DNA from: Tetraselmis striata
Lineage: Eukaryota; Chlorophyta; Chlorodendrophyceae; Chlorodendrales; Chlorodendraceae
Direction: 5' to 3'
Length of the DNA stretch: 64,000 nt
NCBI GenBank assembly: GCA_006384855.1
Contig: VCJN01000391.1
Span: 1-64,000, forward strand
The notes under the pieces are model-generated. The model had not been told where the DNA came from. It searched no databases and saw only the letters and a program-made list of their open reading frames with translations. Below are positions 1-64,000 of the stretch, in pieces. The position numbers were made by a program, and so were the translations under genes. Each line of letters starts with the position of its first letter. The first letter of the stretch is position 1.

Positions 1-107
1 CAGCCGCCATAGCCTCCACAACCTGCCACGCCGACCGGGCGGGTGCGTATGATTCCATACAACCGCAGTTGAGTGGTGCCACCAGCACGCAGGCCGGGCC
101 CACTCAC

Positions 108-682
108 CTCTGAACGCAGAAGGTCCACAATGTCACCGTCCTCGAAAACAGCGCGCCACTGGGTCGCCCCGCTGTAGTCCTCCAACACCCACTCGGTAAC
201 GACGCCGGTTATCACGCCGTAGTGCCATACTCCCCGGAACTTCTTGGCGATGACCTTCATGTAGAAGTCACCGGGATCGCCTTTCCGTATCACGCCCTCA
301 TCGGCAGCTTCCACGTCCGCCGGCGGCCACGCAGGCGCGTCGATGTCCATACTGTCTTCGCCAACGGGGTCCTCCCCCACACCCATCACATCGTCCTCCG
401 AGACCGGCGCCGGCGGGCCGTTTCCGACGGCTGCAGCTACCCCTGCTGCCGCCCCTGCCGCTGCTGCTGCTGCTGCTGCCGCCCTGCTGCTGCTGCTTGT
501 AATAAGGCGGCCTTGCGGTGCAACTTAGCCGCACGCTTCAACGAGTGGCTACAGTTCGGGTATTTCCGGAAGTGCCGCTCTCGCGCCGTCCTTTCACTAC
601 TGCCCGTCACGATGCCGTGGCAGTGCTTGCATGTGTACACGCCATTCTTCGACACACTCGATATCCATCCCTCTCCCGGCAT
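108..682 (-). CDS. Partial gene: BED-like zinc finger plus Tudor-like domain, frameshifted in a CAG tract
   Basis: Read on the minus strand from the ATG at 682. The first part carries a C-x2-C ... H-x5-C arrangement (CKHC, then HFRKYPNC) like BED-type fingers of transposases and chromatin proteins. It runs into a CAG repeat (about 440-500) that ends in a stop in this frame. In another frame the reading continues without stops through an alanine run, an acidic linker and a segment ending VFEDGDIVDLLRSE, which resembles the short Tudor-like domains common in algal proteins. A good donor (GAG|GTGAGT) follows at 108/107, so the gene continues past the left edge. The CAG tract probably changed length and broke the frame, or the two halves are separate exons. 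Family assignment is tentative; a hAT-like transposase is an alternative. Confidence 0.42.
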
Positions 683-693
683 GCCTGCTGCCG

Positions 694-731
694 CGCGCGC
701 GCGCGCGCGCGGGGGGGGGGGGGGGGGGGGG
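694..731. repeat. CG dinucleotide run followed by a 21-base G run
   Basis: Alternating CG from about 694 to 710 runs directly into an uninterrupted G tract (711-731). It lies just upstream of the partial BED-finger gene. It is one of about 19 such long G or C runs in this window. Confidence 0.9.
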
Positions 732-1277
732 TTGAGAGTTGGGGTGGATGTAGCCCACCACCGGCAGGGAGCACAAATGCAAGTGCGCGGCTGTCCGCGC
801 TTGGTTCAGCGGTGAGCGGCGGTGACCGCAAGGCGACCCCGTACTTCATGCGCGTGCTGGGGCGTTACACAATCATCAGCAGTTAGGGCGGCTGCATTAA
901 AACGCGCACCTACGAACACCACCTACCGCCTACCACCTACCGTACCACCTACATCCGCCCACACCTCCGCCCGTCGTGCCGCACATCGCCGCACACCGCG
1001 GGGTCAGCGATGTGCAGCGATGTGCAACGAGTACGTGCAGCCGCCTGTACTTAGCCCGGGTACGTACTCCGCGTCGGCGCGCGACAAGCGAGCCCGCGTG
1101 GGCATATCAATTTGATGAAATTATCGAAACGAGAAATTCATATAGTACTTTACAGGTCGCGCGCGATAGTCGTCGCTACTAGGTATGAAATCCACGTCCC
1201 TCGTCCGTCCCGTATCGTCCCCGTATGTCGTCGTTCGTCACCAGTAGGGCACACTTGCGTCACATCTGAATCTCACA
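732..1277. other. Region without recognised gene
   Basis: Only short overlapping frames are present and none has a recognisable domain. The sequence contains CCTACCAC-like short tandem motifs around 915-950. It may include the 5' end of the copia element that follows, but no matching long terminal repeat was found. Confidence 0.5.
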
Positions 1278-1839
1278 GTGAAGAGACTCGGTCAGGTACA
1301 CATGGGCGGTGTTCAGATGCAACATGGCCACGAGGTCGCTGGCGTGCCTAATTTTCCGTCTCGCATCCGCAGTCAACTCTGTCATGACTGCCTACTCATT
1401 AAGGCATGTGCGGCACCTAAGAACAGACTACCAGCTAAACCACCTGATGGCCCACTCCAGAATTTTTCAGTCGATCTTTGGGGTCCAGTGCGAGTGGCTT
1501 CACCTCATGGCTTGCGGTACGCTCTTCTTGTCACTGACCACTACACCAACAAACGGTGGCTAAGATACATGAAAAACAAGACTGCAGCGGAGGTGGCTGG
1601 GCAAGCAGCGGGCAGTGACCTTACGCAAAACTAAGCTCACTCATCAGCGCCATCATGGGCACTTACCGTTTGATCCGATGCTGAAATTTGATCAAGATTC
1701 CACGTTCTGCGATGAAAGCATGCATGACATGGTCACCGCAATGGGGTTTGGGGTACAATGGACAGCACCGCATCAACATAACATTTGGGAAAGGCGGAGC
1801 GGCCTTTCAAGACTCTCAGAGAGGCAGCATGTACCATGA
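1278..1839 (+). pseudogene. Copia integrase fragment, frameshifted
   Basis: The first frame contains a Cys pair and the phrase FSVDLWGPVRV, which matches the first catalytic Asp region of copia integrases (…DLWGP…). After a frame change near 1615-1634 the second frame carries DQDSTFCDE and GFGVQWTAPHQHN, corresponding to the second Asp region (usually D-N/S-G-x-E-F/Y) and the following conserved segment. A further frame change near 1790-1900 leads to the region before reverse transcriptase. At least two frameshifts make it non-functional. Confidence 0.85.
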
Positions 1840-1898
1840 TGCATGCAATGAATATGCCCACTTGGATGTGGACTGTGGCTTTCTCCGCCGCCAACTAG

Positions 1899-4106
1899 GT
1901 GCATGAGCGCACCTACTCGTCCCGAGCGGTTGAACCTAGAGGCGGCATCCCATGTCAACTAGAGGCGGGACAAGCAGCCGATGTTAGCGCTGCTAGAGTA
2001 TGTGGATACGCGGCATTTGTGAAAATTCCGGATGATCAGCGCAGCAAAATGGATGTTAAGGCATTCAAAGGGGTAATGGTCGGCTATGCTGAGGACTCAA
2101 TTGGATACAAGGTGTACAATCCCACCACTGGCAGCATCATCAACACGGTACATGTGCGCTTTGACGAGCACACACCTAGATTTGGGGGGTCCGCACCATT
2201 TGCGGCGGTGCGTCTGGAATCTGAAGAGGACTCCGATGTGGGATCCGATGTGCCAGTGCTCTCGGATGCATCCCCATATGAGTTAGATTCAGTGGGGGAT
2301 ACGGAGCCAACACTTCGGAGGCACCTGGAGATGCTGCACCTGACAGAACGGTGCGAGATTGGACGCCCGCCTACGCGATTCTGCGATCAGTTTCAAGCTA
2401 TGCTATCTGATGTTGGGGACGACAAAGCACTGATTGCTGAGGCACACCTGTCAAATGGCAATGTGGTTGCAGTCTTGGCCGCCAGTGACGTCCCTGAACC
2501 GGCCACCTACAAAGAGGCAGTCAGTGGTCCCAACGCCAAGGAGTGGTTGCAAGGCACAGCCAAAGAACACAGTGCTCAAGTGGCTAATGGAACATGGGAC
2601 GTAGATCTGGTGGCACTTCCACCCGACAGAAAAACGGTCAACTGCAAGTGGGTGTTTAAAGTCAAACCTGACTCAAATGGCGAGGTTGCAAAATTCAAAG
2701 CCAGACTTGTGGCTAAGGGTTGCAGTCAGAAGGCCGGTATTGACTTTACAAAGACATTCTCACATGTGATTCGACAGGCCAGTCTCCGGGTTATGCTCAC
2801 CATCGCTGCTGCCCTAGACATGGAACTATACCAACTAGATGTGGACACGGCGTTCCTTCATTCCGATTTGGATGAAGATATATTCATGCGCCAACCTGAG
2901 GGATTCCATGATGGCACAAAGCGGGTACTCAGACTGAGAAAGTCGTTGTATGGCCTCAACCAATCCCCTCGGACTTGGAACAAACTGATCAGTGGGTGGC
3001 TGCTACAGCCCGGGTGGAAGCAGTGCAGTAAAGATCCATGTCTGTACTACTGCTTTCAAGATGGAGTATTTCTATGTTGGGGTTAGGTGTACGTTGATGA
3101 TATGCCCTTTGCGTCGACCTCTGTGGAGTGGGCTACCCACTTCAAGCAGCAGATCAGTCATCGCCTCAAAATTACCGTCACGGATTTGCAGTGGCTTCTG
3201 GGCATGCACATGGCCAGGGGCAGAGCCAACCGGACTATCACCGTGGATCAGTCGAAATACATTGGCGACATTCTTCGTCAGTTTGGAATGGAGGACTGCT
3301 ACCCCTCTGCACTCCACATGGACACTGACTACAAGAATCACCTTCCTGATTCAGCGCCGCCGTCACTTGCACTTGGAGTGGAGGGTCGTGTAACTTACCG
3401 GTCCTTGATGGCCAGCCTCATGTATGTCGGCTGCAACACCAGTCATGACATCAGTGCTGCTCTCAGCATTCTGGGACAGGTGCAGAAAGCACCATGTCAG
3501 ATGCACCCGACTGCTCTAAAAAAGGTCCCCCGTTATCTCAAAGGCACGCAGTCACATGGCCTCACCTTGGGGGGGTCACTGGCCACTCTGCAGCTCACAT
3601 GCTATGCAAATGCTGACCATGCTGGGGATTTGGAATCTCGCCGCTCCAGGTATGGCTACCTCTTCTTTCTAGGTGATCACGGCGCTGCTAGCTGGAAATT
3701 CAGACTTCAGCCAATCGTGTCCACCTCTACTTGTGAGGCAGAATATTACTCTCTCAGCCTCGCTGTGGAGGATGCCCTACATCTCCGCCAACTGGTGGGA
3801 GAGCTGCTCGATCGGGATACAACCAGCGTGTCAATCGAGCCGGTCTACATCCATCAAGACAATCAAAGCACCATCAAATACTGTCACAATTCCATCGTCA
3901 GTGACAGGACTGAGCACATCGACATCATATATCATTTTGTCAAAGAAAGAATTCTCTGGGGCACAATCCAGATCGGATATCTGCCCACATCTGAGATGGT
4001 TGCAAACATGCTCATCAAACCACTTCCCAGGGAGGCCGTGCACAGACATGCGCGCAAGGCTCTGGGTTGGGGCGCTGCAGCATTGAGTGGGGGTGTTGAC
4101 AACTGA
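1899..4106 (+). pseudogene. Copia reverse transcriptase / RNase H, interrupted by one TAG
   Basis: The start is arbitrary, the first codon of an open stretch. Copia RT landmarks follow in order: KWVFKVK, FKARLVAKG, LYQLDVDTAFLHSDLDE, and KSLYGLNQSPRTWN. An in-frame TAG at 3084-3086 sits immediately before the catalytic VYVDD (3087-3101). The frame then continues to TAA-free RNase H, with TSTCEAEYYSLS, HQDNQSTIKY and RTEHIDI…FVKERI, the usual copia RNase H end. Apart from the TAG, about 735 codons are open. That suggests a fairly young insertion compared with the gypsy fossil at 51.7 kb. Confidence 0.92.
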
Positions 4107-4392
4107 GGTCTGACAGTCAGTGTGTTTGATATTTCAATGCTACTGCGCTTAGCCGCTGCGGAGAAGCGCGCGCCGGCGCGCGCGTACGAGGACTACATCA
4201 AGACCATGTGCGTTCTGTGCGCACTACTAGATAGTAGCGCCAGTAGTCCTCCAGCTCCGGCTGCTCAGCCCTCAGCAGTGAGGGGTTGCTAGCCTTGTAA
4301 TCATTTCTTCGGTCTCACCTAGCAGAGACTCCGGCACCTGGTGCACCACCACATGCGACTCTAGCAGCACGCACCAGGTTATGCGCATGACA

Positions 4393-4535
4393 GGGTTGCC
4401 CCCACGCATGATGTCATGTTCACGTATGACACATGGAAGGGCGCGGCCGGAAACGAAGGAGAGGGCTGACAATGGGCGAATCTACAATTGATGCTTGACA
4501 AGGGGGGCAAGACTTTTGTGGACAGGTATATTTGC
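4393..4535 (+). repeat. Dispersed repeat family 1, copy 1 of 3
   Basis: About 140 bp closely matching 49845-49990 (inverted) and 50555-50705 (direct). Shared landmarks are GTATGACACATGGAAGGG, GCGCGGCCGGAAACGAA, CAATTGATGCTTGACAAGG and GGCAAGACTTTTGTGG. Outside these limits the three loci diverge. The conserved part can be read in one frame as FTYDTWKGAAGNEGEG. Confidence 0.85.
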
Positions 4536-4671
4536 GGCATTCATGATGATGATACGCGAGGTTTTATATTCCCAATTATAGCTATCCGACGTGCGCGCGA
4601 AGACCATTTTTGGACGCGCGTACACCGGGGTCGTCTCGCCGGCCCGGATAGTCTGCGCTTCCACCGCGCAA

Positions 4672-4740
4672 TTGTTGTAGTGGACGTTTCCTATTGCCTT
4701 TTCGGGTGGTTTCCTGATCGCCTTTCGCAGGTAGCTCATG
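4672..4740 (+). repeat. Dispersed repeat family 2, copy 1 of 2
   Basis: About 64 bp nearly identical to 36540-36606 in the same orientation. Shared landmarks are ATTGCCTTTTCGGGTGGTTT, CCTGATCGCCTTT and TAGCTCATG. The flanks are unrelated. The second copy lies just past the right repeat of the 31.4-36.3 kb element. Confidence 0.85.
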
Positions 4741-7495
4741 CTGTAACTATATTGTTAACATTAGTCGCTACTCGTAAGCACACTCGTCCCTCACGAACAT
4801 GATGATGTGAAGGCTGCCATGCGCCGCATAAATTTGGGAACGCTTGTCTCATCCCTGCCGCTAGTACAGAAATCGTGGCTTCTCCATCCCTTCCGAGTTG
4901 CGAGTTTTATGGCCGTGGTGGTGCTAAGGGATGCGGCACAGCTTCCGAGAAGGTATGGTATTTTGAGCGCAGCGAACATACTGCATACTGTGACGACGAC
5001 CAATTTGTTTGCGAGACGAGCACAAGTTAATATGTAGCAATGCACCCGTTTCTAATAATACAAACCATTAAAAACTTCCCCTTGACCAAGGCCTAGCTTT
5101 CCCGAGACACCCCTAAGATTAGTTGGGCCCGATGGCCGGGACAAGATAATCCATACCTTTGGGGGAGGGGGTGCGGGGCGTGGGGGGGGGCGGGGGGGGA
5201 GGGGGGGGGTGGTTAATGTGTTGCCCTGGTCAGACATTCGGCCTGCAGATGGCGGCGGGTAACTTTCGGAGACCACTCACGCCGCAAATTAACGCTGAGA
5301 CCCTCGGCGGCCATGTGAGCCACCCCACCACGGCCTTCGAGCTCTACTTGCTGCGTCTCACAAGCTTACACTAGTCTTAGGAAACTATGTGGCGCGTTGA
5401 GTTAGGTGGGATGGTCCTGCTGCGGTCGGCGTGTGCCGTCAAAGAGACATTCCTATGACAGCGGCACATCCGGCCGCTGACTGCCACACGACTGCCACCC
5501 CGTCATCCGCCCGCCTGGCTTGCAGCACAGGCGGCCCGAGGCTCACTAAATGGGTTAAGATGGGAGTTTTGGGTCTAAGCTGTGCTGTGGTACCATTCGT
5601 ACACCGAGCTGGCTGACTGGACAGGCGCGGCGACGGGAGTGGGCTCGGATGGGCCCCATCGGGCTGTCGCCCAAAGATGCGCGATAGCGCCCCGCAGTAT
5701 TACACGGCTAACTGTAGGGTACCGGTATCGGCACATTAGTGACCCTCGCCGCGGCCCGCATAAATGTATGCTTACGCGACGAGCCCGGAACAATCAGTTG
5801 GCCATCACCACCCAACTCAAGCCCGCCGCTCGCGGGGCGACTATACACGGTTGGGTCACTTAAGGCCCGGCACAACGTCTCGATGACACTTAAGCCTGCC
5901 ACCACGGTGGTTGTCGCCATCATCCAGGCGGAGCACGGCCGCAGCTTGTCAGGTGAGCGCGGGCGAGTCACTGTGCGCCCTTGACTTTTTTCCTAACCGC
6001 GACCCTCCTCCCCGCGCTGCCAAAGTGATCCCTGGACTAGATCCAGCACCCGCCCTAGTCAAACTTTAGAATCCGGAAGTATAGAACCATATCAAAGTTT
6101 CTGCCGGTCAGAATATGTGTCGACCCCTGTGTGACCTGTGGTGTGTGCATATATGTTGCTGTGTGCAGGTGCATTATGTCTGGTTCTTGGCGATGCGTGC
6201 GCTGCGCCGCTGAGCGACTCAACGACCTACCCGCCGCGCACGGCCAATGCACGGCCTGCGACACCCCCTAAGTGTCCGGACCGTCCTGAGCGATGAGCGG
6301 GCGTGCAGAGCGGAACTTGCCTACGCGATTCACCGGAAGTTGAGGGCGCCGAGGGCGTTGGGAGTGACGCGCTGGACGGTGCCCATGCTCTACTGCTTCC
6401 ACCAGACCTTCGCAGAGGATTCCAGGTCGAAGCACGTCCCTACACGGAAGATCCGAGGTAATAGGCGCACTGCCTTTTGGAATGGGGATTTTTCAGCCGT
6501 TGAGGACCTGTGCCAGTTCCAAAGGTTATAGGGGGAAGGGCAATCTACCAGCTTTTTGGAATATAAAGTGCTTCCCTACGGGTGATATGGCTATCCTTGT
6601 CCCGCCAGCGAAGTTAATCATTATTGAGCGGCGACTGGGTGGTGCGGGTGGGCATGTTGCGATGTGGGTTAGGCAGGATAGTATCGTTATGCTCAGTGTT
6701 GTCTCTCTGTGAGGTACGAGGTGCAAAGATAGAGCTTCCGACTGCTCACTATGGTGTGGACGACAAGTCGCGATGGCGTGCAACACCAACTTCACGTGGG
6801 GACTGTCACAACCAAGCCGTTTGGGACGCGGGGGAGCTTTCTCGTGCGAATGCAATAGAAAACCATTTCATGTACCATGTGCACCACATAAGGATCAGAA
6901 ATGTGAGAGACAGTGGCGGTCAACTAGTTTTTGACCGTAGGTTTCGTAGACCTGGCTTGTGCCGTGGCACATGACTGGAGTGGCCTGTAAATCATTTCTT
7001 CAGCCTATGATCGCTCGGTCTCTTGCACTGCATCGCTGCAATGTTGTGTGCGACACTATGCATCCAGCAGTATGGAATGTGATGATGTTTGAATTACATG
7101 GATGTGCTGCAAACTTGTATTGACTAGAAATCTAGCGGTCTGGATGTTGGCGCCGGTGCGCCCTGTGTTCTGCCGCCGAACCTGTGCCAACCCGACCCCC
7201 AGCACGGCATCGGCCTTGGCGTGAATGTGCTGCAATGTCGCCCTGACCCCTGGCGATCCACCTCATGCTTTGTCTTCCTGCTTGTCTTGTTGTAGCGACG
7301 CCTCGCTGCATCTTTGACTGCGATGCGACTGTGCTCCACCTCCTGGCATGAATAGTCGCTGATGCAGCCATGCTCCCGGATCCAAGTCGCAGCAGCACGG
7401 AGAACTGCTTGCCGCGCGGCTGAATGCCACCCCTTTGCAGCTTTCAGATTTGCTAGATCACGCCTCCCTCCTTGGCAATAAAGTCCGTGTAGCTG
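4741..7495. other. Long region without recognised gene
   Basis: No open frame here has a domain I recognise. G-rich runs occur at about 5159-5208. A 31-codon frame at 6175-6270 (+) encodes C-x2-C … H-x2-C-x2-C (CVRC, HGQCTAC), like a tiny zinc ribbon. With no supporting context it may be chance or an exon. Frames at 7124-7398 (-) could be a 3' exon of the gene that ends near 7500, but nothing confirms it. Confidence 0.5.
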
Positions 7496-7499
7496 TCAC

Positions 7500-8547
7500 C
7501 ACCTTCGCGCATGCCAAACATAGATAGCAGCATGAATGCAATTGTAAGTAATGTTGCATTGATGGCCACAAAATTTCAAACCACGATCTGCATTACATGC
7601 ATTTATTGCACCTTCATACAAGCACATTTTATTGCAATTGTTGGGGCAATTGATGGACCAGCCATCCATCCCTTTCCCATGTGCATCCCTTCGCTCTGTG
7701 ATTGCCGTGATCACGACCACGGTAATCTTTACCTCCCCTTTCTTGTAGATCATAATGGCATCTGCCAAGATCTGCAGTCTGATGACAAAGTCGCCGGACA
7801 GCTCTGTTAGCGGGACCTGCTCAAGCCTTCTCCCGAGCGCCGACTCAAAAATAGTGACCACTGCGGACAGCCCATCCTGCGACTCCTCGATCCCAATCTG
7901 CATGCATATATATGCTCATCTCATGCTCCCTGACGGTTTCTTTTTGCATGTTACACATGTATGGGAGTCTTGTATGGGCCCCGGACTCTCTCCACATCAT
8001 GACATCAAAGATAAACATCATAGCAGAGCATGCTAAGATAGACATATATAATATTGCACACATGCATGTGAATGACACATCAGCGGGGCACACCTTGTAT
8101 TTGCCTTCTTGTACGAAGTAGCCCGCGTGATTCTTGATATGTGAAATTGCCTGCTAGCGCTGCCTGTGGCTCCAGGGTATCGCCTTGCTGCTTTATTTTT
8201 GTACGCACCTGTGTAACAACTCGACTATGCTGGTGCTTCGCATCGGTTGCCTCGTCCAACAACACAGCCTTATCCAGCCTCCACGCCTCCTTCGCATTCT
8301 TCAACGTCTCACGAGAGGATGTATCAGCGTTCTTAAGGTTCTTAATGAGACTTTCATCTCGGGCAGAACGTTGGTGGGTCGCTCGCTGTGGTGGTGGTGG
8401 TGGTGGTGGCGGCGGCTCTACAAATGGCATGCCCGGCTTGCCCGCCGCCGCCGGTGCTGACGGCTGCGCTGACGCGCCAAAGCGACCTCCCGCGCCACGA
8501 CGGCCATCGACAGCCTCCCTAAGGCGGCGTTTGCTGCCTCTTCCCAT
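7500..8547 (-). CDS. Unrecognised gene: basic N-terminus, polyproline, coiled-coil and helical C-terminal part
   Basis: The chosen start is the ATG at 8547 (MGRGSKRRLREAVDGRR). Exon 1 holds a basic head, a proline run encoded by the CCA/CCG-rich tract (about 8395-8415 on plus), then a charged helical stretch and LDEATDAKHQHSRVVTQ. Joining at CAG|GTGCGT (8206/8205), through a 58-base intron, to GCAATTTCACATATC keeps the frame and gives AISHIKNHAGYFVQEGKYK. A second donor (AAG|GTGTGC) and acceptor (GCATGCAG) lead to IGIEESQDGLSAVVTIF… as far as ADAIMIYKKGE, again in phase 0. Two independent in-phase junctions argue for a real gene. The last exon and stop are uncertain. I do not recognise the family, though the Myb/SANT-associated proteins of algae have similar lysine-rich helical parts. 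Confidence 0.6.
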
Positions 8548-8571
8548 GGCTGACATGTGCAGGGCGGCCAA

Positions 8572-9752
8572 GAGATGAGGTAAGTTGAATTACTTTGTTA
8601 CATGGTGGTGTCACCGTGTTTCGCGGCATGTGACTTGCCCCCGCCCCGCGGCCCGCCGCCAGGGGAGGCGCGGACTGACTCACGGACCGTACGGCCCGGC
8701 ACGGAGGTGCTTTAGGTCGTAAGTGACCCCTAAATAAGGATGATCTATGATGGCACCCTAAGCGTACGCATGCCCTAGTGGCATGGCGTGCCAATCTTTG
8801 AAGCTTTTTGAGGCCTTGTAGTTAGCTGCGTACAAGTACCCGTAATTTTAGTAATACTTTCGTACTCGCGGATATGGGCGCGTAATGTATATGTGTTGCC
8901 AGTCTTTTTTTCAGATCCGGCCCACCAGTTTCAACCCGTCTACATGGCTGACCAAAGGGTGAAAACCGCCGGGACGACCACCTGGACACTTGAGTTGGGA
9001 CCCAAATGGGCCTCCAAAAGCCTAAGAAGCGGTGTCGGGCACAGATTGGTGATGGCTGGCGGGCGCAGCGTTAAAAAGACCGTCTGGTACCAGTACACGT
9101 AGCTCTTTGTATTTTTATGGTGGTTTGCTTTCTTGCTGCTGTTAAAGATATTAGGGCATTAGGGCATTACCCATGTAAATATAAAAGCGGCAGTAGTCGC
9201 TAGTTAAATTCGTTGATGATAATGACAGTCGGGGATGAGTTTTCAAAAATTTGAAATTCGAATTCAAACCAGGCATTGCCATCAGACCTGCGCATGCTGT
9301 TGGCCCTGTCTAATTTGCCCGATCGAACCGATCATCTGGCGCAATCACTTGGTCATCAGCACTGGTGCCGCAATATTAACTACTAGAGCGACAATTCATT
9401 CCGCCTGTAACGCTCCGCGACTGCCATATATACAACAGTGCCTTTGCTTGCGTGTCTCCCACGATATCTTTTAATTAATACGCAATCTGATCAGATGCGA
9501 AATCACATTCTGCCGTACCAGTACATCCTGCCGTTGTACTAGTGCCTATTCTACAGCGACTATGTCGTAGGTGGGTCGCTACTACTTGTCTTTGTGATAT
9601 ATATATATATGTATAGATGTATGACCGAATTATGTGAGGCGGCGGTGCGAGTATGTCTAGTGCTGTTGCCCTGATGGGCGCGTGCGCGCTCCGACAGCAC
9701 ACACGACGCCACGCACAGGCGCCACGCGGTAGCCCCGTGCGCCCGCTTTCTG
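8572..9752. other. Intergenic region
   Basis: No gene recognised between the divergent unrecognised gene and RNR1. The stretch 9598-9612 is a TA dinucleotide run. TTCGAATTCAAA-like AT-rich sequence occurs at about 9250. Confidence 0.55.
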
Positions 9753-9761
9753 CTTTATAAG
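9753..9761 (+). promoter_or_regulatory. Possible TATA box of RNR1
   Basis: CTTTATAAG lies about 135 bases upstream of the RNR1 ATG and is the only TATA-like element close to the gene. The position is plausible for a promoter with a 5' UTR of about 110 bases. It is inferred from sequence only. Confidence 0.35.
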
Positions 9762-9895
9762 AACCAGGCCGCCGACGGCTTGCGGGGGCACAACCCATTT
9801 CTCAGCCGCGACGGACCTCTCGTGGCTTGCAACTCCAACATACTCCCACTCCAGCGTATTATCGCCCTACGTTAGCTTGACCTAAGCCAAGCGCC

Positions 9896-12800
9896 ATGTT
9901 TGTCGTCAAGCGCGACGGCCGCACGGAGCAGGTGGCGTTCGACAAGATCACCGCCCGTATCAAGAAGCTGAGCTATGGGCTCAACACCGACTTTTGTGAC
10001 CCGGTACGCCCGGGGCAGCCCGAACTCACCCTCTTACCTCGTGGTGGTCATACGCCGCGCCGTCTGCTCCTAGGAACTGCGGACGCTCTAGCTTCTCCTC
10101 CATTATCGCCGCAACGTGTGTAGGTTGACAGCACGCGGCGCCTGCGTCCAAGCCGTCTGTCCCTTCTGTGGGGTTCGCAAATTCGAAATTCGAAATGCGC
10201 GCTGCGCGCAGGAGCCCCGCTCCCACACTCTCCTGTGAGGCGACCGCCTCGTCCCAGCCCGCCGGCTCCCCCACACCGTCAATATATATCTGGTGATCAG
10301 TCGTCGTCTCTGAGCCTGGGTCTGTAACTCTGACGGCGTTGACTTGGGCTGGTCAGAGTCAGCCGAAGGGTACTCACACGGGGCTTTGGTGAGAGGGGGG
10401 AGGGTGCTGTTACGAGACCTTGTCGTCGGTGCCTGGTGAACGGGTTTCCCAACGATGAACCTGCGGCGTGCCGCGTGCGAACTGCATTAAGTGGCTCGTT
10501 CCCATGCTACGAGTATCTGCAGCCTGGCGCTGGAGTGGCGCGGCTGGGTATGTCACCAACCGCACGATTCTCACCGCCTGTGCGTCGCGCCGTCGACCCG
10601 CAGGTGAAGGTCGCGCAGCGCGTGACGACCGGTGTGTACAAGGGCGTCAGCACCTCCGAGCTGGACGAGCTGGCTGCGGAAACTGCTGCCTCTATGACTG
10701 CGAGCCATCCCGACTACGCCATCGTAAGCCGCTGCATACTGCTCCTTCCCGGCAACTGGTCTCGCTCCTGCTGGCCCTTTCCCAAGGAAGTCGGGTCGCT
10801 GTCCGACCGCTCCGGGCACGGCTGGACGGCCACTCGGAACTCAGCACGTGGCTAACTATGCCTGGCCCTGTGTTTGCAGCTGGCCGCGCGCATTGCCGTC
10901 TCCAACCTGCACAAGGAGACGCTCAAGAGCTTCAGCGAGACGTAAGCCCGCCTGTCCCTCCCCCGGTAGTTCCGCAGCCATTCCCTCGAATACTGGTTGG
11001 TGTTCCGTGTTAAAACCCACAACCGCCTGGCGACGCCGATGTATGCTGATTGCTTACGCGCAGGGTCAAGATCATGTTCAACCACATCAACTCTGCCAAC
11101 GGCCAGGACGCGCCGCTCGTGTCCAAGGAGTTCTTTGACTTCGTGATGGCCAATTCCGAGGCGCTGGACAGCGCCATCATCTACGACCGCGACTTCGACT
11201 ATGATTACTTTGGCTTCAAGACCCTGGAGCGCTCCTACCTTCTCAAGGTCAACGGCAAGATCGTGGAGCGTCCGCAGCACCTGCTCATGCGCGTCGCCTG
11301 CGGAATTCACCTGGGCAACATGGAGGCTGCTATGGAGACATACCACATGCTGTCGGAGCGCTGGTTCACCCATGCCTCCCCCACGCTCTTCAACGCCGGC
11401 ACCCCCCGTCCGCAGCTGTCCAGCTGCTTCCTGGTCTGCATGAAGGATGACAGCATCGAGGGCATCTATGACACCGTGAAGGAGTGCGCTCTGATCTCCA
11501 AGTCTGCGGGCGGCATCGGTCTGTCCATCCACAACATCCGCGCCACCAACTCGTACATCCGCGGCACTAACGGCTCCTCCAACGGCATCGTCCCCATGCT
11601 GCGCGTGTTCGACACCACCGCCCGCTACGTTGACCAGGGCGGCGGCAAGCGCAAGGTAGCAACCAATAAACCGCCAGTCGCTGCCCTGAGTACACTGCCT
11701 CATTAGTACACTGCCTGAGTAGCTGCCTTGATCACACTGCCCAACACCCTTCAGTCTGGCTGACGGCACGGCATTGCTTGGCAGGGTGCTTTTGCAATCT
11801 ACATGGAGCCCTGGCACGCGGATGTCTTTGACTTCCTCAACCTGCGTAAGAACCACGGCAAGGAGGAGAACCGCGCCCGTGACCTGTTCTACGGCCTGTG
11901 GATCCCCGACCTGTTCATGCGCCGCGTGGAGGTGCGCCGATCCCCATCCTTCCCACTGTTGTACATCGCTGTGGGCCGTACGATGGCGGACCGAACGGTG
12001 GGCAGCTGGACTGATGCGCTGTGTTACCCTGCGCCCTCAGAATGACGAGTCCTGGGCCCTGCTGTGCCCAAATGAGTGCCCCGGCCTTGCTGACTGCTGG
12101 GGCGAGGAGTTTGAGGCGCTGTACACCAAGTACGAGTCAGAGGGGCGCGCGCGCCGCACTCTGCCCGCTCGCCAGGTGTGGACGGCCATCCTAGAAGCGC
12201 AGGTGGAGACCGGCAACCCGTACATGCTGTACAAGGACGCCTGCAACCGCAAGTCCAACCAGCAGAACCTGGGCACCATCAAGTCATCCAACCTGTGCAC
12301 GGAGATCATCGAGTACACTGCGCCGGACGAGACGGCGGTGTGCAACCTCGCGTCCATCGCGCTGCCTCAGTTTGTGCGCGCCCGCGATGCGCCCTTTGCC
12401 ACCGGCTACAAGAAGCTGTCAGGCTCCATGGGCGCGGACAACCGCATCTTTGACCACGCCAAGCTGCGCGAGGTCACCCACGTTGTCACCAAGAACCTGA
12501 ACAAGATCATCGATATCAACTTCTACCCCGTGGAGACCGCCCGCAACTCCAACATGCGCCACCGTCCGATCGGGCTGGGCGTGCAGGGCCTGGCCGACGT
12601 GTTCATCCTGCTCGGCATGCCGTTTGACTCCCCCGAGGCCCAGGCCCTGAACAAGGAGATCTTCGAGACTATCTACTTCGCGGCGCTGGAGGCCTCCTGC
12701 GAGGTGGCGCAGAAGGAGGGCACCTACTCGAGCTACGAGGGAAGCCCCGTCAGCAAGGGCGTGCTGCAGCCCGACATGTGGGGTGTCACCCCCAGCGACC

Positions 12801-13513
12801 GATGGGACTGGGCCGCCCTGCGCGCCGACATCGCGGCGCACGGTGTTCGCAACTCGCTTCTGGTGGCCCCCATGCCCACCGCCAGCACCAGCCAGATCCT
12901 GGGCAACAACGAGTGCTTCGAGCCCTACACCTCCAACATCTACGCGCGCCGCGTCCTCAGCGGCGAGTTCACCATTGTCAACAAGCACCTGCTGTCCGAC
13001 CTGACCAGCATGGGGCTGTGGGACAGCAACATGAAGAACCAGCTGGTGGCAGACAATGGCTCAGTGAACGGGCTGGACATCCCCGACGACCTCAAGGCCA
13101 TCTACAAGACCAGCTGGGAGATCAAGCAGCGGATGCTGGTGGACATGGCGGCGGACCGCGGCGCGTTCATCGACCAGAGCCAGTCCTTCAATGTCTTCAT
13201 GGGCCAGCCCACGTTCGGCAAGCTGAACTCGCTGCACTTTCACTGCTGGAAGCAGGGACTCAAGACCGGGCTGTACTACCTGCGCACCCGCGCCGCAGCG
13301 GATGCCGTCAAGTTCACGGTCGACCAGTCCAAGGTCAAGAAGGCGCTCACCGAGGCGCCTGCCAACAAGGCAGTAACCCCCGTCGCCAGCGCCAAGGCCG
13401 TCGCTGCCGCCAAGGTGGCAGCCGCGGACCCCGACGCCGAGCGGGAGGCGCAGATGGCCTCTCTCGTCTGCTCCTTGGAAAACAAGGAGAACTGCATGGC
13501 CTGCGGCTCCTAG
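9896..13513 (+). CDS. RNR1: Ribonucleoside-diphosphate reductase large subunit (class Ia, R1)
   Basis: Reduces NDPs to dNDPs in the cytosol together with the small (R2) subunit. Six exons join in phase: 9896-10003, 10604-10723, 10880-10941, 11064-11655, 11785-11931 and 12041-13513. The total is 2502 bases, or 833 aa, normal for eukaryotic R1. The N-terminus is the ATP-cone regulatory domain ([20 protein letters not shown]). LSSCFL carries the first redox cysteine and NLCTEI the thiyl-radical cysteine. [14 protein letters not shown] is the R1 signature with the nearby active-site loop. The tail CMACGS is the C-terminal cysteine pair that re-reduces the active site. All key residues are present, so it should be active. 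The large last exon and small early exons are typical of algal genes. The TAG stop is followed by a TGTAA signal. Confidence 0.97.
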
Positions 13514-13616
13514 GCTCGTAAAGCCTGTGCAAATGTACTGGTAGTTGGTCAGCGATGTTGCAGCACGCCACTGGTGCATGTTTGGGTGCTACATGCTCAT
13601 CGCCAGGTGCAAATCT

Positions 13617-13621
13617 TGTAA
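13617..13621 (+). promoter_or_regulatory. TGTAA polyadenylation signal of RNR1
   Basis: TGTAA is the usual green-algal poly(A) signal. This one lies about 104 bases after the RNR1 stop. Confidence 0.55.
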
Positions 13622-14367
13622 ATGCCCTACGCTCATTAGATCATAACCCATTAGTGACTGCCAGGCCGCACTGCACTGCACAATTGCCATGAATGCTGCG
13701 CAATGCTGTGATTAAGCACCTGTCAGTTGATGTGCAGTCGAGGTAACCTGATGCTCTGTGCCTCGTGCTGTGTGATTTATAGGATGAGATGGCCTATGAT
13801 AACACTGGGCTTCACTCACCGTTATCTTAATATTGGTTTGATTGTCGGTAGGAATCATTTCAACTGGAAGCCGGAAACCAAAGCAGACAACAGAAAAAAA
13901 ACAAGTACTTGCAAATGTAAATGTAGACGTGTCATGCGGTTGCTGACTACACACATACAACAATAACCCTATGTATTACCGTAGTATTGCCCTTAATGTT
14001 ACGTCAAATTGGGCTTGCTGGCAACCTTTTACAACATCCGGTATCGCTTTGTCGCTTGATTCGGTTTGTCTGCACCTGGCCCCTGGTAGACTGGGCAGGT
14101 TTCTGTATTCCATTTTTCGCGGTGCTCTTATTACCGCGTCCATACTCGACATACTCGTACAAGACATACATCAGTACACCTTACTGCAGTGTAGCAGCAT
14201 AGTCAGGCTGAGCAACACAGTAGCGTAGCAGCATGAAAAGTATACTGCCATGATTATTATTTGTCGGCACGCGGTGTTACTGTGCCCAACATTGTGCCCC
14301 CATGAGCAGGCCACGAAGCACAGACAATGGCAAATACAAAACAATCAGTCACCATGTGTGTGTGTGT
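13622..14367. other. Intergenic region
   Basis: No recognisable gene. Only short frames without conserved features occur. Confidence 0.5.
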
Positions 14368-14390
14368 GGGGGGGGGGGGGGGGGGGGGGG

Positions 14391-14457
<67 letters not shown>

Positions 14458-14529
14458 CGTGCGTGTGTGTGTGTGTGTGTGTGGTGGGTGTGGGTGTGGG
14501 TGTGGGTGTGGGTGCGTGTGTGTGCGTGT

Positions 14530-14574
<45 letters not shown>

Positions 14575-14575
14575 A
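14368..14575. repeat. G run followed by long GT microsatellite
   Basis: A 24-base G run (14368-14391) is followed by about 180 bases of GT repeats, interrupted by GC and GGGTGT steps (14392-14573). The Cys-Val and Thr-His open frames across it are products of the repeat, not genes. Confidence 0.95.
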
Positions 14576-14669
14576 ATCTAACTGCAAAGACGATGTGTTT
14601 TTAAGAATAAGACCAAGAGCTCAGTGGAAAAGGATTGTAAATAAAGTATGACACAATTACCAGTGCTGT

Positions 14670-14830
14670 TCCACGGACCACTAATATATGGGTATAAATT
14701 AGTGGTATATATTTGGGGGTATATATTAGTATTATATATTGTATATATTATACCTACATTGACGTACACATAGACCGCACATGCGTCGTGAGTCGTATCG
14801 TGGCGTGGATGCAACATATATAGATAATAT
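14670..14830. repeat. AT-rich stretch with TATATAT motifs
   Basis: Repeated GGTATATATT and TATATATTAG motifs between about 14680 and 14760. It is low-complexity and I see no gene. Confidence 0.5.
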
Positions 14831-15351
14831 CGCCATGTGTATTAATGAATGAATGTAGTACTTAATACCCCGTGCTGCGGGAGGATATAACAAGGGCGGC
14901 GGAGTGCGGCCTCTCCGGAGTGCCCGCCGCTAGCATGACCTCCCCATCCCCACCCACTTCAGCCCCTTCACACGTCGGCATCGAGCTGCCGCACCCCACT
15001 TCTAAACCTTCGCCTCGATCGCGAATTAAAGTCCCAAGTAGATATGCAGATCCCGAAGAAGCGAGTGTGTCAGTAGCGTCCACCGAACCACGCGCGCGCG
15101 CCTGCGTGCCTTGAGCACTATCGCTTGCTTGTCGCATTTTTTCTTTCTTTGGGGCGGCCGACGACCGCCTGCCCCACAACTGCGTTCCGATGCGAGTCGT
15201 CAACGCCGCGCTGCCGAGCTCGAGGCCGCGACGGAGCCCGTCCTGGCTCCACCAAAGCCGTTGATTCGCAGCGCCATCGGGGGGCGATGTCGGCCCTCGT
15301 GGCTAACCCGCTTAGTACCCCGCTTTTTTCCGCGACCCGGGGCCGGCACCG

Positions 15352-16416
15352 ATGCCGGCTACCTGCGTCGCCTCCAGCGAGCGCCGCCGGCATGGCACAC
15401 CGGCTGCCCAACCCCGGCCGGTGCGGCAGCACCCCACCCGCGCACGATGGCGACGACCATATCCTACCAGTATCCGCTACCGGAGACCGAGACCGATACT
15501 GAGACAGAGATCGGGACCGCGATCGACCCGGTCGTCCCCGACCCACCCGGTGATCGAGCTAGTCGGCCGTGGCAACCCACAGACTGGCCGCCCGCAGCTG
15601 CTCAAACATCGGCCCCCGACCCGCCAACGACGACCCCGCTTTGCTCTCCCCGAACCCCCGCCGACCCTGCCGCAGCCCAAGGCCCGGCTATCCTTCCAGC
15701 CTCACAAAGATGCCCCCGAGCGGCGGCTAACCCGCCACGACAACCACCGCACTCGATGCTGCGCCCGCATCGCGCGTCCGGCCGCGAGCCCTTGTGCGGT
15801 TCTCCAAGAGACACACGGGAAATCACTACACGCCGCGACGTGGCTACCCGGCTCGAGGGGGTCACAACAGCGAAAATGCGGACACGTTTCATCCGCAACG
15901 CACATCGGGCCGGCCGTAGCACCGCTCCCGGTTTCCGCATACACCCCTCATGCGCAGCCGATCTGCGGGATATATACCGAAGCCATGGTCCCTTCCCGGC
16001 CGGGGCATATATCGCGCGCCGGGTTAAGCCAGCACCGCAGCGCCCCCAACTGCCCCCGAGCCAAGCATCTGCAGCGCTGCCGGCGGGACGCCTCAGCTGC
16101 CTCAGCCGGAGCGTTGCAGCTATGTCGGTGGGGGAGGGGCGGGAGGGGAGAGGACGTCCATGGGGGTACCCTAGCCAAACCCGCAGTAGAGATTGCGGGC
16201 GGCATCGTCTATCGACAAAAGGGAGACTGGGTGGGTTTGTATATAAATGGGGCCCTAAAAAGCACGAGGAATGCCCAGCCGGAGTGGACCATGGTACGGA
16301 TATGGACGGGAAGGGGCTTATCAAAAATCAAAAGGAAATTACAAAATAAGGAGACGGGATGTGCCCGCTGTTTGAGGGACATGGCCTTCCGAGGGTTGCA
16401 CGCTCTGCACTATTAA
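15352..16416 (+). other. Long open frame of doubtful coding status upstream of a terminal repeat block
   Basis: 354 codons are open, overlapped by another open frame of 412 codons in a different phase (15111-16349). GC-rich DNA often gives such frames by chance. The predicted protein is rich in Arg, Pro and His with no domain I recognise; the last part (AGGIVYRQKGDWVGLYING) is the most protein-like. It is listed because the sequence downstream (16651-16837) resembles the 3' terminal block of the tyrosine-recombinase element at 28 kb in the same relative orientation. The frame may therefore be the body of a related, non-autonomous element. Confidence 0.3.
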
Positions 16417-16650
16417 ATTAGCGGACCTTATTATGCGGGTTCGTGCCGCCGAGCCTTGAGACAGCTCGCGTGTTTACCATCAAAGACCAAGAGAAGAAAG
16501 TTGTTGTAAGAGATTTTAAATTTCATTCGTTTGCAACCCCTACGGTCTGCGGGTGGTTTCAACCGGTGAAGTTACCGGTACCAGCGCGTTTCGGTACGGG
16601 CTGCCCCATCGCCCGTGAGCCATGCTTTTCCGGCCGGGGAGCTAAATAGG

Positions 16651-16837
16651 ACAGCCACCACCGGCTCGCCTGCCATCTTCCATCTCGCTGCCTTCGGCAG
16701 CACCCTCCCGTTTCCGGCTCCGCCTCCACATTTCCCTCCTCTTTCGTTGCGCCTCCGCAGCGCCATAAAGTGGCGCTTCTTCCGGCGTGTCGTGGTAAAA
16801 TAGCCTTCGCACCCTCTTTGGCAAAACCAGACTCGCT
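16651..16837 (+). repeat. Diverged terminal block related to the 28-kb tyrosine-recombinase element
   Basis: Inverted relative to 28000-28170 but clearly related at both ends. One end has CCTGCCATCTTCCA followed by a small hairpin (16687-16701). The other has GTAAAATAGCCTTCGC … TTGGCAAAACCAGACTC. The middle is diverged. This is probably the 3' end of a second, older element of the same family. Confidence 0.65.
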
Positions 16838-17295
16838 TGCATATGTATGAAATTTAGCACACGGCGAATACTCGTACGAGCACGTCCGAAGGCTCCGTAC
16901 GCTTTACAACTAGGCGCGGCGCGCGCTGCGGGGCGCGCAATCCAAGTTGCGCTGATGATATTTGTTCTTAATAATAACTAGTATAGGCAGTGAGGGGCCC
17001 CATTTGCAAAAGGTGTGACTCGCTTACATTGGTAGGAAAACAAGCCATGGGGCCGAGCAATCTGCAATGAGAAAGGGAGGTTGGGCGGGCGCGTAAGCTG
17101 TTAAGCTAGCGCAAAGGCAGAAGATGGGCCCCCGTCGATTCTCCGGAGAGTCATATAGCAGGGCTGGCTGGGCTGGCGCGTGCGCCGCTGGTCATCGGCG
17201 TTGCTTAGACATTGCGGCGTTGCTAGCGGAATACGAAGCGGCCGATCGCCGGGTGTAATTCAAACCTCTATCTTGCCAGTATGACCATTCATTTG
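16838..17295. other. Intergenic region between element remnants
   Basis: No coding or RNA gene seen. Confidence 0.5.
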
Positions 17296-17427
17296 GTTTA
17301 TCTCACTGCGCGACGGGATAGCCCTAGCGCGTCGCCCGTAGCCCGCATGTTTTCGGGCGGGGCTTGTCAGGACCACGACTTGCCTCCACGGCGGCCGGTT
17401 TACCCTGCCTTCCATCGAGCGCACCAC
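17296..17427 (+). repeat. Left direct repeat of the DIRS-type element
   Basis: Matches 20623-20780 at its start, centre and end (GTTTATCTCA…, GCCCGTAGCCCGCATGT…, TGCCTCCA, CCATCGAGCGCACCAC), with insertions between. Followed shortly by a C run at 17513-17533. Confidence 0.7.
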
Positions 17428-17987
17428 GGCAAAGTCGCGACAATTTGTTTTGCCCGGCATGGTGCCTGTCATCCGCCATCGTACCGTAGTGTACTACGGT
17501 GAGCGTAGCCTCCCCCCCCCCCCCCCCCCCCCGGAAAAAAAACAAACCGTGGGAAAACCCGGTAGGATTTTCGTGGTTGATGGCTAACTACTACACGCAA
17601 CCGAGCTGCCGATTACTCGCCCAACGCGAGGAGAGGACGGAGCCGCAGCGCTTCCCCACTCAGCGGAACAAGGTCCAAGACCTTCAAACATTGTCGACCA
17701 ACAGTAATCCATGGCCGCCCCTCGTCCCGTGTGGGCATGGCTCGACTTGCACTTATAGCCCCTACTCAGCGTAAGTGCCGAGATGCGCACCGGTTGGGGC
17801 GCATGCCAACGCATGCCCCGTGTCGGCTAGTGCACATGTGAGTACAAAGTCACACTACATTGCTAGTGGCCAAGCCAACGCCCAGTGGCACTTGGCTACT
17901 CCCACGCCGTGGCATTCTACTCCGCCGCGCACCGTGCGTGGATCCTGACGCCGACCTCGAGAGGGGCGGCACAGCGACAGAGCGCTC

Positions 17988-18420
17988 TTGAAAGCAATAC
18001 AAAAGATCCGAGCATGTCATATGTGTGCGGGCAGCCGCGTATACAGCCATATACCCGGTACGTACACGGGCAGCCGAGTACCGGTACAACGCGCTATACA
18101 GGTATCGATCACGGGCAGCCGAGTATCGGTACAAAAACACCTAACATTCCATCCCGTCCCGTCCATGGACGAACAATTTGATTTCTGGGTGGTAAGGGAA
18201 TCGAACCAATGACCTCTTGGATTGCAGCCAAGGCTCCGAAACCAGTGAAAACATTACAAAAGATCCGAGCATAATGTCATATATATATGCGGGCATCTGC
18301 GTATATAACTATACATCCGATACACGGCGGGCAGCCGAGTACCGGTATATCGCGTTGTACGGACTTCGCGATACCGTATCGATATCGATCACGGGCAGCT
18401 AAGCATCGGTACAGCGCAGG
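17988..18420 (+). repeat. Two diverged tandem units with internal GGGCAGCCGAGTACCGGTA repeats
   Basis: Each unit begins TACAAAAGATCCGAGCAT (about 17999 and 18254) and contains two or three copies of a motif close to CACGGGCAGCCGAGTACCGG. Unit length is about 255 bases. It lies between the left direct repeat and the RT of the DIRS-type element. Confidence 0.7.
18185..18232 (-). tRNA. tRNA-like 3' half (Cys-GCA-like), remnant
   Basis: On the minus strand the sequence shows an anticodon arm TTGG-CTGCAAT-CCAA (anticodon GCA), a T-loop GGTTCGATTCC and a 3' acceptor half ending TACCACCCA. The T-stem is imperfect and the 5' half (acceptor strand and D-arm) is absent. It is therefore not a working tRNA. 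Read on the plus strand it is complementary to a tRNA 3' end and could be a relic primer-binding sequence or a tRNA-derived insert. Confidence 0.5.
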
Positions 18421-18639
18421 TACAATTATCAGCTTTGCTCGCTCCACCTCGCGACATCCATCGCGCCGATTCCTCTACCCCCTCCCCCCCCCCTCCCCCC
18501 CCCTTATAATGTATACGACCTCGCGTCCGTCGTAATATTTTGGCAACCCGCTTGTGCGAATCGCATTGTTATAAAACCGTATCTCTGGAGGTGTACGCGT
18601 CCCGTTGTTGGACGGGCTCGCCCCCTTCTTTTCATCATG

Positions 18640-20590
18640 GGGGTGTCTGTGGAGGATGCTACTCCGGTCGAGCTAAAGCTTATGGACGGTGAATTGGTTC
18701 GCTTCCTTGCCGTTGGGGCATGGGAGCGAGGCCACTGCGCAAAATGGGTGTCCCGGTTGTTCTTGGTTATTATTAAGCCTGTAACAACCGATAAATAATG
18801 ATGACTCATCATTGACCTCCGCCTCTCGAACCGCTACGACTACAAGACATGCGATCTTTCGTTCGATGGAGACGCTTTTGCATTTGCGTAATTGAGGCTT
18901 ATTGTAATGGTGGCTACTGCACATTTGCGCAATTTGGCGCGCCATGGGGATTACATGTGCAGATGGACATGCATCATGGGTTTTACCCGGTTGGAATCGC
19001 CCCTAGGGACATGAGCTTTTTCACGGTCCGTTACCGCGGCACTCCGTACCGTCTGGCTGACCTTCCCGGCCATGGGAAGGTCTCTGTCCCCTTCTTACTT
19101 CTGTGAGTCCAGCAACGTCATCACCATGACATTGCGTCGTAACCGTACTGAAATAGACAACACACCATTCCCCCGCCACCAATTTGGTTTGCTCACGTCG
19201 CCCTACACGGAAGATTCCTTGTTTCTAGCTCAGACTCAGGCTGAGACCATATGGCAGCGCGACTACTTCGAACGCCGCCTCTCGGGTTTTGGCTTGTTGC
19301 GCAACCCCATCAACAAAGGCGAATGGGAGCCCACCAAGAAGCCAATGTGCATGATGTCAGAAATTGACACGTCGGGGTGGCATTTTTTTCGTGCGCCAGC
19401 TGAGAAACTTTCCGCCATTGCTCGTACGGCGAAACGCCTGATCCAGTGTGCAAAACGCGACCCCCGGTGGCGCATGCTCGCGAGTTGGCCGCCCTTGCGG
19501 GCAAATGCCATCACCCGTGGAGGTTTCTACCTCCGCAAGCTGCACGATGGGCTCAATAAGACTCGTGAATCTTGGTCCGGCCGCGTCAAGCTCACCCATT
19601 ATATCTTGAACGTCACCTGCAATGGTGAGTGGGTGTGCCCACCCAACACAACGGCAAACATACTGTCGAAACCGGTTTTTTGCACGTCGACATTTCGTCG
19701 TAGTACGATTGGGGTGCCGGTATGAATAAACATCATAATGCTCGGGGTTTGTGGTGCGACGATGACCGATATCTGCGAAGGTTACCCTGAAAAAGCTCAA
19801 AGCCTTCTGTCTGGCTATTGAGTCCTTTGTCCCCATGCTCCATAACCGTCACATCCGCTTGCATGAGGATAACCAAGCAACGTCAAAGCGGTCCTCGCCA
19901 ACCTCATCTCTCACCTATCATCACTTGTCGGTGTCATCATCAACCTCGGTCACCTCTCGCTCCCCGAGCCTCATGCTTGAGCTGCTGAAGACTTGATACC
20001 TCATGGACACGCACGGTGTTACCCCGTCCTTGCGCTACATCCGTTCCGCGGCAAATTTCTATGATGACAGCCTCAGTCGCGAGATTGATTGTGACGATTG
20101 GTGGTTCAACCCGCGCCGATATTCGCCTCGCTCACTGGTAAGTGGGGCGCCTGCAGCACCACCGACCACTTCGCGACGTCCGAAAACGCCCTTCTGCCCC
20201 GCTACAACGCCCATTGGCGTGACCCGCGGTGCTGCGAGGCCATCGATGACATGCATGCGCCTCTCCGACGTTACATGGCGTTGCAAACGTAACTTGTGTA
20301 ACCCCTTGGAACTTCATTGGAAATTTTGTCTCTAAACCGGAGTCCAGTGGTGCCTCAGCCATCGCTATTGTTCCCTATTTGCCTGACAAAGCTTGGTACC
20401 CGCTCCTCTCTGAGATGTGCTCCGACATGCGCTCTTGGGACTACGCCGCGCCACGTAGTCCTGGCAGTATTGGCGACCGCCTTCCCGTTGGCGCGCCCCA
20501 CTGGCATGTCGTTGCCTTCAACATTCCCGCCTCCGCCCCCCGCCCGTGGCCTGCTGCACCCGCCATTGTTTATTTGGCAGCCAGACGTTG
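18640..20590 (+). pseudogene. DIRS-class reverse transcriptase / RNase H, multiply broken
   Basis: RT landmarks appear in order across frames. GAWERGHCAKWVSRLFLV begins the domain, then LIIDLRLSNR after a cluster of stops at about 18796, then HHGFYPVGIAPRDMSFFTVRY, then MGRSLSPSYF in the next frame. RNase H-like parts follow: FYLRKLHDGLNK, WSGRVKLTH, IRLHEDNQA, DTHGVTPSLRYIRSAANFY and FATSENALLPRYNA. This combination, especially the WSGRVKL and THGVTPSLRYIRS-type segments, is characteristic of DIRS elements rather than copia, gypsy or LINEs. At least five stops or frameshifts. Confidence 0.8.
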
Positions 20591-20622
20591 CTCGTGAATG
20601 TTCTAATCTAGTTTTTGTTTTT

Positions 20623-20780
20623 GTTTATCTCATTGCACCGGATATTTTTGGCGCGGCGCCCGTAGCCCGCATGTGCGCGCGTATGTTTACGGGAGGTGGT
20701 CAGGGCGACCACCTGCCTCCAAGGTGACCGACCGGTCGACTCTTGTTTGCGGTGGCACGCTCCGCCATCGAGCGCACCAC
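20623..20780 (+). repeat. Right direct repeat of the DIRS-type element
   Basis: Partner of 17296-17427. It directly abuts a C run (20783-20806). Confidence 0.7.
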
Positions 20781-21225
20781 AGCCCCCCCCCCCCCCCCCC
20801 CCCCCCCTCTCCCCGTGGGCATGTTTGCTTTCAAATTCCTGATAATAACACTATGTAACCAGACGTAGGATTCTTCAGCAGACCAGATGTTCCTTGTGAA
20901 ATATCAGCAATACGCGCCATCAAGGCGCCACGTAGCAATACTGCACAACTCCCCGCTCCTATATCGCCGCCGCCTTATCCTGTTGTTCTTCATAGTACGT
21001 TGTATTATGTATATTTCCCATATCGTTCAGCGCGCGGGCGCCGGGGCGTACCCGTCCTGGTACCGCGCGGGCGCCGGCGCGGCGGCGGCCACTACGACGA
21101 AGCGCGGCGGGGTCCGCTTGCGTGGCTGCCCTGTCTCACCTCCGTTCTCTCCGCCGCGTCTCCCTCCGACACAGCCTGCGCTCCCCACAACCCGAGGGCC
21201 CATCACAATCCACACCGCCTGAAAA

Positions 21226-21594
21226 ATGGCTTCCACTTCGTTGACTTTCCGTGCCAATGTGGCTGGCTCGGGAGCCGGTAGCCTGCAGATGGCCGCCGCC
21301 GGCCGCCAGCAGATGGCGGCGCCCGCAGCTCGCGGTCTGCCTCTGCAGGTGGAGAGCCGGGTGGCCATCCGCTTCACCCGCGGCGGCCGCCGGAAGTCGC
21401 CCTTCTACCGCATCATCGCGATTGACAGCCGCGACCGTCGTGAGGGCCGCCCTCTGGAGTTCCTGGGTTACTACAACCCCATGACGAAGGAGACCAGCCT
21501 CAATGCGCCGGCCATTAAGAAGTGGATTGGCCACGGCGCACAGCCCTCCCAAACGGTTGGCAACCTGCTGAAGAAAGCTATGATTGTTGAGTAG
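21226..21594 (+). CDS. PRPS16: Plastid ribosomal protein bS16c (nuclear-encoded)
   Basis: A component of the 30S subunit of the chloroplast ribosome. One exon of 122 codons starting at ATG 21226. Residues about 1-43 form a Ser/Thr/Ala/Arg-rich, acid-poor N-terminal extension typical of a transit peptide. The mature part begins VESRVAIRFTRGGRRKSPFYR, followed by RREGRPLEFLGYYNPMTKE and a C-terminal helix, which is the complete bS16 core. Most green algae keep this gene in the nucleus. The absence of introns contrasts with its neighbours. A TGTAA signal lies 45 bases after the stop. The gene is convergent with the DYRK kinase. A mitochondrial location is the main alternative. Confidence 0.93.
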   Translation: MASTSLTFRANVAGSGAGSLQMAAAGRQQMAAPAARGLPLQVESRVAIRFTRGGRRKSPFYRIIAIDSRDRREGRPLEFLGYYNPMTKETSLNAPAIKKWIGHGAQPSQTVGNLLKKAMIVE

Positions 21595-21638
21595 GCTAAA
21601 CCCCGAGATGAGCAGCCCCCGGGTCAGTATCCTTCGGG

Positions 21639-21643
21639 TGTAA
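21639..21643 (+). promoter_or_regulatory. TGTAA polyadenylation signal of PRPS16
   Basis: 45 bases downstream of the stop, the expected place for the green-algal signal. Confidence 0.6.
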
Positions 21644-21963
21644 GCACGACGCATAGATATGAGTCACGCAGGTGTGCAAAGAGGCCGCGCCGCGCGGGTT
21701 GCAGCGTCCGCGTGTCTATGTGGGCACAATGCAGCCTAGCGGCTGCCGGCGGGACGCGCTCTGCGCGGCGACAATTACTGTAATCATAACCAGCCTTCTA
21801 AATGGACAGATTGGCGTCAGATTCACCCATTATCGAGGCATTGTGAGGGATGCTGGACGCCAGGTTCAGCCCGCCAGGCCGTATAGACAGGGCTGTGCGG
21901 CTGTAGTCAAGGCTGGGGGCGGGGCGGGGGGCACAGTGCTGAGTGGCGCATGCCCTCTTCATA

Positions 21964-21968
21964 TTACA
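21964..21968 (-). promoter_or_regulatory. TGTAA polyadenylation signal of the DYRK kinase gene
   Basis: TTACA on plus, TGTAA on the gene strand, about 225 bases after the kinase stop. Confidence 0.5.
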
Positions 21969-22191
21969 CGTTTATTTAGGCATCACATGCCTGTGCTAAG
22001 GTGGCCATGAAGCCAGTATGGCCACCGATATGCGCAGGCAGGGAAGAGTGCCCTGCTACTCCTCCCTACCCGTGGCTGGCGCATGGATGGCCATCGTTGG
22101 GCTGTGCTCCAGTAGCTGTCCAAAGGGGCCGGGCTATCAGAAAATGCAGCTGTGGGCGAGCCAGCAACTCAGTGGGGTTGCCTGGCCGGCC

Positions 22192-25146
22192 TCACGGCTG
22201 CGGGTACTCATGCTTCAGCCAGGGGTGCTGCAGTGCCTCCTCTGCGGATGGCCTCTGATGCGGATCCACAGACAGCAGGTAGCGCAGGAACTCCGCAAAG
22301 CCCTTGTCCGATGCCGGGACTCGTGCCGCCAGTGAAGTCACCTGGGCGGCAGGGGGGGAGGGGGGAGATGTCTCAGACACAAGGGGTTTTAGGCGGGGTG
22401 TCTCATCAAGTCATGTTGATATCATCTAGCGTGTACTTTGAGGCTGCTAAGGGGGGGCCATTGCCCCGCGAAAAGTGAGCCGAGGCCGCAAAATGGCCAT
22501 GCAGCCATGCACAGGGTTTGACCCTGACCGCCGCACCTTGGGCTGCAGTATCTGGTATTGTCCTGTCGCAGAGGAGCGCTCATACGGGTGGCCGCTCTTG
22601 GTGAAGAAACGATGGGCATAGCGCCCGGTGCGCAGCATGTGCTTGGGGATGGGCCCGAGGATCCCGACGAGGCGGGCGAGCAAGCTGGCCAGGGAGTCGT
22701 TCTGGAACAGCACATATCTGCATAGCAGCACGTGCCGCAGTCATCAGTCGTTTCATCCCCTGAGGGCAAATACCACGTGCCCACACAATGGGGATGGCTG
22801 CGGGGGTGCATACAAGGTGTGCGGCGACACGCATAATCCTGGGAACGAGACCATGGCGCTCACCCCGATGACAGCTCGGCAAGAATGCAGCCCAGCGACC
22901 AGACATCCACGCGCTGGTCGTACGGGAGGCCCAGGATGACCTCTGGAGCACGGTAACTCCTGGACTGCACGTAGCTGGATAGATGATCGCTCGTGTAGCA
23001 GCTGGAGCCCAAGTCAATGACCTGCGCCGTACACAACCGACGCATTGAGACACTGCGCCGACAGCGGGAAATGAGCCGGCGGCCGGCGTGCTGCGGGTAC
23101 GCACCTTGACCTCACAGCGCGAGTAGCTTTTGATCAGTACGTTTTCGGGCTTCAAATCGCTGTGGATCATCCCGAGGCCGTGCAGGAACTTCAGGCTGTG
23201 AAGCACCTGCCGGGCGATGGTCTGCGCAGGGAGCAAATGCAGCGCCACACGTGAGGAGAAGGAATGGCGCGGGGCAAGCGAGGTGAGGCAGCGGGGCGGG
23301 CGAGATTGGCATTCCGCCGGCCCAACTACTGCGGCAGCAATCACACCTGCACACGTGGGAGGGTGAAGTAGGGTTCGTCCCCGCTCTCCCGGTTGTACTT
23401 CTGGAACTCGTAGAGATTGGCGCGCAGGAGCTCGCACACTATGAACAGGTGCTCCTTGTAGTAGAAGTAGTCATACAACCGGAGGATGCCCGCCTCATCG
23501 TCGGGGTCCTCGGCGTTGACGGATTTCAGGAGTTTGATCTCGTCGAGCGACTGATCAAAGTAGTCCTTGTTGTTCTTGATGATCTTCAAGCAGACCAGCA
23601 TGCCGGTCTTTAAGTCCAGGGCCTGCACGGCCCGACTGAATGCAGCCGATCCCAGGTAGTCCAGTATCTGTGCGTAGAGAGGAAGCATGCACGTGAGAGA
23701 CACCCCACCCCGGTCAGGCAGGCAGTCAGGGCCAGCAGGGCATGAGGCTCACCTGGTAGCGCCCCGCAATGCAGTCATTCAGTCGGATTGGGAAATCTTT
23801 GGTCTCCTCAAAGCCGGTGCGCCGCCGCGGATGAATGATCTTCAGGTCGAAGATATCGTACATCTTGCTGACTGCGTCTTCGTCGTATTGGAGAACTGCC
23901 ACCTGGTCCTCGTCCTCATGCTTTGCCTCTGCCACATCCTCAGCCGTGCTCCTGTCTTGACTGGCAGACGACGGCCTGCTGGCGGCGCGGCTTGACTGAT
24001 GCTCCTCCGCACGCAGCCCCTCCAGCTCCCCGCCGCTGGGTACGAGCGCCGGGTCAAAGTCGAGGGACTCCGAGCCGCTGCTTCCCGCCGTTTCAGATCC
24101 GTCCGCGGGCTCCTCCTGCCTGGAGACCAGGGCGTCACCGGGCACGTCAGCTGGCGTGTAGCACGGGCATTGAGAGTGGATGCACCAGGCCACCGCACGA
24201 CAGCGCACCACAGGTCGATGGCCTCCTGCTGCGACTCCGAATGCGGGAGGGCTTCATGTGAGGAGGCGGGCGAGCCCCCGCCCTTGGAATCCCTTGTGTA
24301 CGAGTTGCCGTACGATCCAAACCGATGCTCCGGATCCTGGCCGCTGCTCTGCGCGTGCTCGAGGGCTTCCAGCACCTCAAGCACCTGCTGGGCAGCTTCT
24401 GGCTCGCTCTGCCAGCGGCTCTGCAAGTAGGCAGCCAGTTGCTTCAATGACAGGGGCGACAATCACAGACAGATCGACGACGGTAACAGCGGCAAGGGAA
24501 AATATGCACACGAATCGAGTCGCACTTGTTCAGATGCCGACATGTCAGCAAAGCGGGAGGCAACCGGCGGCTCCAACACATCTGTAGCCCTATCCGGCGC
24601 CCCAAGCTTGCTGGTGACTTTGGGCATCGCGCCATCCTGGCTACTGGAAGCTGTCCTCGCCCCCTTGACCCCATCCTGAAGCGCATTCCAATGTTAGCAT
24701 CCCTGCTACTCGGGGCGCTGCCAAGCAGGGAGTGCGCAAGCTAGCCCGGTGAAACACACCTTGCGGGCCTTCTCGTCTTTGGCGCCCTCCGAGCTGTTGT
24801 CTGCGGTCGCACATAGAAATGTTCAGCATCCACAGCCCCTCCCTCTCACCAGCAGCTGCTTGTGGCATGGGGGCATGGCAAGGCGGAGCACCCTACCTCG
24901 CGCCGGGCTCATGTTTTGAGGGCTGACATTCTCCAGCGGGCTGACCAAGCCACTGAATTCACTGGCATTGCTCTGGCTGCGGCTGCGGATGGTATTCCAG
25001 GTGTTGAATACTGTTACGGAGGGGTCGTCCGCATTGGGCGTCACGGGAAACGCAAAGTCAGGGCCGCCGAATCCTAACATCGATCCTGGCAGCACTGATT
25101 GACTCGGGGATTGAAACTCCGGCCCATCTTGAGCAGCAGGTTCATG

Positions 25147-25177
<31 letters not shown>

Positions 25178-27226
25178 CGCAAGACATAACACCGGCAGTC
25201 AGCAAACCGGCAGTTAGAAGCCCCTGATCAGACTGCCCCCCCCAGGGCATGTCCAGGATGCGCATGTGATCAACGCATGCAGCTCACCTTCCACCGCCCC
25301 ATTTCCATTGTCCGCAGCTAGGGAAAGCGACCCAGATGGCTTGGACTCCATCCCGCTTCCCCGTTGGTCCTGGGCCATCATTGCATACGCAAGTCAGTTG
25401 GCCTACATGGGCTGGCACCTGACCAGATGGTATGGGCGACAGACATATCGGGTGGTACCTCAGATGTCACTGGCAGAGGGCCCCCGAGCGGCGCAGACGG
25501 AGAGGGTGAGAAGGTGAGCCCGTCACCAGCCGGCTCAGGGGAAAAGTGAACGGTGTCAGGCTGTGGCAATGAGAACTCATCCGGGGAGGGCGGCATCAAG
25601 TCAATATCTGAACTCGCAGACAGCGACCCAGCAGCATCGTCGCCGGCCGGATCTTCGCCGAGTACACGGCCAGTGGTTGTGGCACTCCCCGATAGGGCAG
25701 AGGGGCTTCCCGGTTTCGCCGCTATTTCAAGATCCCATCCAACCTCTACCTCTGCGTCGGCTGGCGGGAGAGGCGGGCTCTGCACAGGGGCGCACATGCA
25801 GCGGCGCATCTAAGCATGGCGGTGCATCATATGCCAACCAGGGTCGACGAAACACATAGGGCACTGCCCAGAGTATGCAGCGCACCATGGATAGTTGCTC
25901 GCGCGCCCGCTGGATCTCAATCTGCAGCTCTGGATTGAGCTCCGCCAGCGTTCTGGAAGACGGGGCACGCTGTCAGCGGCCAGCGGCCAGGGTGGCGTAA
26001 AGCATCCGCGCAAGCGATGAGCTCACAGCATTGCACATGGGCGGAGCGGTGCTTGCGCACTTACCTCTCTGCCGGGCTGACTACACCCGAGAACGCAGAC
26101 GAGTGCCTGGAAGAAGGGTCGCATGTTTCACTCTTTGGGGAGTCCAAGCCGAGCCCTGAGTCATCCCATGTTGGTGCGGCGCGGCCCTGGACATGCAGAG
26201 CATCAGAGTGCTCGGACTGGTCACCCGCATCGGATGCACCGGAGCTGCCGGATTCGGACCCGGAGTCTGTCGAGTATGATGCTTCGGTGTCAGCATCTTC
26301 ACGAGCAATCTCCATTGCAAGGAAGTCTGACTGGTTATCAATCTGGATGCGATGGTACCTGCAAAGCAGTCAATGCATGGCTGGCTGCATCAGTTGTGCA
26401 GGCGGAAACAAAACAACGCAGACGGGGGCGGCTACATAAGCCCCAGCAGGGGAGGGGCCGCGTACCCGATGTCCTCGTCATCAGTGTACTCATCGACCTC
26501 TGGATTGCCGCCGCCCAGCACCAACGCAGGAATGCCAAAGCTGCACCTTGCGCTGCGCGGACCCCCCCCAGACTTCCTGCTGCGGTCTGAGTAAGGCGAA
26601 GCCGGCCCAGAGCCTGGGTCGGAGCTATCTACCGGCGCCCCGATGGCACTGGTAGACACACCAGCTGCAGCCGGGATGTGGCTCGCACCCACACGGCCAC
26701 CGCGGGGTTTTGCCGCGAGAATATCCGCAGACTTGCTGCGGCGAGTGTCCTCCGTCTCGAGCATCGCCTGCTTGAGGAACTCTGCGGGGTTATCGCATGC
26801 CTGCTAGGCGCGAGCCACCACATTTGCACCAAACTCACTTCTTTGTTTGACTAATGTGAGCACTATGGTGGCGCTGACTGCAATACAAGAGCTACCACAC
26901 CGCTGCAGATAGGGGCCTACCTCCGTTACCTGGCTGGCGCCTCCCTGCACCTCCTCTTCAAGAAGCTGCGCACCGCCATGCTTCTGGATGGTCTGTTCAA
27001 TGACAGCCGGCAATTTCTTCTCGATTTCCTGCATGAGCACTTCCTCCGTGGTCGCAAAGCCTTCGGTATGCAAGAACTGCAGGATGAAATGCAGGGTGTC
27101 CCCATAACCGTTGAGTTCCGACTCCATGGTTGCGTCAGCAGCACCGTCCATGCCACCTGCTGCGCGCCTTTCCCGCGCTGTATCTGCTGACATCGCACAG
27201 GATGGGGTCAGTGTACTGCGCAGCAT
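22192..27226 (-). CDS. DYRKP: Plant-type DYRK dual-specificity kinase (DYRKP), many exons
   Basis: The N-terminal exon (candidate ATGs 27226, 27193, 27151) holds a LisH-like motif ([20 protein letters not shown]). Acidic and Ser-rich exons follow at about 26779-26430, 26315-26061, 25809-25378 and 25182-24900. The kinase domain uses exons ending at 23753 and then 23667-23347, 23221-23105, 23021-22864, 22717-22537 and 22341-22192; the last five join in phase. Landmarks are the glycine loop YLGSAAFS, the Lys of CLKIIK, the Glu of [19 protein letters not shown] (in place of DFG), the DYRK activation loop [15 protein letters not shown], and C-terminal HPWL. Plant DYRKPs carry the same combination; Chlamydomonas STD1, a regulator of starch breakdown, belongs here. 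Middle exon borders are approximate. Intronic C runs lie on the sense strand (25147-25177). Confidence 0.9.
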
Positions 27227-27534
27227 GCACCTGTTTGGCGGTCACACTGCAGGCTCTCATGCCGAGGTCCTGGGAGAAGATGAAATGGTAGAGCAGCGCT
27301 AGCCTGACCCTCCCCCCCCCCCCCGCCCCCCCCCGGGTCCCCTCGCGCCAGGTCAACTGTGACTTGGTGGAGGACTCTACGATAGCAGCGGGATGTGGCA
27401 CCATTCTACGTCACGCAGCGCGGAACCTCCGGGCGGCACGGTCTACGCGGACTGCAACAGCCAACAGCTGTGCTGTGGCCGGATAGCCCAGGCTCCAGGA
27501 GCGGCTCAGTGCACAGCCGGTCGCGATGGGAAGG

Positions 27535-27567
<33 letters not shown>

Positions 27568-28005
27568 AGCGCTACCTGTCGCCTGCCCCTCGGGCAAAAC
27601 GTCACCCCTGGCAGTAGGACCCGTAGTAAGTCCAGGCCGATTCTGTGGAGGGAACAGGACGTATGCTATCCCGCTGTCCAGAGTCTGCTGCTTCCAGCTT
27701 CAGTCTGATCTGGGCGTGTTTCGCCAAGTGGCGTCGCTGGACGGACTGGTATGTGGCAGAGGGTGGTAGCCTCTGGCCCGCCGTGGGTGGTGGGTGGTCT
27801 TGTCTCGGCTTGCACGCTTCCGCCGCGGCGACCGCGAGGTGTGCGCGACGCGACGAAAGCAGCAGCGCCCGCCATACCGCATCAGCATAACGTTCAGTCG
27901 TTGTACCTGGGTACTGCTTTGCATGTACTTATTCATATATGATGCAAAATAAAATTCAGCGCGCGATGCGCTTTGCAGCTGTCCCGTGCGCTGACATCGT
28001 CATAT
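27227..28005. other. Intergenic region with long C and G runs
   Basis: The 5' flank of the DYRK gene. A C-rich run lies at about 27311-27335 and a G run of about 32 bases at 27534-27565. The GC-rich open frames crossing them are artefacts of the runs. Confidence 0.6.
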
Positions 28006-28031
28006 TTCAAGTTGAGTCTGGTTTTGCCAAA
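28006..28031 (-). repeat. Terminal motif B2 of element B
   Basis: On minus this reads TGGCAAAACCAGACTC followed by AACTTGAAA. It is identical over about 24 bases to 28308-28332 and related to the end of the orphan block at 16.8 kb. Confidence 0.7.
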
Positions 28032-28121
28032 AAGGTCGCGCAGGCTGTTTTACACGGTCAAGAGCCGAAATTGGCAGGATGGTTTAGCGAAAGCGTGGAG
28101 GGAAAACGGAGTCAGGGGGGG

Positions 28122-28309
28122 CGCTGCGTGGAACGCAGCGAAAACTGGAAGATGGCAGGCTCAGCTGTTATGGCTGCTTTTATGTCTACTCGTGCTGCAC
28201 CCAAAAAGGGCGCAACAACAGGTGCCTAGTTCCCGTACCACTGAGCAGCACTTGTAGCTGAAAAGCGGTTAGGTCAAGGGAGGAAACACCATAAACTAGT
28301 TTAGATCAT
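28122..28309 (-). repeat. 188-bp direct repeat A2 of element B
   Basis: Differs from 31045-31232 at only four positions by eye. It contains a perfect 7-bp stem hairpin at 28122-28140 (CGCTGCG/CGCAGCG). Confidence 0.93.
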
Positions 28310-28386
28310 TTCAAGTTGAGTCTGGTTTTGCCAGTCATGAGCTAACGGAGAGAGCGGTGGATTGACGGAAAAGGGGTAGCGCCAGG

Positions 28387-29421
28387 TCATGAAGGAGGCA
28401 CCGGGAAGGCCACCGCTGCGGAGTCCTGTTGGAGTTGGAAGTGGCGGAGGGGGGCGATGTGGCCAAAGAAGAACCATGCGCCAGGTGAAGGAAGAACGTC
28501 GGGGTCGATGTAGTCTAGAACGCCGTCGGAGTTAGTGGCCCAGCCGCCTTGGTAGCGAATGTGGGATAATGGTACCCCGATGGCGTTGGCCGCAGACGCT
28601 GCTCCCTTGCGAAGGCTGTGTGAGGTCCAGGAAGTGCCGGCGGGAGGGGCAGCACCGACAAGACGGACGGCTGTAGACAGCCAATCCGACATTGTAGCGG
28701 CAGTCCAAGGTTTTGACTGCTCGCTCGGGACGACCGCCCAGAGGTTTGTTTCAGCCAAGGCAACAGTAACTAGGGGGACAGACTGTACCGTGTCGATGAA
28801 GTGGTGCAGGAGACGTGCGACTCGGGGGTGCTCGGCCACCGGAAGGAGAAGTACGCGCAGGTCGTCGCGCCCCCGTCGGCCAGCGCGGCCCTTCTCGCGG
28901 TACACCTGCAGGGTAATGTTGTAATTGTCGACATGCACATCCCGCACTCGGCAGGAGACGCCAGTAAGTCCTCTGGCGAAGAACATCAAGTTGACAACCG
29001 AGGCCACGAGGGCTCGGAAGTCGTGTTGGTACTATGGGGTGGGAGCAGACACAATCAGCTCGGCCTTTGTGACGAAGCGGTAAGCTACATCGACAGGCAG
29101 AGGAACTCGCAAAGGGGCTGTTTCCAGACGGCGCTGCCGCAGCATCAACCCACGCCTTGCCGAAGTGAGGTGTAGACTGTCCTTGGCGATGGGGTCGAGG
29201 TTGTGCAGCTCGAAGAACGTGTTGATTGCAGACATGTAAGGTTGCATGGACTTAGCTCCAATGTGCCCTCGCTCACCAATCCAAGCAACGTACCGAACGA
29301 CAGTAGCCGTGGTCGCCTCCAGAGGGCTGATGTTCTCGGAGTCGTGGCAGAACTCCGCGAATTGAGACAGTCTGCCGGCGTAGCTCTTGAGTGTCTGAGC
29401 GGTGAGGGAGCTGGAGAGCAT
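28387..29421 (-). pseudogene. Tyrosine recombinase of element B, one in-frame TAG
   Basis: 345 codons in one frame from ATG 29421 to stop 28387, broken only by TAG at 29032-29034. The N-terminal SAM-like part has LSQFAEFC…VRYVAWIGERGHIGAKSMQPYMSAIN (several helices). The catalytic part carries the H-x-x-R box (SHSLRKGAASAANAIG), then QGGW, and the nucleophile in LDYIDP. Such recombinases integrate circular cDNA in DIRS-like retrotransposons and circular DNA in Cryptons. All catalytic residues visible to me are kept, so the TAG is the main defect. Confidence 0.85.
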
Positions 29422-29515
29422 GTCGAGTGTCCGTTGTCCTAACTCGTCTGAGCCGAAAGCCTCGTGCAGTCGAGATCGTAGTGAAGCAGCCCAGGGGGCG
29501 ACAGCTTCGGGCTCG

Positions 29516-30016
29516 TCAATTACGTAAGTGCGTCGGTTTTACCGACAGAGTTCCAGAGGTGCGACTATTGTTCGCAAAGTACTCGGCAGCAGCGGTTAGG
29601 TTCCCGGCGGCTGGCCGGTAGTTGCTGGACGGGTTTGCAGTAGCACCAGTATGGGTTTGCGGGGCAAGGTTCATGTAGGAGGGCCGCCCTGCGCGCCCTT
29701 CGCGCTCGTGGCGCCTGCCACGCGCGTAACGTACACGCGCGAAGCTTGGTCGTTGCGAACCAGTTGTAACACGCAGTGTAACAACCGTCGGACGCATTGA
29801 GGGAATGGTACGGGAAGCGGTTGGTTGAGCCGCCATGTGCAGGTGTGCGGATGGTTGAGCCGCACTCGGTTGTAGCTGTAAGAAGCGCCGCACCGAGGAA
29901 GGTCTAAATGAAGTCTGTAAGGTGGGGGGGTCATGCCCTAACACGGGGCGCTCATCTCGCCGTTGAGCTGCAAGGGTGCGTCTTGCGGCGGCGGTCACCG
30001 AAAGGTGGCCTCGCAA
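29516..30016 (-). CDS. Short ORF between gag and recombinase of element B
   Basis: 166 codons, rich in Ser, Pro, Arg and Thr, with no recognised domain. It starts 37 bases after the gag stop. It sits where RT would be expected in a DIRS element but has none of the RT motifs. It may be a linker, an accessory protein, or not translated. Confidence 0.35.
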   Translation of the reverse strand: MRGHLSVTAAARRTLAAQRRDERPVLGHDPPTLQTSFRPSSVRRFLQLQPSAAQPSAHLHMAAQPTASRTIPSMRPTVVTLRVTTGSQRPSFARVRYARGRRHEREGRAGRPSYMNLAPQTHTGATANPSSNYRPAAGNLTAAAEYFANNSRTSGTLSVKPTHLRN

Positions 30017-30052
30017 AGCTCCAGCAGCTCCGACGAAAGGCGGCCCACACCG

Positions 30053-30964
30053 TCACTCGTGCTCACCTTCGCGGCCACGCCCGCGTCCACCGCCACGTCC
30101 TCGTCCACGTCCGCGACCTGCAGCTGCTGCCTCCACCCGAGCAGTAGCGGTTGCTTTGGCGCTGCTGGCCACAGTCGCCTCGAAGACGCGACGCTCGTAG
30201 TCCCTCATGAGGTCCCCAAAAATCGCGGAACCCAGATGCTCAGAAGCAGGCTGAAAGTGCTGAGCTCGCAGCACGTCCATAACACCTTGGTCACCGTGCA
30301 CACGCTTGACCTCATTAAGCCTCCGCAGGAAGGCCAAACGAAAGCGAAACGCCTTGTCGATGGCTTCAGCGTGGTTCCGAGCTCTCGCGAGGTAGGGGGT
30401 GAAGTCTTGATTGGCAGCATGGACGTAAGGCAGCAGCTCGTCAAGCGCCACAAAAAGTGCGGCCATGTGGGCACCGAAACACGACATCCATAAATACTCC
30501 TCTTGGGCCGGCAGACGCCGGTCATCCTGCTTGAGGTACTCGTTCGTTAGGTCGGTGCTAAGGGGGAAGAGTCCAAGCACTCGGCTGACCGGTCGAACGG
30601 CCTCGTAACCAGACTCTGCTCTCTGCAGTAGTTCTGGCACCGCGAGGTAGTCATCCTCGTCACTCACGGATTTTGCACCGACACGGCCGCTCTGGGCTAG
30701 CTCTAGCAAGTCGGGGCGCTCAGCGGCTCCCCCGATGCCTGTCGGCTGTCCCGAGACGCGCTGCCCGGAACCGGGACCATGCGCTCCTTCTCCATCAACG
30801 ACGCGCTCACGAGCCGTCGTCAATTGGGCCATCGCTGTAGCAAGCTCCCGCGGCAATGTAGACTGGGCCTTCACGTCTGCGTTCAGCGACTCGAGCGTCG
30901 GCTCAACGACGGGTTCTTCTCCATCTGGCATGGTAACGCACGGACATACGGATGAGAATATCAC
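30053..30964 (-). CDS. Gag-like protein of element B
   Basis: 303 codons, intact. A helical central region (about residues 95-250, with EEYLWMSCFGAHMAALFVAL) is followed by a C-terminal arginine-glycine tail (RGRGRGRG…), which suits nucleic-acid binding. DIRS-type elements carry a gag ORF in this position, often ending in a basic or Cys-His part. There is no zinc knuckle. The start could also be the Met at 30931 (MPDGEEPVV). Because the repeats at both ends match 98% and this frame is open, the copy looks recent. Confidence 0.6.
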   Translation of the reverse strand: MIFSSVCPCVTMPDGEEPVVEPTLESLNADVKAQSTLPRELATAMAQLTTARERVVDGEGAHGPGSGQRVSGQPTGIGGAAERPDLLELAQSGRVGAKSVSDEDDYLAVPELLQRAESGYEAVRPVSRVLGLFPLSTDLTNEYLKQDDRRLPAQEEYLWMSCFGAHMAALFVALDELLPYVHAANQDFTPYLARARNHAEAIDKAFRFRLAFLRRLNEVKRVHGDQGVMDVLRAQHFQPASEHLGSAIFGDLMRDYERRVFEATVASSAKATATARVEAAAAGRGRGRGRGGGRGRGREGEHE

Positions 30965-31044
30965 ACTCGGGTGGTGAGCCGGGTGTGGTCTTGAACAACC
31001 TAGGGTGACCTTGCTCGCAACAGGTTACGAGACAGTTTTAACAT

Positions 31045-31232
31045 CGCTGCGTGGAACGCAGCGAAAACTGGAAGATTGCAGGCTCAGCTGTTGTGGCTAC
31101 TTTTATGTCTACTCGTGCTGCACCCAAAAAGGGCGCAACAACAGGTGCCTAGTTCCCGTACCACTGAGCAGCACTTGTAGCTGAAAAGCGGTTAGGTCAA
31201 GGGAGGAAACCCCATAAACTAGTTTAGATCAT
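31045..31232 (-). repeat. 188-bp direct repeat A1 of element B
   Basis: Partner of 28122-28309, same orientation, four differences. The same hairpin lies at 31045-31063. Confidence 0.93.
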
Positions 31233-31400
31233 ACAGCGCCTTCCCTCCGGATTTCCCTCTACCTAGATTTCTATCTAGATTTTATGTACGGGGTGGGGAT
31301 TTCTTGAATGATGCGGCGAGCCCAGGGGATCATATATAGCGGCTACTACTTGGTAGTAATTGCATTTTTTGTTTAAGATTAGATTTGTTAGTTTATATTG
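31233..31400. other. Spacer between elements B and C
   Basis: About 170 bases, AT-richer than its surroundings (CTAGATTTCTATCTAGATTT near 31263). It separates two divergently oriented elements. Confidence 0.5.
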
Positions 31401-31686
31401 TTTAGAGCTGTGTTCTTGGGGTTTCCCATTCCGCCCTCCCTGCACCTAGGGTATGTGGGGTCGACGCCACCGGCTGACCGCGATCTCGGCGCCACGCCGG
31501 TAATCGACCACGGGCAGTCCTAGTGCTTCCGCACTGCGAAGCCAATGTACGGCACTTTGCTTGCCGCCCGCGGCAAAACAGCGGTCACCCCCGCCGTACC
31601 CATCAAATCTTATAAAACCATCATCGTCCGCTAGACTACTGGACCACTCTCTAAGTGTCATGGGGGCCTCCTATCCGCACAACACC
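31401..31686 (+). repeat. Left direct repeat of element C
   Basis: Shares with 36044-36308, in order, TTTAGAG, GGGGTTTCC, CCTCCCTGCACCTAGGGTAT, GATCTCGGCGCCA, CGGCAAAA, CAGCGGTCACCCCC, GTACCCATCAAAT, CATCATCGTCCGC, and GCACAAC. Confidence 0.88.
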
Positions 31687-31691
31687 AACTC

Positions 31692-33690
31692 GTGTTTCGG
31701 GCCGTGCAGGCCATCGGAAACGGTACTAAACCTTCAACCCTCCGCTCTCGTTGCCACTACATGACCAGCTCAAGCCAAGGCCCTTCTTTTCTTTCTTCCC
31801 CACTACGCGACTCCCTTCCCGACGACCCCTTTCCTATGTCTGGCAGCGGCTCACATGCTAGCCCCAAGAGGGCCGACGCCGGCAAGGCGGCGGCTGTCGG
31901 GAGCGTCGAGACAACGGCTACTGCGCAAAACTCCATGGAGGTGGCGCGTCGTGAGGCGGTAGCCACAAGAATGAAGCAACTCATCCAAGAGCGGCTCTCC
32001 ATCTTCTCCACCACTCAAGATACTCCTATGCCGCCGGTTGTCACCGGTTAAGAGGACGCCAGCATTCCGGGCGGGAACGAGTCCCGCGCCGGTGGTCAAG
32101 ACCGGAACGTCCGTGCGCCCTTCGCTCCCTCGAGCGAACCACATTATACCTTGGAAAACCGCCCTCGCTACGGCTCTGCCCGGTTTCGAGAACGGGGTGC
32201 CTCCCGACAGTCTGCGACGCCCGGGGCTCTTCCCCATCGCCCTTGACCGTGTGCTCGAGAACCTGCTTGGTATGCCTCGCCTCCGGCCGGCAGTGGACGA
32301 GTACTATACCAAGCCGCGTGCTACGGGGCTTTCATCGCCGGCTCGGCTATCGAGCTGCGTAAGCTACTGGCAGCGGCATGCGTCACATGCGGATTAACGC
32401 CGGCCTTCGGGCAGCGGCTCGAGGCCATCGTCCACAACTAGGAGGCCAGCATCGATGACGGTAACTGGTTCCGCATGGCTACTTACCTCCGCAAGCATTG
32501 AGATACGCAGATGCACTACGCGGCGACACTTTCGCCCCCGACGTCGTACGGGAGCGCTACCTCCGCCCCGGTACTGACAACCTGGGGTTGCCCGAGCTCT
32601 CTGAGCTGCCTGCTGGAGCTCTACAAGGACAGCGTCTACGACGCCAACATCGCGAGGGCCGCGAAAACCACCGCTCGCCACGCTTCGGCGGCGCCTTCCG
32701 GCGGAACGACCGCGCCCGGGACGGCAACGGCAGTAGTGAGCCGCGAAAACTTCAAAACTACGCGTCCGGGGCGCGAGACGGTGGCGCCACGAGCCACTAC
32801 CTTCGCCAAGGGCGCCACCAAGGACTATGGTAAGGGCATGGCGAAAGCTGAGCCCCCCACGATGGACAAGGCCGAATGATGGGGTGCTCCGCCATGCCGA
32901 CTCCATGCAACTGCGTTTCGAGGACACGTCTCCGGGCGCACCTTCCAAACCACGCTACACTGGAGTCGTCGTCATGAGCGGGTCTCCCTCACCGCTAACC
33001 CTCCTGCGCGAGCCGTCACCCTCCCCCTACCCTCGCCGGGGGAAGCCCCTTCGGCTCTATTATGTTCTTCCATACCACGATGAGTCTACACCAACTCCTC
33101 CCTTCCGGCGCGGCCCCCCCGACCAACGCTAAACCTCTCTGCCCGTCGCCCACGCAGCGGGGTCTCACGGACAGCTAGACGAGCCAACTTCTCACTTTTC
33201 AGCCGGCCCTTAACGCCATGCGAAGTACTGCGTATGTACAAAATCCGGGCGAGCCGGCGCACCTACTGACATTGGCAGCGTGATTCTCCTGCGAAACGGT
33301 GGACCGTCCGAGGACCGGACGACCCACCACTAGGCCAACTGCCGGCTAGCGCCCACAATGGCGTGAAGAGCAGGCCCTCCAAGAGGACACCACTACAACC
33401 TGCCACCATTGACACCGCCAGATCTGAGGAGCAACATGACGCCGGGGCCGGCACTTTCCTGCCCGCGCTGCGGGGCGGCAGAGCACAACAACCAACGATC
33501 CGCCGCACGGTCGCAACTGCAAAGAAATCGCGTGCACCCAACTCCCACCTGCAACCCGCGGCCACATACGTGTATTGCAACGCCCATCCCAGCTGCTCCT
33601 AACCGGCCTCCCCGCCGGCACGGACGATGCCGCCTACGTGCGTGGCCCTACTGTTCGGTGACCTGGTGGCCCAACATCAAGCGATAAATG
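31692..33690 (+). pseudogene. Gag-like region of element C, frameshifted
   Basis: Successive open pieces in different phases: 31692-32051, 32038-32397, 32498-32879, and 33409-33687. The first contains a charged helical stretch (MEVARREAVATRMKQLIQ). The third is basic and Gly/Asn-rich. The last carries CPRCGAAEH, like the start of a zinc knuckle. None shows RT motifs. It is assigned to gag by position only. Confidence 0.5.
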
Positions 33691-34863
33691 AAGAGTCGCG
33701 CGGCCGCACTGTGACGAATCATGCACTCGTTCGCGGCCGAACTTGCCCGACTCAAAGCGGAGTCGCATCGCCTGCGAAGCCCCCAACGCCACTCGATCCG
33801 GCTCGATAAGCGCCTCGCCAGCCGCTCTCGGCAGTCAAGGGAGCAGCACATGGCAAGCACAATAAGGAGAAGCAGCCTAGGGGTCGTATGGTAGCCGCTC
33901 ATGCGGCACCACCCGCAACCGCAGCAGGATCAAGCCGCGCCTATCGGTCACTCGCGACTCCGACAGCGAGTGGGAGACCGACGACGAAACATCCCACAAA
34001 TCCGGCAGCTCACACCAGTAACGCCCGCGCGATTCGCCGCCGCGACAAGCCGACCAGCAGGAGACCCCAGAAAACCGGCCGCTACTAAGCCTTGCGACCG
34101 ATGCCGCCACGATGCTATACTTTCACGCAATTAGGACAATACCGCCCGAAACGCGGGACATCCCATCGCTGATTATCGCAGCAGTTCTCCACAGACATAT
34201 ATAACAATCCCTTCTCTTGTGAAGAGGGCATCGCAACCCCCGCCAAAATCTACTAGCCGGCTCAGAGGTGGACAAATACTGAGCGACAATTAGCTATTCA
34301 GGTCCGCCCCCCTCCCCCATCTCACGTTAGGAGATGTAGGCGGGACGCCTGTGGCTGCCTAAGCCTACCTGTTGAGCTATGAATGGGATTGGCTTGACTT
34401 AGGTAGGGACAACAATAGGGCGCTGATGTCCTAGCTACATCATGCCGTTGGAAGGTGGAGGGGCTAGGACACACATGAGGACGGCCGGTAGCTTGAGCTG
34501 TAATTACACCTAGTGTTCCCCAGCATGCTTAGAAATAGCATGCCCTAAGAACAATTCAGTCTGAGCCAGTGGCCGCAGCATACTAGCATTTGTAATCAAT
34601 TTCAAGTTCAATAGACGAGCCAACTGCTCACGCGACGCTCGCTACGAGATCAGCGGCTGCAGTACCCTGCCGGCATGGCATCAACTTCGTGCCGCACTTG
34701 GTCCCGTCGTCGTCACTAGGCGAGCACCACCTTCAAGCCCGGCCGCAGCGTACGGAGCGTTCCGGCGCATCCACCGCACCACGAAGACACCTACCTACTT
34801 TATCGCCAACGCCGAAGCGAAGCCCCCCGGGAGCGAGCTCATGCGAGGCAGCACCGAGGCTCT

Positions 34864-36048
34864 ATGCGGCGCGGACGACTGGGGCGCCAAGGTGCTCGAC
34901 CCGCTAACTACCTCGCTCACGGCCAGCACCGCGCCTACTCCAACTACGAAAGCATGATTCACCTCTTCGCCGAGTTTCTCATCGATGAGGGAGGCATCTC
35001 CCCCCTAGACTGCACCGAGTCTACCCGCGTCCGCTACCTCGCCTGGATTGCGGAGCGCGGCAACATCGGCGCTGGCTCTCTGCAACCCTACCTTTCGGCC
35101 ATCAATACTTCCTTCGTCACACCGGTCTGGATGACGCCCCGGCCACCGGCCCGGCCATCGGCGACATGTATGAAGCGCGCGCTTCATCAAATCCGTCAGC
35201 TCAAGACTAGCGAGGAGCTACGGTGCGCCCCCTTCCCTGCGACGTCATCACCGACATCCTCGACGACCTTGCTACCCTTCCCATGACCAGCCCCGGCTAC
35301 GGCACCATTCTCCGCGAGGGCGCCGCGGTATGCTTAGCTTTTATGTTTTACTCCCGTGGTGAGTCCACCGTCTATTGCCGATGACTCAACGACATGGTCG
35401 TGGCCGACACCCACAACATCACCATCTCCGTCAATAACGGCGAGAAGGGAGGACATCGCAAGCGTCAAGACAGGTTCAAGCCTCTACTCCAACTCCCCGC
35501 CACCGCCGTGCCCGCGTGGACAACCCTTCTCCGCCGCTTCGCATCATCGCGCGTACCACGACGCAACGTTCCGGGCTGCCTCCTCCGCCAAGCAACTACC
35601 TGGCCGATGATGGGCGCTCCCCTGCGAGAACGCTACCCCGCCCCTTACGAGGAACGCCTCCACCCTCGGCGTCTGGCTCAAACGGGCCGTCGGCCGCAGC
35701 AATCAACCCCCCCCCCCCCCCCCCTCCCGACGGGTTCGTTCGGACCTCGCACTCCTTACGGAAGGGCACGGCATCGGGCGCAAACGCAGCAGGTGTGCCC
35801 CTTGACAAAATCCGCGACTGATGCGGTTGGGCCCGCAATTCTGCAGTAATCAACGACAACATCGACCCGACAACGCTTCCTACCCGCGCCACCGCGCTTC
35901 TTTTCGGCTGGCTCCCCCCCTCCCCCCCGTGGTCCTTTGCAATCTTCTCGACAACGCCCCCGCTCCATCGGGCGCCGCCCCGCCCTCCGGTTGTCCGGAA
36001 GACCGAGGTGGCTTATCCTTCCTCCCTACCTCCCTTCGAAATCTTTAG
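34864..36048 (+). pseudogene. Tyrosine recombinase of element C, inactivated
   Basis: The N-terminal part (34864-35286) matches element B: FAEFLIDEGGISPLD, VRYLAWIAERGNIGAGS, LQPYLSAIN. After frameshifts (including 35394-35600) the catalytic H-x-x-R box appears as TSHSLRKGTASGANAAG near 35740-35800. A TGA at 35819-35821 is followed by CGW and then NDNIDP, where element B has LDYIDP. The codon at 35858-35860 is AAC (Asn) in place of the catalytic Tyr, so even a repaired frame would lack the nucleophile. Confidence 0.82.
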
Positions 36049-36308
36049 AGTGTTACTGGGGTTTCCTTTTCCCTCCCTGCACCTAGGGTATGCGGGGGTC
36101 GACACGAGCTGCCCGTGATCTCGGCGCCAAGCCTGTAATCGAGTGCGGGGAGTCTTGGTGCTTCATCACTGAGAAGCCGATGTACAACACTTTGCGTGCC
36201 GCACGCGGCAAAAGCAGCGGTCACCCCCGTACCCATCAAATTTTATAAATCCATCATCGTCCGCGCTCGACTGAACCACTCTCTTAGTTTTGAGCTGGCC
36301 TCCTGCCT
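36044..36308 (+). repeat. Right direct repeat of element C
   Basis: Partner of 31401-31686. Confidence 0.88.
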
Positions 36309-36539
36309 GCACAACCCGCCCTCCATCCCTCCCTTTTTGTGGCTCTTTGCCGCAAGTCCCCCGCCCTTTCCGCGTAACTAAGCATGTACACTTTTCGGCC
36401 AATCCTCCCTGCCTACCTACTTTCGAAACTTATTTTAGCGACTGTTGTCGTCAGCGAGATACATATAAACGATCGTAGAGACACATATAGCGACAGTTTC
36501 TTCGTTATCTTATTCAATATTTATATTAAATAAGAGTAT

Positions 36540-36606
36540 TGCTGTAGTTGACGTTTCATATTGCCTTTTCGGGTGGTTTCCTGATCGCCTTTTGCAGCTA
36601 GCTCAT
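36540..36606 (+). repeat. Dispersed repeat family 2, copy 2 of 2
   Basis: Nearly identical to 4672-4740 over about 64 bases, same orientation. Followed by a C run at 36749-36774. Confidence 0.85.
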
Positions 36607-37083
36607 GAAACAATATCAAGGGGACCATCGTTTCCAGAACCAGCTGAAACAACAGCAAAAATCAGTAGTTTTATTTATATTAATCAGATTATCAATGCGT
36701 CAGCATCACCATCAGGGGACTTTTCAACTGCCTTTATTCTGATGGGCGGGGTCCACCCCCCCCCCCCCCCCCCCCCTCTCACGGCGCCTTGGATTTAACT
36801 GGGAATGGGCAAATTTTCTAGCTATGGCGTGGGGCCCTCCCTGGCATTGCTTTTTTGTTGCACATGTATCGCACTCCCGAAATGCTTTGCTCCGCGGGAT
36901 GGCGGGGCTTGCCCCAACTCGTATTACTCGAATGGGCTGACGCCCAAACGGGTAGGGCGGACCTTTCGTGGTCAGTGCCGGGTATTTTCATGGCAAGTGT
37001 TTTAGACGATGATCTAACAGTGTTGGAATTCCGTCAATTAGTCTTGCAGGATGCCTCAGGAATTTGCTTGACGAGTAAGGATT

Positions 37084-37751
37084 ATGACGGTCGCATACGC
37101 TGATCACGTGGCACGTTGCTATGGGGGCGACTCCAATCACGCCGCACACGAGTGGGCGGCACATGGCCTTTCCGACATTTGCCACGACGTGAAGTCCGCG
37201 CTGGGCGTGGGTGTCCAGATCCTCACGGACCCGTCGGTGCTTGTTTCTCTCCCGAAGGGCAGCGACGGCCGGCCGGCCGATGTTGGGCTTTTCGGTATGG
37301 CGGTATCCGCGGAAACACGGTTGCTATCGATACCACCATTGCCCCCATCTTCGGCGTGTCAAGCTCGGATCCAACGACTGCTTTGAGGGCTGCAGAGCGC
37401 CACAAAGTCCAGAAGTATGACGAGGGTGTCCGAAACGCCGCCGGCATGCTTCGCTTTGTTCCTTTCGCCGTTTCCGAGTTTGGCTCGCTGGCCCCGCACG
37501 CCGAGGCTTTCTTGGTGGAGCTCGCGAAAGCTAGCCACACACACACTGGCCAAAAAATCGGCCAGCTCTTGTCTGCGTGGCGCCGCCGTTTCTCCTTGCT
37601 CATCAACATGGCACATGCAGACAACGTTCTTGGCGGGGTCGCGTCCGCGCGTGCGGCACGTGATGGCACTCCTGCGCCTGCGTCGCGTCGCTCGTCGGCA
37701 TGTGTTGCTATGACTCGGGTCATTGGCTGCAAGCGTCCTCGCCGCGGCTGA
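37084..37751 (+). pseudogene. LINE-type RT-like protein, C-terminal endonuclease-like part, frameshifted
   Basis: The first frame has Cys/His residues (HVARCYGG…NHAAHEW) and GRPADVGLFG. After a shift near 37300-37320 the second frame gives VAIDTTIAPIF, then KVQKYDEGVRNA, FVPFAVSEFGSLAPHA and a helical tail ending at 37751. The pattern P-x-D … D … K-x-x-K-Y, followed by F-x-P-F-A-x-x-x-F-G, is the restriction-like (PD-D/ExK) endonuclease region found after RT in many algal and protist LINE-like elements. The RT itself is not readable upstream, so this is a 5'-truncated copy. Confidence 0.6.
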
Positions 37752-38097
37752 TAGCCTACCCCGGGGCGGGGGTCCCTTTGGTTCCTGGCAGCTAAGTGAC
37801 TTCGTGGTTCCCTTGGCTCCTTCTTGGTTCTTGGCTCCCTGTCCTCCTGCTCGACCTTGGTTTCAGGCTTATGTCCCTCTTTTGCTGGCAACCTTTCATA
37901 GTTGATGTTAGTTCTGCTTGTAGTGCGCTTTTGTGAAAGCCCTTATGTAATTAAAATTATAACGGAGCGTCGCCTACCTACCCAGGGCTTTCCGTATTAA
38001 TAACTGGATCACTGCTGACTAAACGGCCGTCGTAGAGACGCCGCAAGGATTTCACTGGTGCCAGTCATGTCCCAGGGGCGGAAAAAATCAGCAAAAA

Positions 38098-39150
38098 TGC
38101 TGCTGAGCTGAATCAGCATTTAGGTTCATTTCATACCACGGTTCGCGTGCCGCCCTAGCCGCGTGCCGCCCTAATACTCGTACCGGAGCGCGCCACGTCG
38201 ACCGGGCCGCTGGGGCCATTATGAAAATTCGCGCACGCCCCCGACACCAAGGCGGCACGCGTGTACGGGGCATTTTTTTTCAAAATGCCCCGTACACGCG
38301 TGCCGCCTTGCTACCCTGAATTTTGAGAGCGTCTGTTCCGGGGCGAGATATATCATTTACCGCTGCCGGAGCGGGCAATTGCTCTCAACCCGCACTTGCT
38401 CGCTCCACCCTCAGGGTGTTCCCGTTCACCGTTTGCAAAGGACGGCGGGGAGGCGGCCAACCGTCCTCCCAGGATGCCTACGCCGCGTTCATACCGGGCC
38501 GCTGCCCGCGAGGTGAGGCGGTCACCCGCCATCCCGCGCGCTCGAGCATCTGGCGCAGCTGATCGCTCCTCAGTAGAACGTTTGGACGCCCGCTTAGGGC
38601 TCAGCACAGACAGCCGTATGCAGCGTATCGAGGAGGCAGACTCTGAATTTGAGTGTGAGTCCGGAGGGCGCGATGGCGAGGACGAAGTTCAACACAGCGA
38701 TGGGCTGCGCGACTGCTACGTCACGGGCTGAAAAGTCGGGACGCTTTTCGACTTCACCCGGTCGCAGCACCGCTGTATGTCGCGAGTGCCAGGGGCACAT
38801 TCACGCCCTTTGTGCATACTCCATCAACACCTCCGACGATCCGAACTATTGCGGCTGTCAGCAGGCGCACCTTATCGGCGGGGTCCAGGCCCAGGAGCCA
38901 AACAGCGCGACAGCAGGGAGGTGGAGAGGCGGGCTGCGGGCGCGGGGCATATGCACCGCGTTTCCGCCGCTGCGCGTATGTATGAAATGCTGTTTTTTGC
39001 GGCGGCACGCGTGCGCTTATTCGCCCAATGCCACTGGCTACGTGGCAGCACGATATCGCGTATCGTTAGGGCGGCACGCGGCTAGGGCGGCACGCGGACC
39101 GTGGTATGAAACGGACCTTAAAATATATCATCAGCAGCCAGCATCGCGGA
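38098..39150. mobile_element. DNA-transposon-like element with terminal inverted repeats and internal perfect hairpin
   Basis: The left end (about 38098-38181) and right end (about 39052-39150) are inverted copies. They agree at about 46 of 48 positions over TTTCATACCACGG … CGTGCCGCCCTA … CGTGCCGCCCTAA, with weaker similarity outward (CTGCTGA…). The motif GGCGGCACGCG or its complement occurs about seven times in the element. A perfect 28-bp inverted repeat with a 5-base loop lies at 38249-38309. Short open frames occur inside; one (38649-39155) includes VCRECQGHIHALC, a Cys/His motif like those at transposase C-termini, but no DDE domain is seen. Probably a non-autonomous element. Confidence 0.75.
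38249..38309. repeat. Perfect 28-bp inverted repeat (hairpin)
   Basis: Left arm 38249-38276 and right arm 38282-38309 are perfectly complementary, with loop TTTTC. The arms include GGCGGCACGCG, the subterminal motif of the surrounding element. Confidence 0.97.
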
Positions 39151-39602
39151 ATTAACGCGCTCGCGTCGTCCGGTTGTGCTGGTTGATGCCGCCCGGTTCC
39201 ACCAGCAGCAGGAGGTGAGCAGGCCGCCACCAGCAGCGGACGGGCAGCAGCAGCCGTACTCAGCACGCGGTGCCAAGCCGCACAGACGAGCAGCAGGCTG
39301 CGCCAGCGGGTTCCGCTATTAGCCACCTAGTCCAGTGTGCAGAATGAGTGCCCCGTCCAGTCGTCTGCCCCCGCACTAGTCTGGACAGCCGCCCTATCAA
39401 CCGCCAGGGTGTGCAGCGGCCAGCGCGGGATCCAACTCCCTGGGAGGCCGGCCAACGGGGTGGCAGCGGCAACGGGCAACCCCTGGACGCGGGAATCGTG
39501 CCTAGCTAGTCAAAGCACATACAGGCAACTTAGCTCCTTACAAGGCCGCCAAGTCATTGCTCACACCGGCAGCGCTCCCCGACGCCCGTGCCCACGGTCG
39601 AA
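39151..39602. other. 5' flank of NUP98-96
   Basis: GC-rich, with CAGCAG-type short repeats near 39200-39300. No TATA box was recognised and no separate gene is supported. Confidence 0.5.
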
Positions 39603-42600
39603 ATGTCTGCCTTCGGCGGGTTCGGCTCCTCAGGTGGTTCAACAACCCCCGCCCCACCCCGCCCCGCCCCGCCCGCGCGAGGAGAGCGAGTCGCCCCGCT
39701 GACAAGTTGTGCTCTGCTTGTCCAGGCTTTGGGGGTGCGGCAACTCCGGCATTCGGGAGCTCCACCCCCGCTTTCGGCGCCGCCCCCGCGGCGGCATCGC
39801 CCTTCGGAGCGCAGCCAGCGGTGCGCAGACGCCATACCGTCAGCAGCGCGCCTCGTCTGCCCCACAACACCTCCCTTGATGACGCCGCACTGCCTTGCTC
39901 ACCAACGTCTGTCTGTTCACTAGGCCGCATCCTCTCCATTCGGCGCCGCCAACACTGGGGGTGGCTTCGGGCAGGTGAGGGCAGTTCGCCCCCCCCCCCC
40001 CCCCCCCCCCTCCCTATCCTCCTCCAGCCTGCCAGCCCGCCCTTCTTTATTCGGAAGTCACTTCCAATTTCTGGATGCTCTACTATCCGTCTGACGCAGT
40101 TCTTCCGTCCACAGCAGAGCACAGGAGCGTTCGGCACTTCGCAAACACCTGCTTTTGGGGGTGGCGGCTTCGGCGCACCTCCGGCCTCACCAGCGTTTGG
40201 AGCGGCGCAGCAACAGACCCCGTTTGGGGTGAGGGCCGCCTCCCCCCTTACGCTCAACAACTCTGCGCCCCCTTTTACATTGCCTGTGACGGGATTCAAA
40301 AACGTGTTTTGAGTGTTTTTGTTCGTGTGTTTGCCCTGTCTCCGATGGATAAGGCGAAGCCCGCGGGCGCTGGATTCGGGGGCTTTGGAGGCGGGGCTGC
40401 GGCTTCTCCATTTGGTGCTCAGCAGGTGCGGGGATCGAATGACGTCGCCATGCAACCTTCACACCGGCCGCGTTGTCCATGTTTCCCCACAGACTGACAC
40501 CTTACCTTGTTTCTGCTTTTGCCTCCCCTACGGTATGGCAGTCCACTCCTGCCTTTGGTGCGACCACGTCCACGCCCGGCTTCGGGGCCGCGGCGCCATC
40601 CGGCTTCGGTGGCGGGATCAGCACCCCCTCCTTTGGCCAAGCCTCCGCCCCAGCTTTCGGAGCAGCCAGCCCCACGCCAGCGTTTGGCTCCACCAGTACC
40701 GCGTTTGGCGCGCCGCAAGCTGGCGGAGGCATGTTTGGCGCAGCCGGCGGTGCCCAGGCCACTGGTACGCGCTCCGTCCCCTACCAGAAGACCATTGAGC
40801 AGGTGCGTCCGCCTCACTATGACCCCTTCCTTTGAGCCTAGCAGGGTTTTGCGTAGCCGCCTGACCCTCAGGATGGGCGGAGATCTGATCCGGCAAACAC
40901 CGACATGATTCCCCTCTTCTCGCATCCTTTGTGCGCAGGACCAATCGGCCTCGTCTGGAAACCAGCGCGTGACGTACAACTCCATCAGCAACATGCCCCA
41001 GTACCAGAGCAAGTCGGTGGAGGAGCTCCGGTTTGAGGACTACAGTGCTGGCTGCAAGGGTAACACCGGCGCCGCCGCACCTGCAGCTGGCGGGTTCGGG
41101 GCCGCCCCGGCTCAGGGTGGCTTTGGCCAGCAGATGTCCTCCCCTTTTGGCGCGTCCCCTGGCGGCGGCTTTGGCGGGGCGTCCACCAGCACCTTTGGCG
41201 CCGCCAGCCAGCCGGCCTTTGGCGCCGCCAGCCCCCCAACCTTTGGGGCAGCTGCCAGCCAGCCGACCTTCGGTGGAGGGGCCTTTGGCGCGTCGCCCAC
41301 CCCGTCGTTTGGTGCCGCCCCTGCCGCATCCACCCCTTTTGGCGCGGCCTCCACCTCCACTGGGCAAGCCTTCGGCGGCGGCAGTGCATTTGGTGGCGGC
41401 GGTGCCTTTGGCGCATCCTCGGCCCCTGCCTTTGGTGCCAGCTCAGCGCCTGTCTTTGGGGCATCCTCGCCATTTGGAGCCACCAGTGCGCCGGCCTTTG
41501 GGGCCGCGAGCACAGCCACTCCAACGTTTGGCGCCGCCACACCCGGAAGCACCGGCCTGTTTGGCGCCTCGGCAGCGCCCGCGCTCGGTGCTTCTAATCC
41601 CTTTGGCGCCTCCTCCGCGCCTGCGTTTGGCGGAGGCTTCGGAAGCGCCGCGCCCGCGACCAGCACGCCCGGATTCGGAGGGGGCGGCGGCCTGTTCGGG
41701 GCCCCTGCCTCATCGACCTCTCTGTTTGGGGCGGCTTCCACTCCGGCCTTTGGGCAAGGCCTCGCGGCCTCCACGCCATTTGGCGCCGCTCAGCCTGCAC
41801 AGGCGTCGAGCCTGTTTGGCAGCTCCACTCCGTCGGCATTTGGTGCGGCGTCTCAGCCCAACTCGCTGTCAGCGTTTGGCCAGTCCAGCACCGGCCTGTT
41901 TGGGGCTGCGAACACTGGGCAGAAGCCGGCCGGCGGCGGCCTCTTTGGCCAGTCCAGCCCCTCCATGTTTGGCGGCTTCTCGCAGGCAGGGGCCGGTGGG
42001 TTTGGCACGCCAGCCCAGGCAGCACCCGCCGCGACTCCGCCAGGCATCGCGCAGTCCCCCTACGGCGCGCTGCCAGCCACACCAAGCATCGGCGGGGGAA
42101 CGCCTGCGTCTGTGATGAAGGTAGGCATCAGCCAGCGGCCCGCGGCCTCGGCCAGCGGCGCCATAAACCACACCCTCATTACGCCGCGCACCATCACGCC
42201 GCGCTCGGGGGTGCGCATGCGGCCGCGGCGAGCGTCCACGGTCATGCAGCGCGCGCGAGAGAGCTCCGCGGTGGCGTCCCCGGTGCTCAAGCTGTGCAGC
42301 AGCGCAACATCCGCCTCGCCGGGCGGCAGCCTCTTCACCCCACGCGACAACCCCCGCCGCCTGTTCATCCGCGAGCCTCCACCCTCCACATCCGCCGCCT
42401 CAGGTCCGCCAGCCCTGACCCCTGCCGGCAACACTGCCGGCGGCGGCGGCGTTGCTTTTGGGGGAGAGGGCGCGCTGCAGACCCCCCGGCCAGCAACAAC
42501 AGAGCCGGGCACGCCCAGCATGAACGGCCTGGGCGGCGGAAGCGCCTATACCGCTGGCAATGGGGCAAACCAGAGATCACCCAGCACCGCGGGATTTGCG

Positions 42601-45600
42601 GCTGACAATGCCAATGGGAATCACGACCCGGACGCCAAGGTGCGCAGCACCCACTACTGCGCCCGTCCACTTACCTGTTTTTTTTTTTTGCTTGGGTGCA
42701 GTGCAACAACGGACCGCGGTTTGACACAGTTCGCCGTTCGTACAGGCGCGGCAGATGCTGCCGGTCCTGCGCCGCGAGGACTACTACATGAAGCCCAGCT
42801 TGGAGACTTTGTCTGGGATGGCGCGTGAGGATCCTGAGGCCCTGGGGTCGGTGCGCAACTTCACCATTGGCCGCCATGGCTTCGGCTCTGTGCAATGGCT
42901 TGAGCCAGTTGATGTACGCGGTCTCCGCCTGGACGCAATCGTCCACATCAGGTCCCCCCCCCCCCCCCCCCCCCCCTCCCTTCGCATTATTGACCCTGAG
43001 GCATGGTCACACTGGATGCCCTCATATGTGTACACGCCTGTTTGCACACTTCGTGCAACATGTGTTAGTCAATGGTGAAGCTGACGACCCCGAATTCCGT
43101 GGCTCCGCGTAGTCACCGCGAGCTGGAGGTGTACCCAGAGGACTCTGACAAGCCGCCTGCCGGCGACGGGCTGAACAAGCCTGCGCGTGTCACTCTGCTA
43201 AAGGTGCACCCACGGGGCATGCCTTGCAGCACAGGGCCTTGAAGGGCGGTGGTCCACGCACGCCTAGCTGTCCTGACATCTCTGGAATGCGGCGCAGGTA
43301 TTCAAGATGGACAAAGCCACAGGCAAGCCGTCCACCGATGAGAAGGCGGTGCGCAAGTTCCGCAAGAAGCTTGTGGAGCACACAGCCGCCCAGGACTCGA
43401 GGTTTCTCTCCTATGACGGCGACACCGGCGAGTGGGCGTTTGAAGTGGAGCACTTTAGCCGCTACGGCCTCGCGGACGACGACTCTGATGATGAGGTGGA
43501 GGGCATGGACGACCCGCCATCGGAGGATGGCGACGGTGGCAGCGACCCTGGCCTGGGAATGGTGCGCACGGGCGGTGCCGCACACGCCAACCCCACCATG
43601 ATGGAAGACGCGTCTCCGCAGGAGCGCGCCGCGCCGGAGTATGATGTCGACATGGAGGGCAGCAACGTCAACCGAAACCTGGCGGAGTACGACAGCCAGT
43701 TTGAGGAGGCGTCCCTGTTTGGGGACCCCGACACCGGTGCTCTGGATCCGCCGGGCGACTACAGCATGGATCTGTCCGCCTTAGGGCGCGGGTCGCATGG
43801 TTCTGCGCTGGCGCACACCCTGCCGGCTGCGTTGGAGCTAGACCTCGGCGAGCTGGTTGACATGCAGGCAGGCGCCTCCGCAGAGGCATACCGGGCCGCA
43901 GCTCAAAAGGTGTGATAGGGCTGCCTGGCCACCTAGGCTGTTTTCCTTCCTTCGAAACTCCCTAGCACGACTGTCCCTTCGCAGGCAGCCTAGTGTGCAC
44001 AGCCGCCTGTAATGATATGATGCGACGGCTCTCCTGGGGCTGATTGCTGTGCTTGGGTGCCGATGACAGGCAGCGCTTCCCACGGGGTTGGCTGGCGCCA
44101 CCGCTTCCAGGGGGCTGCGCCACGCGTGGCAGCCGGCATCAATGCCGCGGAAGCACCCCGCCCTGCCGCAAAGAGCTGCATTGAGAGCTGCCCCGCTGCT
44201 GTCTCCTCCCCGTGGACTCTCAGCTGGCGCCTTTGGTAGCCCTGCCAAGGTTCTGGCCCTTCCTGTCCATCATGCGCCGCGCACGGGACAAGTCGCCCCC
44301 GCGGTGGGGAAGGTGCACAGCCCGGTGGATGCAGCCCTGCTGCTGGGGAGGTCGTTCCGCGTGGGCTGGGGGCCAAACGGGGTGCTTGCGGTGCCCAAGA
44401 TGGTCGAGAGGCACGAGGGTGGCGCCAAGCTGGTGACTGCGGAGGTGGAGGTGGGCCCCGCATTTGGGCGGTGCGCTCACACTGAAGCTATGGGTGGCCA
44501 GGGCTGGGTGGAGCGCACCAAGAGTCGGCTGGTGGCTGCGCTGCGCGTCCATAATGAGCTGAGCGCAACCAAGCAGGCTGCGGCTGGCGAGCCCAGGCAG
44601 CAAGTCCCCCTGAGGGCGCTGGCCAGCAGCAGGGCGCGCGCAGAGCTGGAGACCAACTGCGGGAAGTTCCTCGCAGCGGCAGAGGAAGCGCGGGAGGCAG
44701 CTGCCGGTTGTGAGGCGGAAGTCGCGGTGGCGGAGCACGAGATGGGCAGCTGGCTGCTCCTGCTCGAGCTGTTTGCCGACATCGACTGCAGCGATGCCGT
44801 TCCGGCGGGCAGCGACGATGGCATGGCCACGGATGTCGACACGTCTGAGTTGGCAGCGATTCGCCGGAGGGCCAAAGTTAGCGCTCTTCTGCGCCACCTG
44901 GTCTTTCCCGACGTGCAGAAAGCCGTCATGAGCGCGGACAGCCTGGCAACCGTCTCGCTGGCCTGGCTGACAGGCCAGCAGGCAGGCCCTGCGCTGGCAG
45001 CTGCTGCAGTCAATGGCGATGTGCGGCTGGCCACCATGATGGCTGCGGCATTTGCCGGCGGCTCTGCCGTACCCCAGGCCGCCAAGCAGCAGCTTGACCT
45101 GTGGGCAGAGGAGGGGTTCCTGGACTTCGTGCCGGACGGTCAGGCGCGCATATACCGGCTGCTAGCTGGAGAGGTAGCTGAAGCTGTGCGGGGCCAGGCG
45201 ATGGATTGGCGCCGGTCCCTGGGGCTCTATCTCTGGTATGCCCACCCCCCGACAGCGCGCCTGTCGGAGGTGCTGCAGGCGTACTGGGCCGATGTGGCAG
45301 CCAAGCGCGCTGCCATGCCAATCCCCAAGTTCCATAGCATCACGGGGGCGGCGGACCCGTACCGCGGGCACCCGGGGCCATGGGCCCCAGCATCTGTGGC
45401 CGGCCACAACCTGGATGCGCAATTTGCGCTGCTGTGCTTGGCTGCTGGCATGCCGCATCCTGCGGGGCAGGAGGCTGGGCTTGGCACGCTGTTGTGCCCT
45501 GCCGCGCACACACCGGACCCGTTCGACCACACCTTTGGGTGGATGCTGGGCGGGGTGCTGCAAGCCATCGGCGCGGTCGACCCACAGCTGCTGGCCGGCA

Positions 45601-46722
45601 GCCGCCACAGCGACAGTGCCGCCGTTCCAGACTACCTGTTCCGGCAGTGCAGCGCCATGGCTGCACACCTGGAGATGCTGGGCGAGCCCATGTGGGCCCT
45701 CTACGTCGCCTGCCACCTGCCCGACCATCCTCTTGCACCCACCCTGCGGGACCAATTCGTGGTGGAGCTGCTGGCGCGCCACGCACCCAGTGTGCTGGCA
45801 GTCGGGGAGGCGGCTGCGGAGCATCGCCTGTGCAAAGAGCTGGGCATCCCCGCGACGTGGTTGGCATCTGCTGCCGCGCAATGGGCCGACTACCAGTGGC
45901 AACCTCAGGAGCATGCGCACCAGCTGATAGCGGCCCAGCAGTGGGACGACGCACACGCAGTTGTCTTCACACGCGTGGCGCCTTCCCTCTTTCTGTCGGC
46001 ACGGCAGGTGAGCCGTTGTACGATACCACATGGGCCGCTCCTGCACGTGCTGTATCCCTTTGGGTTATGTGTGCATGCCACCCACATGATCCCATATGTA
46101 CCCGGTAGGACCAGGAGCTGTGCGACCTGCTGGGCGCCTTGGAGCCTCACCTCATTGGCACGGAGGAGTGGAGCACTGGTGCCGGGCTATTTTCTCACTA
46201 CATCAAGCTTGAGCACCGCCTGCGGGACGGTGAACCCCCCTCCATCCCCTTTCTGTCTGGCAGCCCCTCACTTGCAGCCTTTCACCTCTCCTCTCACTGT
46301 CCAACCAAGCAGTGTGTTGTTACCAACCCAACTGCCAATGATAAGTGGTCCTGGAGCCTGCTGTCCTGACGAATGGACGTGTGATGCATCTCCTAGCAGG
46401 CGTCGCCCACTCTGACAAGCAGGATATCTGCGCATTTGGGAGTCTGCTCGCCACAGCGCGGCGCCATTGGCTGGCCAGGCATGGCAGATCTGGGCGTGGT
46501 ACTCCTGGCCCGGACCATCAAGTGCTTGTTGCCATCAGTCACATGGCGGAGACGTGCGCCGCTTGGGAGGCGGCGGCCACCGCTGCAGCAGGCGCCGTTG
46601 GCAGTGGAGACACGGGGTGCATGGAACTCCCCGCGGGGCTCGAGGCTGCTGCCCCCAACCAGCAACGGCACCACATGATGCTGGCTGCGTCAAATCTGAC
46701 CTCGCTTATAGTCAGTGCTTAG
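39603..46722 (+). CDS. NUP98-96: Nucleoporin NUP98-NUP96 precursor
   Basis: Self-cleaves into the FG nucleoporin NUP98 and the Y-complex scaffold NUP96 of the nuclear pore. Thirteen exons join in phase with GT-AG borders: 39603-39633, 39726-39820, 39924-39974, 40115-40228, 40354-40425, 40542-40802, 40939-42639, 42746-42951, 43113-43203, 43298-43909, 44070-46007, 46109-46229, 46400-46722. The total is 5616 bases, or 1871 aa, close to the human precursor. The N-terminal half is GLFG/FG-repeat rich, with a GLEBS-like [10 protein letters not shown]. The autoproteolytic domain has [27 protein letters not shown] and [12 protein letters not shown], ending at the cleavage site HF|SRYGL (about 43456/43457). 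NUP96 begins acidic and carries [15 protein letters not shown] and a long helical solenoid. Intronic C runs at 39990 and 42953. Convergent with the LPA3-like gene. Confidence 0.96.
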
Positions 46723-46907
46723 TTAGATCCGCAATGGCCGCTTCACACTACATCCGCGGCGACATGTGATTTAAACAAAGCTGGGGGACCATCTGAGCCT
46801 CCGGTCCTGCACAGGCGGTACCGCATGTTTCACATCACGTATTTGTTTGGTGCGTAGTTGGTGTGGAGTGGATGATGCGGCCGTTTCAGTACTTATGCGG
46901 AGTTGGC

Positions 46908-49164
46908 TCACGGCACAGCTTGGATGAGCCCAGCAGGCTTCATGAGTCCCGCATCAGTGTAGTGAGCCGCGAGGTCCTGGCGCGCATCTGTGGGTGTACG
47001 GCCAGCACGCAGGCTACAGTCAGGACAGCCGTGCCAGGGCACTACTTTTCTATCATGGTACTGGTTGGACCGAGCAGCCGGGGCACTGCTCCTCATATAA
47101 CTGCACAGCCGAGTGCACGGCGTACCGTCCCATGTACCGTCCCCACTTGCGGCAATTAGGTTCATGAGTAGCTCCGCGCTCAATATAGCCACCTAGGAAA
47201 CGCATCCCGGGTGTCAGCTTCCGGCGGGTGCAGGAACAGCGGCGCCGTACGCTGAGACAAAAGCGTCATTGCTACAGCGGCGGTGCCCACCTCTTGGTTG
47301 GAACGCCCGGCGACGGTAGCTTGCTGAATTTTTCCTTCAGTCCCGCCCTCATCTGCATGGGGCATGTCATTGGTAGCCTCGTTGTGTTAAGCCGGTGGGG
47401 TAAATTAGAGGCGAGGGTGAGCAGGGCCTCGCGCGTTCGGCCCCAAGTACTGCACTCCACCGTAGTGGGTAGGCCGCTGCTGCTGGATGTGCTGTGTGGA
47501 GAAGGGTCTGATACCATTGAGAGCTCGGAACACCTCGCGCGGGGTCCCGGGAATCTGGGCCAGCTGTAGGGTCGTCTCGTAGCCTTGCTGCAGAGTCCAC
47601 CATGGCATGCGGAGCGCCATGCGTGCCTTGGCCGATCCCAGCGACAAGACAGGACTGGTTTCAGTCAGGCCGCCAGTGTGCATGCCACTGAGATGCTGCC
47701 AGGCCCCCCCATACAAGGTAGTCGAACAGTGTTCCATTGCTGGAAGACTTCACAGGACAGACAATAAGCAGTTACGGCGCACCGTGTCCCGGGCTTCCTC
47801 AGCATGCCCGCAACGCAGCATGTGCTGAGCATTGAACTCGAAGGGGCGGGCCCAGCCGTTGAACAGCTTCCGCATGTACCACTCCCCGGTAATGAGGCTT
47901 GACATCTGGTGCACCAGGGGGTTCAATGAAGCCCCCACTGTCCTGGCTCACCAGCTTTCCAGGCAGCTGTGGTAGTCTGGTATGGAAAGCACAGCCCGCG
48001 CTTCGCACCTGATCGCCCTTTGCAAGGTGATTGAACACAAGTTTCTCGGCCACATCGCAGTACTTGCCGGCCTTGGTGGTTAGGTATGCGTCTAGCTTGG
48101 CCTTCCCAAACGCGGCAGCGTCGCCAGCCTACCAGCCGCCCCAGCAGCATTTGCAGCGCATTAGCAACGTTTGACACCCCCTTCCCCTTCTGCCCTTTCG
48201 CCCTCTTCAGGAACACTTGCAAATCATGCCCTTCGCAGTACCGACAGTGCGCCGCACTTCACATCATGAATACCTTGTAAAGAGTGGCCCCCATGTCTCC
48301 AGCAGCCTCGGCCAGAGCTTTACTTTGACCTTCCACATCTTCAACAGCAAGCACCCGGTGAAGGTACTCATCCACAGACCTCGCAAGTAGGCGTACTGAT
48401 GGTGCCCCAGAGGACATGGCGACCACTGGGAGCTCCATGCCCTGGACAGACGTAGGTTTCGTCCCAGCCATAGGTACAGCAAAAAGTGTGTGAGCATGCG
48501 CATACGCACAGAGCGCAACATATATCCTATGTACAGGGACTCGATCCCGCATAGTAGGCTGTCGATCGGTTGGTGCTTGCCTCGTGCTCCGCAGCGCAAG
48601 GCCACGCCAAAAGGCAAACATATAGCTCGGATCCAACCAAGCTTGCGTCTGTAGGCTCTGTTGAAGAGGTCAAGATGGGCTGTCCAACTGTCAATGGGAT
48701 AGCCAGTGGGTGAAGATTGGCCTTTTCAGACGGATTGACTACCGCATGTCCTTGGGCCTTCAATACCTGCACGAGGAGTACGTAAGCTTCGCCGACATCA
48801 CGATATGCTGCTCCTGGCTTTTCATCTCGCACCACGGAGCGCGGGACGCTTACTCGTAGCAAAGCCTCCATCCGTGTCGGTGCCGGAATCTGTGCGACTT
48901 CAGTGAGCCAGCGATTGTGTGTGCTAGCTGTTGGAGACGCAACTTGTAAGTATTGGCGGTTGGAGCAGTAGCTCTGGAGAGGTGCGTGAATACTGCTCAG
49001 CAAGAAAGCAAGTCCCCCAGATTGATGAGTGACGCACCTTCACTGACAGACGCCCGGGAAGCAACAGCATTCCTTCGCAGCTGGTGGCGTGCCGCCAAGC
49101 AACGTCGGAATCGCATTTCACAGAGCCCTCGCAGACCTTGCCGGCCGATAGAGGAAGCCGCCAT
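46908..49164 (-). CDS. Chloroplast protein resembling photosystem II assembly factor LPA3
   Basis: The start at 49164 (MAASSIGRQGLRGLCEM) opens a Ser/Arg/Ala-rich, acid-poor leader, a good transit peptide. Exons trace as follows: ALLRVSVPRSVVRDE … HPLAIPL; GMELPVVAMSSGAPSVRLLA then RSVDEYLHRVLAVED; AGDAAAFGKAKLDAYL then AEKLVFNHLAKGDQ; MSSLITGEWYMRKLFNGW; and EEARDT|ARMALRMPWWTL. The last exon ends ARQDLAAHYTDAGL at the stop 46908. Several junctions are in phase (CAG|GTGCGA to CAG|ATGTCA; ACG|GTGCGC to AAG|GCACGC). The EEARDTAR-ALR-PWWTL segment and order of parts fit the LPA3-type stromal proteins that help assemble CP43 into photosystem II. The assignment is from memory of the family. Exons around 47.2-47.4 kb are uncertain. 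Confidence 0.65.
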
Positions 49165-49257
49165 CGGTGCGTTCTGAGGTGCACTACTGTTGGGTTGCCA
49201 CTCGCCGTAGGAGTGTTTTTCACGCAAAAGCCAAGAGTCTAGCTGTGGCGAATACAC

Positions 49258-49670
49258 GCGTCAGGCTACCGATCGCGCCGGCAGAGGCGGAGGGCCGAGG
49301 GCCGAGGGCCGAGGGGTTAAGGGCGCGGGAAAGCGGGGGGGGGGGGGGGGAGCTATATCAACAAGCTCAGCTGATGATCGATAGATATATATAGTTCAGC
49401 TGATGATCGATAGACGAAGCGGGAATTGTGGATAATAACGTGCTGAGGCGTGCTCTGGCTGCGTTTGACCATCATTAGAGTTCTTGTACAGTTTAATGTT
49501 TGAATAACCGCCTCGCTAAGACCGATGAAGGAAAATAGGTCCCGCCGCATCTGTTTTCCTCGTACCCGATTTTCCATAAATTCGTTCCTCGTAGTCGCGA
49601 GCCGGTCCTCGTAACGAATAAAAAATATTCGTTTGGGGGGGGGGGGGGGGGGGGGGGTCGCAGATCTTTT
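49258..49670. repeat. Low-complexity stretch with short tandem repeats and G runs
   Basis: GGCCGAG triplicated at about 49290-49312; a G run at 49337-49351; TTCAGCTGATGATCGATAG twice (about 49368 and 49395, the first copy slightly different); and a G run at 49635-49657. No gene seen. Confidence 0.75.
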
Positions 49671-49844
49671 TATTATTTACTCCATCTGCGAATCAGTGCC
49701 CGCGTAGATTCCGTTATGTTCCGTCTACTGTTCGGCCTGCACGAAATACCCCGGAATGTGGCGTCACGCGGAGTATCAAATGAAAGATGTCCATGGTGAT
49801 AGCTCACCCATACGCACCCGGGAAGATGCCCAAATCGTGCTTCA

Positions 49845-49990
49845 AAGATGAATAGCATCTGCCCACAAAAGTCTTGCCCCCGCCCCTTGTCAAGCATCAA
49901 TTGTACATTGGCCCATTATGAGCCCTCACCTTCGTTTCCGGCCGCGCCCTTCCATGTGTCATACGCGAACGAACACGACATCATGCGTGG
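49845..49990 (-). repeat. Dispersed repeat family 1, copy 2 of 3 (inverted)
   Basis: Matches 4393-4535 and 50555-50705 on the opposite strand. It has a 3-base insertion relative to them in the GTGTTC…GTATGACAC part. Confidence 0.85.
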
Positions 49991-50519
49991 GGGGAGCCCG
50001 AAGTGGCATTTGTTGGGCTCTCGTTGTAGTACAAGCCATACTTGTGTGTGTCATTGTTCAGGGTTAGTAATGAATTTGATAACCCAATGTCACGAGGGCA
50101 CGAATTTCTATATCGCACGTATATGCGTTCTACATGTACGGATGCACGCCAAGAGTTAGCTCGTCTTACCATCGTAGAGCACATTCACAAAGGCGCGCTC
50201 TCCCCACTGTCGGCATGCAAGCAAGTGAGCAGTTCCCGCAAAACGGCCAATACTGCGATAAAGGCTTGGCTCAAAAGCCAGCCCACCTACATATGTTGTC
50301 CGCATTCAATGCGCCCTTGATTGGTACAACCGGGCTTCAGCCCATACTGCGCAGGGGTGCATCCCCCGAGTCAGCGGGTGGGTCCATATGGTCACATGCT
50401 AGGGAATCGTCCAGAGTATGTGGTAGGGCTGGCCATCATTACGCTCCCATATTATGCTGTTGGGCTGCGCCTAGCGGGTCCCTAAGCGGGGAAGATCCGT
50501 CCGCGCGGGGCGAGAACAT

Positions 50520-50710
50520 CGCCTTGTTATCGGGTTTTCCCGCAAACGCCACTTGGGGCTCGCCCTACTCAATCGTCCATGATGTCGTGTTCACGTATGA
50601 CACATGGAAGGGCGCGGCCGGAAACGAATGAGGGCTCAGAATGCGGGGCCAATGTACAATTGATGCTTGACAAGGGGGGCAAGACTTTTTGTGGGCAGGT
50701 GTACATCATT
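50520..50710 (+). repeat. Dispersed repeat family 1, copy 3 of 3, within coding-like frames
   Basis: Similar to the inverted copy from about 50545 (AACGCCACTTGGGGCTCGCC) through GGCAAGACTTTTTGTGGGCAGG. An open frame (50134-50631) runs into it, and another (50579-50959) continues past it with MLDKGGKTFCGQVYIIQWYW. This suggests the repeat was once part of a gene. Confidence 0.75.
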
Positions 50711-51659
50711 CAGTGGTACTGGTACTCGTACAATATTATGCCAAAGATAGCGCATGACAGATTACAACACATTGTAAATGTCACAGTGGGGGCGGAAAAT
50801 ATTGTTAATAAGTATACGGGCAAACAAGGAGCGTCTGCGTGGATACTACAAGGGATGAAGTGGGCTTGTACTGTAAATGTGCGTACAAGTATGGGTGTAG
50901 CGGCAAAGACATTTCGCAGAGGGCGGCATGGCAGTGATAAACACAGCTTATGGGAATAATTGCCTAGGGGCAGGTGTTTGGATGTACGGGAGACACGGAG
51001 CCTATGCGTTGTTATGGAATTCTTCGCAGATTGTTAAGGTGGGCAAGTCTGTTGCGCATAATGGGTCACCGTATGTTTTCCAAATAGAAGTGGGAGTGCG
51101 TGCGGCATCAAGCAAGGTGGCCGGCAGCGTGGGTAGAGTATTTCCGGAATGACCAAATCAATACAGAATTTGTCTGAGGTATTGGGCATGCATACGTATT
51201 AGCCATCTAGCATAACCCGTTGCTGGAATTACATAACGCGATTGGGATGAATACCATTACCGTAGTGGTTTGCTTCGGTGGTTTAGTTATTTGTGGCGAA
51301 TTGGCCGATTATCAATTCTAGATTAACTCGAAGGTGGCAGTAATGCATGGAAAGTATAAAAGAAAACCGGGCAACGTGTTAGTAGATATGTGTCAGCAAG
51401 TAGTTGAATGTTGTGTTTTGTTAAGTCTTGGCGTGAATGGACGACGAGACCGGGCATCTGCCTCATTCTAAGAGTTTTTATTGCAGTATAATATGTCGAG
51501 CACGGGCTTCCCGGTGCCGGCGGGGGTCAGTGGTTTCCTAGGTATGGTAGTGAGTGACGGCGGCTTGGGCGGGCATGTGACGGAGAGTGGCATGCATAGT
51601 GTGACATGACCGTAATCTAAGCACTAGTTGTATAAAGCAACGTCATTTTGTCAAACAGT
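50711..51659. other. AT-richer region without recognised gene
   Basis: An open frame to 50959 and a further open stretch 50928-51152 (+) read protein-like (QIVKVGKSVAHNGSPYVFQ) but match nothing I know. Integrase of the minus-strand gypsy element would be expected here. I could not find its HHCC or DDE motifs. Confidence 0.4.
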
Positions 51660-53461
51660 CAAAGCGTAACCATGCATAGAAGTTGTTATCGGGCATAGGT
51701 GGGGTATTTGGCATGGGTATATCGTGCTGAAACTTTGTTATAATAAGCGGACTGCCGGAAGTGTCCCTTTGCAGTTTCCTAAAGTAAGACATCAGCGGTT
51801 AAGGTGTATGCATATACATATGTAATGTCTGTAAGGGCGTAAAAGGTAACCTACATGTCCGCGCGGTTTCCAGAATTTTTTGTGTATTGCCACATATGAA
51901 AGGGTTGTGGCCATGCGATAGTATGTATATTCATTCCATCATGCTTACGAGATGAATTGCCGAATTCGAAAAATCGCTCATTGTTGTGCAGGGGGGCAAT
52001 CGCGAATGGCAACAACGTTGACATTGGAAGGGCGCATGCCCCATTGGCTATGCAATGGCCCAAATATTCGTGTTCGTTAAGGCAGTAGCGTTACATCAGC
52101 AACATGTGATGTTCGGCAAGCAAAACCAGCGTGATATTCAGGCGTATTCAGTGTTCATCGAGGGAGATACTAAATACTAAAACGTCGTCAAAGCAGGCAA
52201 GAATAAACGCTGTGTTATGCGGATGCAAAACGTTACTCATCAAGTGAAGAAACGCCGAGGGTTATTATTGGACAGTCCAAATGTCCTACCAAGAATTCGA
52301 ACCGACCGGTCTGAGTTTTGAACGATACTTTGTGGGCATCCGTATATGTTTGATTCCAAGTTGGCGTTGGACCAAAACTCTGCCGAGGGCGGAATATACG
52401 ATATCGCCGGATAGCATATCTACTGAGAGCATGGTGACGTGCGGTACTGCTCGGAATCTCATTCGGCGGTTATGCAACTGTCGGTGGTCAATGGAAATCC
52501 GCATGCCACCATTGCATGGTCGGACAAATAGGATAAGTGCAACATACGGCGGAAGCGATTGCCCGGTAAATTCTGGCGCTTAAATAATTGCTTTGTGTTT
52601 TTTCCTAATTTGGCAGGTGAGTGTCAATATTTTCTGCCGGGTGATAGGTGGGCATCTAAGAACAATATGGTCTTTTGAAGTTGAAGCCGGGGCGCTACTG
52701 CTTGAAGGGGATGTAACGGCTGGCATGCTTGTTTATATGCTTAAATATAACGGTACGAATTTGTTTTATTACATCATTAGCAGACCAGTCGGTGGTAACA
52801 CCGAAAAATCGCGATCTAATTGACTGAGCATCAGCAGTGCGTCCGTTGCGTCGTACTCACGAATTACGGCGTAAGAGAGCACATCATTGCTGGGATCTTT
52901 TAAAGCCATAGTGTTGGCATGTACATCACATCGGTATTAATAGCGCGGGGTTTGGCCGGATACAGGTGACCGTGTGGCCGTCGGGAAGTGTTATTTGGGT
53001 GCTGGCAGTTAAGCTTTTGTCTAGGAGATGATAGTGAGGAATGGCACACGAGAACACCGCTAAAATTATTCTCCAAGTTGGTTGTATAGACGAATTTAAC
53101 CTTTGCTCAGTATCTATTGATTTGCAACTGAAATGTGCAGGAATCATTCGCTAATGGCATAATATGCCTGTGGTGGCCATCCGTATAGTAATAACGTGTA
53201 GGACTGTAATTTCCCAGCGGCGCGGTACGTGTACCAATACCAATATCATTAAACATGTGCGGGCAGGCGGACGTAGGCGTCATTTTTACAACAGTGTGTT
53301 GCACCGCCGGAGTCTACCATCATTTTATAAAACGGTGTGGACGGCCGGGCAATTTGTGTTTTAGCAGCACCTCGTAGTAGTAAACTATTATCGGACGTAG
53401 AGGTCGTTACGAAAGCGTTTTTTGGTTTCAAAGCGGGGCTGATGGCAATAAAATCAGTCAC
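51660..53461 (-). mobile_element. Ty3/gypsy retrotransposon pol fossil
   Basis: On minus, in the gypsy order. The protease region (53461-53249) has MMVDSGGATHCC, a protease active site with one inserted Gly. Reverse transcriptase (52504-51900) has SIDHRQLHN…LSGDIVYSAL, then after a frame change TFGLSNNNPRRFLHLMSNVL, the catalytic FDDVLVFSISLDEH (52175-52192 covers the core), and LNEHEYLGHCIANG. An RNase H piece (about 51800-51670) has HAKYPTYAR and QLLCMV. Stops of all three kinds and frameshifts are scattered throughout, so this is an old copy. No LTRs or integrase were found. This part of the window is lower in GC than the gene regions. Confidence 0.75.
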
Positions 53462-55192
53462 ATGTGTATAACCTTCAGGCTCTAGCTCAAGAGCCTCGAC
53501 GTAGTGTTCATACCGTATACTGTGATTGTTGTGGTCGCTTGCTTATCGACAGTGCTATACGCAAGGTAGGCATCAACGACCCAGTTGGTCGGTGGCATAG
53601 GCAGGTTGTTAGTGGCAGATGTGACGATGTGGCCGCCCAAATATGCGTCGACAGGTAGCGAGGGGATGAGGCGGTTTTGAAATAGATGGGGCGCTAGGAC
53701 TTGCCGAGTTTACTATACTCGCTAGGCGCTAGTCACTACATTTACTTATCGCTACTTGTATCTGTAGCGGAGGAAGAGAATTATGGCATGGGTGTGGTGT
53801 GGTGAGTTGTAATCCCCAGTATATAATTATGTTGGATATATAAATAGTCGCCAGTTGCTAACTAGCTGATTGCTGAAGCATGCAAGTGGGGTCATTACGA
53901 GGACTGAAGCAGTGGAGGTGGGCGGGCATGCAATTGGCAAGGCAGGTTTGGGTTTTCTCAGTGCCGGGGCGGCGGCGTCGGAAATATTTTCGGATAGCAA
54001 CATGTTTCGCTATATATCGGATAACATGTGGCAACAGCTGTGTCAGCTAGGATGGCAAACCATGCGGATGCTAGCACGAGCCGACAAAGCTCGTGCGAAG
54101 GCAACTAGTGAGCCGACTCGACAGACAGCGGCGGGCCTCACGAGGAGGCCCAGTCATGCACATACACCAACCCGATGGGGCTCGGCCGCCCTCTCATGAG
54201 TTAGCTCGCTCACTGGGGCAGGTCAATAGGCACAGTCTCGGGAATGGGGAACAATACGGCCAGTAAGACAGATCGTCGATTGGGTTTCAATTCGAAATCA
54301 AATCTAGGCTGGCCCCAAACCGTCGTTAACTGGCAAGTAAGGCGGTGCAAGTTCAGCTAGGTAATCCCCTTAGCTGCCTTCTGGCAGCCAATGTCTGGTG
54401 CCACTGTGGTGCCTTGCTCGTTGACGAGCGTTTCTTGATGGGGTTGTCCGTTCGGTGACATCCATCGCATATGCCGTCATATTCAGTCAAATTTGCTGAG
54501 GGTTAGTGGCAGTGGGATGCGTAGCGGCGTGGTGGAGCGTGCGCCCGGGGGGGGGGGGGGGGGGGGGGGACGTCCGTTGGCGATGCGTGGATGATGTCCG
54601 TGGCTAGGGCGCGGGTACGTAGTGGATTTGGCCAGCTCGGCCCGGATTACACGGGCCACCGGGCAGTGTCGATCTATACTTCGATGGTTAGTGGCGGCGG
54701 CGGCGGAAGTGGCAAGCTGGTCGTTCACGATGGCATGGGGGTTGACCGGTCACGGTGGAAGCGCGGCGAGGATCTTTAACCAGAGCGCGAACGAAACCAA
54801 TGTAAGCTTTACACGAGAGACTTTAGCGTAGGCAAGAAAAACGTTTGAAGCAAAGGAATTGTTACAATGTACCGGGGTGTACACGGCTTTATGCAACTAT
54901 CGGCTTGGCAGTCATTCGCATGCCGGCATTAGGCTTGGATATGCAATATTTGCTTAGAGTCACCATCCATGGAGTCAACAGGGCGTAATGGCTGGCGAGG
55001 GCATGCGCATGACGTGTAACATGTGCGAGGTGTACGCGTATATAGGCGGATGAGCAGTATAACTACACATGTATGTAAGCGTGCTAGTATATATAAGTGA
55101 GTGGCCAGTATGAGTACGGGTGTATACATGAATGCGGGTATAGGCATGCATGTAGGGTTATATGGTGGTAACCCTACCATATGAAATAGCAA
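53462..55192. other. Region without recognised gene
   Basis: An open stretch at 53870-54199 (+) lies 25-30 bases after TATATAAATA (53838-53847) and encodes an unrecognised peptide (GKAGLGFLSAGAAASEIFSD). Because it begins at TTG rather than ATG, I do not call it a gene. A G run lies at 54547-54569. Confidence 0.4.
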
Positions 55193-56002
55193 ATGTGTTG
55201 GATGAGCAAGCGGCCGCTCGCCTTGATGCACTCACCAAGTTCCGAGCCAATAAGGTTGATGACCTCGGCCCAGCTGGCTTCCCCCAAAAAGTTCCAGGAT
55301 TTGTTCAAAGATTCTAATCGCTCCGGTCCTTTGATGGTCTTGCTGACCCCTCCCTCCTACCAGATGGGGGGCCATGAGATCCGTCGATTGCCTCACCCCA
55401 ATACCGGTTAGAGAGCACATATCGCGGCCACCAACACCAACATCACGAGTGAGGCGTACCGCATCAAGAACTAGATGCCGGACTTGGTGATCTCCTTCTT
55501 CATCACGGAGTTTGCTCTTCTAGCATGTACTCCCGAGCTTCTCGCGATTTCCGCTCCATTTATTTCTGATGAGGAGTTGTGGATATCGATGAAGGAAAAA
55601 TATCGATCCCACATATGACTTTTTCTTCATTGTGTGAGCTATTAACCCGAATCGGTTTTTTTGACACCTCAGGCCGAGGAACTTCATGTGATGCCCAAGG
55701 GCGAAGACAACTATAGTAAATATGATGCAGTATATTGTAACATGGTTACATGGAGATTTGCAATACTTGCATCGTGGAGCATGGCGGCTTCAAGGCCTCC
55801 GCGACAAGAAAAATTCGTCGCGGACGCCATGTCGGAAGTTGGTGTCAAAAAGGCAACAATGTTCATTGCCGACGCGCTTTTTGGAGCTGGCTCGCACACA
55901 TGGGACTCGAAGAATGATGCATGGGGCACGGACGACTTCAACGACGTGTTTGCTCTCGCCATGCAAGATACCCCCCCCCCCCCCCCCCCACCTCCGTGCT
56001 GA
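55193..56002 (+). pseudogene. Broken ORF of unknown family, with two in-frame TAG codons
   Basis: One frame runs from 55193 through TAG at 55409-55411 and TAG at 55472-55474 to a TGA at 55616. The same phase reopens at 55661 and runs to a C run at 55971-55989. A short companion frame just upstream reads DEQAAARLDALTKFRANKVD. Pieces such as FVADAMSEVGVKKATMF are protein-like. I do not recognise the family. It could be part of an unclassified mobile element. Confidence 0.4.
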
Positions 56003-57249
56003 CCATGGTGCGTAGATGCCGGTGCTTTCATTTATCTGTTGAGTTCCGAATTTTCCCGCGCACGCAATTGAATATTTGACTGGATCTTCTGATTCTACAC
56101 TGCTCTCGATGGTTGCCATTTCTTCATTCACCTTTCGGACCCGCGGCTTGAATCCGCAATCACAGCCGTTCATAAACCAGCGGAGGACCTTTTCGTCTTT
56201 GACGTCCTTATTTTGGGCGAAGATTGCGGGATGAGGATGGGCAGTTCTTGGCGTCACGACGCTGAAATTGAAATTGAAATTAATTACAACGTGCGAGTCT
56301 GCAGCTCTCCACCGCCCGGACTAAGTTGCTCTTAGGGCCTGCCATCCGTAGCCATAGTAGGGAACACATATAGTGTAATTACAGGTCAAGCTTCGTCTTC
56401 TTTCGTTTCCAAGCCAAGCCTCCTTCCATCACGTGATCAATAGCTGTGTTTTCTCGGACAACAACGGGTAGTCGCCAATACGAGCGACTCCCGCTAATTG
56501 GAAGTACGGGGATTACGAATGCAGCACTCGATCCGTCCCCGAAAAGGTTTTCATGTACATTGGTAATGCAACGGCACCGCGCAATCTTCGGTCGTCGTGC
56601 GGCTTGGCTCTCCCTGCCGCCATCGTTGAAAGTTTCCCGCAGGTCGAGGGGCTGATCGCCCCACCACGCCGGTTGTGGCGGTCCGCTGGCCTCGGCCGCG
56701 GTCCGCCGATGCTGCCTCCATCTCGCCCGCATGACCTCGTGCGGTAGGATCCCCAATGGAGTCTGGAGGGGGGAAGGCGCCCCCCCCCCCCCCCCCCCCC
56801 GCGCCCCCTCCCCCGGTGGTCGCTCCGTGGTCGGCATGCCGATCATGCTCGCCCGCGCGCCGCTCGCCTCCGCATCGCGCTCGTTGTAGCCGCCCGTCCA
56901 GGGTCAGCAGATCGAGCCAACCGCCAGGTGACTCCTACATGGCTGCGACGACTCCTTCATGGCACACCGGCTCATGTCTCCTGGCCCCCGAGTCGCTGCC
57001 ATGCCCGGCCTCTCCGCCCGCCCCGACTGCCCACCCCGCTTTTAAGTGCCGGGCTCTTGTCTCCTCGCGCTCGCCGCCCTCGCCCATTCTCACGGGACGG
57101 TTGAGGGTTTCCCGGGTGTTCCACACGGCGGCCGCAGGGCGCCGCAGAACACTCCGCTGTACTAGGCCGAAATCATTCGAATGATTCACAAGTGGAACAC
57201 ATACGGGTACGCATGTTCTTCTGCATGCCGGTCGCGGGTCGTACCGAGG
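56003..57249. other. Region without recognised gene
   Basis: Includes a C run at about 56781-56800 and GC-rich open frames around it that are likely artefacts. A minus-strand frame at 55790-56257 (AIFAQNKDVKDEKVLRWF) is protein-like but unidentified. Confidence 0.4.
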
Positions 57250-57480
57250 TACGATAATACGATTTTATTTCGAACAGCCCTCGCGAGTAGGCTACCCCCG
57301 TCCGAGTTGTACAAACCCCCCTCCCCACCCGTGGGCGGATCTCGGAGAGGCCGACGCAATAAGGCCGAGATCGTCCATGGATTATTTTTAGCAGCCCCCC
57401 GTACAAGGATGCTGCCCATCGGCGCCAACAAATGCTACCGGGACTACGATTATTATTTGAAAAGCCCCCCGTAGGGCTCC
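57250..57480. repeat. Three diverged units around ATTATTT…AGCCCCCCGTA
   Basis: Units near 57255, 57375 and 57440 each hold TACGAT or GATCGT, then (A)TTATTT, then CAGCCC/AGCCCC and a GTA step. On minus they give peptides of the type YGGLLKI. Confidence 0.5.
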
Positions 57481-57914
57481 CCGGTCGTCGCGTGATCCAA
57501 GGACCCGCCACAACCGGCCACCCCGCTCTGCCCCCTACCGCCGCACCCAGCCAGGCACGGGTTTTAGGGATTTCCATCGCCCATGACGTGTAGGTGGGGT
57601 AGCGCCGCCATACCTGCTGCACCCACGACCCTCCGCTCCTGGTGGGCCGGTGCTCGGCGGCGGGCGCCACGACGGTGAGTACTACCTCTACGCCCGGAAG
57701 CCTCCGCCCAGCCAAGAAGTATCAGGTACTAGACGTACTGCCTTGCAATCCGTATAGTATCGTCAAGCCGGTGCGTGTTCACATCCCTTGATCCATCCGT
57801 CTAGGGCGGGGGCTTCCTAACGTAGAGTTATTACTCAGCGTTTCGTGGAACGTAGCCGGCTTGTTTTTAGCATCACTCTGAGCCGGATTTGCCTTTCAAG
57901 GTTCCGCGCTCATC

Positions 57915-58471
57915 ATGCTCGGCCACTTTAAAGACATCGCGAAGTTGAAGGGCGGGAACATACATACCGTGAACAAGTACCAAAACGCCTATCACGCTCT
58001 TTTCCAAACACTTGAAGATGGCGGCAACAGAAGGGACAACATTAGTCGACGTCACAACCGGAACCGAGACAACTGCGGTGCCTGAGGAATGCAACCCGGG
58101 TGACATAACATTGCGGTAAATTATAAAAATCAACGTCTCGTGCGGTTTGCCACGCCTTCTGTTCGCTGCGGCCTTTTGTGTGTGGTGGGACGACTGAATG
58201 CATCCGGATCACTTGTTCCCACACTGGAAGTTGAAGACGATCCTCATTCCCAACCAGAGAACGCAAATCGCTGAGTTGAAGTCCAGGATGACCTCATGGT
58301 TCAAAGAGAAGCCATAGGATGAGACTCATAGACTGCGTCCAGATGACTTCGAGACGAAGTGGCGGAGTCTACCCATGCCAATGACCGTTGAATAGGAGCA
58401 AGAAGAACGTGCAGCGGCGGAGAACGGGAGGCTTGAGGCGGCAGAGCTCCGAGGGGATTATGTGGTCGATT
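57915..58471 (+). pseudogene. Broken ORF of unknown family with two in-frame TAG codons
   Basis: The ATG near 57915 opens MLGHFKDIAKLKGGNIHTVN, continuing to about 58083. After a break another frame reads HWKLKTILIPNQRTQIAELK, then TAG at 58315-58317, a further open part, TAG at 58393-58395, and a Glu/Ala-rich helical tail ending at 58471. I do not recognise the family. Confidence 0.4.
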
Positions 58472-59063
58472 AGTACACTTTTCCACAAATTAGCCGCCCA
58501 TATGTTTTGTCCCAACTTATTTTACGGAGTTTCAGCCCCCGACGGCACAAACTACTTGTAATCACGTTTCCTTCACTCTTTTGATTTGTCCGTGGTTGCA
58601 CGGAATTGTTTCCCCGACTACTTGGCACAAATGAACCAACCGGCATTCATGTTAGCTATCAATCCTACTGCTGGCCCCAAACCCTAATTTAGACCTAACC
58701 ACAATGCACGCGTGCCTCGGTGCAAAATAGGTTGCTTTACTGCTGCTGGCGGGAAACATGGCCGAGTCCAAGTCGAATCCGATGATGCATACTGCGTCTT
58801 GTTTGCAGAGTTTCTTCGGGCGGAGGTGTGTGTGTTGGTTGGGGGAGAGGGGGGGGGGGGGGGCGAGGTCGCAGTCGCGGGGAGCACGATGTGTGCTTGG
58901 GCTTCGGTTTTTCCGCTTCTCGGGAGTCCACAACGCTTCCCGCGGGTACTCGTCCCGCATAAAATACCGCGAACAAATCCCGAAATATTGGCTGGGCGCA
59001 TCACGGCGCGTAAGGATTACTATTTTGCACTGCAGCGCCGCCGCGTCATTCAGCGCCTGCTTG

Positions 59064-59131
59064 TAAGGATATGTACCACACAAATCCCCATGTGAGTACC
59101 CAGTGCCTGGTGCGTTTTGCGCGGTATCCTT
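59064..59131 (+). repeat. 68-bp direct repeat, copy 1
   Basis: Matches 59327-59394 with one or two differences. The unit begins TAAGGATA and ends TATCCTT(A), so its own ends are inverted. Confidence 0.9.
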
Positions 59132-59137
59132 ACAGAT

Positions 59138-59184
59138 GGTGCTTCTAGGCACGCATTGGATCCGGGTTCGATCCCGCGGAGAAA
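59138..59184 (+). other. tRNA-like 3' half with RNA polymerase III B-box
   Basis: GGTTCGATCCC (59165-59175) is a perfect B-box and T-loop, inside a short T-stem (CGGG…CCCG). The 5' tRNA half is missing. It lies between the two 68-bp repeats and may be part of a tRNA-derived SINE-like element. Confidence 0.45.
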
Positions 59185-59326
59185 CATATAATATGATATG
59201 ATATCCCGCAATGTTGGACGACCCGGCCAATGCGGATCGCCACCGAACCCAAGCCGAAACGTTGCTGGAGGAGGTCCCCCATCCTATGGTGGTGGTGGTG
59301 GGGGGGGGGGGGGGGGGGGGGGAGTG

Positions 59327-59394
59327 TAAGGATATGTACCACACAAATCCCCATGTGGGTACCCAGTGCCTGGTGCGTTTTGCGCGGTATCCTT
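59327..59394 (+). repeat. 68-bp direct repeat, copy 2
   Basis: Partner of 59064-59131. Directly preceded by a G run (59299-59322). Confidence 0.9.
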
Positions 59395-59873
59395 TTGGCA
59401 GCCTTAGCTCGCCAGACATACCCTCAGGTTGGCTTGCATTATCATATTGCGGTGCAAAAAGGTCAGGCAGAGCGTGACCTATCTGCGACACCTCAGGAAC
59501 TTGCTGCTCATGAGGAATATGTTCAGCAGGGTTATGTTCCATTCTGCATATTTAGCAGGTATTGTCAGCAGACTAGAAGAACTAGCCTACATGAAAGGCA
59601 TATAGTTGTAAAAGAAAAGCTGATCAATTTTGTGGAGGTACTTTCTACAACTCTCTACAATCTGATCAAGTTTCTGGTGCATGTCATCATTAAAGTAAAT
59701 TAATCTCGTTATCGTAACTGTTGAATATGGTGTGGAACAATTTTCGCCACAATATATATTTTTATGGTAACGTATCACTGTGGTCGGTTCCCGCTCTCGA
59801 GTTGACGCGACCACATGATAGTTTGAGTCAGCCCTTCTGGGTACCAACCGATAAAACAAGCCGGAAGGGACAA

Positions 59874-60215
59874 TCATACATTCATGGCAAAAATCGTAAT
59901 ACGAAACTTAGGAGGGCATGGGCTGATATCTTTGGTTCGCTGTGGGATGTTGTCATCAGTTAAACCCACATGTTGTTCAGTGATAAGGCGCAAATGGTAT
60001 TCTTTCACTGTAAGGTTCAGCTGCGGCCGACAAACTTTATTGAGTGCTGCGTCCATGGCCGTTTCATGTGGATTCATCCGAGTATATGGTATCCAGTAAA
60101 AGTCCCGTGCCAAATGCGAATATGATACGATTGCAACGTCGAGTTGCTTGTCGACGTTATCAGCTGGCGTGTTATGCAGAACGACAGCCACATATGTTAG
60201 TGGCGATTCAGCCAC
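59874..60215 (-). pseudogene. Retrotransposon gag domain fragment (gypsy type)
   Basis: A 113-codon open frame. Residues about 36-95 (ARDFYWIPYTRMNPHETAMD then LNLTVKEYHLRLI) fit the retrotransposon gag domain found in Ty3/gypsy elements, where a W/F-rich helix is followed by x-SV-x-EY-x-x-x-F/L. There is no zinc knuckle downstream. It is on the same strand as, and 5' of, the gypsy pol fossil at 51.7-53.5 kb, though 6.4 kb away. It could be the displaced gag of that element or belong to another. Confidence 0.5.
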
Positions 60216-61428
60216 ATATGTTCGTGGTTGTTCATCTCCACTCTTGGAGGAGTTATCATCGCCAGCCCGAGTTGGGTGACTGCGCTTATTGTTTTATTTG
60301 TCCGCAGCTGCCATTCTTGGCAACGATATTGTTCAGAATATGATTGTCATAGTCAGGATTCAACCTGTTGGATATGGTTGCAATTGCAGGCCTCGGTGGG
60401 CTCAATATAATTTGATTATTGTATTATTCGACGCAACAGTACATGATTGCTGAGAGTATGCCGACGTTCTATTTTTGTTATGTTGTCGAGACAAGACGGT
60501 GGGGGAATGAGGTGAGGTCAGGGTGGGAGTGGCTTACCTGAAAGGCCACTAACCTCAATTCGACTCACCCAAGAAAAAGAAGAGTGACGCTCCGCTTTCT
60601 ACTAGCAGCGTCGCGCCTCGGTAATCTGAAAGCTCCGGGTGAGAAGGTATAGCGTCGAGGTGGCGCAAAAGATAGTAGGTGTATATATGGTAAGCTTCCG
60701 CCTTATGAAAGGGCGGAGTTATGTTGCACTCGACTCGGTGGCCGAGAAGGTTCGTGAATATGGTGCTGCCTCTTGGCAGGATGTTTTCGAAACGGTACAC
60801 GGCAGGGTGGCTGCCTATTATAGTTCGCGGCGGGGTAATTGCCGGCGCCCGCGGTGGTTACTCTACATGCGCGTATAGTATGGTGGTACGAAGCTCGCGA
60901 GGGAGCGATCGAGTAGGTAGAAGCACCAAATTTGAGGAAAGCTGCGCGTGGTGGAGAAGGTGAGTGCTATTCCAGTGTTGTGATGGTGGAGTACCATCTG
61001 AATACATGCCGACAGGCGCCGTGCCTGATATGTCAGGCGGCGGAGTGTGGCCGGCAGGGCGCGGGAGCAGCCCGTCATCTGACGGGCGCGCGCTTCGCGC
61101 CCAATATGCTATGATGATTAGGGCTAGTGAGGGTATAGGATATATCCTCACACTGCTGCACCACCAGTTGCGCTCTGCAGCGCCAGTGGCGCTAAGAGGG
61201 TTCTGCTTAAATGCAGGCCTTTTCCTTCCCCAGGACTTTCCGTGCATTTTCTGGACGCTCTCCCTGTAACCAAAATGAACCACCAGTTGCTCCGCTACGT
61301 GTAAGGTTGATTCATTACACAGGTACGGGTAGCTCAGCATGTGATAACGACAATACACAGTCCGACAGCAATCGCCCAAACGACTGGCATCGCGTTGGGC
61401 CAGGGCATGACCGCGAGCTACACGGACG
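60216..61428. other. Region without recognised gene
   Basis: Open frames at 60639-60878 (+) and 60555-60800 (-) overlap and neither has a known domain. ATTCAGCCACATATGTT-like repeats lie near 60186-60220. Confidence 0.4.
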
Positions 61429-61962
61429 ATGGCAGACGGCGCGCCGCCGCCGGGCCGCCCGCGCACCCGAGAGGAGGCCACAGCTCGCCCCCCCGTCCTG
61501 CATGTGCGGCGCATCCGCCAGCCAGCGCCCGCACATGGGGCGCCTGCCCCGGCAACATCAGTTCTGGTACAGCGGGACACCAACAGGCGCTTCTCCGGTG
61601 CTGCCCGTGGGCCCCGGCGCCCGGTTGCTGCCGGCGGGCACGCCACGCGCAACGAGGTGCTGGCGAAGCTGTAGGGTGACCTGCTCGCTGCCAAATGCGC
61701 AGCGGCCGAGTACCAGCGCGCGCGGCGGGACATCGAGGAGCAACTCTTGGCGGCTCGCGCAGAACTGCAGCGGACTGGCGACAGCCAGGTCGCTCGGGAG
61801 GTCAACACGCTGCAGCGCCACGCTGCCAAGCGTGACGCGCTGCTCGCCGAGAAGAACAGCGTGTTGAACAATACCCTGACCGTGCTCGCACGAGCGCAGG
61901 AAGGCAAGCATTGCGGCTATTCAGTCGCATCTCGGCCATATCATCATGTGCCAGCGGCATGA
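61429..61962 (+). pseudogene. Coiled-coil ORF with one in-frame TAG, family unknown
   Basis: One frame from ATG 61429 to 61962, interrupted only by TAG at 61672-61674, in the context AKL-stop-GDLLAAK where Gln would suit a coiled coil. Residues after the TAG are heptad-like (RRDIEEQLLAARAELQRTG; AKRDALLAEKNSVLN). It may be the 5' part of the broken gene that continues at 62.4-63.8 kb. Confidence 0.45.
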
Positions 61963-62442
61963 CCGCGAGATCGGGCTGGAGGTGGAGGAGGCCCTTCAGC
62001 CGCCTAACAAGCGGATGCTCACCCTGCCCCTCGAGCTTACCCCCGGGCAGCCAGCGAGTTGGTGGAGCAGGTCGCTGGCGTGCTGGAGGAGGGCGCGGAT
62101 CGGGCGGCCCTTGCATGAAGAGGGGGAGCGCATGCAACGGAGGGTGGCGGACAGGCTGTCAGCGGAGTTTAAGCCGCCACATCCGGAAGGGACTTTTGCT
62201 ATGGACGGTGCTGCAAGGCGGCAGTGGGGGGGGGGTGGGGGGGGGGGGGGGGGGGTAAAAGGACGAGGTGGAGACCCACTGGAGTGCGGAGCGGGGGAGT
62301 GCCTTCAGGGCTAGAACTCGGTCTAGTGAGAAAGATGCCGACAGGCGGGCTTTGAGGATCTTGTGCCAGAAACTTGATCCTGTAAAAGGAAGACATGTCG
62401 CTATGACAAGGTCTTTGCTCGATATACCCTTCCCCCAGTTGA

Positions 62443-62997
62443 ATGTTAATGCATCCACTGGAGGTATTAGGGGGTTCAGGAATGAGCTCACGGAGCATCT
62501 CCCTGCAAGTGGTGGCTGGCAAGGTGGTGTCAGCGAGCGCTCGCATCAAGGATTCGGTGGCTGGCAAGATATGGGACCTCAAGCAGAGCGGCTACCAGCC
62601 CAGCTACGAGCTGGAACCCCCCCCCCCCCCCCCCCCCCCACCCCCCGCCCATGTGCGAGGCATGTTAGATTCTGCTGGAGCATACAGGCAGGGGGTGAAG
62701 CAGACCACGGGTGTGACGAAGGTGGTGTGCTACGACAGCGTGGACAACAATAGCTTGCTAGGCAACAACCCAGCGCTGTTGTACGAGGGGGACGACTGCT
62801 ACGGCATGCTGGCGGAGAAGGGCAAGCCATTCTTTGATGGGCTGAGCTACATTGGCAAGCATGGGGCGGAGCTGGACGATGGCACACGTGTGCCAGTGTG
62901 GCTCACAGAGGCGGGAGGGACAACAAATATCAGAATGCCAGCGGAGGCCAATGCGGATGCTCCGCGGAGAGGGGTTGCAATTGCTGCATGGGCCTGA
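62443..62997 (+). pseudogene. Unrecognised ORF with internal polyproline C run
   Basis: 184 codons open from ATG 62443. The first part reads VVSASARIKDSVAGKIWDLK, then a C run (62619-62639) read in frame as Pro, then VTKVVCYDSVDNNSLLGNNP and KPFFDGLSYIGKHGAELDDG. The protein reads well but I know no family. The frame is lost at 62998. Translation continues sensibly in another phase (62898-63260), so the locus is frameshifted or has an unseen intron. Confidence 0.45.
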
Positions 62998-63809
62998 CGA
63001 CGCACTTTCACAAGACATGGGCTGAGTTGCAGCTGGAGGACGTCATGTCGTGGAGGGAGCTGGAGTGGCAAATCATGGCCTCTCACAGCTTTGTAAAGTG
63101 GAATGTGGACAAGCCCTACAAATGCCTCTGTTGCAACAAGCAGATCAACATGCATGGAGACCACCCCTCCATGAAAACCAAGAATGGCAGGCGGGAGTGG
63201 CAGACGCTGCACTTTGCTCAAGGGGATGCACCCTTTCCATATTCATATTATACAGACTAAAAACTACATTGCATTGAAGCCCTCCCTGCTGCACGTTGTT
63301 GCGAAGCGGAAGACCACGGATCTGCTTCACACCAACCTGCGCATCACTGCGGGGTTGTATGGGTATACATCTTAGCGGCACTGCGGCAGCAGTGAAGAGA
63401 GCCTGGCAGCTTTGCCGGAGTGGATGAAGTCGGCCATGTCCATCACGGTCAACTCCAAGAAGCCGCAAACCAAGAAGCAAGACTTTCTCAGCATCGGGCA
63501 GAAAAGGAGTCGTTCATCGGGGAGGAGTGCATCAAGCTGGTGGGCAAGTACGAGCAGCTGCTGGACCACATCAAGCTCAAGACAGTCAGCCCGGCGGACG
63601 AGGTCAATGCACATGCCGCGTGGAGCCTGTGGCGGCAGCAATGGACACTGCTGCTCAAGCCTGTGGACCCATCCATGCAGCCGGGCGATGCCAGCCTGCC
63701 CGCAATGCACCTGCGTGTTGCTCGCGCAACGGAGGTGAAGGTGTTGGCTGAGGCGTTCGTCAAGGCATTTGTGAATGCTGCTGATGAGTATGATGATGCT
63801 ACAGTTTAG
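62898..63809 (+). pseudogene. Continuation of the same locus: zinc-ribbon-like part and helical C-terminus, broken
   Basis: The first frame (to 63260) gives TTHFHKTWAELQLEDVMSW and a Cys pair motif KCLCCNKQINMHGDH. A shift leads to ALKPSLLHVVAKRKTTDLLH, a TAG at 63373-63375, then ALPEWMKSAMSITVNSKKPQ in the same phase. Another shift leads to 63488-63809 with ECIKLVGKYEQLLDHIKLK, NAHAAWSLWRQQWTLLL and stop TAG. The series reads as one decayed protein with an N-terminal coiled coil, a zinc-binding centre and a helical end. The family is unknown to me. Confidence 0.45.
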
Positions 63810-64000
63810 TGTCACATCTTACAATGCCGCATCCCTAACTACATCACCGGTACGCTGACCTGCTTAACTATGGATGCCATGGATCTGAGCACGTGCACTC
63901 TTAAGCTAAGGATGCATTAAGAGAGGCACCAGCATGCATCCTGCCACCATGGTTGGGCAGGCATACAAATTTGTGAAAGTCAGAACCCACCATCAGGGGG
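63810..64000. other. Right-end flank
   Basis: No gene seen in the last 190 bases. Confidence 0.5.

Follow-up and report, generated by a model that had tools for sequence, protein, structure and literature searches.

Tyrosine recombinase elements and the two element families of this study

Tyrosine recombinase (YR) retrotransposons are described as single elements in which Gag, reverse transcriptase-RNase H (RT-RNaseH) and the YR are found together, and TOC3 likewise carries all of its genes in one element. In the general model for split direct repeats, the internal B1-A2 repeat completes the ends. Cryptons, which have a YR without an RT, are DNA elements. To our knowledge, there is little experimental support for the way in which YR retrotransposons integrate. 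The gene set of PAT elements is given as gag-RT-RH-MT-YR (PMC4157794), and the PAT-group TOC3-type elements of green algae are described in the same source as having A1-B1-A2-B2 split direct repeats, a methyltransferase beside RT-RNaseH, a YR that shares the orientation of the other genes, and a Gag that lacks a zinc finger. In Ngaro elements the repeats are arranged as A1-[ORFs]-B1A2B2, one ORF is Gag-like and the YR bears HxxR (PMC8547959); according to PMC4157794 they lack a methyltransferase, and a single element carries both RT-RH and YR. Non-autonomous derivatives of split-repeat YR elements are represented by SIRE of trypanosomes, a truncated VIPER built of its ends (PMC6681497). Among LTR retrotransposons, BARE2 of barley is unable to express Gag and its RNA is still packaged (PMC3735527); trans-complementation between retrotransposon families is therefore already known.

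The window analysed here is a stretch of 64,000 nucleotides from the green alga Tetraselmis striata (contig VCJN01000391.1). We propose, with a probability of about 0.75, that element B in this window and a separate family of ~3.05-kb elements encoding RT-RNaseH-Dam alone represent the two halves of a two-component YR retrotransposon, B bringing gag and the recombinase, and that the halves complement each other in trans. Of the TOC3-type traits named above, the split direct repeats and the orientation of the YR recur; the methyltransferase-like match is weak and below its cut-off, and the gag-like protein, so named by position, has no Pfam zinc-finger match. The genes are divided between two element families rather than combined in one. 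The Ngaro traits of repeat layout, Gag-like ORF and HxxR-bearing YR also recur, whereas RT and YR are apart and the RT partner has a weak Dam-like match. Unlike Cryptons, which have a YR only, with no gag and no long direct repeats, the gag-YR elements combine split direct repeats with a gag-like ORF (Gag by position). The dependence of BARE2 on the Gag-making BARE1 is one-way, while here neither half looks complete; SIRE, in turn, does not consist of paired coding halves.

A gag-recombinase element without reverse transcriptase

Element B has the split-repeat plan A1-[gag, YR]-B1-A2-B2 of PAT/Ngaro-type retrotransposons, without RT (Table 1). Its A repeats are 98% identical and its B repeats 100% identical. 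In other copies, L042 and L043 among them, the N-terminal part of ORF2 and the YR form one ORF of 553 codons. In Pfam, two pieces of the window copy match Phage_int_SAM_1 above the cut-off (2.8e-6) and Phage_integrase below it (7.7e-5; 23 bits vs 27.1), and neither piece matches an RT domain. The top PDB match of the L042 recombinase is Cre, a weak match (E 0.0013) in which HxxR, W and Y align. The name Gag reflects solely ORF position and the RG-rich tail: Pfam gives nothing meaningful for this protein, zinc fingers included, and its single-sequence fold is of low confidence (pLDDT 46.6).

Table 1. Positions of elements B and C and of the RT-only element in the window
Feature	Positions	Strand	Remarks
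RT-only element, decayed	17288..20902	+	RT-RNaseH-Dam family, own split direct repeats
RT-only element, A2 repeat	20598..20783	+	
RT-only element, B2 repeat	20875..20902	+	
Element B, whole gag-YR element	28004..31232	-	3229 bp, A1-gag-YR-B1-A2-B2
Element B, B2 repeat	28004..28029	-	26 bp; direct-repeat comparison
Element B, A2 repeat	28122..28309	-	188 bp; direct-repeat comparison
Element B, B1 repeat	28308..28333	-	26 bp; B1 + A2 start = circle junction (predicted recombinase site)
Element B, tyrosine recombinase (YR, ORF2)	28387..29538	-	Single in-frame stop at 29032-29034 in window copy
Element B, ORF2 N-terminal part	29516..30052	-	Different frame in window copy
Element B, gag-like ORF	30056..30934	-	293 aa from first ATG, RG-rich tail
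Element B, A1 repeat	31045..31232	-	188 bp; 25/27 of first 27 bp = A repeat of RT-only L056
Element C, older decayed gag-YR element	31401..36428	+	1.4-kb insertion 33196-34611
Element C, A1 repeat	31401..31683	+	
Element C, recombinase remnant, N-terminal part	34720..35286	+	
Element C, recombinase remnant	35438..35821	+	TSHSLRKG motif
Element C, B1 repeat	36010..36041	+	
Element C, A2 repeat	36044..36315	+	
Element C, B2 repeat	36397..36428	+	

Element C is related to B but older and decayed, with broken reading frames and repeat identities of 80% (A1/A2) and 81% (B1/B2). An earlier note on this DNA had described B and C as two gag-recombinase elements, each within its own direct repeats and lacking RT; the repeats measured for both, and the lack of any RT match, bear this out. 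For C, the recombinase is indeed related to that of B, while the gag attributed to it has no match in the window copy (E 1e-3) and is known for this family through a related copy, L058. The end of C, previously placed at 36308, has to be moved to near 36428, which its B2 repeat reaches. The 1.4-kb insertion in C has no RT similarity and was ruled out as an RT. The search for a divergent RT partner of family C gave none: locus L073, the one candidate read, proved to be just another degenerate member of the RT family seen in the RT-only elements.

The gag-YR family across the genome

The family is large, with at least 108 YR matches and at least 134 gag matches listed (from 6876 and 4763 first-look candidates, respectively, of which these numbers were scored). 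The distance from gag to YR is 515-531 bp in all 12 copies present in both lists, so that an RT would not fit in between, and no RT insertion relative to element B was found in any of six further copies aligned. Both proteins are under purifying selection, with a dN/dS of 0.15 for the YR (276 pairs, 24 copies; six of 30 left out for unequal length) and of 0.23 for gag (171 pairs, 19 copies; 27 of 29 loci matched, eight left out with matches below 250 aa in one frame). The uniform closeness of gag and YR in the 12 measured copies, together with the conserved YR, led us to reject the reading of element B as a deletion derivative; the earlier note had argued against an internal deletion and set its test in advance, and the argument came through it. 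Seven gag-YR copies were compared for their repeats: A1-B1-A2-B2 is complete in B, L041 and L042, the A pair is seen in L038, L040 and L043, and it is lost in L039.

One insertion, that of L042, could be resolved against empty sites (L071 and L072); it is clean, with no target-site duplication, and holds the whole A1-ORFs-B1-A2-B2 set. This bears on the suggestion of the earlier note that gag-YR elements may move as DNA, which we considered in the form of Crypton-like excision and integration of a circle with no need for RT. Such elements do encode a recombinase and have no RT that we found, and at two loci (C2200 and C1388) gag copies follow one another head to tail at 2917-2918 bp, which fits integration of an A-ORF-B circle; however, excision across the internal junction would be expected to drop A2-B2, which L042 retains, and it is not obvious what a conserved gag-like ORF would do for an element moving as DNA. 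We regard this explanation as very improbable.

A separate family of RT-only elements

RT-only elements are ~3.05 kb long, with split repeats of their own and a single 763-codon RT-RNaseH-Dam ORF, and carry neither gag nor YR. The ORF matches RVT_1 (8.2e-17) and RT_RNaseH (9.2e-6) in Pfam; the Dam match is weak (E 0.0062; 16.7 bits vs a cut-off of 28.1), and the NPPW motif was read by eye. At least 59 RT copies are listed, at 93-100% identity (59 of 4787 first-look candidates scored), and the decayed copy in the window aligns with the intact L056 over long stretches at 73-79% nucleotide identity. Split repeats A1-B1-A2-B2 are present in L053, L056 and L057 out of four loci self-compared, the fourth (L051) having the B pair and no direct A pair. 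The dN/dS of the RT ranges from 0.10 to 0.68 (21 pairs, seven copies), with weaker constraint in some pairs. A junction is listed for 43 of the 59 copies, and in 39 of these only 17 bp separate the end of the ORF match from the junction match, which leaves no space for a YR; for the other 16 copies there is no junction among the matches listed. When the empty site of an RT element was sought, the matches were the two halves of that element itself and a single partial one at 86%.

A shared junction and hybrid joins

Element B and the RT-only elements have in common only the ~52-bp circle junction (B|A), which is the expected, predicted site of the recombinase. In L042 and L056, 44 of 53 alignment columns of the junction are shared (score 33; 5000 shuffles reached at most 6), whereas outside it the A repeats show no relationship (score -16; 500 shuffles averaged -18.4 with an sd of 5.8). 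No same-strand blastn match at E 0.01 links the two types outside this junction, so any common signal for packaging or priming is hypothetical. Base-exact hybrid joins were read from the assembly sequence at three loci and in both orders: RT-B2|gagYR-A1 (L067), RT-B2|gagYR solo A-B2 (L066) and gagYR-B2|RT-A1 (L068). A search for such joins gave two matches, of which C165 is a real hybrid and C1417 (L069) an ordinary RT junction variant. That one recombinase serves both element types is well supported. The idea that gag-YR elements borrow RT from the DIRS-type RT element, put forward in the earlier note, is strengthened by the existence of a separate family with neither gag nor YR, whose recombination site is almost identical to that of B.

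Among the first 100 of 3614 listed A sites, 89 are of gag-YR type and 11 of RT type, an excess that also fits unequal parasitism. In a one-way form of this, the gag-YR family would exploit an unrelated RT and the shared junction would be incidental, through common ancestry of the ends. Yet the RT-only element, although it lacks a recombinase, occurs in many nearly identical copies, and the copies inspected have intact repeats, which argues that a YR is needed; hybrid junctions, moreover, join RT-only sites to gag-YR sites. Of the explanations considered, this is the one to which we give least credence.

Is there a complete parent?

It is also conceivable, if unlikely, that a complete PAT/TOC-type gag-RT-RH-MT-YR element, extant or recent, mobilises both types in trans and that both derive from it as non-autonomous forms. 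The two halves summed do give the PAT gene set (PMC4157794), and the survey covered the best-scored part of the YR, gag and RT candidates. Against this, no fused gag-RT-YR element was found among the copies examined, which are the best-scoring matches listed, and none of the 30 gaps below 12 kb between consecutive same-strand A sites (first 100 of 3614 sites) falls between 4 and 8 kb, 25 of them measuring 2753-2949 bp. The A repeats diverge outside the junction, so neither type is a simple deletion of one parent, and purifying selection on all three proteins would be unusual for deletion derivatives. The DIRS-order arrangement, with all genes in one element, is absent among the copies listed; the gag-YR and RT-only pair taken together has a recombinase with HxxR...W...Y, and RT and RNase H in the partner element only.

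Several candidates for a fused element were rejected. The pairs at C292 and C395 are separate neighbouring elements. Two further loci, C1006 and C1208, have an RT-type junction 5.6 kb past the RT match; C1208, the one that was read, is an RT element interrupted by unrelated repeats and lacks a YR.

A proposed two-component cycle

In the two-component reading, RNAs of both elements would be made, and Gag from the gag-YR element would package both. RT from the RT-only element would then copy both into DNA, the gag-YR RNA thus probably being packaged and reverse transcribed in trans, and the internal B1-A2 repeat would help to complete the DNA ends. Finally, the Cre-like recombinase of the gag-YR element would integrate both circles at the shared junction with no target duplication. 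The dependence of the two halves looks mutual, such that neither could move without the other. We lean slightly towards a stricter version, an obligate two-segment retrotransposon comparable to a segmented virus, in which neither half is autonomous, no complete version exists in the genome and the halves are held together by one shared recombinase site. Two halves, each actively copied and selectively maintained, with the recombinase site alone in common would make a natural two-component retrotransposon. The pair would allow one to ask how trans-complementation withstands parasites, and a ready substrate for studying YR retrotransposon integration is offered by the ~52-bp junction and the hybrids formed at it.

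Searches beyond the two families gave no relatives in IMG/VR, which was scanned with the RT and with ORF2. A Pfam scan for other YR genes (150 of 1091 candidates scored) returned seven matches, of which three are gag-YR copies and the other four are loci on three contigs of bacterial appearance.

Two element families with a shared junction site

The genome of Tetraselmis striata harbours two families of mobile elements, one encoding a gag-like protein and a tyrosine recombinase (YR) and the other a reverse transcriptase (RT) without either, that have a site in common and are found in hybrid joins; all three proteins are under selection, and one insertion is clean.

Elements of both families in the window
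Element	Position	Strand	Organisation
Element B	31232 to 28004	minus	A1, gag-like ORF, YR ORF, then B1-A2-B2
Element C	about 31401-36428	plus	split-repeat plan as in element B
Window RT element	17288-20902		own A and B repeats; decayed

In element B the A1 and A2 repeats measure 188 bp each, and B1 and B2 26 bp each. The earlier note had placed elements B and C each within direct repeats of its own, and the A1...B1-A2-B2 plan was indeed found in both. The repeats of element C have diverged, its frames are broken, and it carries an insert of 1.4 kb (33196-34611), in which no similarity to RT, gag or ORF2 (the frame carrying the YR) was detected. Two short recombinase stretches of this copy share 58-60% identity with the B family, and no gag match was obtained at E 1e-3; in a fuller relative (L058) identity to the B family is 38-50% for the recombinase and 33-42% for gag. 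To judge from its sequence, element C is a distant relative of the B family. About 450 bp to the left of the window RT element lies a 40-bp remnant (16795-16834) that is 87.5% like the gag-YR B2 end.

The gag-YR family across the genome

A search of the host assembly (224 Mb, 2903 contigs) with the element B YR returned at least 108 matches of 88-100% identity (the best 108 of 6876 candidates scored), most of those listed having an open frame of 500-580 codons, and the element B gag at least 134 (the best 134 of 4763); these counts are lower bounds, yet some loci are haplotype duplicates. Near-identical locus pairs occur on two contigs each (L027/L028, L053/L054 and contigs C1006/C1208); the assembly therefore seems to retain both haplotypes at some loci, which raises the copy numbers somewhat.

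The spacing between gag and YR is 515-531 bp in all 12 copies common to both match lists, none of six wide-flank copies aligned with element B contains an RT insertion, and gag lies inside the 1.5-kb flank at 27 of 29 YR loci. The absence of RT is thus not an accident local to the window, and the possibility raised in the earlier note, that most relatives carry RT between gag and YR, did not hold among the copies compared. The dN/dS ratio is 0.15 for YR (24 equal-length copies, 276 pairs; 860 of 1283 differences at third codon positions) and 0.23 for gag (19 copies, 171 pairs), which argues that both proteins were working as the family expanded. Contigs C2200 and C1388 carry head-to-tail gag-YR arrays, each with three gag copies at 2917-2918 bp spacing, an arrangement to be expected either from recombination of circles at their junction (where the end of B meets the start of A) or from unequal exchange.

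The RT-only family

The window RT piece has at least 150 relatives in the genome (the best 150 of 1477 candidates scored). An intact 3051-bp copy, L056, consists of A1 (180 bp), a single 763-codon ORF, B1 (28 bp), A2 and B2, with A1 and A2, and likewise B1 and B2, 100% identical; Pfam domains are RVT_1 and RNase H, with a weak Dam methyltransferase under the cut-off. Its open frame starts about 265 bp past A1 and stops immediately before B1, leaving no room for gag or YR. At least 59 copies are near full-length, at 93-100% identity (the best 59 of 4787 candidates scored). The RT-type B1-A2 junction is also among the listed sites for 43 of the 59 (16 are without a listed junction), and the distance from ORF match to junction is 17 bp in 39 of the 43, the others being 79, 366, 5635 and 5645 bp. 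Of the two copies whose junction lies more than 5.6 kb past the ORF match, C1208, considered as a fused element, proved to be an RT element interrupted by unrelated repeats; the other, C1006, seems to represent that locus too.

A common site and hybrid joins

Apart from their ends, gag-YR and RT elements gave no blastn match to each other on the same strand (E 0.01). The circle junctions of L042, a gag-YR copy, and L056 align alike in 44 of 53 columns, with a score of 33 versus a maximum of 6 in 5000 shuffles; over the other ~155 bp of the A repeats, similarity does not exceed that of shuffled sequences. The junction is where binding and cutting by a tyrosine recombinase would be expected, and its outer arms (GGCAAACC... 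and ...GGTTTC) resemble, by eye, inverted arms. A pattern for both A types occurs at 3614 places genome-wide with up to two mismatches (reversed control, 0), and 11 of the first 100 listed are RT-type.

If one recombinase served both element types, joins of the B of one to the A of the other should occur, and junction searches found three. On C2695 (L067) a gag-YR A1 starts exactly at the end of an end-to-end RT element, on C1267 (L066) a gag-YR solo A-B2 unit (919-1224 of that locus) begins directly after the last base of an RT-element B2, and on C165 (L068) the B2 of an older gag-YR element, 77% identical to B, adjoins an RT element A1. The search for RT-B/gag-YR-A junctions gave 99 matches (two hybrids and 97 ordinary RT junctions), and that for the opposite order gave two, one a hybrid. 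By a rough estimate assuming ~200 RT and ~1600 gag-YR elements, about 0.001 such exact head-to-tail abutments would be expected by chance.

Integration

L042 is inserted in a repeat found uninterrupted elsewhere in the genome: its joined flanks match at least 40 places, each with one base more than the query (the best 40 of 246 candidates). Two empty sites are identical and continuous, with no base duplicated except one shared A, and insertion without duplication is a mark of YR integration. The target is a high-copy repeat with a 258-codon open frame ending 76 bp before the insertion. For L056, a joined-flank genome search found no empty site. The best PDB match of ORF2 is Cre, weak overall (E 0.0013), with HxxR, W and Y aligned.

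A proposed two-component system

We infer that Gag would package the RNAs of both element types and that the RT of the RT-only partner would copy both. Use of this RT by gag-YR elements is suggested by their repeat plan and by the full A1-B1-A2-B2 set in the L042 insertion. It is difficult to account for the RT-only family unless a recombinase acts in trans; B-family elements carry a junction site matching that of RT elements, and, among the matches listed, the B and C families supply the only recombinases not on contigs that look bacterial. For the C family no RT partner was found, the one candidate read (L073) being a decayed copy from the RT family described here. No complete gag-RT-YR element was met among the copies examined, and such an element may be absent from the genome.

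No description of such a two-part pair came up in a search of the open full-text literature on bipartite or split, RT-less YR, split-repeat, trans-complementing, TOC1, Kangaroo and algal DIRS elements, nor in passages of PMC4157794, PMC3266345, PMC8226300, PMC12477816, PMC6681497, PMC3735527 and PMC8547959. Split direct repeats of the A1-B1-A2-B2 type are described for PAT and Ngaro elements (PMC4157794, PMC8547959), and both halves match this plan; the gene content of the pair is like that of a TOC3-type PAT element, here divided in two, and the solo unit in L066 resembles the solo AB repeats of Ngaro (PMC8547959). PAT-like elements occur in Chlamydomonas relatives (PMC8226300). Among retrotransposons the nearest precedent met for use in trans is BARE1/BARE2 (PMC3735527).

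Other observations

Integrase-family genes at L001-L004 (C1804, C2009 and C396) lie among long overlapping frames, in sequence of bacterial appearance, which suggests that bacterial contigs are present in the assembly. The window also contains a chloroplast-type S16 exon, which points to a photosynthetic eukaryote, probably a green alga; its best match is the chloroplast S16 chain 28jw (2.1e-32; next 4e-19).
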